Shown piece by piece: positions 1 to 48,186 of a DNA stretch of 48,186 nt (positions within the stretch are counted from its first letter, which is position 1; every line of letters starts with the position of its first letter). The notes under the pieces were generated by a model. The model saw nothing but the letters and a program-made list of their open reading frames with translations, was not told where the DNA came from and did no database searches. The position numbers were made by a program, and so were the translations under genes. This DNA is from Dysgonomonas sp. Marseille-P4677 (GTDB lineage: Bacteria > Bacteroidota > Bacteroidia > Bacteroidales > Dysgonomonadaceae). The stretch lies in contig NZ_JAEPKU010000017.1 of assembly GCF_016652235.1 (NCBI RefSeq), positions 1 to 48,186 of the forward strand, in the 5' to 3' direction.

Positions 1-22
1 ATATATAATTATAGCTTTATAG

Positions 23-55
23 AAAAGAGTAGTCTTAGATTACTCTTTTTTATTT
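23..55 (+). terminator. Intrinsic terminator of an upstream gene
   Basis: A perfect 9-bp stem (23-31 with 41-49) with a 9-nt loop is followed by a T-rich run. It presumably ends a plus-strand gene lying before the window. The A-run on its left side would also let it work for the minus strand. Confidence 0.7.
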
Positions 56-59
56 TATA

Positions 60-394
60 AAATTCACCAGTAGAATGTTAAAAATTAAATTTTAACATTT
101 TTGGGGTCGAACTTCTGGGGGTTTTTTATTGTTTTAATATAGATATTGTCTTTCAGTTTGATCTGATATTAACGAATAATTAATATTGTTGGCCGTTTAT
201 TTGTATATTATTGACTTGTAATACTTTCAAATTGTCATAATTTGTGTAAATTAATCTAAAGTTTTTTTATTCGTGAAAAATGTCTAAATTTGCCGGTTGA
301 AAAGCAAACTGATGCTAAAAGCCCAAAAATGGCATCAAAATGTTAAAAAGGTTAATACAGTTTAGAGTGTTTTAATTTATAAAGTAGTGTTTGT
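60..394. other. AT-rich non-coding region before the SusC gene
   Basis: I see no gene here. It holds a 10-bp inverted repeat (74-83 with 90-99, 6-nt loop) followed by a short T-run and G-runs, and a weaker 6-bp inverted repeat (310-315 with 332-337). I found no good TAnnTTTG promoter box, unlike most other gene starts in this window, so the SusC gene may rely on another sigma factor or an activator. No anti-sigma, ECF sigma or hybrid two-component gene is visible to explain its control. Confidence 0.5.
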
Positions 395-3300
395 ATGAAG
401 AAAAGAGTGATGTTAATTCTATCCTGCTTATTTCTAAGCATAGGATTTATCGTAGCACAAACAACTAAGATCTCAGGTACTGTCGTTGATAGTAACGGAG
501 AGCCTGTTATTAGTGCTTCAGTGGTAGTCAAAGGGACTACAGTCGGTACAGTAACCGATTTGGATGGTAAATTTTCTATTAATGTGCCCAGTGGTAATAA
601 TACATTGGTATTTACATTGGTCGGGATGAAATCTGTAGAGGCTAGAGCAATCTCAGGTATGAATGTCGTTATGGAAAATGATGATAATATACTTGGAGAC
701 GTAGTGGTTACTGGCTATGGTGTAACAAAGAAGGCTGCGTTTGCAGGTGCGGCTTCAACTATTGGGCAGGCTAATATTGAAGCTAGAAATGATGCGAATG
801 CCATCAAATCTTTAGATGGTGTGGTTCCTGGTCTCCAAATGAATATTGGGTCAGGTCAGCCCGGAGCGCCTGCCAATGTTTTTATTCGTGGACGTAATTC
901 CATTAATTCAGGAACGCAACCCCTTTATGTTATTGATGGAATTCCTGTTTCATCGGATATAATGGGTACTAGAAAAGATGAAGGTCAGGAGTTGAGTCCT
1001 CTATCAACATTAAGTTCTAGTGATATTGAGAGTATTACAGTATTAAAGGATGCAACAGCAACATCTATTTATGGAGCTAGAGCAGCTAATGGAGTTATTG
1101 TAATTACTACCAAAAAAGGAAAAAGTGGAAAGCCTACGGTTAATTTCACAGCTAAACTTGGTTTTGAAACCCGTCCGGCTCAGAATAGTAGATATAAACT
1201 GGTTGATGCAACTAAAACTGTAGAACTAGCAAGAGAAGCAGCTCAGAATGCATATGACTTGTACGGATCTGATTCATCTGTTGATTATTATAATCAAGCG
1301 GTAGGTTTAGGATTGGATTATTCTAATCCAAACTGGACTTCAGATTTTTATTTGGCTTTTCTTACTCACCCTTATTTAGTTGGAGCGGACGCTAGTTATG
1401 CTAATAATACAAATTGGTATGATGAGGTGACCAGAACAGGGATGATACAAGAATATAATATTGATTTGTCGGGTGGTGCAGCTAATGCTACGGCTCCTAA
1501 ATATTATTTATCTTTTAATTACCTAAATAATGAATCTTTTATTATAGGTAAAGATCTGGAAAGATATTCTTTCCGTTTTAATTTCGATCAGGCTCCTACT
1601 AAGTTTGTTAAATACGGTTTGAATACAAACTTATCATTGACAGAAACAAATATGGGTGCTGGAGGTGGATATTATACAGATCCAATCACTCAAGCTTATA
1701 TGCAGTCTCCGTTAACTAATGTAAAGGACGAAAATGGAGAGTGGAATTTTGCTACTGTTAATGGATATAATCCTGTTGCTCAAAGAAGCAGTCTTGGGGA
1801 TATAAGTAGCCAAAAACAATATAGAGCAATTTTAGCTCCATATTTGCAATTGAACTTTACCGATGAATTAACTTTTACATCTAGATTTGGTGCTGATATT
1901 TATTATCTGGACGAATTTGGATATTGGTCTTTCTTACAACCTCAAGGTAAAGGTATGAGAGGTATGGGAGAGAATACTAATGCAACTAGAAATTTATTAA
2001 CTATCACAAATACGTTGAATTATATTAAAACATTTAAAGAAAAGCATAATTTGAATGTTTTATTAGGACAGGAAGGGCAAAGGACTTCTTCAAAAGAAGC
2101 TTATTTGGCTGGATCGAACTATCCTGTTGATTATCTAAACTCTGTGGATAATGCCGCTGTTCCGGGGTCAGCTTCAACTATTAAGAATGAATTGGTATTG
2201 AACTCTTATTTTACGAACGTTCAATATGATTATATGTCTAAATATTACCTGTCAGGAAGCTTCCGTTATGATGGATCTTCCCGTTTTGGAGCAGATAATA
2301 GATGGGCTCCTTTCTGGTCTGTGGGTGCAAAATATAGATTAACAGGAGAAGATTTTATGGCTTCTACGGCAGATTGGTTGAATAATGTAAATATTCGAGC
2401 AAGCTATGGTACAACAGGTAATCAAGAAGTTGGACGTATTGGTATGGACGGTTGGTATGCAGCTAACAATTTATTTGGGTTTGCATATAACTATAACGGA
2501 CTACCAGGAAGTGGACATCTTCAATTTGGTAACAGTAAATTGAAATGGGAGCAAACAAATAAATTTAATGTTGGTATAGATCTTGCTTTATTTAAATTCT
2601 TAAATATAGAACTAGATTATTACAATCATAAAACAACAGATATGGTGTTTGCAATCCCTACATCTTTTACAACTGGATTGAATTCATATTATAGCAATAT
2701 AGGTGAGTTGTCTAATAAAGGGGTTGAGGTAAGCGTTAGCGCCAATATTATAAATAATGCAGATCTTAAATGGAATGTTGTATTAACAGGTTCTCACAAT
2801 AAGAATAAGATAGAAAAATTAAGTACCGATAATCCAATTGAAACTACTACAACCATAAGAGAGGTAGGACGTCCATACTATACATTCAAAATGAAAGAGT
2901 GGGCCGGTGTTGATCCTGAAACAGGAGATGGACTGTGGTATCTTAATGAAGAAGGTGATGAAACCACAACAAACTATAATTTAGCTAAAAAGAGATATGT
3001 AGGTACTGGAGATCCGGATTTTATTGGATCTTTCAGCTCAAGATTGGAATGGAAAGGTTTTGATTTCGCTTTCCAATTGAATTATTCTGTTGGAGGTAAA
3101 GTGTATGGTAATAATTTACGTTACGATGAACAAGTTGGAGGAGCTTATACTCAAGGTTATACTCAGTATGTGTATGATAACCGTTGGCAAAAGCCGGGAG
3201 ATATAGCAGCAGTTCCAAGACTAACAGCATTGGATACAGGCTATGAAAATAGTGCATCTACTCGTTTCTTAATGGATGGAGATTATTTGAAAATCAGATC

Positions 3301-3511
3301 ATTGACATTAGGTTATACTTTGCCTAAAAGCTTATTAGCTAAAGCATTTATTAACAATGCTCGAGTTTTTGTAAATGCCGAAAATTTATACACATTCTCA
3401 GCTAGTAATTATAGAGGATTTGATCCTTCTGGAATTACAGCAGATGGTGTACAATGGTGGAATTTCCCTCTACCAAGAAGTGTTGTTTTTGGACTTACAT
3501 TAGGTTTTTAA
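395..3511 (+). CDS. SusC/RagA-type TonB-linked outer membrane transporter
   Basis: This TonB-dependent outer membrane channel imports oligosaccharides, peptides or other nutrients together with its SusD partner. The 1038-residue protein starts with a signal peptide ending near Ala21. A carboxypeptidase-regulatory-like domain follows (about 25-100, ISGTVVDSNGEPV...DGKF), then a TonB-box-like VVVTGYG stretch near 104, a plug domain (about 115-240, with VFIRGRNS and YVIDGIPV) and a long beta-barrel ending in the C-terminal Phe typical of BAM substrates. The ATG at 395 opens directly on the signal peptide. The susD gene lies 19 nt downstream, so they are surely cotranscribed. The substrate cannot be told: no glycoside hydrolase, peptidase or regulator lies downstream, and the upstream side is not visible. 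Confidence 0.96.
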   Translation: MKKRVMLILSCLFLSIGFIVAQTTKISGTVVDSNGEPVISASVVVKGTTVGTVTDLDGKFSINVPSGNNTLVFTLVGMKSVEARAISGMNVVMENDDNILGDVVVTGYGVTKKAAFAGAASTIGQANIEARNDANAIKSLDGVVPGLQMNIGSGQPGAPANVFIRGRNSINSGTQPLYVIDGIPVSSDIMGTRKDEGQELSPLSTLSSSDIESITVLKDATATSIYGARAANGVIVITTKKGKSGKPTVNFTAKLGFETRPAQNSRYKLVDATKTVELAREAAQNAYDLYGSDSSVDYYNQAVGLGLDYSNPNWTSDFYLAFLTHPYLVGADASYANNTNWYDEVTRTGMIQEYNIDLSGGAANATAPKYYLSFNYLNNESFIIGKDLERYSFRFNFDQAPTKFVKYGLNTNLSLTETNMGAGGGYYTDPITQAYMQSPLTNVKDENGEWNFATVNGYNPVAQRSSLGDISSQKQYRAILAPYLQLNFTDELTFTSRFGADIYYLDEFGYWSFLQPQGKGMRGMGENTNATRNLLTITNTLNYIKTFKEKHNLNVLLGQEGQRTSSKEAYLAGSNYPVDYLNSVDNAAVPGSASTIKNELVLNSYFTNVQYDYMSKYYLSGSFRYDGSSRFGADNRWAPFWSVGAKYRLTGEDFMASTADWLNNVNIRASYGTTGNQEVGRIGMDGWYAANNLFGFAYNYNGLPGSGHLQFGNSKLKWEQTNKFNVGIDLALFKFLNIELDYYNHKTTDMVFAIPTSFTTGLNSYYSNIGELSNKGVEVSVSANIINNADLKWNVVLTGSHNKNKIEKLSTDNPIETTTTIREVGRPYYTFKMKEWAGVDPETGDGLWYLNEEGDETTTNYNLAKKRYVGTGDPDFIGSFSSRLEWKGFDFAFQLNYSVGGKVYGNNLRYDEQVGGAYTQGYTQYVYDNRWQKPGDIAAVPRLTALDTGYENSASTRFLMDGDYLKIRSLTLGYTLPKSLLAKAFINNARVFVNAENLYTFSASNYRGFDPSGITADGVQWWNFPLPRSVVFGLTLGF

Positions 3512-3530
3512 TCAATAAAAAAGAATTCGC

Positions 3531-4973
3531 ATGAAAAAAATATATAAATATTTATTATTGTTTGCTGGGACTATGCTTCTGTCAACGTCTTGTAGTCTTG
3601 ATGTTGATAATTATCAGGATATTCCAACAGAAAAGGCTTACGAATCTGTACAAGATGTGCAAAACGGTATGATTGGAGCCTATTGGGCTTTAGGTACTTA
3701 TCGGTTTTATGGTAAAAATATTGTAGCTATAGGTGATATGGCTGCTGATGTATCTATTGGAAGCCCAAGCTCAGGCCATTATGCTAATTTCAGTAGGTAT
3801 GTTATTTCTGAAACAACTGCAGAGTTAGAGGAGACTTGGGAGTATGGTTATAAAGTAATTGATCGTACAACAAGAACTATTAATGGGGCCCAAAAAGTAT
3901 TAGCAGAAGTTCGTAATCTTACGGATGAGGAAAAAGCTTATATCGACCTTTATACATCACAATGTTATTCTCTAAGAGCCTTAGCTACTTTTAGTTTGGC
4001 TAATGTGTTTGCATTGCCATATCATGCGGGAACAGATAATCCTGGTGTTGTGTTAGTTGTTGATAAACCTATAGAGGCTTTCGAACAAGTAAAAAGAGCG
4101 ACCGTCGGTGAAACATATACACAGATATTAGCAGATATAAAACTTGCTAAAGATCATATGACTAAAGCTTTAGATGCTAATAATGATCCGGAAGCTACTT
4201 TCGGATTAGAATTACCTTCGGCATTTTATTTGAATGAAGCTGCTATATATGCGTTAGAAGCAAGAGTTTATTTGCATATGGGCAATTTGCCTGCAGCAAA
4301 AACTTCAGCTCAAAAAGCAATTGATCTGGCTGGAAATAAAGCAGTATCTAGTGAAGGATATGTTACAATGTGGTCTTCAATAGCTATTACCGATGAAGAT
4401 ATATTTACTATCAGTAAAACAGCAGATGATAATCTATCTGCAAATTCATTAAATACTTTATATGGGTCATATAAAGGAGCTGTGGTTTCAGGCTTTACTG
4501 ATAAATTTTTTACAAGTACAGATATTAGACTTAAACTAATAAATGGTACTCATCCAATGAAATTTGATGGAATACCTACATCAGAATCTGTAAGTAATAT
4601 TCCTGTATTTAGAAAATCAGAAATGCATTTAATTGTTGCAGAAGCGGAAGCCAATGCCGAAAATATCGAAGCAGCTCAAAAAGCCTTGTTTTATACGGCA
4701 AAAAGAGATGAAGCCATTACTGCGTATACACAATTACCTGCAACAAAAGCTGACTTGCTTACCTTTATTTCTAAAGAAAGAGTCCGTGAGTTTTTCCAAG
4801 AAGGATTAAGGTTTTATGATGCAAGACGTACAGGTGAATTGATTTCTGTAGCTGGTGGAACAAAACAGAATTTTGATGCATCTAAATTTGTATTTCCTAT
4901 ACCTGCAGATGAAGTAAACTCTGGTTTTGGTGTTCTTCAAAATGCTAATTGGTCGGCAGCTTTACCTAAATAA
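3531..4973 (+). CDS. SusD/RagB-type nutrient-binding lipoprotein
   Basis: This surface lipoprotein forms the lid of the SusC channel and binds the substrate. The 480-residue protein has a lipoprotein signal with lipobox STSC (lipidated Cys21), then a helical TPR-like body with the family's RALATFSLANVFALPY region near 143 and the C-terminal KERVREFFQEGLRFYDARR block near 415, which is diagnostic of RagB/SusD. It is somewhat shorter than many members (500-600 residues), fitting the small RagB-like subgroup. It is translated from the same message as the SusC gene and is followed 23 nt later by a strong terminator, so the unit visible here is only susC-susD. Confidence 0.95.
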   Translation: MKKIYKYLLLFAGTMLLSTSCSLDVDNYQDIPTEKAYESVQDVQNGMIGAYWALGTYRFYGKNIVAIGDMAADVSIGSPSSGHYANFSRYVISETTAELEETWEYGYKVIDRTTRTINGAQKVLAEVRNLTDEEKAYIDLYTSQCYSLRALATFSLANVFALPYHAGTDNPGVVLVVDKPIEAFEQVKRATVGETYTQILADIKLAKDHMTKALDANNDPEATFGLELPSAFYLNEAAIYALEARVYLHMGNLPAAKTSAQKAIDLAGNKAVSSEGYVTMWSSIAITDEDIFTISKTADDNLSANSLNTLYGSYKGAVVSGFTDKFFTSTDIRLKLINGTHPMKFDGIPTSESVSNIPVFRKSEMHLIVAEAEANAENIEAAQKALFYTAKRDEAITAYTQLPATKADLLTFISKERVREFFQEGLRFYDARRTGELISVAGGTKQNFDASKFVFPIPADEVNSGFGVLQNANWSAALPK

Positions 4974-4996
4974 AATAAGTTGATAAAATAGAAAAA

Positions 4997-5030
4997 CTCC
5001 AAGTCTAAAAACTTGGAGCTTTTTATTTCT
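4997..5030 (+). terminator. Intrinsic terminator after susD
   Basis: An 8-bp perfect stem (4997-5004 with 5011-5018), 6-nt loop, then CTTTTTATTTCTTTT. It closes the susC-susD transcript. Confidence 0.9.
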
Positions 5031-5096
5031 TTTAACCCCCATTAACGCTCAATATAATTATTCTTCCATACCTTTGATTTCAGAAAAGGAGAGATT

Positions 5097-5255
5097 ATGT
5101 ATCAAGAAATAATTGTAGGAATCATTGGAGTATCTGTAGCTCTTTTAGTTATATATAAAGTGTATGGATTCTTCTTTTCCAAAAATGAACAAAAGGGCAG
5201 CTGTGGATGTTCCAATTGTGGATGCAGTACAAAGAGTAAGTCGGTTAAATACTAA
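5097..5255 (+). CDS. FeoB-associated-type Cys-rich membrane peptide
   Basis: A 52-residue protein with a strong ribosome site (AAAGGAGAG, 5085-5093) four bases before its ATG. Residues 5-28 form one membrane helix (EIIVGIIGVSVALLVIYKVY), and the tail carries SCGCSNCGCS with four Cys near 36-43, then a Lys-rich end. This layout, a single helix followed by a CGC..CGC cluster, is that of the FeoB-associated Cys-rich membrane proteins, which usually follow the ferrous iron transporter gene feoB and may bind iron or metal. Here no feoB is near; the gene stands alone between the susD terminator and an RNA gene. The family call rests on layout and Cys pattern; the function of the family is not settled. 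Confidence 0.72.
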   Translation: MYQEIIVGIIGVSVALLVIYKVYGFFFSKNEQKGSCGCSNCGCSTKSKSVKY

Positions 5256-5261
5256 AAAATA

Positions 5262-5293
5262 TTTGTACATTCCGATTATTCTATCTATATTTG
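5262..5293 (+). promoter_or_regulatory. Promoter of the structured RNA gene
   Basis: TTTG (5262-5265), 20 nt, then TATATTTG (5286-5293): an exact match to the primary sigma factor promoter of Bacteroidetes (-33 TTTG, -7 TAnnTTTG). Transcription should begin at about 5298-5303, in front of a sequence with no credible start codon. Confidence 0.85.
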
Positions 5294-5299
5294 AAATAG

Positions 5300-5535
5300 A
5301 AATAAAAAGCTAGTTTAAGTCGTGTTGGTCGATTGGGAAGCTCATCAATTAATAAAATAACCGAGACAAGCTTTTGATTCTAATGGCGGGCCACACCTTC
5401 GGGTTGCTTAGCACGGTGGATTACAAAGGGATCGAGGCACTCAAATCCTGTTTTACGGAGTTTCGGCTATATCCACCAATACGACTTTAATATACAAAGG
5501 GAGATATTCATGGGAGTATCTCCCTTTTGGTTTTC
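5300..5535 (+). ncRNA. Free-standing structured RNA, 6S-like rod fold
   Basis: Between a consensus promoter and a terminator lies a G+C-richer segment that folds as one long rod. A 13-bp closing stem pairs 5317-5329 with 5475-5487 (one G-U). A second stem pairs CCGAGAC (5361-5367) with GTTTCGG (5460-5466), a third TTGATTC (5374-5380) with GGATCGA (5429-5435), a fourth TAAT (5381-5384) with ATTA (5420-5423), and CCAC (5391-5394) pairs with GTGG (5416-5419) above a hairpin with UUCG loop (5395-5404). Between the closing stem and the second stem is a large asymmetric internal loop (5330-5360 against 5467-5474). A rod of about 170 nt with an open bubble recalls 6S RNA, the RNA polymerase-binding regulator, and that is my leading guess. 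I do not recognise the primary sequence, and other Bacteroidetes RNA families are possible. It does not look like SRP RNA, tmRNA or RNase P RNA. The RNA gene itself is more certain than the family. Confidence 0.7.
5496..5535 (+). terminator. Intrinsic terminator of the RNA gene
   Basis: GGGAGATA (5499-5506) pairs with TATCTCCC (5517-5524), followed by TTTTGGTTTT. It lies 9 nt after the closing stem of the RNA, as expected for an independently transcribed small RNA. Confidence 0.85.
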
Positions 5536-5576
5536 AGATTTTCTTTTCCTTTAATTCACATTTTCTTTATGCTATA

Positions 5577-5610
5577 TTGTCTTTTTTTATCCCTATTAAT
5601 TGTATATTTG
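5577..5610 (+). promoter_or_regulatory. Promoter of the pyrE operon
   Basis: A perfect -7 box TATATTTG (5603-5610) lies behind a TTG (5577-5579) at 23 nt, slightly wider than usual. The start point near 5617 would leave a leader of about 40 nt before the ATG at 5655. No attenuator-like hairpin fits between them. Confidence 0.65.
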
Positions 5611-5654
5611 TAGCTAAATAATATTGATTGTTGTTATTTATAAAACATAAAAAA

Positions 5655-6284
5655 ATGAACACTTTAGAAAAACTGACAGCAGAGAAGCTCCTTAGTATCA
5701 GAGCTATCAAATTACAACCCTCTAATCCTTTCACATGGGCTTCAGGCTGGAAATCACCTATCTATTGTGATAATCGTAAACTGATATCGTATCCAAGAAT
5801 ACGAACATTTATAAAGACAGAATTATCGCGTCTTATTCTAGAGAATTTTCAGGAAGCTGATGCTATTGCAGGGGTTGCTACAGGTGCAATTGCGCCGGGA
5901 GCCTTGGTTGCCGATGCATTAGGTCTGCCTTTCGTTTATATAAGGGCCACTCCGAAAGATCATGGCTTGGAAAACCTGATAGAAGGTGAATTGAAACCAG
6001 GAAGTAAGGTTGTAGTAGTAGAAGATCTTGTATCCACTGGCTCTAGCAGTTTAAAAGCAGTAGAAGCAATACGTAGAGATGGTTCGGAAGTAATTGGTAT
6101 GGTTGCTAATTTCACATATGGGTTTCCTATTGCCACAGAGAAATTTAAGGAAGCCGATGTTAAGTTGATTACTTTGACAAATTATGATGCAGTATTGACT
6201 GAGGCTTTACGAATTGACTATATTGCAGAATCTGATTTAGAAACATTACAAGAATGGAGGACAGCTCCAGCTGATTGGAAATAA
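5655..6284 (+). CDS. pyrE: Orotate phosphoribosyltransferase
   Basis: It joins orotate and PRPP to orotidine 5'-phosphate in pyrimidine synthesis. The PRPP-binding motif VVVVEDLVSTGSS is complete (about residues 116-128), and the N-terminal FTWASGWKSPIYCDNR block is typical. I chose the ATG at 5655 (209 residues, MNTLEKL...). An in-frame TTG at 5628 would add nine residues but lies only about 11 nt after the likely transcription start. It opens a tight unit with the SRPBCC gene (15 nt), argH and serB. Joining pyrE and argH makes sense because both use products derived from carbamoyl phosphate. Confidence 0.95.
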   Translation: MNTLEKLTAEKLLSIRAIKLQPSNPFTWASGWKSPIYCDNRKLISYPRIRTFIKTELSRLILENFQEADAIAGVATGAIAPGALVADALGLPFVYIRATPKDHGLENLIEGELKPGSKVVVVEDLVSTGSSSLKAVEAIRRDGSEVIGMVANFTYGFPIATEKFKEADVKLITLTNYDAVLTEALRIDYIAESDLETLQEWRTAPADWK

Positions 6285-6299
6285 ACCTCAAAAAAATCT

Positions 6300-6743
6300 A
6301 TGGCTGAATTTGTAAGTGAAATAAAAACAATTCCATATGCCGATACGGATATATATACCGTATTATCTGATCTAAATAATTTGGAATTGGTTAAAGATAA
6401 AATACCTCAGGATAAAGTAAAGGATTTTACATTCGATACGGATTCATGTACTGTAAATGTAGATCCGGTAGGTAAAATAAAGTTTGTTGTGGTTGAACGA
6501 GAACCCAATAAAGTAATTAAGTTTGAAGGAGAACAACTTCCGTTTGGTGTTACTATGTGGATACAATTAAAATCATCCGGTGACGGTGAAACCAAAATGA
6601 AACTAACCATAAAGGCTGATCTTAATCCATTTTTAAAACCTATGGTCAGTAAGCCATTGCAGGCTGGACTGGATAAGGTTGCTGATGGATTGGCTAAACT
6701 GCCATATAATGAAATATTGAATAAGGGACAATTAAATAGCTAA
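6300..6743 (+). CDS. SRPBCC (START-like) domain protein
   Basis: A 147-residue cytosolic protein whose whole length reads as one SRPBCC fold. The N-terminal strand (FVSEIKTIPYADTDIYTVLSD) is followed by a helix, antiparallel strands with KFEGEQLPFGVTMWIQL, and a long C-terminal helix (about 108-138, PLQAGLDKVADGLAKL). Such folds hold hydrophobic ligands, but nothing here shows which one. It lies 15 nt after pyrE, and its stop codon overlaps the argH start by one base (TAATG), so its translation is coupled to argH. As far as I know the function of this family member is undescribed. Confidence 0.8.
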   Translation: MAEFVSEIKTIPYADTDIYTVLSDLNNLELVKDKIPQDKVKDFTFDTDSCTVNVDPVGKIKFVVVEREPNKVIKFEGEQLPFGVTMWIQLKSSGDGETKMKLTIKADLNPFLKPMVSKPLQAGLDKVADGLAKLPYNEILNKGQLNS

Positions 6744-8083
6744 TGAAACTTTGGGAAAAGAATGTTCAGGTAAATAAAGATGTTGAATCATATACCGTAG
6801 GTCGTGACCGTGAATTAGATGTGTATCTGGCTCCTTACGATGTGCTTGGTTCTATGGCTCACATTACAATGCTTGAATCTATTGGGCTTCTCGAAAAAGA
6901 GGAGCTTATTTTGCTTTTAGCCGAGCTTAAAGAAATATATAAGGTGGCCGTTTCCGGTGAGTTTCTTATTGAAGAAGGGATTGAAGATGTCCATTCACAA
7001 GTAGAACTTATGCTTACCCGAAAACTTGGAGATGTAGGAAAAAAAATTCACAGTGGTCGGTCTCGCAACGATCAGGTATTGGTAGATTTAAAGCTATTTA
7101 CCCGCGATCAGATACATCTATTGGTTGATTCTGTATCAAAACTGATAGATGTCCTGCTTTCTCAGAGTGAGAAGTATAAAAATGTTTTAATGCCTGGCTA
7201 TACACACCTCCAGATTGCGATGCCGTCTTCTTTTGGCCTATGGTTTGGAGCTTACGCCGAGAGTCTTGTTGACGATTTACAACTGCTTTTAGCTGCATAT
7301 AAAATATGTAATCGTAATCCATTAGGTTCGGCTGCAGGATATGGGTCATCTTTTCCTCTCGATAGGCAGATGACAACAGATCTTTTAGGCTTCGATTCTA
7401 TGGATTATAATGTAGTGTATGCGCAGATGGGACGTGGTAAAATGGAACGTACTGTTGCATTTGCTATCGCCGGAATCGCCGGAACATTGTCTAAACTTTC
7501 ATATGATGCATGTTTGTTTAATAGTCAGAATTTCGGATTTATTAAACTTGCGGATGAATATACAACCGGCTCCAGCATTATGCCTCATAAAAAGAATCCG
7601 GATGTGTTTGAACTCACACGGGCAAAATGCAATAAACTACAATCTCTGCCTAATGATATTACATTGATCATAAATAATCTACCTTCTGGATATTTTCGTG
7701 ATTTGCAAATAATAAAAGAATTGTTTATCCCTTCATTTGAGGAGATGAACGATTGCCTGCAGATGGTTGCACGCATGATGAATGAGGTGAAGATTAACGA
7801 ACATATTCTTGACGACCCTAAATATCTTCTTATTTTCAGTGTAGAAGAAGTAAATCGTCTTGTGTTGGAGGGGGTACCCTTTAGAGATGCTTATAAACAA
7901 GTGGGTTTAGAGATCGAAAACGGTAATTTTGCACATAATAAAAAAGTAAATCATACACATCAGGGAAGTATAGGTAACCTGTACAATGATCATATAAATT
8001 TATTAAAGCAGCAAGTTGTAGACCAATTTGCATTTCATACAGTAATGTCGGCCGAAAAGGCATTACTTGATTCTACTAATTAA
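6743..8083 (+). CDS. argH: Argininosuccinate lyase
   Basis: It cleaves argininosuccinate to arginine and fumarate, the last step of arginine synthesis. The 446-residue protein has the fumarase/aspartase superfamily signature GSSIMPHKKNPD near residues 276-287, carrying the catalytic serine loop, and the conserved HSGRSRNDQV (about 102-111) and PGYTHLQ (about 150-156) blocks. Length is normal. Its ATG overlaps the previous stop by one base, and serB follows after 36 nt. The other arg genes are not in the window. Confidence 0.96.
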   Translation: MKLWEKNVQVNKDVESYTVGRDRELDVYLAPYDVLGSMAHITMLESIGLLEKEELILLLAELKEIYKVAVSGEFLIEEGIEDVHSQVELMLTRKLGDVGKKIHSGRSRNDQVLVDLKLFTRDQIHLLVDSVSKLIDVLLSQSEKYKNVLMPGYTHLQIAMPSSFGLWFGAYAESLVDDLQLLLAAYKICNRNPLGSAAGYGSSFPLDRQMTTDLLGFDSMDYNVVYAQMGRGKMERTVAFAIAGIAGTLSKLSYDACLFNSQNFGFIKLADEYTTGSSIMPHKKNPDVFELTRAKCNKLQSLPNDITLIINNLPSGYFRDLQIIKELFIPSFEEMNDCLQMVARMMNEVKINEHILDDPKYLLIFSVEEVNRLVLEGVPFRDAYKQVGLEIENGNFAHNKKVNHTHQGSIGNLYNDHINLLKQQVVDQFAFHTVMSAEKALLDSTN

Positions 8084-8119
8084 TCGTAATATTATAAATA
8101 TAGAAGTTCCTCTTTAGAT

Positions 8120-9343
8120 ATGGAAGATTCAGAAATAATATTAGCTAGTCTGTCCGGAGAGGATAAACCAGGTGTTACGGCTGAATTAACGGCTGTACTA
8201 GCTAAACATGAAGCCAATCTTTTAGATATAGGTCAGGCTAATATTCATCATTCGCTCTCTTTAGCCATTATGTTTGAGGCAAAGAATTCAGGTGAAGTTA
8301 TTAAAGATCTATTATTTAAGGCTACCGAGTTAGGGGTGATTATTCGTTTCTCACCCATTAGTAAAGAAGAGTATCTGCGTTGGGTATGTATGCAGGGTAC
8401 GAAAAATCGCTATATAGTTACACTTTTAGGGCGGACTTTAAACCCGTCTCAAATTTCAGCTGTAGCTAAGATAAGTCAGAAGTATCACTTGAATATAGAA
8501 AAAATTATTCGTCTAACAGGTCGTATGCCTCTCGACGAATCGGAGCGCCCGAGCCGTTCATGTATAGAGCTAGCTATAAGAGGCACTGTAGATGATCCTC
8601 AGAAGCTTAAACATGATTTTATGAAATTAGCCGACGACCAAAGGATAGATATAGCCTTCCAAGAAGAAAGTATGTATCGCCGCATGCGTCGTTTAGTGTG
8701 CTTTGATATGGATTCTACCCTGATTCAAACAGAAGTAATTGATGAACTCGCGGAGCGGGCAGGGGTAGGAGCTGAGGTAAAAGCTATTACCGAATCGGCT
8801 ATGCGTGGTGAAATAGACTTCTCCGAAAGCTTTAAAAAACGTGTCGGTTTATTGAAAGGCTTAGATGAATCGGTAATGAAAGAAATAGCAGAAAATCTAC
8901 CAATAACAGAAGGTATGGTCCGCCTTATCCATATATTGAAAAAGAGTGGATGTAAATTAGCTATTCTTTCCGGAGGTTTTACCTACTTTGGAAACTACCT
9001 GAAAGAAAAATATGGTTTCGATTATGTATATGCCAACGAATTGGAAATTATAGATGGGAAGCTGACTGGTAATTACATAGGAGATATAGTAGATGGAAAA
9101 CGCAAAGCAGAATTACTGCGCTTACTCGCACAAGTCGAAAAAGTTGATATCCGTCAAACTGTAGCTGTAGGTGATGGAGCTAACGACTTGCCGATGTTGG
9201 GTATTGCCGGGTTGGGTATCGCTTTCCATGCAAAACCGAAAGTGAAAGAGAATGCTAAGCAATCCCTGTCTACTGTCGGGCTCGATGGTATTCTATACTT
9301 TCTTGGGTATAGGGATTCGATGCTTGTAGGAGAAGAATTATAG
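8120..9343 (+). CDS. serB: Phosphoserine phosphatase with two ACT domains
   Basis: It removes phosphate from phosphoserine, the last step of serine synthesis. The 407-residue protein has an N-terminal ACT domain (about 5-80) and a second ACT-like domain (about 97-180), then a HAD phosphatase domain with nucleophile motif FDMDST (Asp196, Asp198), motif II SGGF near 286 and motif IV VGDGANDLPML near 349. The ACT pair suggests feedback by an amino acid, probably serine; that is inference. It is the last gene of the pyrE operon and ends at a strong hairpin terminator. Confidence 0.95.
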   Translation: MEDSEIILASLSGEDKPGVTAELTAVLAKHEANLLDIGQANIHHSLSLAIMFEAKNSGEVIKDLLFKATELGVIIRFSPISKEEYLRWVCMQGTKNRYIVTLLGRTLNPSQISAVAKISQKYHLNIEKIIRLTGRMPLDESERPSRSCIELAIRGTVDDPQKLKHDFMKLADDQRIDIAFQEESMYRRMRRLVCFDMDSTLIQTEVIDELAERAGVGAEVKAITESAMRGEIDFSESFKKRVGLLKGLDESVMKEIAENLPITEGMVRLIHILKKSGCKLAILSGGFTYFGNYLKEKYGFDYVYANELEIIDGKLTGNYIGDIVDGKRKAELLRLLAQVEKVDIRQTVAVGDGANDLPMLGIAGLGIAFHAKPKVKENAKQSLSTVGLDGILYFLGYRDSMLVGEEL

Positions 9344-9370
9344 AAATATTTTTATATATCGGTTTAGAAA

Positions 9371-9414
9371 AAAAAGAAAAGCGAAGATATTTTAATCCTC
9401 GCTTTTCTTTTTTT
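9371..9414. terminator. Bidirectional terminator between serB and the ABC-F gene
   Basis: A perfect 14-bp stem pairs 9371-9384 with 9399-9412 around a 14-nt loop. The arms supply an A-run on one side and a T-run on the other, so it can stop the two convergent genes from both directions. Confidence 0.88.
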
Positions 9415-9428
9415 GTATTTATAAATGT

Positions 9429-11045
<1,617 letters not shown>

Positions 11046-11055
11046 TTATTATTGT

Positions 11056-11081
11056 CAAAAAGAGAGGGAGAAATCTCCCTC
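11056..11081 (-). terminator. Hairpin with U-run just before the ABC-F start
   Basis: On the minus strand GAGGGAG pairs with CTCCCTC (11075-11081 with 11064-11070) around a 4-nt loop, followed by TCTTTTTG. It either ends the PDZ-protein transcript or works as an attenuator in the ABC-F leader. No TAnnTTTG box is seen between it and the ABC-F start codon, so ABC-F transcription must cross it. Confidence 0.7.
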
Positions 11082-11092
11082 ATATATATAAT

Positions 11093-12526
11093 TTATAATA
11101 TCTTTATCACCACAGATTTATGTATATCGGGTGTTATACTAAATATACGGGTCTGCATACCGTCCCAGACCTCTAAAACGATCTTATTGTCATTCTTACT
11201 ATTTATATAATTTTCAAAACCGTATAAATAAGAAAAATGGGACATATATTGAGATTTATTGAGTTCTTTAGATATATCGTTGTAGTATCCTACATTCCAG
11301 AACATGCAGTCTGTAAATCCTTCAGCGTTTGTAAATCTGGTAGATTGGTCACGAAATACCATCGTTTCATAAATGAAACGTTTATACCCTTCCGAAAGAC
11401 TTTCTTTTGAATGCTCAAATTTTTTACCATTTATTTTTTTTATGATATATCCCGGACGAATACCGCTTCTGTAAGCTGGTGAGTCCATATCTACATCTTT
11501 GATAGTCGTCAGATTGTCGGCATCAAAATACATTCCCGTATAATTGAATCTGTTGAAATTCACTTTATAATAAGCTTTCTCTTTCTTTGTTGAGTATGGG
11601 AATTGTTTCAGCATTAATGGGGTATGTATTCTCACATACTCTTCTAAAGCGTATTTGGAAGAAAGATAATCTTTTATATTACAATCCCATATTTGAGTTA
11701 ATTTTTTTGTGTCGATATATTTACGGTCGTAAAAGCTGAATCCGTATTCAACAATATATTGTGCCGATTTATTAATGTTAGGCTCATTCGATTTAAGTAT
11801 CGGTAATGGTACCATTTGCAGCTTATCACTATCGTATCTCCATATATTTTGCGTAGAGTTTGGTCTGTCTAGTCCCGTAAATTGAGGGTTAGATTCATAG
11901 TTGTAGTAGGCTTGTACCACAATATCAGGATCGGAGGTATCTCTAACCAAACCTTTTGCCTGAAGATCTTTTTCCAGAAGTGCAATAATCTGTGCATCTA
12001 TGGCTGGAACAGGCTTATTGTCTTTGTAAAAATCATATGTATGATAGTCGGCAAAATCTACATCTTTATTTGGCTCTACATGCAAAGGTAAAGAGAATGC
12101 TCTCTGATTGGTATTCTCAAGGCTATAGAATGCAAATATTTCAGACAATTCCTTTTCACTTACCGAATTCGTGGCTACACATTTACGATATAGTGTATAT
12201 TCCTTGAAGTAAGTGTTCATATTCCTTATTGTGAATGTAACGGTAGGTGCATACATGTCTTCGAACAACCATTTGGCAATAGTTTGGTTATCACGTAGAT
12301 ATGTGGCCTTCCCATTAATCTCCATAATGATGTCGTTTACCTTGATCCCGGCATTTTCGGCGGGAGAACCTGGTTCTACGTCCGTAATAACCAATTCACC
12401 GTATCCCCAATTGGTATTTTCACTTACTTCGAATGTAAAACCAAAATAGCAGTTTTTGTCGTAATTTTGTGATTTTATATCGGGCGTTAATATCAATAAT
12501 AGCAGGCAAATAAGTAATATTCTCAT
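11093..12526 (-). CDS. Secreted PDZ - DUF4136-like - PDZ protein
   Basis: An exported protein of 477 residues with an N-terminal signal peptide (MRILLICLLLLILTPDIKSQ). A first PDZ domain follows (about 25-105, with VEPGSPAENAGIKVNDIIMEINGK). The middle segment (about 160-325) resembles DUF4136, with the DFADYHTYDF start and a LVRDTSDPDIVVQAYYNYE stretch. A second PDZ-like domain (about 335-390) has DMDSPAYRSGIRPGYIIKKING. No protease triad is visible, so it is probably a binding or scaffold protein of the periplasm. An in-frame ATG at 12559 would add 11 residues but lies inside the promoter box, so I chose the ATG at 12526. Function unknown. Confidence 0.75.
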   Translation of the reverse strand: MRILLICLLLLILTPDIKSQNYDKNCYFGFTFEVSENTNWGYGELVITDVEPGSPAENAGIKVNDIIMEINGKATYLRDNQTIAKWLFEDMYAPTVTFTIRNMNTYFKEYTLYRKCVATNSVSEKELSEIFAFYSLENTNQRAFSLPLHVEPNKDVDFADYHTYDFYKDNKPVPAIDAQIIALLEKDLQAKGLVRDTSDPDIVVQAYYNYESNPQFTGLDRPNSTQNIWRYDSDKLQMVPLPILKSNEPNINKSAQYIVEYGFSFYDRKYIDTKKLTQIWDCNIKDYLSSKYALEEYVRIHTPLMLKQFPYSTKKEKAYYKVNFNRFNYTGMYFDADNLTTIKDVDMDSPAYRSGIRPGYIIKKINGKKFEHSKESLSEGYKRFIYETMVFRDQSTRFTNAEGFTDCMFWNVGYYNDISKELNKSQYMSHFSYLYGFENYINSKNDNKIVLEVWDGMQTRIFSITPDIHKSVVIKIL

Positions 12527-12556
12527 CTTTTTAACTACTTGTTTAAAAATTTGAGA

Positions 12557-12564
12557 CAAAGATA
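12557..12564 (-). promoter_or_regulatory. -7 box of the PDZ-protein gene
   Basis: On the minus strand the box reads TATCTTTG, an exact TAnnTTTG. No clear -33 element is seen 20 nt upstream. Transcription from about 12550 fits the ATG at 12526 with a short leader and rules out the ATG at 12559. Confidence 0.6.
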
Positions 12565-12791
12565 GGATTTTTTTACTAATTACTTATTTTTAGAATCTAT
12601 ACCTATAGATAATCTTTGTTATTTTAAATAAAAGAAGATCTTTTTTGCTAAACACTATAATGTAATGAGACTATAGTTTTATTCATTTATGAAATTTCTT
12701 GCACTCTTTTATTCAAATTTAAAATTAAATATTGAGAGCTTCGTGTTATTACCTCTTCATAAAAGAAGGAGTCTTAAATCAATAACTCATA

Positions 12792-12825
12792 TTTTGTTAT
12801 TAATACTTACTTTTTCATACCTTTG
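12792..12825 (+). promoter_or_regulatory. Promoter of ribE
   Basis: TTTTG (12792-12796), 21 nt, then TACCTTTG (12818-12825), about 38 nt before the ATG. Both elements and the spacing match the Bacteroidetes consensus. Confidence 0.78.
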
Positions 12826-12862
12826 TTATATAATATAACAAAACATACTAAAATAAAATATC

Positions 12863-13462
12863 ATGTTTTCAGGGATAGTAGAAGAAGCCGCAACAGTAGT
12901 TTCGTTGCGAAAAGAAGCAGAAAACCTGCACCTTACGATGAAGTGTTCATTTACTCACGAGTTAAAAATTGATCAGAGTGTATCTCACAACGGAGTCTGT
13001 CTTACTGTAGTAAATATTGATGGAGAGAATTATACTGTTACTGCGATAAAAGAGACATTGGAATGTTCCAATTTAGGTCTTTTGAAGATTGGAGATAAAG
13101 TAAATCTTGAACGTAGCATGTTGATGAATGGACGTTTAGACGGTCATATCGTTCAAGGGCACGTAGATCAAACTGCACGATGTATAGAAGTCAGAGAAGC
13201 TGATGGTAGTTGGTATTTTAAGTTTGAGTATGATTTCAATCGTGAGATGGCAAAAAAAGGTTATCTGACAGTAGATAAGGGTTCTGTAACTGTAAATGGA
13301 GTGAGTCTTACAGTTGTAGCACCTACAGAGAATACCTTCGAAGTGGCTATTATACCCTATACTTACGAATTTACAAACTTCCATCAAATAAAACCCGGAA
13401 GTATAGTTAATATCGAATTTGATATTATCGGTAAATATATAAGCCGTATTACGCAATTATAA
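12863..13462 (+). CDS. ribE: Riboflavin synthase, alpha chain
   Basis: It turns two molecules of 6,7-dimethyl-8-ribityllumazine into riboflavin plus a pyrimidine. The 199-residue protein starts with the hallmark MFSGIVEE and is built of two repeated lumazine-binding domains (about 1-95 and 98-190); the second repeats the VNGVSLTVV motif seen as HNGVCLTVV in the first. The YKEASFTN-like stretch occurs as TAIKETLECSNLG near 63-75. It has its own promoter, and the next gene follows after 12 nt. The rest of the riboflavin pathway is not in the window. Confidence 0.96.
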   Translation: MFSGIVEEAATVVSLRKEAENLHLTMKCSFTHELKIDQSVSHNGVCLTVVNIDGENYTVTAIKETLECSNLGLLKIGDKVNLERSMLMNGRLDGHIVQGHVDQTARCIEVREADGSWYFKFEYDFNREMAKKGYLTVDKGSVTVNGVSLTVVAPTENTFEVAIIPYTYEFTNFHQIKPGSIVNIEFDIIGKYISRITQL

Positions 13463-13474
13463 AACAGTAATATA

Positions 13475-14125
13475 ATGAGATTACTCTGTTTATTCTTCTT
13501 TTTCTTTATGTTTTTCTCGTCTGTGTTTTCGCAAGAGAGTAACGAATTGGAGAAAACATTAATAGGGATGCTTGAAAAAGAGCAAGATGCTCGAAAAAAC
13601 TTATCTTCTATCTATGCAGAATGGAATGGAAAAGAGGAATTTCAACACAAAAGGGATAGTGTAAGTCTTGTTATGCTTAAAATAGATAGTGTAAATCAGA
13701 AATTTGTAGCTAATCTATTAGATACAACAGGATGGCCAGATAGTCTTAGTCCTCAGGCTAACATGGCCATTTTTATGATTATACAGCATTCTCCGGCCTC
13801 CTATATGGATAAATATGCTCCGTTAGTAAAAATGGAATATGAGAAAGGGCATATCAATTCAGAATTATATGCAATATTTGCAGACCGGCTTTTGATGAGG
13901 CAGAATAAACCTCAACTATATGGGTCGCAAATAATAAATAATTATGTCTGGCCTATTCAAGATTTAGATTCGTTGGATGTTCGACGAGGGAAAATGAATT
14001 TACCTCCATATCAAAAATATCTTGATAGCTTCAAGGATTCGGGTATGGAAATAATTTGGAATAAAGAATTGAATGTAGACGATTTAATAAAAATACTAGG
14101 ATTCAGTCCTAAAGATGTTAGATGA
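13475..14125 (+). CDS. Secreted DUF6624-like protein
   Basis: A 216-residue exported protein with a strongly hydrophobic signal peptide rich in Phe (residues 1-19). The C-terminal half has features I associate with the DUF6624 family: an LLMRQNKPQLYGSQ block near 145-158, then PIQDLDSLDVRRGKMNLPPYQKYL. No catalytic motif is evident and the family has no known role. It lies 12 nt after ribE and is probably read from the ribE promoter, though nothing else links the two. Confidence 0.65.
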   Translation: MRLLCLFFFFFMFFSSVFSQESNELEKTLIGMLEKEQDARKNLSSIYAEWNGKEEFQHKRDSVSLVMLKIDSVNQKFVANLLDTTGWPDSLSPQANMAIFMIIQHSPASYMDKYAPLVKMEYEKGHINSELYAIFADRLLMRQNKPQLYGSQIINNYVWPIQDLDSLDVRRGKMNLPPYQKYLDSFKDSGMEIIWNKELNVDDLIKILGFSPKDVR

Positions 14126-14247
14126 ATATAGATTGAAAGATAGAGCCGCGGATATTATTATTTTGGCTTCTTTTTCTGGATACATTATCAGATTATATAA
14201 AAAGACATAAATCTTTACAATACATCCTAATTGTAATTATATATTAA

Positions 14248-14874
14248 ATGGAGAAAAAATATTGGATCTTCCTTCTCATATTCTTTATTGTTGCTATATG
14301 GTCCGGAATTAACCCATATGAGACAGGTTTGTGGTTTCTTGAAGCCGGCATGTGTATTGTTGGTGTAGGTATTCTTGCTTTTACTTTCAAGCGGTTTAAG
14401 TTTACGGATATGACTTATATCTTTATTCTTATCCATCTTATTATTCTATTTGTTGGGGCACACTATTCTTATGCAAAAGTTCCGCTGTTTGACTGGATAA
14501 AAGATGTATTTGATCAGAGTCGTAATAATTATGATAAAGTAGGTCATTTTGCGCAGGGATTTATACCTGCCATGATCGCTCGTGAATTGCTTATTCGACT
14601 CGAGGTTTTAAAAAAACGTTCATGGTTGCCATTTCTTGTAATTTCTATCTGTCTTGCGATCAGTGCTTTTTACGAACTGATAGAATGGTGGGTCGGAGCT
14701 TTGTCGAGCGATGGTGCAGATGATTTTCTTGGAACTCAAGGATATGTATGGGATACCCAATCGGATATGTTTTGTGCGATGATTGGCGCGATTTGCATGT
14801 TGGTATTCTTTTCCAAATTTCAAGATAAGCAAATTGCTAAATTCAGCGAATTAAGATCTCACAACACAAATTAA
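14248..14874 (+). CDS. DUF2238 / YjdF-type inner membrane protein
   Basis: A 208-residue inner membrane protein with about six membrane helices (first at 5-20, others near 30-45, 53-70, 125-142 and 180-195). The central cytoplasmic-facing block YDKVGHFAQGFIPAMIARE and the ELIEWWVGALSSDGADDFLGTQGYVWDTQSDM block are typical of the YjdF/DUF2238 family. The conserved His, Glu and Asp residues in them hint at an active site, but the function is unknown. The transporter gene begins 2 nt after its stop. Confidence 0.85.
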   Translation: MEKKYWIFLLIFFIVAIWSGINPYETGLWFLEAGMCIVGVGILAFTFKRFKFTDMTYIFILIHLIILFVGAHYSYAKVPLFDWIKDVFDQSRNNYDKVGHFAQGFIPAMIARELLIRLEVLKKRSWLPFLVISICLAISAFYELIEWWVGALSSDGADDFLGTQGYVWDTQSDMFCAMIGAICMLVFFSKFQDKQIAKFSELRSHNTN

Positions 14875-14876
14875 TA

Positions 14877-15812
14877 ATGCCAATGACTCTTACCAAGAAG
14901 CAGCAAGGAAACCTTATCATGGTTTTTGTTATCACTATATTCGGGTTGAATATTCCAGTGAATAAATACTTGTATGCAGAGGAGTTATTATCACCTGTGG
15001 CAATGACAGCCTTACGTATGTCGTTTGCGGCAATTGCATTTTGGTTGGTTTCGTTCTTTTTACCAAAAGAAAAAATAGAAAAAAAAGACATGCTGTTTTT
15101 ATTACTTGGCGGTTTATGCGGGATGGTGTTTAATCAGGGCCTATTTGCATATGGGCTAGGGCAGACCTCACCTGTAGATGCTTCCATAATAACAACAAGT
15201 AGTCCTCTTTTCGCTATGATAATAGCAGCAGTTATTCTTAAAGAGCCAATAACATGGATGAAGGCCGGTGGCGTTCTCGTTGGAGGAAGTGGGGCTATAT
15301 TCTTGGTGTATACGAGCAATCATGGTAATATGTCGCAAGATGCCAGCCTACTTGGAAATATGGCTATTGTAGGGGCTCAGTTTTTCTATGCTTTTTACTT
15401 AGTCATAACCCGTCCGCTATCCAATAAATATTCATCTGTTACAATGATGAAATGGATGTTTCTCTATGCTTGTATTTTCGCATTACCTTTTAGCTTTGGA
15501 GATGTATTGAAAGCTCCGTTGTTTTATCAGACCGATAAATTACCTTTTTTGCTTTTATTATTTACATTGGTCGGAGCTACTTTTATTACCTATTTGCTGA
15601 TACCTTTTGCTCAACGGCGTATCAGACCAACAACAATATCAATGTACAATAATATGCAGCCACTTATAGCTTCTATAGTTGCTATTTATATGGGGATGGA
15701 TAGATTTACATTCGAGAAACTTATTGCAGCTATATTGATTTTCGGAGGAGTTTATCTGGTAACGGCAAGTAAATCCAGAGCGGATATGGAAGAAGCTGTA
15801 AATATGAAGTGA
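14877..15812 (+). CDS. EamA/DMT-superfamily transporter
   Basis: An inner membrane exporter of the drug/metabolite transporter superfamily. The 311-residue protein shows ten membrane helices as two EamA repeats (about 12-145 and 157-300). The first has NIPVNKYL and SPLFAMIIAAVILKEP, the second has PLIASIVAIYMGMDRFTFEK at the matching place. The substrate, often an amino acid or metabolite, cannot be read from the sequence. Its start lies 2 nt after the DUF2238 stop, so the two are cotranscribed and may be linked in role. Confidence 0.9.
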   Translation: MPMTLTKKQQGNLIMVFVITIFGLNIPVNKYLYAEELLSPVAMTALRMSFAAIAFWLVSFFLPKEKIEKKDMLFLLLGGLCGMVFNQGLFAYGLGQTSPVDASIITTSSPLFAMIIAAVILKEPITWMKAGGVLVGGSGAIFLVYTSNHGNMSQDASLLGNMAIVGAQFFYAFYLVITRPLSNKYSSVTMMKWMFLYACIFALPFSFGDVLKAPLFYQTDKLPFLLLLFTLVGATFITYLLIPFAQRRIRPTTISMYNNMQPLIASIVAIYMGMDRFTFEKLIAAILIFGGVYLVTASKSRADMEEAVNMK

Positions 15813-15845
15813 TCCAAAGTGTATTTTTCTTTGAAAAAGAAACAG

Positions 15846-15853
15846 TACTTTTG
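15846..15853 (+). promoter_or_regulatory. -7 box before the small exported protein gene
   Basis: TACTTTTG is an exact TAnnTTTG, 25 nt before the ATG at 15878. The -33 region is not convincing. The box supports the downstream start over an in-frame GTG at 15809. Confidence 0.5.
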
Positions 15854-15877
15854 TATCGAGATTATAATATTTTAGCG

Positions 15878-16387
15878 ATGAAAAAGATAAACATAATATT
15901 GTTCCTTCTCCTTTTACCTTTTGTATGTTCAGCTCAGTTTATAGGAATAGGGGCGCAATATGCAGATGCAAAAGATAAAGGCAATGATTTTCAGTTTGCG
16001 GCAAATATATCCTTTCCTGTTTGGCACAAAAAAAATGCGCTAAACTCTTTCATAGCCAGTGGTGTTGATTATACTGGGGGAAGTTCTCCTGTAGCAGGAT
16101 TGAATATTAAACCTATACAACTGACAAGTTATTTAAGTGAGTCGTTGTTCGATAATAATAAGGCCACAATTTTAGTAGGTTGTGATGCCGGTTATTTGTT
16201 TAATTTCCGTCATGGCAAAGATGGAATTGTTATTACACCGAACATTTATCTCGATTATAAATTCTTTTTTATAAAAACCGGTTATGACTTTAATGTGACC
16301 GGTAACGAACAACAATTTTTTGTAAGAGCCGGCTTTTGTTTTGGTATGGGGTCTATAAAATCGTATGCGAAAACAACAATAAGGTAA
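15878..16387 (+). CDS. Small exported protein, possible outer membrane barrel
   Basis: A 169-residue protein with a clear signal peptide (MKKINIILFLLLLPFVCSAQ). The mature part alternates polar and hydrophobic residues in short strands (such as FIGIGAQYA, FQFAANISFPV and KFFFIKTGYDFNV) with several Gly-aromatic turns, as in a small eight-stranded barrel. It does not end in the usual aromatic residue, so the barrel call is tentative. I do not recognise a family. It is 11 nt upstream of mnmA and could be cotranscribed with it without sharing function. Confidence 0.6.
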   Translation: MKKINIILFLLLLPFVCSAQFIGIGAQYADAKDKGNDFQFAANISFPVWHKKNALNSFIASGVDYTGGSSPVAGLNIKPIQLTSYLSESLFDNNKATILVGCDAGYLFNFRHGKDGIVITPNIYLDYKFFFIKTGYDFNVTGNEQQFFVRAGFCFGMGSIKSYAKTTIR

Positions 16388-16398
16388 GGAAATAAAAG

Positions 16399-17475
16399 AT
16401 GAAAATAGCAGCATTAGTATCAGGAGGTGTCGATAGTTCTGTAGTTGTACATCAACTGAAAGAGCAAGGATATGACCCTACGATATTTTATATTCGCATA
16501 GGAATGGAAGATGAGCAGGGGTACATTGATTGTCCTGCCGAAGAAGACATTGAGATCACAACCTATATTGCAAAGAAATACGGTTGTAAAATGGAGGTCG
16601 TGTCATTGCACGAAGAATATTGGGAGAATGTAGTCAGTTATACAATTGATGCGGTAAAGCGTGGGTTAACTCCAAATCCTGATATGATGTGTAATAAGAT
16701 GATTAAATTTGGATGTTTTGATCAGAAATGGGGACATGAGTTTGATAAGATTGCTACAGGGCATTATGCCACAACTACCGAGTTGAATGGTAAAACATGG
16801 CTCTCCACAGCTAGAGATCATGTAAAAGATCAGACCTATTTTCTAGGGCAAATAGATTACTTACAGATATCTAAACTAATGTTTCCAATCGGTAATTTGC
16901 TAAAGAGTGAGGTACGTGCTATTGCAGCTCAACAAGCACTTCCATCTGCCCAAAGGAAAGATAGTCAGGGGATTTGTTTTTTGGGTAAAATAAATTATAA
17001 TGACTTTATCCGTCGTTATTTGGGTGAGCGTAAAGGTAAGATCGTTGAACTTGAAACAGGGAATGTACTTGGAAGCCACGATGGTTACTGGTTTCATACT
17101 ATAGGGCAACGGAAGGGCCTAGGTCTTAGCGGAGGTCCGTGGTTTGTGATAAAGAAAGATACAAAGCGTAATATAGTTTATGTGTCGAATGGATACGATC
17201 CTGAAACACAATATGGAAAGGTAGTTAATCTTGCGGGTTTTTCATTTATAACGGATGATATATGGGAGGGAGATTTCGAAGGAACTAAAGATATAACTTT
17301 CAAAATACGTCATACTCCTGAATTTACCCACGGTCGAATTGAAAAAATAGGAGACTTGTATCGTATTCATTCCGATGAAAAGATACAGGGCATTGCCTCC
17401 GGACAATTTGGCGTAGTCTATGATGCCGAATCCAAACTCTGTATTGGCAGTGGTATGATCGCTAATGAAGAATAA
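16399..17475 (+). CDS. mnmA: tRNA-specific 2-thiouridylase
   Basis: It puts sulfur on uridine 34 of Lys, Glu and Gln tRNAs. The 358-residue protein has the ATP-pyrophosphatase P-loop SGGVDSS (8-14), the first catalytic Cys in [14 protein letters not shown] (Cys98) and the second in DSQGICFLG (Cys193). A conserved TGHYA lies near 120-124, and the C-terminal beta-barrel (about 285-358) is complete. Length is normal. The helper sulfur carriers are not in the window. Its ATG has a purine-rich upstream stretch. Confidence 0.94.
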
Positions 17476-17526
17476 TTTATAAAAGTGGTTAGTATATAGA
17501 TTCTCTAACTTATAATTTTTATACAG

Positions 17527-18162
17527 ATGTTTCTTTTCGATGATCTTGTAAAAATCCAGTTTGTTGATATAATCGAGTTTCTGGGAACAATAGCATTTGC
17601 CATTAGTGGTATACGTTTGGCTTCAGCAAAACGGTTCGACTGGTTTGGTGCAATCGTTATAGGCTTCGTAACAGCCGTTGGCGGAGGTACCCTTCGCGAT
17701 TTGTTATTAGATGTTCCGGTGTTTTGGATGCAAGCCAGTCGTTATATCTGGTGCACCTTATTTGCTTTTCTTATAGTAGTTTGTTTTCGTCGTTTTCTGG
17801 TACATCTCAACAATACTATATTCTGGTTCGATTGTATTGGGCTAGGACTGTTTGCCGTAGTAGGATATGAAAAAGCATTGGCTTTAGATTATCCGGTTTG
17901 GGTATGTGTGTCGATGGCCACTATAACAGGTATCTTTGGTGGTATAATACGGGATATGCTAATAAATGAGGTTCCTATTGTTTTTACACAGGAACTTTAC
18001 GCTGTGGCTTGTATCTTGGGAGGCTTGCTTTTTAGCGTCTTGTATTATCTGAATGTAGATTTAGTAATCATTGAGATTGCTACGGCTGTTTTTGTCGTTT
18101 TGATAAGAATATTAGCAACTAAATATCATTTGAAGCTACCTATATTGAAAGGGGAGGACTGA
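17527..18162 (+). CDS. TRIC-family (YadS/UPF0126) cation channel
   Basis: A 211-residue inner membrane protein with seven membrane helices arranged as two three-helix repeats plus one. Each repeat carries the family's glycine-arginine motif: VGGGTLRDLL near 55-64 and IFGGIIRDML near 138-147. Members studied elsewhere form trimeric potassium-selective channels; the role here is inferred from that. It stands 51 nt after mnmA with no clear promoter between. Confidence 0.9.
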   Translation: MFLFDDLVKIQFVDIIEFLGTIAFAISGIRLASAKRFDWFGAIVIGFVTAVGGGTLRDLLLDVPVFWMQASRYIWCTLFAFLIVVCFRRFLVHLNNTIFWFDCIGLGLFAVVGYEKALALDYPVWVCVSMATITGIFGGIIRDMLINEVPIVFTQELYAVACILGGLLFSVLYYLNVDLVIIEIATAVFVVLIRILATKYHLKLPILKGED

Positions 18163-18242
18163 AAGCAATTGAGCAATAATTTAAGAGTAAATAAGTTTTA
18201 ATAATATGTCGGTTTCTATTCCCGATAGAAAAACACTTTATT

Positions 18243-20228
18243 TTGAAAAAATACATTTACTACATATCAGGTTTTATTTTGTTTTCTTTATGTTTCGGTG
18301 CTTGCAAGAGTTTGAAACTCGAAGATGCAGACAAAAAATTTACTCAAGGAGAATACTTTGTTGCAGCCGATATGTATCGTAAAATTTATCGAAAAACATC
18401 ACCCAAGAAAAGAGAATTACGCGGGGATATTGCCCTCCGTATGGCAGAAAGTTACAGACTGATAAACTATCCTGCCCGTGCTAATGCCGGATATGCTAAT
18501 GCAATCAGGTATAAAGTTAATGATAGTACAGTAACCTTACAATATGCCCGTTCGTTACACAAAGCTGGAGAATATAAGCAAGCGGCGAAGTATTATGAAG
18601 AGTTTCTAAAGATATTTCCAAACAATAAATTTGCGTTAAATGGTTTAGAGGGGACGAAATTAGCGTCAATATGGAAAGCAAATCCTACTTTGCACACCGT
18701 AAAACGAATGGACTTGTTCAATTCAAACAGAGGGGAGTTTAGCCCTATGTTGCTTCCACCGGATTACGAACAGGTTTATTTTTCATCTAACAGGAAAGAG
18801 GCTACTGGTGATACAATCAGCGGCATTACTGGTACTAAACTCAATGACTTATTTATGTCTCGTAAGGATGAGAATGGTAACTGGATGAAAGTAGAGCATG
18901 TAGAGTCTGCTATAAATACTCCTTCGGATGAGGGTACTCCATCTTTTTCAATTACAGGAACAACGATGTATTATACACATACACCTCTTGCCGATTCGGT
19001 TGGGATATTTTATCCGATGATCTACGTCTCTCAGCGTTCGGGTGGGTCGTGGGGAAATGGGACTAAAATTGAAATAAATAAGCGTGATACCTTGAGTGTA
19101 TATGCCCATCCAACCATCAATTCGACGGGAGATGTTCTGTATTTTGTATCCGACAGGGCTGGTAGTTATGGAGGTAAAGATATTTGGAAGGCAAATCTGG
19201 TTGGAGATTTAGTTGAATCAGTTGAAAATTTAGGTCCTGACATCAATACAGCAGGTGATGAGATGTTCCCTTATTTACGAAATGATTCGACGCTGTACTT
19301 TGCTTCGGATGGCCATATTGGTATGGGAGGACTCGATATTTATAAGGCATCTTATAATTCAGCAGTAAAACGTTGGGATATAGAAAATCTAAAATCTCCG
19401 ATAAATTCTTATGCCGATGATTTTGGAATAACATTTGAAGGTGAAAAAGAAAATGGCTTTTTTAGTTCTAACCGTGGAGATGGAAAAGGGTTCGATCATA
19501 TCTACTCTTTTTCTTACCCTGTAATTGAAACTACGGTTGAGGGGTATATAGTAGATACAGACGATGAATTTGTTACTAATGCTACAATTCGCGTTGTTGG
19601 TAGAGATGGTACAAATAAGAAGTTTCTGGGGAAGAATAATGGTACATATAGTTTAGATATTGCCAGAGGACAAGATTATGTGTTTTTAGCTAGTGCTGAG
19701 AATTACTTAAATACAAGGATGTCTCTTAAAACTATAGAGATGGACAAGGATTCTACATATCTTCTCGATTTTATTCTTACGCCTATCAATAAACCTGTGG
19801 TATTAGAAAATATATTTTATGACTTTGATAAGGCTACTCTTCGTCCCGAATCGAAAGAAGAACTTGATGGTTTGATCGATTTACTGAATCAGAATCCGAA
19901 TGTGACCATCGAGTTATCTGCTCATACCGATAGAAAAGGGACGGATGAATATAATAACAGATTATCGCAACGGAGGGCAGAGTCTGTTGTCCAATATTTG
20001 ATAAACAGAGGAATAAATAAGGAACGCCTTACGGCTGTGGGTAAAGGAAAAACGGATCCGAAAAAAGTAACAAAAGCCGTAGTAAAGAAATATAATTTCT
20101 TGAACGAAGGAGATGTTCTGAATGAAACGTTTATAGAAGAATTGTCTCCTGAGCAGCAAGATATGGCAGATCAGGTAAACCGGAGAACAGAGTTTAGAGT
20201 ATTAAGTATAACTTATAATTTGGAATAA
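18243..20228 (+). CDS. PorE-like OmpA-family lipoprotein (TPR-propeller-CRD-OmpA)
   Basis: A 661-residue lipoprotein (lipobox FGAC, Cys21). Domains in order: TPR repeats (about 25-155), a PD40/WD40-like beta-propeller (about 165-420, repeated YFSSNR and FVSDR units), a carboxypeptidase-regulatory-like domain (about 425-515) and an OmpA peptidoglycan-binding domain (about 535-655, YDFDKATLRPES, HTDRKGTDEYN, NRRTEFR). Order and length match PorE of Porphyromonas gingivalis, which ties the type IX secretion machine to peptidoglycan. Bacteroidetes also hold paralogues of this layout, so I call it PorE-like. The adjacent porD, starting on the base after its stop, supports the secretion link. Its start is a TTG; no in-frame ATG exists upstream within the gap. 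Confidence 0.85.
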   Translation: MKKYIYYISGFILFSLCFGACKSLKLEDADKKFTQGEYFVAADMYRKIYRKTSPKKRELRGDIALRMAESYRLINYPARANAGYANAIRYKVNDSTVTLQYARSLHKAGEYKQAAKYYEEFLKIFPNNKFALNGLEGTKLASIWKANPTLHTVKRMDLFNSNRGEFSPMLLPPDYEQVYFSSNRKEATGDTISGITGTKLNDLFMSRKDENGNWMKVEHVESAINTPSDEGTPSFSITGTTMYYTHTPLADSVGIFYPMIYVSQRSGGSWGNGTKIEINKRDTLSVYAHPTINSTGDVLYFVSDRAGSYGGKDIWKANLVGDLVESVENLGPDINTAGDEMFPYLRNDSTLYFASDGHIGMGGLDIYKASYNSAVKRWDIENLKSPINSYADDFGITFEGEKENGFFSSNRGDGKGFDHIYSFSYPVIETTVEGYIVDTDDEFVTNATIRVVGRDGTNKKFLGKNNGTYSLDIARGQDYVFLASAENYLNTRMSLKTIEMDKDSTYLLDFILTPINKPVVLENIFYDFDKATLRPESKEELDGLIDLLNQNPNVTIELSAHTDRKGTDEYNNRLSQRRAESVVQYLINRGINKERLTAVGKGKTDPKKVTKAVVKKYNFLNEGDVLNETFIEELSPEQQDMADQVNRRTEFRVLSITYNLE

Positions 20229-21125
20229 ATGATTCGATTAGTCATATGTATATTGGTTTTGTTATGCCCTTCTATTATAATAGATGCGCAGGAATTAAAT
20301 ACCAAATTGACAATAAACACACAAAAACTACCCGCTGCTAATAGCCAGTTATTTTCGTCACTAGAGTCAGAGTTGAATCAATTATTGAACGATCAGAGAT
20401 GGACAAGTGCTACTTTTAGTAAAAGTGAGCGTATAAATTGCAATATTGCAATAACCATAGTTGCGGAAACCTCCGAAAATAATTTTGCTGCCGAGATTCA
20501 GCTAACCTCTCAGCGCCCCGTTTATAATTCATCATATGTTACATCTTTGATGAATTATAGGGATACCCAATTTGAATTTTCTTATATGCCGGGTTTGACA
20601 TTCGATTTCAATACGCAGAGTGTTGATAATAATCTGGTCGCTGTCATTTCTTTTTACGCTTATGTTCTTATAGGACTTGATTTCGATTCTTTCTCTTTGA
20701 ATGGGGGGCAGATTTATTTTAATAAGGCTATGGAGATTGCAAATATGGCTCAATCTTTAGGTGCTAAAGGTTGGGAGCCTTTTTCTGGTAAGAATAATAA
20801 TAGATATGATTTAGCTGTAGCCTTGACGGAAGAAAGTTCTAAAAGCTTTCACGATATATGGTATAAATATCATCGTCAGGGACTAGATGAGATGTCACTT
20901 AACGCTTCACGGGGAAGAATTCGTGTAATTGAATCTGTCAGCGATATTCAGAAGTTATATGAGGCCCGTCCATCATCTATTTTATTGAGCCTGATCCGAG
21001 AAACCAAAGTAGACGAGATTGTCAGGGTTTGTTCTCAGGCTACAACAGAAGAGAAGCAAAGTATGAAAAAGATTTTGTATCAGATATTTCCGACGAAGAA
21101 TTATTCTATAGATATGCTAAAATAG
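20229..21125 (+). CDS. porD: PorD-type (DUF4835) type IX secretion protein
   Basis: A 298-residue exported protein with signal peptide ending near Ala20. Its body matches what I know of DUF4835: QELNTKLTINTQKL at the mature start, RWTSATFSKSERINCN near 57-72, SQRPVYNSSYVTSLMNYRD near 93-111, and FYAYVLIGLDFDSFSLNGG near 141-159. DUF4835 proteins are annotated as PorD, an envelope component linked to type IX secretion, though the exact role is not clear. Its ATG directly follows the stop of the PorE-like gene, so the two are made together. It converges on the TPR gene with 12 nt between stops. Confidence 0.85.
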   Translation: MIRLVICILVLLCPSIIIDAQELNTKLTINTQKLPAANSQLFSSLESELNQLLNDQRWTSATFSKSERINCNIAITIVAETSENNFAAEIQLTSQRPVYNSSYVTSLMNYRDTQFEFSYMPGLTFDFNTQSVDNNLVAVISFYAYVLIGLDFDSFSLNGGQIYFNKAMEIANMAQSLGAKGWEPFSGKNNNRYDLAVALTEESSKSFHDIWYKYHRQGLDEMSLNASRGRIRVIESVSDIQKLYEARPSSILLSLIRETKVDEIVRVCSQATTEEKQSMKKILYQIFPTKNYSIDMLK

Positions 21126-21137
21126 CTATTATACTGA

Positions 21138-21959
21138 TTATTTACACAATCTGAGAAAATCTTCAATAGCCAAACTATCAGTGCCTAGTTCACGAGCTTT
21201 TAAGAAATCTTCTTTAGCGAGTCTTTTTTCATATTGAGATAATCTTAATTGCCCTCTTAATACATATATCGGAGCTTCATTATAGCCCAGTTCGAGGGCT
21301 TTTTTCAAGTCTTCTTGTGTGCTGGCCAGCTTATTTAAGCGCAAGTAGCATTCGGCTCTGTTAAAGTATAGGCTGGCATTAGACTTGTGTTTATAAATAA
21401 GATCCGTATATAGCTCTTCGGCTTCTTTCCATTCTCCTCTACGTTTTTTTACAGCAGCAATACCCATTTTTCCATTTATATTTTCAGGATAAATCTTTAA
21501 TATATTCTCAAAGTCTTCTTCTGCCGAAAAGAGATTTTTATTACTCAAATATATTAATCCTCTACGATAAAGAGCTTCTGTATCTTCCTTGTTGGTGATC
21601 AAGATTGTGTTATAATCCTTCATTGCATCATCAAACCTGTTCATTTCACAATAAAGGGCAGCTCTGTTATGTCTAATAAAACTATTGTCAGGATATCGTT
21701 CTATAGCTACATTATACGAGATGAGTGCTTCATCTAATTTTCCCAAATTGCGCTGTATCGTACCCAGGTTTACCATCAACATGAGATTATTCGGATTGGT
21801 TGGCTCCTTTCGCATAGCGGCCTTCATTGCTTGTTCTGCTGCCGGATAGTCATTCTGTTCCACATAATCCATAGCACGATTTACCATTTCTTTGTATGTT
21901 TGAGCAGTTGTGCTTGAGGCAATGCCGATTATAAATAGTAGGATAAGTATTTTTTTCAT
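21138..21959 (-). CDS. Exported TPR protein
   Basis: A 273-residue protein with signal peptide (MKKILILLFIIGIASSTTAQ) followed by tandem TPR repeats from about residue 28 to the end, for example LDEALISYNVAIERYPDNS and FDDAMKDYNTILITNKED. TPRs bind other proteins, so this is probably a periplasmic or surface adaptor. An upstream in-frame TTG (21974) would add five residues, but the ATG at 21959 opens directly on the signal peptide. It lies between PorD and TamL, two outer membrane assembly or secretion proteins, but has its own promoter box. Confidence 0.85.
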   Translation of the reverse strand: MKKILILLFIIGIASSTTAQTYKEMVNRAMDYVEQNDYPAAEQAMKAAMRKEPTNPNNLMLMVNLGTIQRNLGKLDEALISYNVAIERYPDNSFIRHNRAALYCEMNRFDDAMKDYNTILITNKEDTEALYRRGLIYLSNKNLFSAEEDFENILKIYPENINGKMGIAAVKKRRGEWKEAEELYTDLIYKHKSNASLYFNRAECYLRLNKLASTQEDLKKALELGYNEAPIYVLRGQLRLSQYEKRLAKEDFLKARELGTDSLAIEDFLRLCK

Positions 21960-21990
21960 TCTCTGATTTTTCAATTATGCTATTTAGAAA

Positions 21991-21998
21991 CAAATGTA
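21991..21998 (-). promoter_or_regulatory. -7 box of the TPR gene
   Basis: The minus strand reads TACATTTG, an exact TAnnTTTG, about 30 nt before the ATG. No clear -33 element. Confidence 0.55.
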
Positions 21999-22079
21999 CT
22001 CTTATTTAACATACTTGGTTAAAATATATTGTCTAAAAAGAATTAAAAGAGGTTATAGATCTTATAAATCTGAGATCGG

Positions 22080-24491
22080 CTAGAATGGATATCCGACAGC
22101 AATGTGCCATGCTGTATTTTTGTTAATTTTGAATGGTTCGGTAATCGGCCATCGTCTTGTATTCGGATTATTAGACGGGTCGTATGCTTTCCATCCGCAG
22201 TCGAGGCGGACAAGTACAAAGTCGAAGTCGAAGCGAAAGCCTAGCCCCCAAGCAACAGCAATTTCCTTGTAAAATTTATTAAATTTAAAGGAGCCTTCCT
22301 CCTGTTTCTCATAATCTTTTATAGTCCAGATATTTCCGGCGTCGATAAACGCAGCTAATTCCAAAACCCAAAAGAGTTTACTCCTATATTCTATACTGGC
22401 ATCGAAACGAATGTCTCCTGAATGATAATAGAAATTATCCTTGTCGCTATTATTTTCGTGATTTGCTTTAAAATAATAAGCTCCAGGACCCAGCTCCCGT
22501 ATACCCCAACCTCTAACACTATTCGCTCCTCCTGAGAAGAAACGTTTTTGAATCGGTATTTGCTTGCTATTGCCATATGGATATGCTAATCCTCCTCCAA
22601 CATGCCATGCGATTGAGTTTTTCTCGTCTACCTGATACGTTTTACTATAATCTATCGTGCCACGAATATATTGTGCATAATTCGTCCCGAAAATTTGTTT
22701 CGATCCTATAATAGAATCCTTTTCTGTACCTGCTATTGCAGCAGCTAAAGAAAGAATGTTTCCGGCAGTTTCTATAGATGCCCGTAGCGAATATATGGGT
22801 TGGTTACGTCTATTGGGGCTGGCAACATTGGTTCTAGAAAATGTGTAACCCATACTCATAATAAAGTGGTCACTAAAGCTATACTGACGGGCTGCAGCTG
22901 ACAGGTCATTATAGAATGAAGTGTCTAAAGCATTTTTAGGTAAATGGATATAACTTATATCTATTAGGTCGAAAGTATGCCTGTTCAACGAAAGTCTCCT
23001 ATCTTGCCATATATATTTAATACCCGTAGATAATACAGTACGTGTGAAAAGCCCCGGTCTTCGTTGATAAGTATAACTACTATTGAACTGTGTCGAGGCA
23101 TGTATACTACGCCTGAAATCTTTATCTAAGAACGGAAACATGAAACGAGGAAATGTAAGGGACGTCTCTCCCCCTATTTCAAAATAGTTTTCAGAGAAGC
23201 CTTGAGACGTAGGTGGGATAGTTTCCACCGCACCTCGCAATCCTATATTAAATTGTTCGGAACCACGAAAGGCATTTCTGTGTAAATAACCTATGCCGGT
23301 ACCTACACCAAAATAACCGCCGGAATTAGTTCCTTCGATTTCCGCCATAATACCTTGCTTCTTATCGGGAACGCAGGTGATAATACAGCGTAAGTCGGTA
23401 GAGTCATTTTCCCATGTTATATTTACATTTTTAAGAATGTGTAACTGAGATAATGCACTATACGTCATCGCTGTCATGTTTTCATCATACAAAGTTCCCG
23501 GAACTATGTAGCAATTTTCTAATATAACAAAAGGCTTAATGTATTCACCTCGGGGACCGTACTTTATTTTATATCCGTTTTTCTCGTATACCTTAGTTTC
23601 TTTGTATTGATTGATATTTCCGTCTTCCAGTGGATTATAGTCAACGTATAGTTCAACCGATTTTACTCTATATTGACGATGCGGTATTGTAATCTGTTGT
23701 CCATTCTGGTCGACACTTTGGTTGTAAGGGTATATTGCTAAATCAAGATTTACAAGGTTGTTTCCAAGAGTCGTATCAGCTTCGAACCCAATATATTCTT
23801 TGTTAAAAGCATAATATCCGGCTCTTCTGAATATGGATGATATTCGTTCTCGTTCTTGGTCCAAGACATCAAGATTAAAGGTAGAATTCTTTTTCACGAG
23901 GCTACTTCTGTACAAAATAGAATCCAGATTGAGTGGAGTAGGGATCATGGTTTTTTCACTCCCCTTTGTTTTTTTGTTGCGAGGTATTGTAAAGATGGGA
24001 TTCGAAAGTATGCTATCTTTTACTTCTATTTTGTAATTATCTATTTTGTATGGTTCTCCAGCCTTTATATTATAAGTTACTTTGGCTTTCTTCTTATTGA
24101 ATTCAACAGTGGGGGTGATTTCTGCATTTAAGTAACCTCTATTAATCATTACATGCTTTAGATTATTCGCAGTAAGATATAACATAGTACTATCGTATAA
24201 AACAGGAGCATCACCTGCATTCCGTAAAGTGCGGTTGACCCATTTTGTTGTATCTTTCCCTGCAAGGTTGTATATGAAAAGAGGAAGTTTGAAAATTGCA
24301 AATGTTTTATAATTAGGTTTTTGTTTGATATAAGATTCCATCTCCATGGATGAGATTACCTTTTTGTCGCTTTTTACAGTCGCACTGGCTAGTAAATACT
24401 CTCCTTCGGGTACAAATTTAGTAGAACTGCACGACTGTATAAAGAAGGTGATAGTGCAGATAGCAAATATGTAAATTAATATTTTATGCAT
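22080..24491 (-). CDS. tamL: TamL: lipidated TamA-like Omp85 protein
   Basis: An outer membrane protein of the BamA/TamA (Omp85) superfamily in its Bacteroidetes form, which is a lipoprotein. The 803-residue protein has a lipobox IQSC (Cys21) followed by SSTKFVPEGEYLL, typical of TamL. POTRA-like repeats follow (about 25-380, NRGYLNAEITPTVEF and RRAGYYAFNKEYIGF), then a 16-strand barrel (about 385-803) with the VRGWG motif of strand 12-loop L6 near 664-668 and a C-terminal Phe. TamL works with the long inner membrane protein TamB, but no tamB lies next to it here. Its promoter overlaps that of the divergent VOC gene. Confidence 0.9.
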   Translation of the reverse strand: MHKILIYIFAICTITFFIQSCSSTKFVPEGEYLLASATVKSDKKVISSMEMESYIKQKPNYKTFAIFKLPLFIYNLAGKDTTKWVNRTLRNAGDAPVLYDSTMLYLTANNLKHVMINRGYLNAEITPTVEFNKKKAKVTYNIKAGEPYKIDNYKIEVKDSILSNPIFTIPRNKKTKGSEKTMIPTPLNLDSILYRSSLVKKNSTFNLDVLDQERERISSIFRRAGYYAFNKEYIGFEADTTLGNNLVNLDLAIYPYNQSVDQNGQQITIPHRQYRVKSVELYVDYNPLEDGNINQYKETKVYEKNGYKIKYGPRGEYIKPFVILENCYIVPGTLYDENMTAMTYSALSQLHILKNVNITWENDSTDLRCIITCVPDKKQGIMAEIEGTNSGGYFGVGTGIGYLHRNAFRGSEQFNIGLRGAVETIPPTSQGFSENYFEIGGETSLTFPRFMFPFLDKDFRRSIHASTQFNSSYTYQRRPGLFTRTVLSTGIKYIWQDRRLSLNRHTFDLIDISYIHLPKNALDTSFYNDLSAAARQYSFSDHFIMSMGYTFSRTNVASPNRRNQPIYSLRASIETAGNILSLAAAIAGTEKDSIIGSKQIFGTNYAQYIRGTIDYSKTYQVDEKNSIAWHVGGGLAYPYGNSKQIPIQKRFFSGGANSVRGWGIRELGPGAYYFKANHENNSDKDNFYYHSGDIRFDASIEYRSKLFWVLELAAFIDAGNIWTIKDYEKQEEGSFKFNKFYKEIAVAWGLGFRFDFDFVLVRLDCGWKAYDPSNNPNTRRWPITEPFKINKNTAWHIAVGYPF

Positions 24492-24533
24492 TGTTATAAA
24501 GCCTCATAAATAAGCTGTTTACCAAATGAAAGG

Positions 24534-24541
24534 CAAATTTA
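24534..24541 (-). promoter_or_regulatory. -7 box of tamL
   Basis: The minus strand reads TAAATTTG, an exact TAnnTTTG, about 43 nt before the ATG. It lies back to back with the plus-strand box at 24564-24571. Confidence 0.5.
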
Positions 24542-24563
24542 GGGTTTTAATTGTTTCTTTTTG

Positions 24564-24571
24564 TAGTTTTG
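24564..24571 (+). promoter_or_regulatory. -7 box of the VOC-rRNA methyltransferase unit
   Basis: TAGTTTTG matches TAnnTTTG and lies 37 nt before the ATG at 24609. No clear -33 element at 19-21 nt; that position falls next to the tamL box. Confidence 0.5.
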
Positions 24572-24608
24572 TATGGAAAAGAATATAAACATTTAAGAAT
24601 TTTAAAGA

Positions 24609-25007
24609 ATGCAACTACATCACACGGCTATTTGGGTGAACGATTTGGAGAAGGTCAAAGAATATTATGTCAATTTTTTTGATGCAATAAGTAATCAATT
24701 ATATGTAAATCCTACAACCGGTTTTTGTAGTTATTTTCTAAGTTTTGAATCAGGTGGACAAATAGAGATAATGCATCGTGCAGATATTCCCGACAATATG
24801 AATGATGTTATTGAGAAACAACATAAAGGACTTATTCATTTAGCATTTGCTGTAGATTCAGAAGAGAAAGTAGATAAAAAGGCAAAGCAACTCAAAGAGG
24901 CAGGTTTCCCTATCTTAAAGGGACCTAGAGTAACGGGTGACGGATATTATGAATTTGAATCAATCGATGTGGAAGGAAACCGTTTAGAGGTAATATTTAA
25001 GAAATGA
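24609..25007 (+). CDS. VOC (glyoxalase/bleomycin-resistance fold) protein
   Basis: A 132-residue metal-dependent or binding protein of the vicinal oxygen chelate superfamily, with two beta-alpha-beta-beta-beta units. The four expected metal ligands are visible: His4 or His5 (LHHTAIWV), Glu in QIEIMHR near 55, His in GLIHLAFAV near 78, and Glu in GNRLEVIF near 127. The substrate is unknown; glyoxalase I, methylmalonyl-CoA epimerase and antibiotic-binding proteins share this fold. Only 4 nt separate it from the methyltransferase gene. Confidence 0.85.
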   Translation: MQLHHTAIWVNDLEKVKEYYVNFFDAISNQLYVNPTTGFCSYFLSFESGGQIEIMHRADIPDNMNDVIEKQHKGLIHLAFAVDSEEKVDKKAKQLKEAGFPILKGPRVTGDGYYEFESIDVEGNRLEVIFKK

Positions 25008-25011
25008 TATT

Positions 25012-25764
25012 ATGAGCCTGAGTAAAAATAAGCTAAAATATATTCGTTCACTTAAGGAAAAGAAGTTTCGTTCCGAATATGGTACATTCGTTGCCGAAGG
25101 GAACAAACTTATACGAGATCTCCTTCCATATATCAAATGTCAATTGTTGGTTGCAACATCTACTTTTTTGTCGGATGCTGATGTGTCTGATGTTGAGGAA
25201 GTAATTGAAGTAAACGATGCTCAATTGGCACAGGCTAGTTTTTTGCAGAGCCCGCAGCAAGCATTGGCTGTTTTTTATCAGGTAGTTAACAAAGATGATA
25301 TAGATTTTTCAAAAGAGTTGCTGTTAGCTCTCGACGGAGTACAAGATCCGGGAAATTTAGGTACAATAATTCGTTTGGCTGATTGGTATGGAATCAAACA
25401 TGTTTTTTGCTCTTACGATACAGCAGATGTTTACAATCCCAAAGTTGTGCAAGCTACAATGGGAGCATTAGCCAGGGTAAGTATCCATTATTTAGATTTA
25501 GCTAATTTTCTGTTTGAGCATAAAGATATTCCTGTTTATGGAACCTTACTCAATGGTCAAAATATGTACGAGCAGACACTTTCTTCGAATGGGATTATTA
25601 TAATGGGGAATGAAGGTAATGGCATCCGCCCTGAAATAGAGCAATTGATCACGAATAAATTATATATACCAAATTATCCAGTTGGTAATGTTACATCCGA
25701 ATCTTTGAATGTAGCAATAGCCACAGCAATAGTTTGTGCGGAATTTAGACGTAGAAGTTTTTAA
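25012..25764 (+). CDS. SpoU/TrmH-type rRNA or tRNA 2'-O-methyltransferase
   Basis: It transfers methyl from S-adenosylmethionine to a ribose 2'-OH in RNA. The 250-residue protein has a short N-terminal substrate-binding domain (about 1-95) and a SPOUT knot domain with motif 1 LDGVQDPGNLGTIIRLADW (about 107-125), motif 2 IIMGNEGNGI (about 195-204) and motif 3 VTSESLNVAIATAI (about 224-237). Its RNA target cannot be set from the sequence. Its last four bases overlap the 3' end of the convergent ATP-grasp-like gene. Confidence 0.92.
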   Translation: MSLSKNKLKYIRSLKEKKFRSEYGTFVAEGNKLIRDLLPYIKCQLLVATSTFLSDADVSDVEEVIEVNDAQLAQASFLQSPQQALAVFYQVVNKDDIDFSKELLLALDGVQDPGNLGTIIRLADWYGIKHVFCSYDTADVYNPKVVQATMGALARVSIHYLDLANFLFEHKDIPVYGTLLNGQNMYEQTLSSNGIIIMGNEGNGIRPEIEQLITNKLYIPNYPVGNVTSESLNVAIATAIVCAEFRRRSF

Positions 25765-26951
25765 TTTTCCTCTATTAGAATATATGCACGGTAGTGATTT
25801 TTTTTATCTATCGGACATAGAGATAAGTATCCCTTACTGATTTTTTCTTTGTCAAATATAATGGGATATTTTTCAAGCATTTCTATATGTTTTTTCTCTA
25901 TAATTCCCTCTTTAGCGGAGAAGTCAATGTAGAACTTTCCTTGTGACGTTTCTGATATATAATTCTCAAATATTTTAATAGCGAGATATCCCATATTGTA
26001 TCGCATATTTATTTCCAGGCATGGGTGTAACCTATATGTTTCTGTCTCCTTATAAATCATCATATCTACACCAATACATCCTTTATATAGGGTTGCATAT
26101 TTTTCTTGTAATATCTTTATTAGGCTTTCTTTTACTTCAGAAAGTAAGTCTGCCGATATCTTTGTAGTCAATATTTTTTCTATACTACTTTGTGTTCCTA
26201 TATAGTTTGCTTCGTATCCGCCTTTAGAATTTGTATAGAATAACGAATAACCGGCAAAAGTGACATTACCTTTGCCATCACTTAAGAACTCCATTGCGAA
26301 ATCTATTTGCTTATTGAGCGCTCTTTCGAGTGATACGCTTCCTTGTTTCTTTAGTGTTCCATGTAGTATTTGGCGTTCGGTACGTGTTAGTCCTGATTCG
26401 GGCAACCACAATAATCCTCTACCTGATGAAGAATAGGGCGCTTTGGACAAAACTTTGTAAGGAGAATCATCAACTGCTTTTTCTATATCTTCCACATTGG
26501 TAAAAAAGTGAGGGATTATATCTTTTGATATGTCTGAAATTTCATCTGTAAGTTTATTCAGGCAATCTCTGGCTGCATTTCTACTATTTAAATACGTATA
26601 TTCATCTTTCCATTCAGGTATATTTAGTTTTAGGTCGTATTTATGACAGAGTTCCCTAAAAATATATATGGCTTGTGGAGATATTCCCCAAAGTGAAATA
26701 TCTGAGCCTTGTTGGCTTTCCATGTCAATATTCGAAATAGGTTTAGGGAGCGCTGGAAAGATGTTATTTAAATAATTAAAGTATTCGTAATTATCCAAGC
26801 TGCTAACTAAAACGAGATCAACCTGTTTACTATACCATGCAGGTAAAAAAGAGAGTTCTCTTTGCATTGTCACTATATTTGCCGGAGCGGTGTAATACGG
26901 TGAAGCGTTTTTGACCGCTGTTTCATGACCAGGATTGAAATAATGAATCAT
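25761..26951 (-). CDS. ATP-grasp-like protein of unknown product
   Basis: A 396-residue cytosolic protein I cannot assign. It opens with IHYFNPGHETAVKN and SPYYTAPANI, which look like a conserved block. The middle has YKVLSKAPYSSSGRGLLWL (about 174-192), like the ATP-grasp lysine and glycine-rich loop. The later part has GCIGVDMMIY (about 296-305) and LHPCLEINMRYNMG (about 316-329), with the Asp and Glu/Asn expected for Mg-ATP binding in ATP-grasp ligases. This points to a ligase joining a carboxylate to an amine or thiol, but substrate and pathway are open. It has its own promoter box and no operon partner; its 3' end overlaps the methyltransferase gene by 4 nt. Confidence 0.65.
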   Translation of the reverse strand: MIHYFNPGHETAVKNASPYYTAPANIVTMQRELSFLPAWYSKQVDLVLVSSLDNYEYFNYLNNIFPALPKPISNIDMESQQGSDISLWGISPQAIYIFRELCHKYDLKLNIPEWKDEYTYLNSRNAARDCLNKLTDEISDISKDIIPHFFTNVEDIEKAVDDSPYKVLSKAPYSSSGRGLLWLPESGLTRTERQILHGTLKKQGSVSLERALNKQIDFAMEFLSDGKGNVTFAGYSLFYTNSKGGYEANYIGTQSSIEKILTTKISADLLSEVKESLIKILQEKYATLYKGCIGVDMMIYKETETYRLHPCLEINMRYNMGYLAIKIFENYISETSQGKFYIDFSAKEGIIEKKHIEMLEKYPIIFDKEKISKGYLSLCPIDKKNHYRAYILIEEN

Positions 26952-26974
26952 TAATTAAATATTTTCTTTCACGA

Positions 26975-26982
26975 CAAAATTA
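26975..26982 (-). promoter_or_regulatory. -7 box of the ATP-grasp-like gene
   Basis: The minus strand reads TAATTTTG, an exact TAnnTTTG, 23 nt before the ATG. No clear -33 element. Confidence 0.5.
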
Positions 26983-27091
26983 GCGAATTAATTCAGAAAG
27001 TAATTTTATAAATCTTTTTTACTCTATTAGTATAGTATGCAAATAACAACTGTAGTATAAATATTGTTGATATTTGTATAGTAAATATCTA

Positions 27092-27123
27092 TTTGATTTA
27101 TGGTGTTAAAGGGGTTATATTTG
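27092..27123 (+). promoter_or_regulatory. Promoter of the peroxiredoxin gene
   Basis: TTTG (27092-27095), exactly 20 nt, then TATATTTG (27116-27123), 34 nt before the ATG. It is among the best consensus matches in the window, fitting a highly expressed gene. OxyR control is possible but I see no defined site. Confidence 0.85.
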
Positions 27124-27157
27124 TAATCAAAATTATAAAACATATAAAACAGTTATT

Positions 27158-27793
27158 ATGTCAGTATTAGTAGGTAAAAAAGCGCCTGTATTTAAGGCTG
27201 GAGCCGTATTAAACGGAAATGAAATTGTAGAAAACTTTTCTCTAGAGCAGTATAAAGGTGAAAAATATGTAGTGTTTTTCTTTTATCCTGCCGACTTTAC
27301 ATTTGTTTGTCCTACCGAAATTATTGCATTTCAAGAAAAGATTGCAGAATTTGAATCTCGCAATGTAGCTGTAGTCGGAGCCTCTACAGATTCTGCTTTT
27401 TCTCACTGGAAATGGTTAACAACAGAACAGAATGAAGGTGGTATCAAAGGTGTGAAATATCCATTGGTTTCAGACCAGACTCTTCTTATTTCTACTGCAT
27501 ACGACGTTCTGGCCGGATCATTAGATTATAATGATGAAGGTGAAGATGTATTTAATGGCGTTCCTCAGGCATACCGTGGTCTTTTCCTTATCGATAAAGA
27601 AGGTATTGTACGTCACCAAGTAGTGAATGATATGCCTCTTGGCCGTAGTGTAGACGAGATCTTGCGTGTGATTGATGCTCTTCAGTTTACAGAAGAATAC
27701 GGAGAGGTTTGTCCCGCAAACTGGAAAAAAGGAGATAAAGCCCTTAAAGCAACACAGGAAGGAATCTCAGACTATTTGTCTCATAAACACTAA
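27158..27793 (+). CDS. ahpC: Typical 2-Cys peroxiredoxin (AhpC/Prx1 type)
   Basis: It reduces hydrogen peroxide and organic peroxides. The 211-residue protein has the PxxxTxxC active site (Pro44, Thr48, peroxidatic Cys51 in DFTFVCPTE), the conserved Arg140 in AYRGLF, and the resolving Cys185 in GEVCPANW. The usual GGLGP loop reads GGIKG and no C-terminal YF motif is present; both changes suggest a form that resists over-oxidation, which is inference. No ahpF reductase gene is next to it, so thioredoxin or a distant AhpF would recycle it. A terminator lies 50 nt downstream, so it is monocistronic. Confidence 0.94.
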   Translation: MSVLVGKKAPVFKAGAVLNGNEIVENFSLEQYKGEKYVVFFFYPADFTFVCPTEIIAFQEKIAEFESRNVAVVGASTDSAFSHWKWLTTEQNEGGIKGVKYPLVSDQTLLISTAYDVLAGSLDYNDEGEDVFNGVPQAYRGLFLIDKEGIVRHQVVNDMPLGRSVDEILRVIDALQFTEEYGEVCPANWKKGDKALKATQEGISDYLSHKH

Positions 27794-27842
27794 CTAAAGT
27801 TAGTTTAAAAAGAAATGACAAGATTAAGTTAATTTAGTTCTT

Positions 27843-27876
27843 AAAGCCGTGATTGGATGATCGCGGCTTTTCTTTA
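27843..27876 (+). terminator. Intrinsic terminator of ahpC
   Basis: An 11-bp stem (27843-27853 with 27860-27870, one G-U pair) with a 6-nt loop is followed by TCTTTATTTC. Confidence 0.85.
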
Positions 27877-27955
27877 TTTCTTATAACTGGTTTTATCTAT
27901 ATATGGGAGGATACCTTATGATGAAAAAAGAAATAACAAAAGAAATGATTGAAAA

Positions 27956-27976
27956 GTGTAACTTTTGTCACCTTTT
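27956..27976 (+). repeat. 21-bp motif, copy 1
   Basis: GTGTAACTTTTGTCACCTTTT matches a sequence at 42449-42469 in 20 of 21 positions. It is built as two near-repeats of GTnACYTTTT. This copy sits about 135 nt before the C-S lyase -7 box and 85 nt after the ahpC terminator stem. Confidence 0.7.
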
Positions 27977-28088
27977 AGTTAAAAAAGATAGGAAATCAAA
28001 AATGTAAGATATATAATGAAATCCTCTTGTAAGAGTTCTGCTTAGACTATTTTAATTTATTAAGGCTAATTTTCCTTTTTATTTTTCA

Positions 28089-28096
28089 TACTTTTG
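28089..28096 (+). promoter_or_regulatory. -7 box of the C-S lyase gene
   Basis: TACTTTTG is an exact TAnnTTTG, 22 nt before the ATG at 28118. An in-frame TTG inside this box (28094) cannot be the start if the box is used. Confidence 0.6.
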
Positions 28097-28117
28097 TCAT
28101 CTAAATTCCTAAATAGA

Positions 28118-29299
28118 ATGAGATATAATTTTGATGAGATCATTGATCGTAGAAATACAAATGCACTTAAGACAGATGCTTTAGAGCCTCGTTATGGAAA
28201 TCCCGATCTGATTCCGATGTGGGTAGCTGATATGGATTTTTTATCACCTCCGGCAATTACCAATGCTATAATCGAAAGGGCAAAACATGGTATATTTGGT
28301 TATACCTGCCCTTCACAGGCATATTACGATTCTATAATCAACTGGTTGGAACGTAGTCATAATTGGAAAATAGAACAAGAATGGTTGGAATTTATTCCTG
28401 GTATTGTAAAGGGAATAGCTTTTGTTATAGATTGTTTTATGACTAAAGAACAGAAAGTTATAATTCAACCCCCAGTATATCATCCATTCCGTATAATTCC
28501 AACTTTACATCATCGTGAAATAGTCAATAATCCGCTGATTCTGGATGCAGGACAATATCGTATGGATATAGACGGCCTGAGAAAGGCAATTACGGCCGAT
28601 TGTCATGTACTTATATTGTGCAATCCTCACAATCCAGGAGGACGTGTCTGGACTCGGCAGGAGCTTATCGATATAGCAGAAATATGTTATGATAATAATA
28701 TTCTTGTTATTTCAGATGAGATACATTCCGATTTGGCTTTTGCTCCAAATAAGCATATTCCATTTGCTAGTGTGTCAGAAAAGGCAGCTCAAAATAGTAT
28801 TACCTTTATGGCTCCAAGCAAGACTTTTAATATTGCCGGTATTGTGAGCTCGTTCTCTGTTATCCCTAATAAAGAACTAAGGGCGAAGTTTCAGGCTTAT
28901 CTGACAAGTAGTGAACTTAATGAAGGTCATATTTTTGCATATTTGGCAGCTCAGGCCGCTTATGAACATGGAGGAGAATGGCTGTCGGAGGCTAAAGATT
29001 ATTTATGGAAGAATATCACTTTTGTTGATGAATATCTGAAAACGAATATTCCCCAGATAAAAGCAATGTTACCTCAGGCATCTTTCTTAATTTGGCTCGA
29101 TTGTAAAGCACTTAATCTTTCGCAAAAAGATTTGGTTTCGTTATTTGTGAACGATGCCAATTTGGCACTAAATGATGGAGTAATGTTTGGTGCAGAAGGA
29201 GAAGGATATATGCGTATGAACATAGGAACTCCTCTTGCCAACATTGAAAAAGCGTTGCATAATCTTAAAAGGGCTATCGACACGAAACAAATTCATTGA
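28118..29299 (+). CDS. PatB/MalY-type PLP-dependent C-S lyase
   Basis: A fold-type I aminotransferase-family enzyme that most likely splits the carbon-sulfur bond of cystathionine or cysteine. The 393-residue protein has the subgroup marker LIPMWVADMDF (about 32-42), LCNPHNPGGRVW (about 169-180), the PLP Asp in ISDEIHSD (about 204-211) and the PLP lysine in APSKTFNIAG (about 236-245). I chose the ATG at 28118 because the promoter box lies over the upstream TTG. In some bacteria the relative MalY also represses maltose genes; nothing here shows that. Confidence 0.9.
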   Translation: MRYNFDEIIDRRNTNALKTDALEPRYGNPDLIPMWVADMDFLSPPAITNAIIERAKHGIFGYTCPSQAYYDSIINWLERSHNWKIEQEWLEFIPGIVKGIAFVIDCFMTKEQKVIIQPPVYHPFRIIPTLHHREIVNNPLILDAGQYRMDIDGLRKAITADCHVLILCNPHNPGGRVWTRQELIDIAEICYDNNILVISDEIHSDLAFAPNKHIPFASVSEKAAQNSITFMAPSKTFNIAGIVSSFSVIPNKELRAKFQAYLTSSELNEGHIFAYLAAQAAYEHGGEWLSEAKDYLWKNITFVDEYLKTNIPQIKAMLPQASFLIWLDCKALNLSQKDLVSLFVNDANLALNDGVMFGAEGEGYMRMNIGTPLANIEKALHNLKRAIDTKQIH

Positions 29300-29403
29300 T
29301 TAATTGTTTTAAAGCTAATTTAGGCACGATTGTTGTCTTTGATATAAAATAAAGAGTCTCAATAGACTTTGACTATTAATTACAAATAAACAAATACTTA
29401 AAA

Positions 29404-30012
29404 ATGAAAATTTCAACAAATAAGTTTGTTTCTCTTTCTTACGATTTGAACGTAGGTGAAGGCGAGGAACGTGAACTAATGGAAAGAGCTACTGCTGAGA
29501 CTCCACTGGATTTTATCTATGGAACAAATTCAATGCTGGAGGCTTTCGAAAAAAACATTGACGGATTGGCAGAAGGTGATTCATTTGAATTCGTACTAAC
29601 TCCTGATGAAGCTTACGGAGAATATGATGATGAGCATGTTGTTGATCTTCCTCGTAATATATTTGAACAAGATGGAGTTCTAAATGAAGAAGTTATCTTT
29701 GAGGGTAATACAGTTCCGATGATGGATTCGAATGGTAATCGTCTGAACGGTTCGGTTGTCGCTGTTAAAGAAGATGTTATTACTATGGACTTTAACCATC
29801 CATTAGCAGGTGAAACACTTAACTTCTCAGGAAAAGTACTTACAGTAAGAGAATCTACACCTGAAGAAATAGCTGCGTTATTTGCACCTCAAGGTGGTTG
29901 TGGTTGCGGATCTAGTTGTGGTTGCGGAGATGGCGAAGAAGATTCTTGTGGCTGTGGTAGCAGTGAGAAAGAAATGGCTGGTGGCTGTGGCTCAGGCTGT
30001 GGTTGTCACTAA
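29404..30012 (+). CDS. slyD: SlyD-type FKBP peptidyl-prolyl isomerase, Cys-rich tail
   Basis: A cytosolic folding helper that isomerises proline bonds. The 202-residue protein has the FKBP part split by the insert-in-flap domain as in SlyD: VSLSYDLNVGEGEE at the start, LDFIYGTNSMLEAFEKNIDG near 35-54, FVLTPDEAYGEYDD near 63-76, and LAGETLNFSGKVLTV near 135-149. The tail (about 163-202) holds nine Cys in CGC and CGSGC units plus a terminal His. In Escherichia coli the tail is rich in His and binds nickel; here it is almost purely Cys-Gly, suggesting a softer metal such as zinc or copper. Monocistronic, with a terminator downstream. Confidence 0.92.
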   Translation: MKISTNKFVSLSYDLNVGEGEERELMERATAETPLDFIYGTNSMLEAFEKNIDGLAEGDSFEFVLTPDEAYGEYDDEHVVDLPRNIFEQDGVLNEEVIFEGNTVPMMDSNGNRLNGSVVAVKEDVITMDFNHPLAGETLNFSGKVLTVRESTPEEIAALFAPQGGCGCGSSCGCGDGEEDSCGCGSSEKEMAGGCGSGCGCH

Positions 30013-30035
30013 AAGAAGAATATCTATAATAAATA

Positions 30036-30066
30036 AAAAGACAGACTCAACAAGCCTGTCTTTTTT
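30036..30066. terminator. Bidirectional terminator after slyD
   Basis: A 9-bp stem (30036-30044 with 30056-30064) with an 11-nt loop, T-run on the right and A-run on the left. It separates slyD from the convergent aldo/keto reductase. Confidence 0.82.
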
Positions 30067-30094
30067 ATTATAATTTATTATGTACTTGTTCTCT

Positions 30095-31063
30095 TTAGCA
30101 GAGATTAAATGGCTTTACATATTTGCTTGCAATGCTTAGCTTTTCTATTGCGCCATCACTCAATTTTAAATCTACGGCTTTCAGTATATCTAACTGACTA
30201 GCTTGAGATACACTGGCAATAGGGGCTGTGACCGAAGGCCTTGCTATTAGCCAAGCCAAAGCTACTTGAGCCGGAGTTGCATCAAGCTGAGCTGCAACCT
30301 GATCAAGGGCTTCAATTATAAGTTTCCCTTTCTCGTTCATATACTTGTTTACTGCCTCCGATCTACTACCTCTGACAGTTTCATCAAATTTGTATTTTCC
30401 GGTTAGGAATCCACTGGCAAGTGAGTAATAGCAGACAACTCCTAATTCGTATCTTTCTACTACCGGTTCATGCTCTACTTCATACCTCATTCTGTCATAA
30501 AGGTTGTATTCTGGTTGCAGACAAACATATTCTGCGTAACCATTCTTTCTGCTTTTCAGAATAGATTCTACCAGTCTGTCGTCACTTATATTTGAGGCAC
30601 CTATATAACGTACTTTCCCTTCTTTTATAAGTTGAGTATAAGCTTCGAGTGTTTCCTCTATGGGGGTGGAGAGATCGTCATAATGAGTAAAATACAAGTC
30701 GATATAATCTGTCTGTAAGCGTTGGAGTGAATCTTCAACTTGTTTTAATATATAGTCTTTTTTCAGTCCTCTGTTATCAGGCGAAAAAGCTGCGCCTACT
30801 TTGGTTGCTATAATCAAATCTTTTCTCTTACCCGATTTTTTTAGCCAGTTGCCGATAATTGTTTCCGATTCTCCACCTTTGTTGCCGGGTGCCCATACAG
30901 AATATACATTGGCTGTGTCGATAAAATTGAAACCTGCATCGGTATATGCGTCAAGAATATTGAATGACGTTTTTTCGTCGGCTGTCCAACCAAAAACATT
31001 CCCTCCTAATGAAAATGGATATACCTCCAAGTCTGATTTTCCAATTCGTCTTTTTTCCATCAT
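30095..31063 (-). CDS. Aldo/keto reductase
   Basis: A 322-residue NADPH-dependent oxidoreductase with the (beta/alpha)8 fold. The catalytic four are visible: Asp and Tyr in FIDTANVYS (about 47-55), Lys in IATKVG (about 83-88) and His in YFTHYDD (about 124-130). The NADP-binding GASNISD lies near 155-161. It most resembles the class that acts on small aldehydes or sugars (YajO/Tas-like); the substrate is unknown. Two ATGs stand in a row at the start; the choice changes one residue. Confidence 0.92.
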   Translation of the reverse strand: MMEKRRIGKSDLEVYPFSLGGNVFGWTADEKTSFNILDAYTDAGFNFIDTANVYSVWAPGNKGGESETIIGNWLKKSGKRKDLIIATKVGAAFSPDNRGLKKDYILKQVEDSLQRLQTDYIDLYFTHYDDLSTPIEETLEAYTQLIKEGKVRYIGASNISDDRLVESILKSRKNGYAEYVCLQPEYNLYDRMRYEVEHEPVVERYELGVVCYYSLASGFLTGKYKFDETVRGSRSEAVNKYMNEKGKLIIEALDQVAAQLDATPAQVALAWLIARPSVTAPIASVSQASQLDILKAVDLKLSDGAIEKLSIASKYVKPFNLC

Positions 31064-31120
31064 AATGTGTATTAATTGTATAGATTGAACACGTAGTGGA
31101 ACGAAAAAGTTTATGACTTG

Positions 31121-31525
31121 TTAGAATAGCCTTTGCATAACAATATACTTATAGCCGTTCTTTTCGAAAGACTCATTGGTTTCTTCGTATCCGAATTTCT
31201 TATAGAAGCTAGTGGCTTCAGTGCGGGCATTACACCATAAACGGTCGAATTTTAGATCATTGGCATAGTCAATCAGCCATTGCATAAGAGCTGAGGCATA
31301 TCCTTTTCCTTGCATGTCGTTCCGAGTGGCTAATTTTCGGAACTGGACATCACGCCCTTCTAAGAATAAAGACATAACAGATACCAATACTTCGTTTTCG
31401 AATACACCGATATGTAATCCTCGATCATCATCGGGGAGTTTAACAAAATCTATATCTTTATCGGGATACATCACTTGTTTGCGCATGTTGAGCACATCTT
31501 GATACGGAGCTTCGTTAATAATCAT
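31121..31525 (-). CDS. GNAT-family N-acetyltransferase
   Basis: A 134-residue enzyme that moves an acetyl group from acetyl-CoA to an amine. The acetyl-CoA loop is NDMQGKGYASALMQWL (about 69-84), preceded by a beta-bulge strand VQFRKLAT, and the C-terminal NARTEATSFYKKFGYEETNE is typical of the fold. The acceptor is unknown. Its ATG lies 4 nt after the stop of the DUF3943 gene, so it is the second gene of that unit; the aldo/keto reductase follows after 57 nt. Confidence 0.88.
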   Translation of the reverse strand: MIINEAPYQDVLNMRKQVMYPDKDIDFVKLPDDDRGLHIGVFENEVLVSVMSLFLEGRDVQFRKLATRNDMQGKGYASALMQWLIDYANDLKFDRLWCNARTEATSFYKKFGYEETNESFEKNGYKYIVMQRLF

Positions 31526-31529
31526 TATT

Positions 31530-33011
31530 TTAAAATTTATAAGTTAGCATTAGGCGGCCTTCGTAGGTTTGAGAGAACACATTCTCGAAATATCTGTAGT
31601 TGGTATCTCTGGTATAGTTGTAGAAGATGCCGGTCAAAAACAAGTGTTTTTTTAATTTCAGATCACTCCTTAGGCTGATGGCATGAAGAACGGCTTGCGA
31701 ATGGTCTCCTTGATAATCAAACTCGTGAACATCTATGTTGTTCCAGTCAATATCTTGTGGATAACCTTTCCATGTAAACATGCGATATACTTCATATATT
31801 CCTGTAAGGCTTATACGATCTTTATATGACAGATTGAATCCGCCTTTGACGCTAAATCCGCTTGCTAGATTGTAGTTTCTCATATCCACTACATAATGAT
31901 CACTAAGGGTGCCTCCCAGTAGTACCAGATTGCCATGTAGATAAGCATCAAAGCTAAAGTTTCTTGTTCTATTACTTCTATATATGAGTCCTGCTCCAAA
32001 AGAAACCGGAGTACAGAACTTATACGGTATTTTATTCGATACATCTGAAATAGTATCGGAGTCATAATAGTCGAAATGCTGATAAAAACCTAAGCTGAGG
32101 AAATCTTTTTCTGTTTCGATCAAATCGGTGACATATAGTCTACCCATTATATTGAGTTGGCTTAATAGTGGTTGCGAACCTTGTCCATTCAGGTTACTTT
32201 TAAAGGTGAAATAGTCATATGGCTTCTCATTTTCAGCATCGAAACGATCTCCGTATTCTATATTTATATCTAATGCAGCTCCAACACCTTTATCAAGGAT
32301 TTTCCCTTGTAGTTCCAATGTACGAATTCCGGCAGACACTTCAACATTTACATCCGGTACTCCAAATTGTTTTCCTGTTGTTGTTCGTGTCCTCCAAGCG
32401 TCACCATTGATGACTCGTGTGAGTCCGCGCATTGGAGATATAAGAAAGCCGGCAAGTTCTCTTCCAAAACGGTTCATTCCCACTCGTCTGTCATCCAGTA
32501 CCAGATCGGAAGTCCGATATAGAGTTTCGCCTAAAGCCAATCCGCCGATAGGTGTGGCCAATATATCATTGAAAGAAGGGTATTCATTTTCCATAAATAG
32601 TTCCCACATAGCACTCCCTCCTAAAGAAAATAGGCCGGACTCCCAATAATTGTAACCTCTCGATCGTGCCGAATTGTAGTATAAGCTGCCATGATAGGGA
32701 TGCAGGAACATATTATTACCCATATCATCATTATCCCAGACCCAAGTGTGTTTGAGATTTTTTCTGATAGTGTGAATGTCAATGTATGCATAATGCTGCT
32801 TGGCGATATATCTGTTGAATGCCCAAAGCCCCATGTTGAAAGAAAAGTTCTGGATGGAGGCTCCTAATGCATCCTTTTTAGAATAATAGGCTATATCTAT
32901 AGAATCGGCCGGCTTAGGAGGAACAACCTGATAGCGGATGGCAAACTGTGCATGTCCGGTAAGTGAAGTAATAATAAGAAAGACCAGAGCAAGTGTATAT
33001 CTTTTATGCAT
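31530..33011 (-). CDS. DUF3943 outer membrane-type protein
   Basis: A 493-residue exported protein with signal peptide ending near Ala21 and a C-terminal aromatic residue (LTYKF), as in outer membrane barrels. The N-terminal third carries the DUF3943 pattern: HTWVWDNDDMGNNMFLHPYHG (about 88-108), NSARSRGYNYWESGLFS and GSAMWELFMENEYPSFND. The rest is made of strands with aromatic and Gly-rich turns. No function is known for the family. It heads a minus-strand unit with the GNAT gene and has a fair promoter. Confidence 0.82.
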   Translation of the reverse strand: MHKRYTLALVFLIITSLTGHAQFAIRYQVVPPKPADSIDIAYYSKKDALGASIQNFSFNMGLWAFNRYIAKQHYAYIDIHTIRKNLKHTWVWDNDDMGNNMFLHPYHGSLYYNSARSRGYNYWESGLFSLGGSAMWELFMENEYPSFNDILATPIGGLALGETLYRTSDLVLDDRRVGMNRFGRELAGFLISPMRGLTRVINGDAWRTRTTTGKQFGVPDVNVEVSAGIRTLELQGKILDKGVGAALDINIEYGDRFDAENEKPYDYFTFKSNLNGQGSQPLLSQLNIMGRLYVTDLIETEKDFLSLGFYQHFDYYDSDTISDVSNKIPYKFCTPVSFGAGLIYRSNRTRNFSFDAYLHGNLVLLGGTLSDHYVVDMRNYNLASGFSVKGGFNLSYKDRISLTGIYEVYRMFTWKGYPQDIDWNNIDVHEFDYQGDHSQAVLHAISLRSDLKLKKHLFLTGIFYNYTRDTNYRYFENVFSQTYEGRLMLTYKF

Positions 33012-33039
33012 GAGATACTATCTAACATTATAAAGGATG

Positions 33040-33068
33040 CAAAGATAAGATAATTAAATATTGAACAA
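33040..33068 (-). promoter_or_regulatory. Promoter of the DUF3943-GNAT unit
   Basis: On the minus strand TTG (33068-33066), 18 nt, then TATCTTTG (33047-33040), 29 nt before the ATG. The spacing is one base short of the usual range. Confidence 0.6.
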
Positions 33069-33192
33069 TAAATAATGCAATTAGTTTAAACATGAGTGAA
33101 TGTATATGATGAGGCTTAGTCTGTATAGACTTACTTATTTATATTGGGGGATTATAAAATACCATGTAATACTCTAATAAATACATGTATTA

Positions 33193-33224
33193 TTGACAAG
33201 TCTGAGAATAAAAATGTAAATTTG
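33193..33224 (+). promoter_or_regulatory. Promoter of crcB
   Basis: TTG (33193-33195), 21 nt, then TAAATTTG (33217-33224). The box ends only six bases before the ATG at 33231, so transcription would begin at or just before the start codon. Confidence 0.6.
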
Positions 33225-33230
33225 TGCCGT

Positions 33231-33587
33231 ATGATAAAGCAAATATTATTGGTTGGTGCTGGTGGAGCGGTAGGAAGTATCTTGAGATTTCTTACGTCGG
33301 TACTTGTTAATAGATCTGAGCCTTATCCTTTTCCAGTTGCAACATTTATTATCAATATATTAGGGTGTTTCTGCATTGGACTATTTGCGAATTTTATACC
33401 TTCTAATAATCTACGCATTCTACTTATAACAGGATTCTGTGGAGGATTTACTACCTTTTCCACATTTGCCAGCGAAACTTTAACATTAGCAAATAACAAC
33501 CAGATGACAATGGCGTTTGTTTATACAATAGCAAGTTGTATAATAGGCGTTTGTGCTGTATGGTTGGGTCTGTGGGTCTCTAAATAA
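33231..33587 (+). CDS. crcB: Fluoride channel CrcB/Fluc
   Basis: A small inner membrane fluoride exporter that works as a dual-topology dimer. The 118-residue protein has four membrane helices with the family motifs GAGGAVGSILRF (about 9-20), FIINILGCFCIGLF (about 39-52, the pore Asn included) and GFCGGFTTFSTFASE (about 68-82, the Phe-box and Thr/Ser pore residues). I chose the ATG at 33231; a longer frame from 33144 adds a charged, unlikely N-terminus and crosses the promoter. The usual fluoride riboswitch is absent because there is no leader. Confidence 0.92.
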   Translation: MIKQILLVGAGGAVGSILRFLTSVLVNRSEPYPFPVATFIINILGCFCIGLFANFIPSNNLRILLITGFCGGFTTFSTFASETLTLANNNQMTMAFVYTIASCIIGVCAVWLGLWVSK

Positions 33588-33683
33588 TACCCTTCGTTCA
33601 GTTTAATTAACATCTTACGGTATGAATTTCAGCTTCTATTACCGTCTATTATATATTAAGGAAGAAATACAAAACAAAATGAT

Positions 33684-36600
33684 ATGAAGAAGAAATTATT
33701 AATCAGTTTATTCTTTTTACTGAGTATTAGTATGGTAGGACAGGTTTCAAATAATAAATATGAAAGTGACTGGAAAAAGGTCTTAGAAACAGAAGAGCAA
33801 GATCTTCCTCAATCAGCAATCGGGATTGTTGAAGATATTCTCCAAAAATCGATTGCTGATAAAAATACGACACAAGTTATCAAGTCCCTTATATATAAGA
33901 ATAAATATAAAAAGATTATTGATAACCAGAATAATGAGCAGATATTTGCCGATCTTTTATCTTTAGTAACTCAAACTAGTAAAATTGAGGAAAAGGCATT
34001 GTTGTATTCTATGCTTGCCGAACTATACTCTAATTATTATTTTGAAAATCAATGGCAAATAAATCAAAGAAGTAATTTGACGGACGTGATTCCTTTAGAT
34101 ATGAAAGAATGGAGTCGTAATATATTTGCAGATAAGATTACAGAAAGTCTTAATTTGTCGATAAGTGACGCTTCTTTACTAAAGATACATACTACCAAGG
34201 AATATGATGATATAATACTTTTAGGTACAGACGGACAGAAATATTATCCAACACTATATGATTTTCTGATATCACGTGCTATACAAGTGGCAAAGAGCTT
34301 GAAAGATGTTAGTAATACAGATTTTGATCTTCTTTCTATTGGGGTAAGTATTGATCAGTTAATATCTTCTGCCGATCAGTATATAGGATTAGATATAAAG
34401 ACGGGTACAGACAATAGTCAAATAGTATTGCAATTTTATCAACAATACCTGAAAGATTTATTAAACAGAAATTTAATATCTACTATCATATTAACCGAAT
34501 TGGATAAAATAGATTATCTAAGACAATATTCACACTCTTTTTCTCAAGAAAAGGTTCTTGACACATATATAGCTTTGGCTAAAAGACATGAAAACAATGA
34601 AACCTCCACTGAGATAATAAACAAAATTACAGATTCGTACAACTACACAGATAAAAAGGCGGGTAATGTAAACAAAGACATATACAGTTGGTTGAATAAA
34701 GGAATCAGCATGTATCCCGATTCATACGGAGCTAGTTTATTAAAAGCTAAACTAACCGAGTTGGAGAGTCCGATAATTATTATAAAAGGTGATGCTCTTC
34801 AATACCCTCAGAAACCGATAAAAATAAGTCTCCATCATAAGAATGTACAGGCTTTAAAAGATCAACCTAAATTTAATCTTTATAAAGTCGAAAACGGAAA
34901 ATACGACCTTCTGAAAGATTATCCATTAAATCTTGTATCGCAGACAACATATCAACCCGATACATTATTTCTATCGCTAGGTGCTTTACCTGTTGGTGAG
35001 TATTGCTTTACTTTTTTAGCTAAGGATGTTTTAGAAAAGCCAGTAGATAAAAGTGATTATTCTAATTCCACAGATAATAAGAAATTCAGTTTTATAGTGT
35101 CCAGTTTGATATCTTATTCTCGTAACAGTGCACAGGATGAGTATGAAATATTTGTAGTTGACCGTATTTCCGGTAAACCGGTAAAAGATGCATTGATTAA
35201 GGTATACTCGTATAATCAAGATGATGATGGGAAGAAACTATTGCTTAAAAATATCAAAACAAATGAGATGGGACTTGCCATCTTTAAAGATAACAGGACG
35301 GATAATGTAAAGAATAATTATAATGCAGCAACATATACAGTACAACTTGGATCAGACTCTTGTTTAAAGCCGGAGACACTTTATAGTAATAATTATAAGT
35401 GGAACCGAACTAATATAGAAGGGGTAAAACAAGATGTAGTAAGTGTATTTACTGACAGGGGAATTTACCGTCCCGGACAAACTGCTTATTTCAAGGCTAT
35501 AGTATTGGATAGCGATTCTAAGATAACACCGAATAAGGCATATTTAGTAAAGCTACACAATGCCAATAACGAAGTGGTTTCTGAAAAGAATATTATAACG
35601 AACGAGTTTGGATCAGTATCCGGAGAGTTTATTCTACCTCAATCTGGTCTGTTAGGTTCATATCGTATTCAAGTAGGACAGGGAGCAGCCTATTTCAATG
35701 TAGAAGAATATAAACGCCCTACATTTGAAGTAACATTCGATAAAGTGGATAAAACATATACATTCGGAGAGGAGGTAAAACTGAAAGGTTATGCAAAGAA
35801 CTTCTCTGGAATAAGTCTACAAGGTGCAGATGTAAAATATACTATCAGTCGTGAGCAATTTAATTTTTGGTATTGGCGCTCAGGAAATAAATCTCATTTT
35901 GCTGATGGAATAGTAAAGACAAACGATGACGGCTCATTTGAAATAGTATTTACTCCCGAAGCAGGAGATGGAAATTCGTTGTTGCTAAGAAAAGCAGATA
36001 AACAAGTTTTTACTTTTAGTGTAACTGCTACTGTAACCGATATAAATGGGGAAACGCAGTCGAATACCTATACACTCACTGTTGGTAATGTATCTATGGT
36101 AATAAATATAGATATACCCGATCGAATAGAAAAAGCAAGCGATTATAATCTGAATATAGAAGCCCGTAATTTACAGGCTCAGGAAATAGAGACATCGGGA
36201 ACCTACGTTCTGTATAAATTGGACGATAATGATTCTATACAAAATAAAGTGCTAGATGGTTCATTTAAAACAGGAGCACAACTAGAATTAAAGACTAGGT
36301 TTAAAACATTAATTTCGGGGAAATATCAGTTACAGGTCGTTGCTCTTGATAGTAAGAATAATGAAATAATAGAAAAGAAAAATTTCATTGTCTTTTCTTA
36401 TGCCGATAAAAGACCTCCAATAAAGACTAGTAAATGGTTGGTGCAGAAGAATACTACTTTTGGGAAAGATAATAAACCTGTGGAAGTTATATTCGGAACC
36501 ACAGATAAAGAAACATATGTGCTGTATCAACTGTCTAATAATAAACAGATATTTGAACGTCGTTTTCAAAAACTAAGCAACACTAATCATACATTTACGA

Positions 36601-39599
36601 TTCCTTATAAAGCTGAGTACGGAGATGAAATATCGATGACGTTAACATCAGTGAAAGAGGGTGAATTATATAATGAAAGTATCTTTTTACAAAAAGAAAT
36701 AGAAAAGACGGATACTAAACTTAATCTAAAACTGGAAGTATTTCGAGATAAGCTTCGCCCTGGACAAGCTGAAACTTGGACTGTAAGTGTAAAAGACTCA
36801 ACTGAAAAGCCTATACTAGCCGAGTTATTAGCTTCGATGTATGATAGTTCTCTCGATAAGTTATATTCATATACGGCATGGTCGCTCAATCGTCCGCAGG
36901 TATATAAAGAATATATTTACCCGATAAATTACCATTTCCCCTGGTATAACAATGATAAATGGCTTGATTTGGATTATAATATAAGTGAAGATACTATTCC
37001 TGTTAGGACGTTCGATATAATCAACTGGTTTGGATATATCAATCAATCTTCAGGAGGTTTATTAGGCCTCTTGGATATGGCACCTGCGCCAAGGTTATAC
37101 GGATCTAACGGAATCGGACAATTTAATATTAGAGGAACTCGAACATTGAAACAAGAATCTGCTGTCGCTGTCGAAGAATCGGCATTGGTTGCTACAGCTA
37201 GTGATCAGGTAGAGTTCAGATCGGAATGGGGGCAAACCGGTATCATTGGAAAGATGGATCGAGGAGGTTCATCGGATGTGCCTCAACTTCGTCAAAATTT
37301 TAATGAAACAGCTTTCTTCTATCCTCAGTTAAGAACGAATGAAAAGGGTGAAGTGCAAATATCATTTACTGTGCCCGAAAGCAATACTACTTGGCGGTTC
37401 AGGGCTCTGGCGCATGATAGGGATGCACGGGTTGGAGTATTGGAGCAGATGGTAGTTACCCGTAAAGAATTGATGGTGACGCCTAATATGCCACGATTTA
37501 TACGTCAAGGAGATAAGACGAGTATCTCTACTAAGATATCGAATCTATCGGATAAAGCGATATCAGGTAACGTACATATTGAGTTTTTCGATCCTATGAC
37601 AGATAAAGTTGTCGATTTAAATGTACCTGACCAACAACAATCATTCTCGTTGGAAAAAGATGCTTCGACTTCTGCAAGCTGGATATTTAATGTTCCGAGT
37701 GATATTGAACTAATAGGCTGTCGTATTGTAGCTCAAAATGGATCATTCAGTGATGGAGAACAGCATGTATTAGCTGTATTGTCCAATCGCATGCTAGTTA
37801 CAGAAAGTATGACAATAGATGTGACAAAACAAGGCACCAGCTCATTTACATTTGATAAGTTATATAGCAATAATTCAAATTCAGCAAGTTACTATCGCCT
37901 AACTTTGGAATATGCTTCAAATCCTGCATGGTATGCTATACAGGCTTTACCTACAATGAGTAACCCATCGAATGAAAATGCTGTTAATTGGTTTGCCAGT
38001 TATTATGTAAATACATTGGGGGCGTCTATCGTTCGTCAATATCCAAAAGTAGCAGCAACGATACAATCTTGGTTGAAACAAGGTGGAGATAAACAAACAT
38101 TGATCTCTAAACTGCAAAAAGACGAAGAATTGAAAGCTGTTCTGTTGGAAGAAACGCCTTGGGTATTGGATGCGAAGAACGAAACGGAACAGATGCAACG
38201 CCTGTCTCTTCTATTCGATTTGAATAATACTAAACAATTAACAGATGCAGCAACCAGAAAATTAGCTGAATTGATGAACAACGAAGGTGGTTGGTCATGG
38301 TATAAAGGATTGTATCCGAGTCGTTCTATATCACAGTATATTCTTTATGGCTATGCCAAATTGCAAGAAGTAGGTCGGGTAGAATATCCTCAGGAGGTAA
38401 AAGAAATGCAGATGAAAGCCTTGAAATATGTAGACAATCAGATTGTCAAAGACTTTGAGAATCTGAAAAAGCATAATAAAGAATGGGAAAAGATTACCTC
38501 CATTTCTACTAATCAGCTTGAATTTGCTTACATTCGCTCATTCTATCGTGATATTCCTATTAGCCAAGAGGCTCGTGCTGCAGAACGCTTTTATACAAAT
38601 GTCGCTAGTAAGAACTGGACTAAACTTAATTTGTATGAACGTTCCATATTATCCCTTGTACTGAAACAAAATGGAGAAAAAGACTTGGCAAACAAAATTG
38701 TAAAGTCTATAAAAGAGTATGCTCTAAAAGATACGAAACTGGGTATGTATTGGCCTAACAATCGTAGTCATGTATTTATGTCGATGTCAGCAATATCGGT
38801 TCATACTTTCTTAATGGATGCTTTGGAGCAAAATGGAGCTACTACTGAAGAAATGGATTTGATGAAAAAATGGTTGATAAATCAGAAACGGACTCAAGTA
38901 TGGGAATCGACTCATGCATCTATTGATGCTATCAATGCATTATTAAGTTCAGGTACAAATTGGTTTATCAATGAATCTAGCTCCGTAACCATTAAAGTAG
39001 GAAATACCAAAATTGAACCGGAAAATAAAGAACTGGGAACTGGCTATATAAAGCAAACATGGGACAAATCGGAAATTAAAAATAATATGGGTAAAGTTGA
39101 AATTACAACTCCTATTTCTCAACCTGCTTATGGCGCTATGTACTGGCAGTATTACGAAAACCTTGATAAAATTACAGTTCAGAAAGGTGATCTGAATGTT
39201 GATAAACAGCTGTTCAAAGAAAATGTATCTGTAACGGGTAAAGGCTTGGTTCAGATTGCAGAAAATAATCCGTTGATAGTAGGAGATAAAGTAATTGTTC
39301 GCTTAACAGTGCGTATCGACAGAGATATGGATTTTGTTCAGTTGAAAGATATGCGTGCTCCTTGTTTTGAGCCGCAGCAAACAATCTCTAATGGTCTGAT
39401 ATATTATCAAATGGTGAAAGATGCTTCTACCAACTTCTACTTCGACCATTTACCAAAAGGGACTTATGTACTGGAGTATCCTGTATATGTGAACCGAAGT
39501 GGCGAGTATGCAAATGGTATAACAACAATTCAATGCATGTATGCACCTGAATTTATATCACATACACAAGGTATTAAAGTAACAGTAAAAGATAAGTAA
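33684..39599 (+). CDS. Alpha-2-macroglobulin family protein without thioester
   Basis: A 1971-residue exported protein of the bacterial A2M family, which traps proteases in the periplasm. It has a signal peptide (1-20), a helical region (about 25-350), macroglobulin domains including MG2 with DRGIYRPGQTAYFKA (about 588-602), the A2M domain with AFFYPQLRTNEKGEVQISF (about 1209-1227) and TWRFRALAHD, then an all-helical toroid domain (about 1420-1750) with NEGGWSWYKG. At the place of the thioester CxEQ motif it reads SNPSNENAVNW (about 1424-1434) with no Cys, so the covalent trap is lost, as in other Bacteroidetes members. It heads a run with the L,D-transpeptidase and a lipoprotein gene. The large size seems intact, with no frameshift. 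Confidence 0.92.
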   Translation: MKKKLLISLFFLLSISMVGQVSNNKYESDWKKVLETEEQDLPQSAIGIVEDILQKSIADKNTTQVIKSLIYKNKYKKIIDNQNNEQIFADLLSLVTQTSKIEEKALLYSMLAELYSNYYFENQWQINQRSNLTDVIPLDMKEWSRNIFADKITESLNLSISDASLLKIHTTKEYDDIILLGTDGQKYYPTLYDFLISRAIQVAKSLKDVSNTDFDLLSIGVSIDQLISSADQYIGLDIKTGTDNSQIVLQFYQQYLKDLLNRNLISTIILTELDKIDYLRQYSHSFSQEKVLDTYIALAKRHENNETSTEIINKITDSYNYTDKKAGNVNKDIYSWLNKGISMYPDSYGASLLKAKLTELESPIIIIKGDALQYPQKPIKISLHHKNVQALKDQPKFNLYKVENGKYDLLKDYPLNLVSQTTYQPDTLFLSLGALPVGEYCFTFLAKDVLEKPVDKSDYSNSTDNKKFSFIVSSLISYSRNSAQDEYEIFVVDRISGKPVKDALIKVYSYNQDDDGKKLLLKNIKTNEMGLAIFKDNRTDNVKNNYNAATYTVQLGSDSCLKPETLYSNNYKWNRTNIEGVKQDVVSVFTDRGIYRPGQTAYFKAIVLDSDSKITPNKAYLVKLHNANNEVVSEKNIITNEFGSVSGEFILPQSGLLGSYRIQVGQGAAYFNVEEYKRPTFEVTFDKVDKTYTFGEEVKLKGYAKNFSGISLQGADVKYTISREQFNFWYWRSGNKSHFADGIVKTNDDGSFEIVFTPEAGDGNSLLLRKADKQVFTFSVTATVTDINGETQSNTYTLTVGNVSMVINIDIPDRIEKASDYNLNIEARNLQAQEIETSGTYVLYKLDDNDSIQNKVLDGSFKTGAQLELKTRFKTLISGKYQLQVVALDSKNNEIIEKKNFIVFSYADKRPPIKTSKWLVQKNTTFGKDNKPVEVIFGTTDKETYVLYQLSNNKQIFERRFQKLSNTNHTFTIPYKAEYGDEISMTLTSVKEGELYNESIFLQKEIEKTDTKLNLKLEVFRDKLRPGQAETWTVSVKDSTEKPILAELLASMYDSSLDKLYSYTAWSLNRPQVYKEYIYPINYHFPWYNNDKWLDLDYNISEDTIPVRTFDIINWFGYINQSSGGLLGLLDMAPAPRLYGSNGIGQFNIRGTRTLKQESAVAVEESALVATASDQVEFRSEWGQTGIIGKMDRGGSSDVPQLRQNFNETAFFYPQLRTNEKGEVQISFTVPESNTTWRFRALAHDRDARVGVLEQMVVTRKELMVTPNMPRFIRQGDKTSISTKISNLSDKAISGNVHIEFFDPMTDKVVDLNVPDQQQSFSLEKDASTSASWIFNVPSDIELIGCRIVAQNGSFSDGEQHVLAVLSNRMLVTESMTIDVTKQGTSSFTFDKLYSNNSNSASYYRLTLEYASNPAWYAIQALPTMSNPSNENAVNWFASYYVNTLGASIVRQYPKVAATIQSWLKQGGDKQTLISKLQKDEELKAVLLEETPWVLDAKNETEQMQRLSLLFDLNNTKQLTDAATRKLAELMNNEGGWSWYKGLYPSRSISQYILYGYAKLQEVGRVEYPQEVKEMQMKALKYVDNQIVKDFENLKKHNKEWEKITSISTNQLEFAYIRSFYRDIPISQEARAAERFYTNVASKNWTKLNLYERSILSLVLKQNGEKDLANKIVKSIKEYALKDTKLGMYWPNNRSHVFMSMSAISVHTFLMDALEQNGATTEEMDLMKKWLINQKRTQVWESTHASIDAINALLSSGTNWFINESSSVTIKVGNTKIEPENKELGTGYIKQTWDKSEIKNNMGKVEITTPISQPAYGAMYWQYYENLDKITVQKGDLNVDKQLFKENVSVTGKGLVQIAENNPLIVGDKVIVRLTVRIDRDMDFVQLKDMRAPCFEPQQTISNGLIYYQMVKDASTNFYFDHLPKGTYVLEYPVYVNRSGEYANGITTIQCMYAPEFISHTQGIKVTVKDK

Positions 39600-39658
39600 A
39601 CAAACATAATTTTAGGATATATTATCCTTACGACCTTTAGCAACTAAACTACCAACAA

Positions 39659-40336
39659 ATGAAAACGTACGGGCCTATTATATTAGCCATAATCTTATTT
39701 GCCGGACTTGTATCTTTTGTGAGATACAAGTCTGACAGCAGAAAGAAAGAACAAGTCGAAAAGATTGAAAACGAAAGAGTGAGAGCGCAGGAAAAGATAG
39801 ATGCTGAAAATCGCTCGGCTTTTTCTCGTCTAAAAACTAAAGCCGACTCAGCCTTGGCTTATTGCAAAGCAAAAGGTCTCAATACCCAATATTGTTGTCT
39901 TATAGATTTTAGTATACATTCAGGAAAGAAGCGTTTTTTTGTCTGGGATTTTAAAAAAGATACAATAAAATATTCTAGCCTTTGCTGTCATGGTTATGGG
40001 CAGAAGAGTACACAGTCTAAGCCAATATTTAGCAATGTTGAGGGTAGTTATTGTTCGTCTTTAGGAAAATATAAAACCGGAGCGCACTCATATAGTAATT
40101 GGGGGATTAATGTACACTATAAATTACACGGTTTGGATAAGACAAACAGCAATGCTTTCAAACGTTGGGTGGTATTGCATTCACATACACCTATATCTGA
40201 GAGCGAAATATATCCGAACCATCTTCCTTTAGGATGGAGTCAAGGATGTCCTGTTATTAATGACAATATAATGCGTAAGATAGATGTGATGTTGAGGGAA
40301 ACAAAGAAGCCGGTATTACTATGGATTTATAATTAA
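39659..40336 (+). CDS. L,D-transpeptidase-fold murein protein (YkuD_2 type)
   Basis: A 225-residue envelope protein with an N-terminal membrane anchor (about 5-22), a charged coiled-coil stretch (about 27-60, KKEQVEKIENERVRAQEK) and a YkuD_2-type catalytic domain (about 70-222). The catalytic His lies in WVVLHSHTP (about 179-187) and the Cys in GWSQGCPVIND (about 196-206), the SxGC form of the family. It probably forms or cuts L,D cross-links in peptidoglycan; which of the two is not evident. It follows the A2M gene by 59 nt and is followed by the lipoprotein gene after 3 nt. Confidence 0.88.
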   Translation: MKTYGPIILAIILFAGLVSFVRYKSDSRKKEQVEKIENERVRAQEKIDAENRSAFSRLKTKADSALAYCKAKGLNTQYCCLIDFSIHSGKKRFFVWDFKKDTIKYSSLCCHGYGQKSTQSKPIFSNVEGSYCSSLGKYKTGAHSYSNWGINVHYKLHGLDKTNSNAFKRWVVLHSHTPISESEIYPNHLPLGWSQGCPVINDNIMRKIDVMLRETKKPVLLWIYN

Positions 40337-40339
40337 AAT

Positions 40340-40981
40340 ATGAAAGTCAAAAGATTCACGATCACATTCTTTATTATATTGGTTTTTGTAAGTTGTGGAA
40401 AACAAGAAAACCGTATGTTGTTACCTATTGAGAACATATATATGGTTGAAGTAAATGGTTGGCTTCCGGATTTTGAAGATGAAGGAGATTCTTTGTATAT
40501 GAGTGTTCGGGGACTAGCAGAAATAGATAAAGAATTTAATGTCAAAATGACTAAGAGGTTTTCAAGTAAGAAGCCTTATTATTCAGGTAAAATAGATATT
40601 TCAGATGTATTGAAGCAAGAGATTATCGATATGGTGAATACTTATCCGTCCGATACTCTTTTTATAGATGATCAAGTACGTATTTATGATGATTATTCTT
40701 ACGTATTCCTTTTTGAAAAGGAACCTGATCATTTTATAAGGGTTGGTTTTGGAGCATGTTCACATGGAAATCTTCGAAAAATAAAGAACCAGCTGTTTTG
40801 TGATTCGGTTTTTTATAAATTAAAGCACTTAGAGTTGAATCAAGATTCGGTAATGCTTCGGTTATTGAACTTTGAGGATTATGTATTTGAAGATTTACAA
40901 TGTATACCTCCTCCTCCCCTGAAAACAAACAAAACGAAGTTTTATATACCTAAATATTATAGGCATCCGGATCGCTGGTAA
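40340..40981 (+). CDS. Hypothetical lipoprotein
   Basis: A 213-residue lipoprotein with lipobox FVSC (Cys19), then GKQENRM. I do not recognise a family. Acidic strands follow (VNGWLPDFEDEGDSLYMSVRG), then a helix, a strand-rich part (RIYDDYSYVFLFEKEP) and a Pro-rich, basic tail with PPPPLKTNKTKFYIPKYYRHP near 190-210. Only 3 nt separate it from the L,D-transpeptidase gene, so it is probably an envelope partner of that enzyme or of A2M. It ends the unit; the next gene has its own promoter. Confidence 0.7.
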   Translation: MKVKRFTITFFIILVFVSCGKQENRMLLPIENIYMVEVNGWLPDFEDEGDSLYMSVRGLAEIDKEFNVKMTKRFSSKKPYYSGKIDISDVLKQEIIDMVNTYPSDTLFIDDQVRIYDDYSYVFLFEKEPDHFIRVGFGACSHGNLRKIKNQLFCDSVFYKLKHLELNQDSVMLRLLNFEDYVFEDLQCIPPPPLKTNKTKFYIPKYYRHPDRW

Positions 40982-41026
40982 TAATAAAATATTGTAAAAA
41001 GTTAAACATGTAGTTGATATTATTAT

Positions 41027-41034
41027 TATATTTG
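41027..41034 (+). promoter_or_regulatory. -7 box of the DUF1573 gene
   Basis: TATATTTG, an exact match, about 70 nt before the ATG at 41104. The TTG upstream is at the wrong spacing, so the -33 part is weak. Confidence 0.55.
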
Positions 41035-41103
41035 TGAACTAATTATCACAAATTAAGTAGGAACTACATTAAATTATTTTTTAAAATAGTAGAATTAATA
41101 GGT

Positions 41104-41496
41104 ATGAAAAAGATTGGATTAATACTATTTGCACTAATATTATCAACAAGCTTTATTACAGCACAAGAAGGTAAAAAAGCTCCCAAAGTAACATTTGAGA
41201 ATTCAGTTCATGATTTTGGTAAAATAGCAGAAAATGCAGGAACGGTAAGTTGCGAATTTATATTCAAGAATATAGGTACGGCTCCGTTTCTAATTCAGAG
41301 AGTGCAGGCAAGTTGTGGATGTACTACTCCAGATTATACTAATGAACCGGTATTGCCGGGAAAGACTGGTAAAATCAAAGTAACTTACTCGACTGTAGGA
41401 CGTCCGGGGACATTTAATAAAGATATTACTGTCTTTTCGAATGTGCCTGATTCAATTTACCGATTGAATATAAAAGGTGAAGTAATACGTAAATAA
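41104..41496 (+). CDS. DUF1573 exported protein
   Basis: A 130-residue protein with signal peptide (ending near Ala20) and one Ig-like DUF1573 domain. The family marks are plain: ENSVHDFGKIAENAGTVS at the start, FIFKNIGTAPFLI, then ASCGCTTPDY (about 72-81) and VLPGKTGKIKVTYSTVGRPGTF. The CGC pair is conserved in the family. The role is unknown; members are very common in Bacteroidetes as single domains or repeats. It has its own promoter and terminator. Confidence 0.92.
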   Translation: MKKIGLILFALILSTSFITAQEGKKAPKVTFENSVHDFGKIAENAGTVSCEFIFKNIGTAPFLIQRVQASCGCTTPDYTNEPVLPGKTGKIKVTYSTVGRPGTFNKDITVFSNVPDSIYRLNIKGEVIRK

Positions 41497-41515
41497 TATA
41501 TTCTTCAATATAAGG

Positions 41516-41556
41516 AAAGGATATAACCTAATGGACTGGGTTATATCCTTTTTACT
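41516..41556 (+). terminator. Intrinsic terminator after the DUF1573 gene
   Basis: A perfect 13-bp stem (41516-41528 with 41539-41551), 10-nt loop, then TTACTTTTT. It lies directly before the M15 peptidase gene, which must start from its own signal or read-through. Confidence 0.9.
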
Positions 41557-41572
41557 TTTTATAATATGACTG

Positions 41573-42352
41573 ATGATGATTAGAGTAGTTTGCCTATTTA
41601 TTCTTCTGGCCAATATATATGCTGAACTTTCTTTGGCACAGGATACTTCAAAGTATCCCCAAGGAGTACAAAAGTTACTATTGGCTTATCCGACACAGAT
41701 TATTAGTTATGATGGTGACGCAATTATAATGTCGGATGGATGTAAGATAACTTACAAAGAAGGTGGTAATAAATCACATGCAGAGCTAATGAATAGTTCT
41801 CATATGGGTGATATTTTTGTCTATCCATATTTAAAGGGGAAAGTGGATCGGATTTCTAAAAACTATGATCCGGGACGTATTCGCAATGAGGAATTAATGA
41901 AGAAAATGTATGGCTCTTCTTCTACTGAGGTGCAGAGTAATCTTGTTACTATTACTTGGTGTTCTAAACTAGTCAACCAAAAGCTTAAGGTTACGACTAT
42001 AAATGGAATAGATAAACAACTAAAGAAGATATCGGATGAATTAGATAAGCATCCCGAACTTAAAGAATATTTACACAGTGCAGGTACTTTCAATTGGCGA
42101 AAAGTGCGAGGTGCAAATAGGATGAGTTCTCATAGCTTTGGGATTGCGATCGATTTGAATATTAAGTACTCTGATTATTGGCAGTGGGATTGCCGCTGCA
42201 CATCAGAAAATGCTGATCTAAGATATAAGAATCGAATACCTCAGCAGATTGTAGATATATTTGAAAGATATGGTTTTATTTGGGGTGGCAAGTGGTATCA
42301 TTACGATACAATGCACTTCGAATATCGCCCGGAACTATTGTTAGAGGAATAA
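41573..42352 (+). CDS. Exported M15-family peptidase
   Basis: A 259-residue zinc peptidase of the VanY/endolysin-like M15 family that cuts peptidoglycan cross-bridge or stem peptides. A signal peptide (about 1-22, LFILLANIYAELSLA) sends it to the periplasm. Zinc ligands His187 and Asp194 lie in MSSHSFGIAIDLN and His248 in WYHYDTMHFEY, with Asp245 the likely catalytic acid. An upstream half (about 30-170) of unknown fold carries LRRP-like charged stretches. Whether it is a D,D-carboxypeptidase or an L-Ala-D-Glu endopeptidase cannot be told. Two ATGs (41573, 41576) are equal candidates. Confidence 0.88.
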   Translation: MMIRVVCLFILLANIYAELSLAQDTSKYPQGVQKLLLAYPTQIISYDGDAIIMSDGCKITYKEGGNKSHAELMNSSHMGDIFVYPYLKGKVDRISKNYDPGRIRNEELMKKMYGSSSTEVQSNLVTITWCSKLVNQKLKVTTINGIDKQLKKISDELDKHPELKEYLHSAGTFNWRKVRGANRMSSHSFGIAIDLNIKYSDYWQWDCRCTSENADLRYKNRIPQQIVDIFERYGFIWGGKWYHYDTMHFEYRPELLLEE

Positions 42353-42419
42353 TGAATTAATCAAAATAATCTTTATCTATAAATTATAATAGTTGATTCA
42401 TTCATATCAGGGCACAAGA

Positions 42420-42459
42420 AAAAGTTACATACGAAAAAAAATAAAAATGTGTAACTTTT
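42420..42459. repeat. Inverted repeat upstream of carB
   Basis: AAAAGTTACATA (42420-42431) faces TGTGTAACTTTT (42448-42459) across 16 nt; 12 pairs with one G-T. The right arm overlaps the 21-bp motif. No T-run follows in a terminator position, so a protein-binding site is as likely as an RNA hairpin. Confidence 0.6.
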
Positions 42460-42469
42460 GTAACCTTTT
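42449..42469 (+). repeat. 21-bp motif, copy 2
   Basis: GTGTAACTTTTGTAACCTTTT, 20 of 21 identical to 27956-27976. It lies 51 bp upstream of the carB -33 element, where an activator could sit. Confidence 0.7.
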
Positions 42470-42520
42470 GACGAGTAAATCTATTCTGACGGAGAAAGCC
42501 AAACTTAAATATCTGTATTA

Positions 42521-42551
42521 TTGAAAAATGCCCTATCTTTGTATAATTTTG
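42521..42551 (+). promoter_or_regulatory. Promoter of carB
   Basis: TTG (42521-42523), exactly 20 nt, then TAATTTTG (42544-42551), 39 nt before the ATG. A second exact box, TATCTTTG, lies at 42534-42541 but has no -33 partner at the right distance. The boxes are part of a short direct repeat of TTGTATAATT. Confidence 0.75.
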
Positions 42552-42590
42552 TATAATTCTTGAGCAATCTATTATAATAAACTATAAATC

Positions 42591-45500
42591 ATGTCGATTC
42601 ACCAGAAAATTAAGAAAGTTATTGTTCTTGGTTCGGGAGCGTTAAAAATCGGTCAGGCCGGAGAGTTTGACTACTCCGGGTCTCAAGCCTTAAAAGCCCT
42701 AAAAGAAGAGGGGATCTTTACAGTATTGATAAATCCTAATATTGCTACCATCCAGACATCGGAAGGTATAGCCGATAGGGTTTATTTCCTACCCGTTACT
42801 CCATATTTTGTAGAAGAAATAATTAAGAAAGAAAAAGTAGATGGTATTTTACTCGCTTTTGGAGGGCAAACAGCTTTAAACTGTGGTACAGAACTATATC
42901 TGAATGGTACATTGCAGAAATATGGCGTTGAGGTGTTAGGTACATCTGTAGAAGCTATTATGGCTACAGAAGATCGTGACCTGTTTGTGAAAAAGCTAGA
43001 CGAAATAGGAATGAAAACCCCTGTAAGTCAAGCTGTAGAAACAATGGATGATGCTATTGCTGCCGCAAATAAGATTGGCTTTCCTGTAATGGTACGTTCG
43101 GCCTACGCTCTGGGCGGACTAGGTAGTGGTATCAGTGATAACTTGGAAGATTTTAAGATCCTATGTGAAAGTTCATTTGCTTATTCCAAACAAATCTTGG
43201 TGGAAGAATCATTGAAGGGTTGGAAGGAAATTGAGTTCGAGGTGATTAGAGATAAAAACGATCATTGCTTTACTGTCGCCAGCATGGAGAATTTTGATCC
43301 GCTCGGTATTCATACAGGAGAAAGTATTGTGGTTGCACCTACTTGCTCATTAGATGAAATAGAATTGACAATGCTTCAGGAGTTGTCGAAAAAGGCAATT
43401 CGTCATATAGGTATTGTTGGAGAATGTAATATACAATATGCGTTTAATTCAGAAACAGATGATTATCGTGTTATAGAAGTAAATGCTCGCTTGAGCCGAT
43501 CATCAGCTTTAGCTTCTAAAGCTACAGGGTATCCATTGGCCTTTGTTGCAGCAAAACTGGCTTTAGGTTATACATTAGATCAGATTGGAGAAATGGGTAC
43601 AGTTAATTCTGCCTATGTTGCGCCTAAGTTAGATTACTCTATATGTAAAATACCTCGTTGGGATTTAAGTAAATTTGTAGGGGTTTCACGTCAGATTGGT
43701 TCTAGTATGAAATCCGTCGGTGAAATCATGTCTATAGGAAAAACCTTTGAAGAAATTATTCAGAAAGGTCTTCGTATGATAGGACAAGGTATGCACGGTT
43801 TTGTTGGTAATAGGGAACTTGAATTCAATAATCTGGATGAAGAATTATCTAATCCTACCGATCTTCGAATATTTGCTATTGCTCGCGCTTTTGAAAAAGG
43901 GTATACCATCGATAAGATACATAACCTAACAAAGATTGATCCTTGGTTTTTAAGTAAACTAAAAAATATATACGATTACTCGCTCGTTTTACAGGAGTAT
44001 AGCAAAATAGAAGAAATTCCTGCCGATGTGCTGCTTAAAGCTAAACATTTAGGTTTTTCCGACTTCCAGATTGCTCGTTTTGTAGAAAATCCCGAAGGAA
44101 ACTTGGAGAAAGAATCATTAAAGGTTCGTTCTATTCGTAAGAAAATGAATGTATTACCGTCTGTCAAGCGAATTAATACAATAGCTTCGGAACACCCGGA
44201 TCTGACCAATTATCTTTATATGACATATGATGGTTCAGAAAACGATGTTCCATATTTTAAAAATGATAAATCAGTAGTTGTCCTTGGCTCCGGAGCATAC
44301 CGTATAGGTAGTTCTGTTGAGTTTGACTGGTGTTCGGTAAATGCAGTTCAAACAGCGCGTAAATTGGGTTATAAGTCTATTATGATAAACTATAACCCTG
44401 AGACAGTTTCTACTGATTATGATATGTGCGATCGTCTTTATTTCGATGAGCTATCCTTCGAGCGTGTACTTGACGTATTAGATTTAGAGATGCCTAAAGG
44501 AGTAATTGTGTCGATGGGCGGTCAGATTCCTAATAATTTGGCTATCAGATTACATCGTCAAGATGTTCCAATCTTGGGTACATCGCCCCTATCTATCGAC
44601 AGGGCTGAGAATCGTCATAAGTTCTCAAGTATGTTAGATCAATTGGAAATAGACCAACCCGCATGGAAAGAATTATCGTCTATGGATGATATTTATGAAT
44701 TTGTAAAAAAGGTTGGTTTTCCGGTTCTTGTACGTCCTTCATATGTCCTTTCTGGAGCTGCAATGAATGTTTGTCATGATACAGAAGAGTTAGAAACATT
44801 CCTAAAACTTGCAGCTAAGGTATCAAAAGAGTATCCTGTTGTTGTATCTCAGTTTCTTCAAAATGCAAAAGAGATTGAGTTTGATGCTGTGGCAAAAAAT
44901 GGAGAGGTGGTTGAATACGCTATTTCGGAACATGTTGAGTTTGCCGGAGTACACTCAGGAGATGCTACATTAGTTTTCCCAGCTCAAAAAATATACTTTG
45001 AAACAGCACGCCGTATAAAAAGGATAAGCCGCAAGATTGCAAAGGAACTTAATATAAGCGGTCCGTTTAATATACAGTTCTTAGCAAAAAACAATGATGT
45101 AAAGGTAATAGAGTGTAATCTTCGCGCTTCACGCAGTTTTCCTTTTGTTTCTAAGGTGTTGAAACGTAATTTCATAGAAACAGCTACACGTATTATGCTT
45201 GATGCTGATTATGTAAAACCGGACGATTCCAACTTCGATATAGATTGGATCGGGGTAAAAGCTTCTCAGTTCTCGTTCTCACGCTTACATAATACCGACC
45301 CTGTTCTTGGAGTAGATATGTCATCAACAGGTGAGGTTGGTTGTTTGGGTGATGACTTCAGTGAGGCATTGCTTGTTTCAATGATCTCTGTTGGCTACAA
45401 TATACCTAAGAAAAGTGTGATGGTTTCATCCGGGGATAGTAGGTCTAAAGTTGATATGCTGGATGCTTGTAAGATGTTGCAGGAGAATAATTACGATATA

Positions 45501-45815
45501 TATGCAACAGCCGGAACGAAGCAATTCTTAGCGGATAATGGGGTTGAGGCTACAACGGTAAGTTGGCCAGATGAAGAAAAAGAGCATAATGTAATGGACA
45601 TGATGTCTAAGCATAAGTTTGATCTGATAGTAAATATTCCTAAGAATCATACACGTCGAGAGCTTACAAATGGCTATAAAATACGTCGTGGTGCTATTGA
45701 TCATAATATTCCGTTGATTACTAATGCTCGCTTGGCTAGTGCTTTTATACAGGCATTCTGCGAGATGAAGGAAACAGATATTCCAATTAAGAGCTGGCAG
45801 GAATATAAAATGTAA
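42591..45815 (+). CDS. carB: Carbamoyl-phosphate synthase, large subunit
   Basis: It makes carbamoyl phosphate from bicarbonate, ammonia and two ATP for arginine and pyrimidine synthesis. The 1074-residue protein has two like halves: ATP-grasp 1 (about 1-400, GSGALKIGQAGEFDYSG) and ATP-grasp 2 (about 555-935, VVLGSGAYRIGSSVEFDW), with the oligomerisation domain between. The C-terminal MGS-like allosteric domain (about 940-1074) has TAGTKQFLADNGVEATTVSW. The full length shows no break. The small subunit gene carA is not beside it, which is less common; the gene has its own promoter and terminator. Confidence 0.96.
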   Translation: MSIHQKIKKVIVLGSGALKIGQAGEFDYSGSQALKALKEEGIFTVLINPNIATIQTSEGIADRVYFLPVTPYFVEEIIKKEKVDGILLAFGGQTALNCGTELYLNGTLQKYGVEVLGTSVEAIMATEDRDLFVKKLDEIGMKTPVSQAVETMDDAIAAANKIGFPVMVRSAYALGGLGSGISDNLEDFKILCESSFAYSKQILVEESLKGWKEIEFEVIRDKNDHCFTVASMENFDPLGIHTGESIVVAPTCSLDEIELTMLQELSKKAIRHIGIVGECNIQYAFNSETDDYRVIEVNARLSRSSALASKATGYPLAFVAAKLALGYTLDQIGEMGTVNSAYVAPKLDYSICKIPRWDLSKFVGVSRQIGSSMKSVGEIMSIGKTFEEIIQKGLRMIGQGMHGFVGNRELEFNNLDEELSNPTDLRIFAIARAFEKGYTIDKIHNLTKIDPWFLSKLKNIYDYSLVLQEYSKIEEIPADVLLKAKHLGFSDFQIARFVENPEGNLEKESLKVRSIRKKMNVLPSVKRINTIASEHPDLTNYLYMTYDGSENDVPYFKNDKSVVVLGSGAYRIGSSVEFDWCSVNAVQTARKLGYKSIMINYNPETVSTDYDMCDRLYFDELSFERVLDVLDLEMPKGVIVSMGGQIPNNLAIRLHRQDVPILGTSPLSIDRAENRHKFSSMLDQLEIDQPAWKELSSMDDIYEFVKKVGFPVLVRPSYVLSGAAMNVCHDTEELETFLKLAAKVSKEYPVVVSQFLQNAKEIEFDAVAKNGEVVEYAISEHVEFAGVHSGDATLVFPAQKIYFETARRIKRISRKIAKELNISGPFNIQFLAKNNDVKVIECNLRASRSFPFVSKVLKRNFIETATRIMLDADYVKPDDSNFDIDWIGVKASQFSFSRLHNTDPVLGVDMSSTGEVGCLGDDFSEALLVSMISVGYNIPKKSVMVSSGDSRSKVDMLDACKMLQENNYDIYATAGTKQFLADNGVEATTVSWPDEEKEHNVMDMMSKHKFDLIVNIPKNHTRRELTNGYKIRRGAIDHNIPLITNARLASAFIQAFCEMKETDIPIKSWQEYKM

Positions 45816-45847
45816 TTCAATTTGTATAAGTAATACAGTAAATAGAG

Positions 45848-45876
45848 TAGGGTTGCTTTTAGTAACCCTATTTTTA
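45848..45876 (+). terminator. Intrinsic terminator of carB
   Basis: A 9-pair stem (45848-45856 with 45862-45870, one G-U) with a 5-nt loop, then TTTTTAT. Confidence 0.85.
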
Positions 45877-45950
45877 TGATGGGATTTAGGTAAAAAGGAT
45901 CTTTAGTAAGGTTTCTATATCTATGATTATATCTCTGGATATCTATGTTT

Positions 45951-45993
45951 AAATATAAAAACGCCTTAGCTCATCTATCAGCCAAGACGTTTT
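45951..45993 (-). terminator. Intrinsic terminator of aspS
   Basis: Read on the minus strand, 45993-45981 pairs with 45970-45958 as 13 unbroken pairs including two G-U, followed by TTTATATTTA. On the plus strand two of those pairs become mismatches, so it is directional for aspS. Confidence 0.8.
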
Positions 45994-46014
45994 AGATCAT
46001 TGGATACTATATAG

Positions 46015-47769
46015 TTATTCCTTTACTTCAATTTTTAAATGTAACTCGTCCAATTGTTCTTGATCGATCGTTGACGGAGCATCTACCATAACGTCACGCC
46101 CCGAATTATTCTTAGGGAATGCTATACAGTCGCGGATACTATCTAGTCCGGCAAATAGAGATACAAGGCGGTCAAGCCCGAACGCTAATCCTGCATGTGG
46201 AGGAGCTCCATATTTAAAGGCGTTCATAAGGAAGCCGAATTGAGCCTGTGCTCTCTCTTCAGTAAAACCAAGCACATGGAACATTTTATTTTGTAGTTGG
46301 CTATTGTGGATACGAATAGAGCCACCTCCAACTTCTACGCCATTAATCACCATATCGTAAGCATTAGCCCGCACAGCACTTGGGTCGGAATCCAAGAGTG
46401 GAATGTCTTCTTCCTTGGGACTGGTAAAAGGGTGGTGTTTCGCAAAATAACGACCAAGTTCTTCATCTTTTTCTAATAAAGGAAAGTCGATAACCCACAA
46501 GCAATTGAACTTATTCTTATCTCGTAAACCAAGTTGCTCTCCAACTTCGAGCCGAAGTTCACAAAGCTGTTTTTGTGCTTTCTCAGTTTCTCCACATATA
46601 ATAAGGATAAGGTCACCTGGTTGCGCTAGACAGCGTTCAGCCCATTTTTTCAAATCTTCAGGGGTATAGAATTTGTCTACTGATGATTTTAATGTGCCGT
46701 CTGCTTCATAACGGACATATACCAAGCCTTTAGCTCCTATCTGCGGGCGTTTTACGTAATCAGTCAAAGCGTCCAGTTGCTTACGTGTATATGAGGCGGC
46801 TCCTTTTGCACAAATCGCTCCGACGTATTCGGATGAATCAAATACAACGAAATCCTTTCCTGTCGTTAGATCTTTGATTTCTACAAACTCCATTTCGAAA
46901 CGTGTATCAGGCTTATCCGATCCATAATATTTCATAGCATGAGCATACGTCATACGTGGGAAATCGGGAATGTCGATGTTTTTTACTTTTTTGAAAAGAT
47001 GTTTCGTTAATCCTTCAAACATATTTAGTACATCTTCCTGATTTACATAAGACATTTCGCAATCTATTTGCGTAAATTCAGGCTGACGGTCGGCACGCAG
47101 ATCCTCATCGCGGAAGCATTTGACTATTTGGAAATAGCGGTCAAAACCAGATACCATCAATAACTGTTTGAACAATTGAGGTGATTGAGGTAGGGCATAA
47201 AATTCACCCGGATTCATACGAGATGGCACAACAAAGTCTCGAGCACCTTCGGGCGTAGAGCCTACTAGAATAGGAGTCTCTACTTCCAAAAATTGACGTT
47301 CATCAAGGTAACGTCGAGTCTCGAAAGCTATCTTATGTCTTAGTTCCAGATTCTTGCGGACGGGAGTACGGCGTAAATCTAAATAACGGTATTTCATGCG
47401 AAGATCGTCCCCACCATCGGTTTCGTCTTCTATTGTAAACGGAGGTACTTCCGATGTGTTGAGAATAATCAGTTTATTTACGATTATTTCTATTTCTCCG
47501 GTCGATATATTCAAGTTTTTACTCGAACGTTCTTGTACTATACCTGTTACCTGCAATACATATTCTCTTCCTAGTTTGTTTGCTTGTTCATAAAGATCTG
47601 AATTAACGTCTTTACTAAATGCTAACTGAGTAATACCATATCGGTCTCGTAGGTCGACAAATGTCATCCCTCCTCCCAATTTACGCACTTTTTGTACCCA
47701 GCCGGCGAGAATAACCTCTTCATTTACATTTGCCAGAGTTAATTCTCCGCAAGTATGATTTCTATACAT
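46015..47769 (-). CDS. aspS: Aspartyl-tRNA synthetase
   Basis: It charges tRNA-Asp with aspartate. The 584-residue protein is of the bacterial type: an OB-fold anticodon-binding domain (about 1-105), class II catalytic core with motif 2 [21 protein letters not shown] (about 218-237), a GAD-type insert (about 290-410), and motif 3 [15 protein letters not shown] (about 529-543). Length is normal. Whether it also charges tRNA-Asn depends on features I cannot judge here. The ABM gene lies 61 nt upstream on the same strand and no good promoter box is seen between, so the two may share a transcript. Confidence 0.96.
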
Positions 47770-47830
47770 GTTCCTTAGTTTTGGATTTCGAATTTAATCG
47801 TTTCAATTAAATAGATTTCGAGATAATATT

Positions 47831-48121
47831 TTAGTATATTTTTTTTATTACATCTACAGTCAGACTGTCTATTTTTCCTTGTACTGCTGCCACAAAAGCT
47901 TTGAAATGAGTGCTTTCGTTATGCTCATCAATAGCACTCTGCGATTTCCATACTTCTAATATGGTATATTTTAATGGGTTCTTAATATCTTGATGTAACT
48001 CATAGGAGACATTTCCATCCTCTTTGCGCGTTTCATTTACTACAGTATGGAAAACCTTTTCCAACTCTTCTTGATATGCAGCTTTTACTACAATTACAGC
48101 AACAATTTTAAGTTCCATCAT
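47831..48121 (-). CDS. ABM-domain (YgiN-like) putative monooxygenase
   Basis: A 96-residue protein that is one antibiotic-biosynthesis-monooxygenase domain, a ferredoxin-like dimeric barrel. Marks are IVAVIVVKAAYQEELEKVFHTVV at the start, NVSYELHQDIKNP (about 38-50) and TILEVWKSQSAIDEHNES (about 53-70), with the conserved WKS and His. Relatives such as YgiN act on quinols without metal or cofactor; the substrate is not known. Two ATGs begin the frame and change only one residue. A TAnnTTTG box lies upstream at 48150-48157. Confidence 0.85.
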   Translation of the reverse strand: MMELKIVAVIVVKAAYQEELEKVFHTVVNETRKEDGNVSYELHQDIKNPLKYTILEVWKSQSAIDEHNESTHFKAFVAAVQGKIDSLTVDVIKKIY

Positions 48122-48149
48122 ATCTTTTTTAGTTTATATTTTAAGGATA

Positions 48150-48157
48150 CAAAAGTA
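48150..48157 (-). promoter_or_regulatory. -7 box of the ABM-aspS unit
   Basis: The minus strand reads TACTTTTG, an exact TAnnTTTG, 28 nt before the ATG. The -33 region runs to the window edge and shows no clear match. Confidence 0.5.
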
Positions 48158-48186
48158 TAGATTTTATTCGTTTTACAGGAATAGAT

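Follow-up and report, generated by a model that had tools for sequence, protein, structure and literature searches.

A free-standing Bacteroidales-1 locus in Dysgonomonas, very probably the genome's single 6S RNA gene, and its zapA-linked relatives

6S RNA is a small RNA thought to restrain RNA polymerase as growth slows. Its canonical form, ssrS (Rfam RF00013), is a rod with a closing stem and a central bubble, an outline that it has in common with the RNA described here. According to the available part of PMC7641849, ssrS lies always immediately behind zapA in the beta- and gamma-proteobacterial operons described in 2020, while the adjacency does not hold in alpha-proteobacteria; many relatives of the present RNA are placed in the same way, whereas loci of its own type are not (0 of 59 beside zapA). 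The closest described families are 6S-Flavo (RF01685) and Bacteroidales-1 (RF01693), the latter a motif published in 2010 as a candidate RNA of Bacteroidales (available part of PMC2864571) and described in Rfam with the words "6S-Bacteroidales RNA suggested". For Bacteroides thetaiotaomicron, a 6S RNA together with two classes of pRNA was detected by dRNA-seq in work whose main text has 0 occurrences of the name Bacteroidales-1 (PMC7366714). Since the genus Bacteroides carries RF01693, which was present in our control Bacteroides ihuae, we tie those published pRNAs to RF01693 by name and genus.

The window, the whole stretch of 48,186 bases from Dysgonomonas sp. Marseille-P4677 that we analysed, gave a match to RF01693 at 5318-5492 in a scan with all of Rfam, which scored 141.6 bits where 60 is the cut-off (E 7.6e-24) and extended over the complete model, 1-179. 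No other family, SRP RNA included, reached its curated cut-off within the window, and weak matches to sraA, DapZ, cow-rumen-2 and mir-1545, all far under their respective cut-offs, were taken as chance. Our own model R1, built from 61 Bacteroidales sequences, scored 168.2 bits at 5312-5494; RF01693 matched one copy in the genome of the window, in which R1 detected no second copy at E up to 1. As a gene it is unremarkable, and its family is already known. An earlier note on this DNA was right to describe a structured RNA gene that stands by itself and has a 6S-like fold, in which promoter, non-coding segment and terminator stand in order (5262-5293, the stretch between, and 5496-5527). Its statements that the sequence was unrecognised and independent of known gene families, and that it could be a new lineage-specific family, are wrong in view of RF01693, which the note itself had named among its checks: of the covariance models it proposed, Bacteroidales-1 matched, 6S-Flavo stayed below its cut-off, and neither RF00013 nor SRP RNA gave a match at cut-off. 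The features, all on the + strand, are as follows.

5262-5293, +, Bacteroidetes-type promoter, TTTG at 5262-5265 and TATATTTG at 5286-5293 (sequence; TAnnTTTG recurs in relatives)
5317-5329, +, closing stem P1, 5′ strand (sequence; covariation)
5318-5492, +, 6S RNA, very probably; Rfam RF01693 Bacteroidales-1 (141.6 bits; R1 168.2 bits at 5312-5494)
5331-5350, +, predicted pRNA template, 5′ strand beside and within the bubble (analogy; near-invariant AAACUC core in 98 sequences)
5337-5343, +, helix P2, 5′ strand, GAAGCUC here, GAAACUC in most (alignment)
5344-5362, +, central bubble, 5′ strand, A+U rich (alignment)
5363-5365, +, helix P3, 5′ strand, GAG (alignment)
5382-5391, +, conserved apical motif AATGGCGGGC, of which ATGGCGGG is invariant in 61 aligned sequences
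5395-5404, +, UUCG-capped tip ACCUUCGGGU, UUCG at 5398-5401 (sequence)
5440-5442, +, helix P3, 3′ strand, CUC (alignment)
5443-5457, +, central bubble, 3′ strand (alignment)
5458-5464, +, helix P2, 3′ strand, GAGUUUC (alignment)
5475-5487, +, closing stem P1, 3′ strand (sequence; covariation)
5496-5527, +, intrinsic terminator hairpin, 14 pairs, loop of 4, T-rich tail behind (sequence; separate hairpin also in 60 of 82 unlinked Bacteroidales loci)

Within 5262-5535, TTTG-N20-TATATTTG is followed by the structured stretch and then by the terminator hairpin, and by the promoter spacing rule the transcript presumably starts near 5300. Sites of this promoter type number 5 in the window against 2.3 expected by shuffling, so a single site is weak when taken alone; but of the 82 Bacteroidales loci not linked to zapA, 74 have TAnnTTTG no more than about 100 nt upstream (5.7 expected over all 87 unlinked loci). 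Among 73 listed loci, 70 have TTG at the -33 spacing, a count without a shuffle control. The fold energy of 5290-5535, terminator included, corresponds to z = -3.8, with 1 of 200 shuffles equally good. There is no convincing reading frame within the segment: the longest sense ORF wholly inside it (ATG, GTG or TTG start, at least 20 aa) has 38 aa (5374-5490), and its frame is broken by indels in relatives.

Relatives came from a search of 393 genomes of the order with RF01693 under stricter filters, in which 106 matched with E no higher than 0.001, 76 of them above the cut-off; 91 loci were used from the matching genomes, window included, the other 15 all being below the cut-off. Because only 6 to 18 candidates were scored per genome, absence in these large genome searches is weak evidence. 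The first alignment (n = 61) joined the window copy with the 60 best other loci and was made without structure, while the second, of 98 sequences, was fitted to a model that holds P2 and P3 and is therefore biased towards that structure. Outside the larger alignment stand one locus cut by a contig end (L069), two near copies of L020 (L021 and L022) and ten Flavo loci (L100-L109) examined for zapA and rny only. Among the matches listed, L151, titled Lachnoclostridium sp. (MAG), has the Bacteroidales 6S pattern; the record is probably misnamed or mixed.

The closing stem and the UUCG-capped tip (5398-5401) are as the earlier note had drawn them, and the stem, whose loss in related genomes the note would have counted against its reading, is kept there with compensatory changes. 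P1 comprises 13 pairs including one G-U, and in either alignment all nine modelled pairs (5318-5326 with 5478-5486) vary on both sides, with 98.2% of cells paired in the 61 sequences and 96.9% in the 98. The large bubble of the note is present, but the extent claimed for it holds two conserved helices that the note overlooked, P2 (5337-5343 paired to 5458-5464) and P3 (5363-5365 paired to 5440-5442), which frame the central bubble as in 6S RNA. Cells of P2 are paired in 97.1% (98 sequences, model-fitted) and 96.5% (61 aligned without structure), those of P3 in 99.7% and 100%, respectively. Compensatory changes occur at the variable pairs of both helices in the 98 sequences: the outermost pair of P2 is found as G-C, U-A, A-U or C-G (unpaired there in 18 of 98), and the middle pair of P3 changes from A-U to G-C in 15 of 98. 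The core of P2 is nearly invariant, so covariation cannot test it and says little about it. Just outside this core, pairing judged from the sequence flanks alone averaged 1.27 against 0.83 and was higher than in any of 2000 rounds in which the 98 sequences were re-paired at random, a control that ignores kinship. For the whole structure, 95.9% of cells in the 61 sequences held standard pairs, compared with 86.3% in shuffles and 37-48% when partners were slid by 1-3 columns; over both alignments the range was 94-96% against 33-50% for the slid controls. Thermodynamic folding returned P1 in 98 of 98 sequences and P2 in 44 of 98, with a P2 probability of 0.15 in the window. The window copy matches RF01693 over its full length, but the Rfam consensus line pairs the apical arm only, so that P1, P2 and P3 as counted here extend the structure given for that family.

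RF01685 matched 21 of 198 genomes of the phylum, nine of them above the cut-off, and 20 loci were taken, G429 being the 21st genome, without a locus. R1 matched all 20 fetched 6S-Flavo loci at the RF01685 site (E 2e-11 to 2e-4), with one additional stray match at E 0.011; run genome-wide in the phylum under stricter filters, it found 16 of the 21 RF01685-positive genomes and missed five. RF01685 itself stayed under its cut-off in the window (21.7 bits against 85). RF00013 had no match in the genome of the window at E up to 1, was not among the matches of the window region at E up to 10, and matched 6 of 14 controls. Taken together, the matches of R1 to the Flavo loci and the failure of RF00013 indicate a relative of 6S-Flavo that is a 6S RNA by anatomy, and not a member of RF00013 as modelled. 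The AAACUC/GAGUUU helix, the bubble and the closing stem are common to 6S-Flavo and the window RNA; the loci differ in that those of 6S-Flavo lie behind zapA and have TAnnTTTG within 70 nt upstream in 0 of 10 scanned.

A second model, R2, was built from the 98 sequences and run on 37 genomes previously without a match (except G429, with its weak RF01685 match), namely 19 of the order and 18 others of the class, which were the heads of the no-match lists and not a random sample (G015 was skipped for its R1 match). At E up to 0.01, R2 detected the RNA in 18 of the 19 order genomes (L230-L250), the one miss being a genome 61% complete, and in 4 of the 18 other genomes of the class, one of which had a second match that looks like chance (L252, 28 bits). 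On the same 19 genomes, RF01693 was rerun under laxer filters similar to those for R2, with up to 82 candidates scored per genome; it gave a single match (E 0.008, 28 bits) and reached its cut-off in 0 of 19. No Rfam family was at cut-off in the 18 Bacteroidales loci found with R2. Two class-level loci of one family (L240 and L245, f128) have a 6S-like match with no zapA upstream.

Considering the genes on either side, zapA lies directly upstream in 17 of the 18 Bacteroidales loci found with R2, the exception being 146 nt from a contig end, in one class locus (L251), in 20 of 20 Flavo loci (10 of 10 in the alignment and ten others) and in 6 of 29 diverged Bacteroidales loci, and in none of the 59 window-type loci examined. 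RNase Y is downstream in 9 of 10 aligned Flavo loci, 6 of 29 diverged Bacteroidales loci and 15 of 23 loci found with R2; in the remaining ten Flavo loci, ZapA and RNase Y are placed as in the aligned ones. PF05164 matched 4 of 4 ZapA frames tested, NCBIfam named 0 of 2, and TIGR03319 identified one downstream frame as RNase Y. Among titles and abstract openings in a partial literature collection, we found no report of a zapA or RNase Y linkage of 6S RNA in the phylum.

Several lines of evidence, namely the RF01693 match, the conservation of P1, P2 and P3, the R1 matches to 6S-Flavo loci, the zapA neighbourhood in relatives and the pRNAs of B. thetaiotaomicron, argue that 5262-5535 is very probably the genome's single 6S RNA gene, with its own housekeeping promoter and an intrinsic terminator, whose product is predicted to act as a decoy for RNA polymerase. 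The RNA would fold as a rod in which P1 and P2 lead to an A+U-rich central bubble, beyond which come P3 and a conserved apical arm, and would bind the housekeeping RNA polymerase holoenzyme by mimicking an open promoter. When nucleotides return, the polymerase may copy a short pRNA from the 5′ strand beside the bubble, at about 5331-5350, where we place the template on the assumption that it corresponds to that of E. coli 6S RNA; synthesis of this pRNA would open P2 and so release the polymerase. For the 3′ strand, a pRNA-driven release hairpin AAAUCC/GGA(G)UUU, first picked out by eye, is a guess: one of its pairs changes from U-A to C-G in 4 of 98 sequences and is unpaired in 24 of 98, and folding predicts the hairpin for 11 of 98 when the template is blocked and for 3 of 98 when it is free.

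Could the RNA instead serve as a leader or cis-regulator of downstream pyrE? That gene is on the same strand, 161 nt past the model match, and in the window's genus the RNA is followed by pyrE and then argH. However, pyrE comes next in only 4 of 98 loci (each spanning 1.9-4.8 kb), all four of the window's genus, a terminator stands between RNA and gene, and the RNA is conserved where neighbouring genes differ; we rejected a pyrE leader on this linkage count and hold any such role to be very unlikely. A new, unrelated lineage-specific structured RNA could be argued from the weak 6S-Flavo score (21.7 bits, cut-off 85), yet it is refuted by a score of 141.6 bits against 60 for RF01693 in a match that spans the whole model, and R1 matches 20 of the 20 fetched 6S-Flavo loci, which leaves next to no probability for an unrelated origin.

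The remaining alternative accepts descent from 6S RNA but supposes another action in this lineage, for example through the very conserved apical motif AAUGGCGGGCC, which is largely invariant while the pairs below it vary; the failure of RF00013 on the genome of the window likewise counts against a 6S function. Against this stand both helices P2 and P3, the bubble between them and the ancestry beside zapA, all of which are those of 6S RNA, as well as the pRNAs reported in B. thetaiotaomicron (available part of PMC7366714), and we judge a change of action improbable.

The upstream and downstream signals divide the loci into two types. TAnnTTTG within about 100 nt is found in 1 of 34 zapA-linked loci (1.5 expected), compared with the 74 of 82 unlinked Bacteroidales loci given above; conversely, GTTCTTT within about 60 nt is found in 22 of 34 zapA-linked loci (0.15 expected) versus 2 of 82 unlinked ones, all motif expectations being from mononucleotide shuffles. 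A U-run right behind the closing stem is present in 34 of 34 zapA-linked and 40 of 82 unlinked Bacteroidales loci, and a separate terminator hairpin in 3 of 34 and 60 of 82, respectively. Ahead of 16S rRNA, GTTCTTT lies within 600 nt in 4 of 10 genomes (0.5 expected), from a set of 26 full-length 16S loci of which many are from the same genomes, and an GTTCTTTGAA-like element in the 16S rRNA leaders L282, L284 and L286 resembles that before zapA-linked 6S genes. We suggest from these motifs that the GTTCTTT or GTTCTTTGAA-like element may be boxA, and leave it at a suggestion because GTTCTTT precedes 16S rRNA in just 4 of the 10 genomes.

We inspected the old zapA-rny site in 24 unlinked-type genomes with RNase Y over cut-off. 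In 23 of 24, zapA still precedes rny in the same orientation, no more than 209 nt away (a distance taken to where the frame opens and not to the start codon), and the 6S model had no match better than E 0.11 in these 24 loci. The genome of the window has no RNase Y over cut-off and gave no match with one remote ZapA as query, although such a query shows nothing on absence; the shortfall is perhaps an assembly gap. As this assembly offers no readable zapA-rny site, the site was read in two genomes of the window's genus (L265 and L267), in which zapA and RNase Y are both present.

Judging by these arrangements in sequence, the older home of the gene in Bacteroidota was probably a zapA-6S-rny operon, with no TAnnTTTG of its own, often GTTCTTT before it, and a closing stem running into a U-tract terminator, from which the lineage of the window would have moved out to a free-standing locus with a housekeeping promoter and a separate terminator. 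The direction, from operon to free-standing, is judged from the wider spread of the zapA link, and the gene may have moved once or several times. If this is true, 6S control would no longer work by read-through of a cell-division operon but by competing directly with other housekeeping promoters, and a natural experiment suggests itself, in which the same RNA is governed by an operon in one branch and by a promoter of its own in the other. Since Rfam detects chiefly the derived branch and the flavobacteria, and not the Bacteroidales operon type, 6S RNA looks patchy although it may be near-universal in the order. The comparison exposes a zapA-linked Bacteroidales 6S type undetected by Rfam, ties Bacteroidales-1 to 6S-Flavo, gives the Bacteroidales 6S RNA a covariation-supported closing stem and a bubble frame beyond the Rfam consensus, and offers zapA as a neighbour common to these loci and proteobacterial ssrS.

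Elsewhere in the window, just before the 6S promoter, a 52-aa frame (5097-5255) has one membrane stretch and a Cys-rich tail; it is reminiscent of FeoB-associated Cys-rich proteins, but neither Pfam nor NCBIfam gave a match at E up to 0.001. Further upstream, 395-4973 holds what are presumably a SusC-like and a SusD-like gene as a pair, behind which a terminator-like hairpin (4992-5023) reads in both directions.
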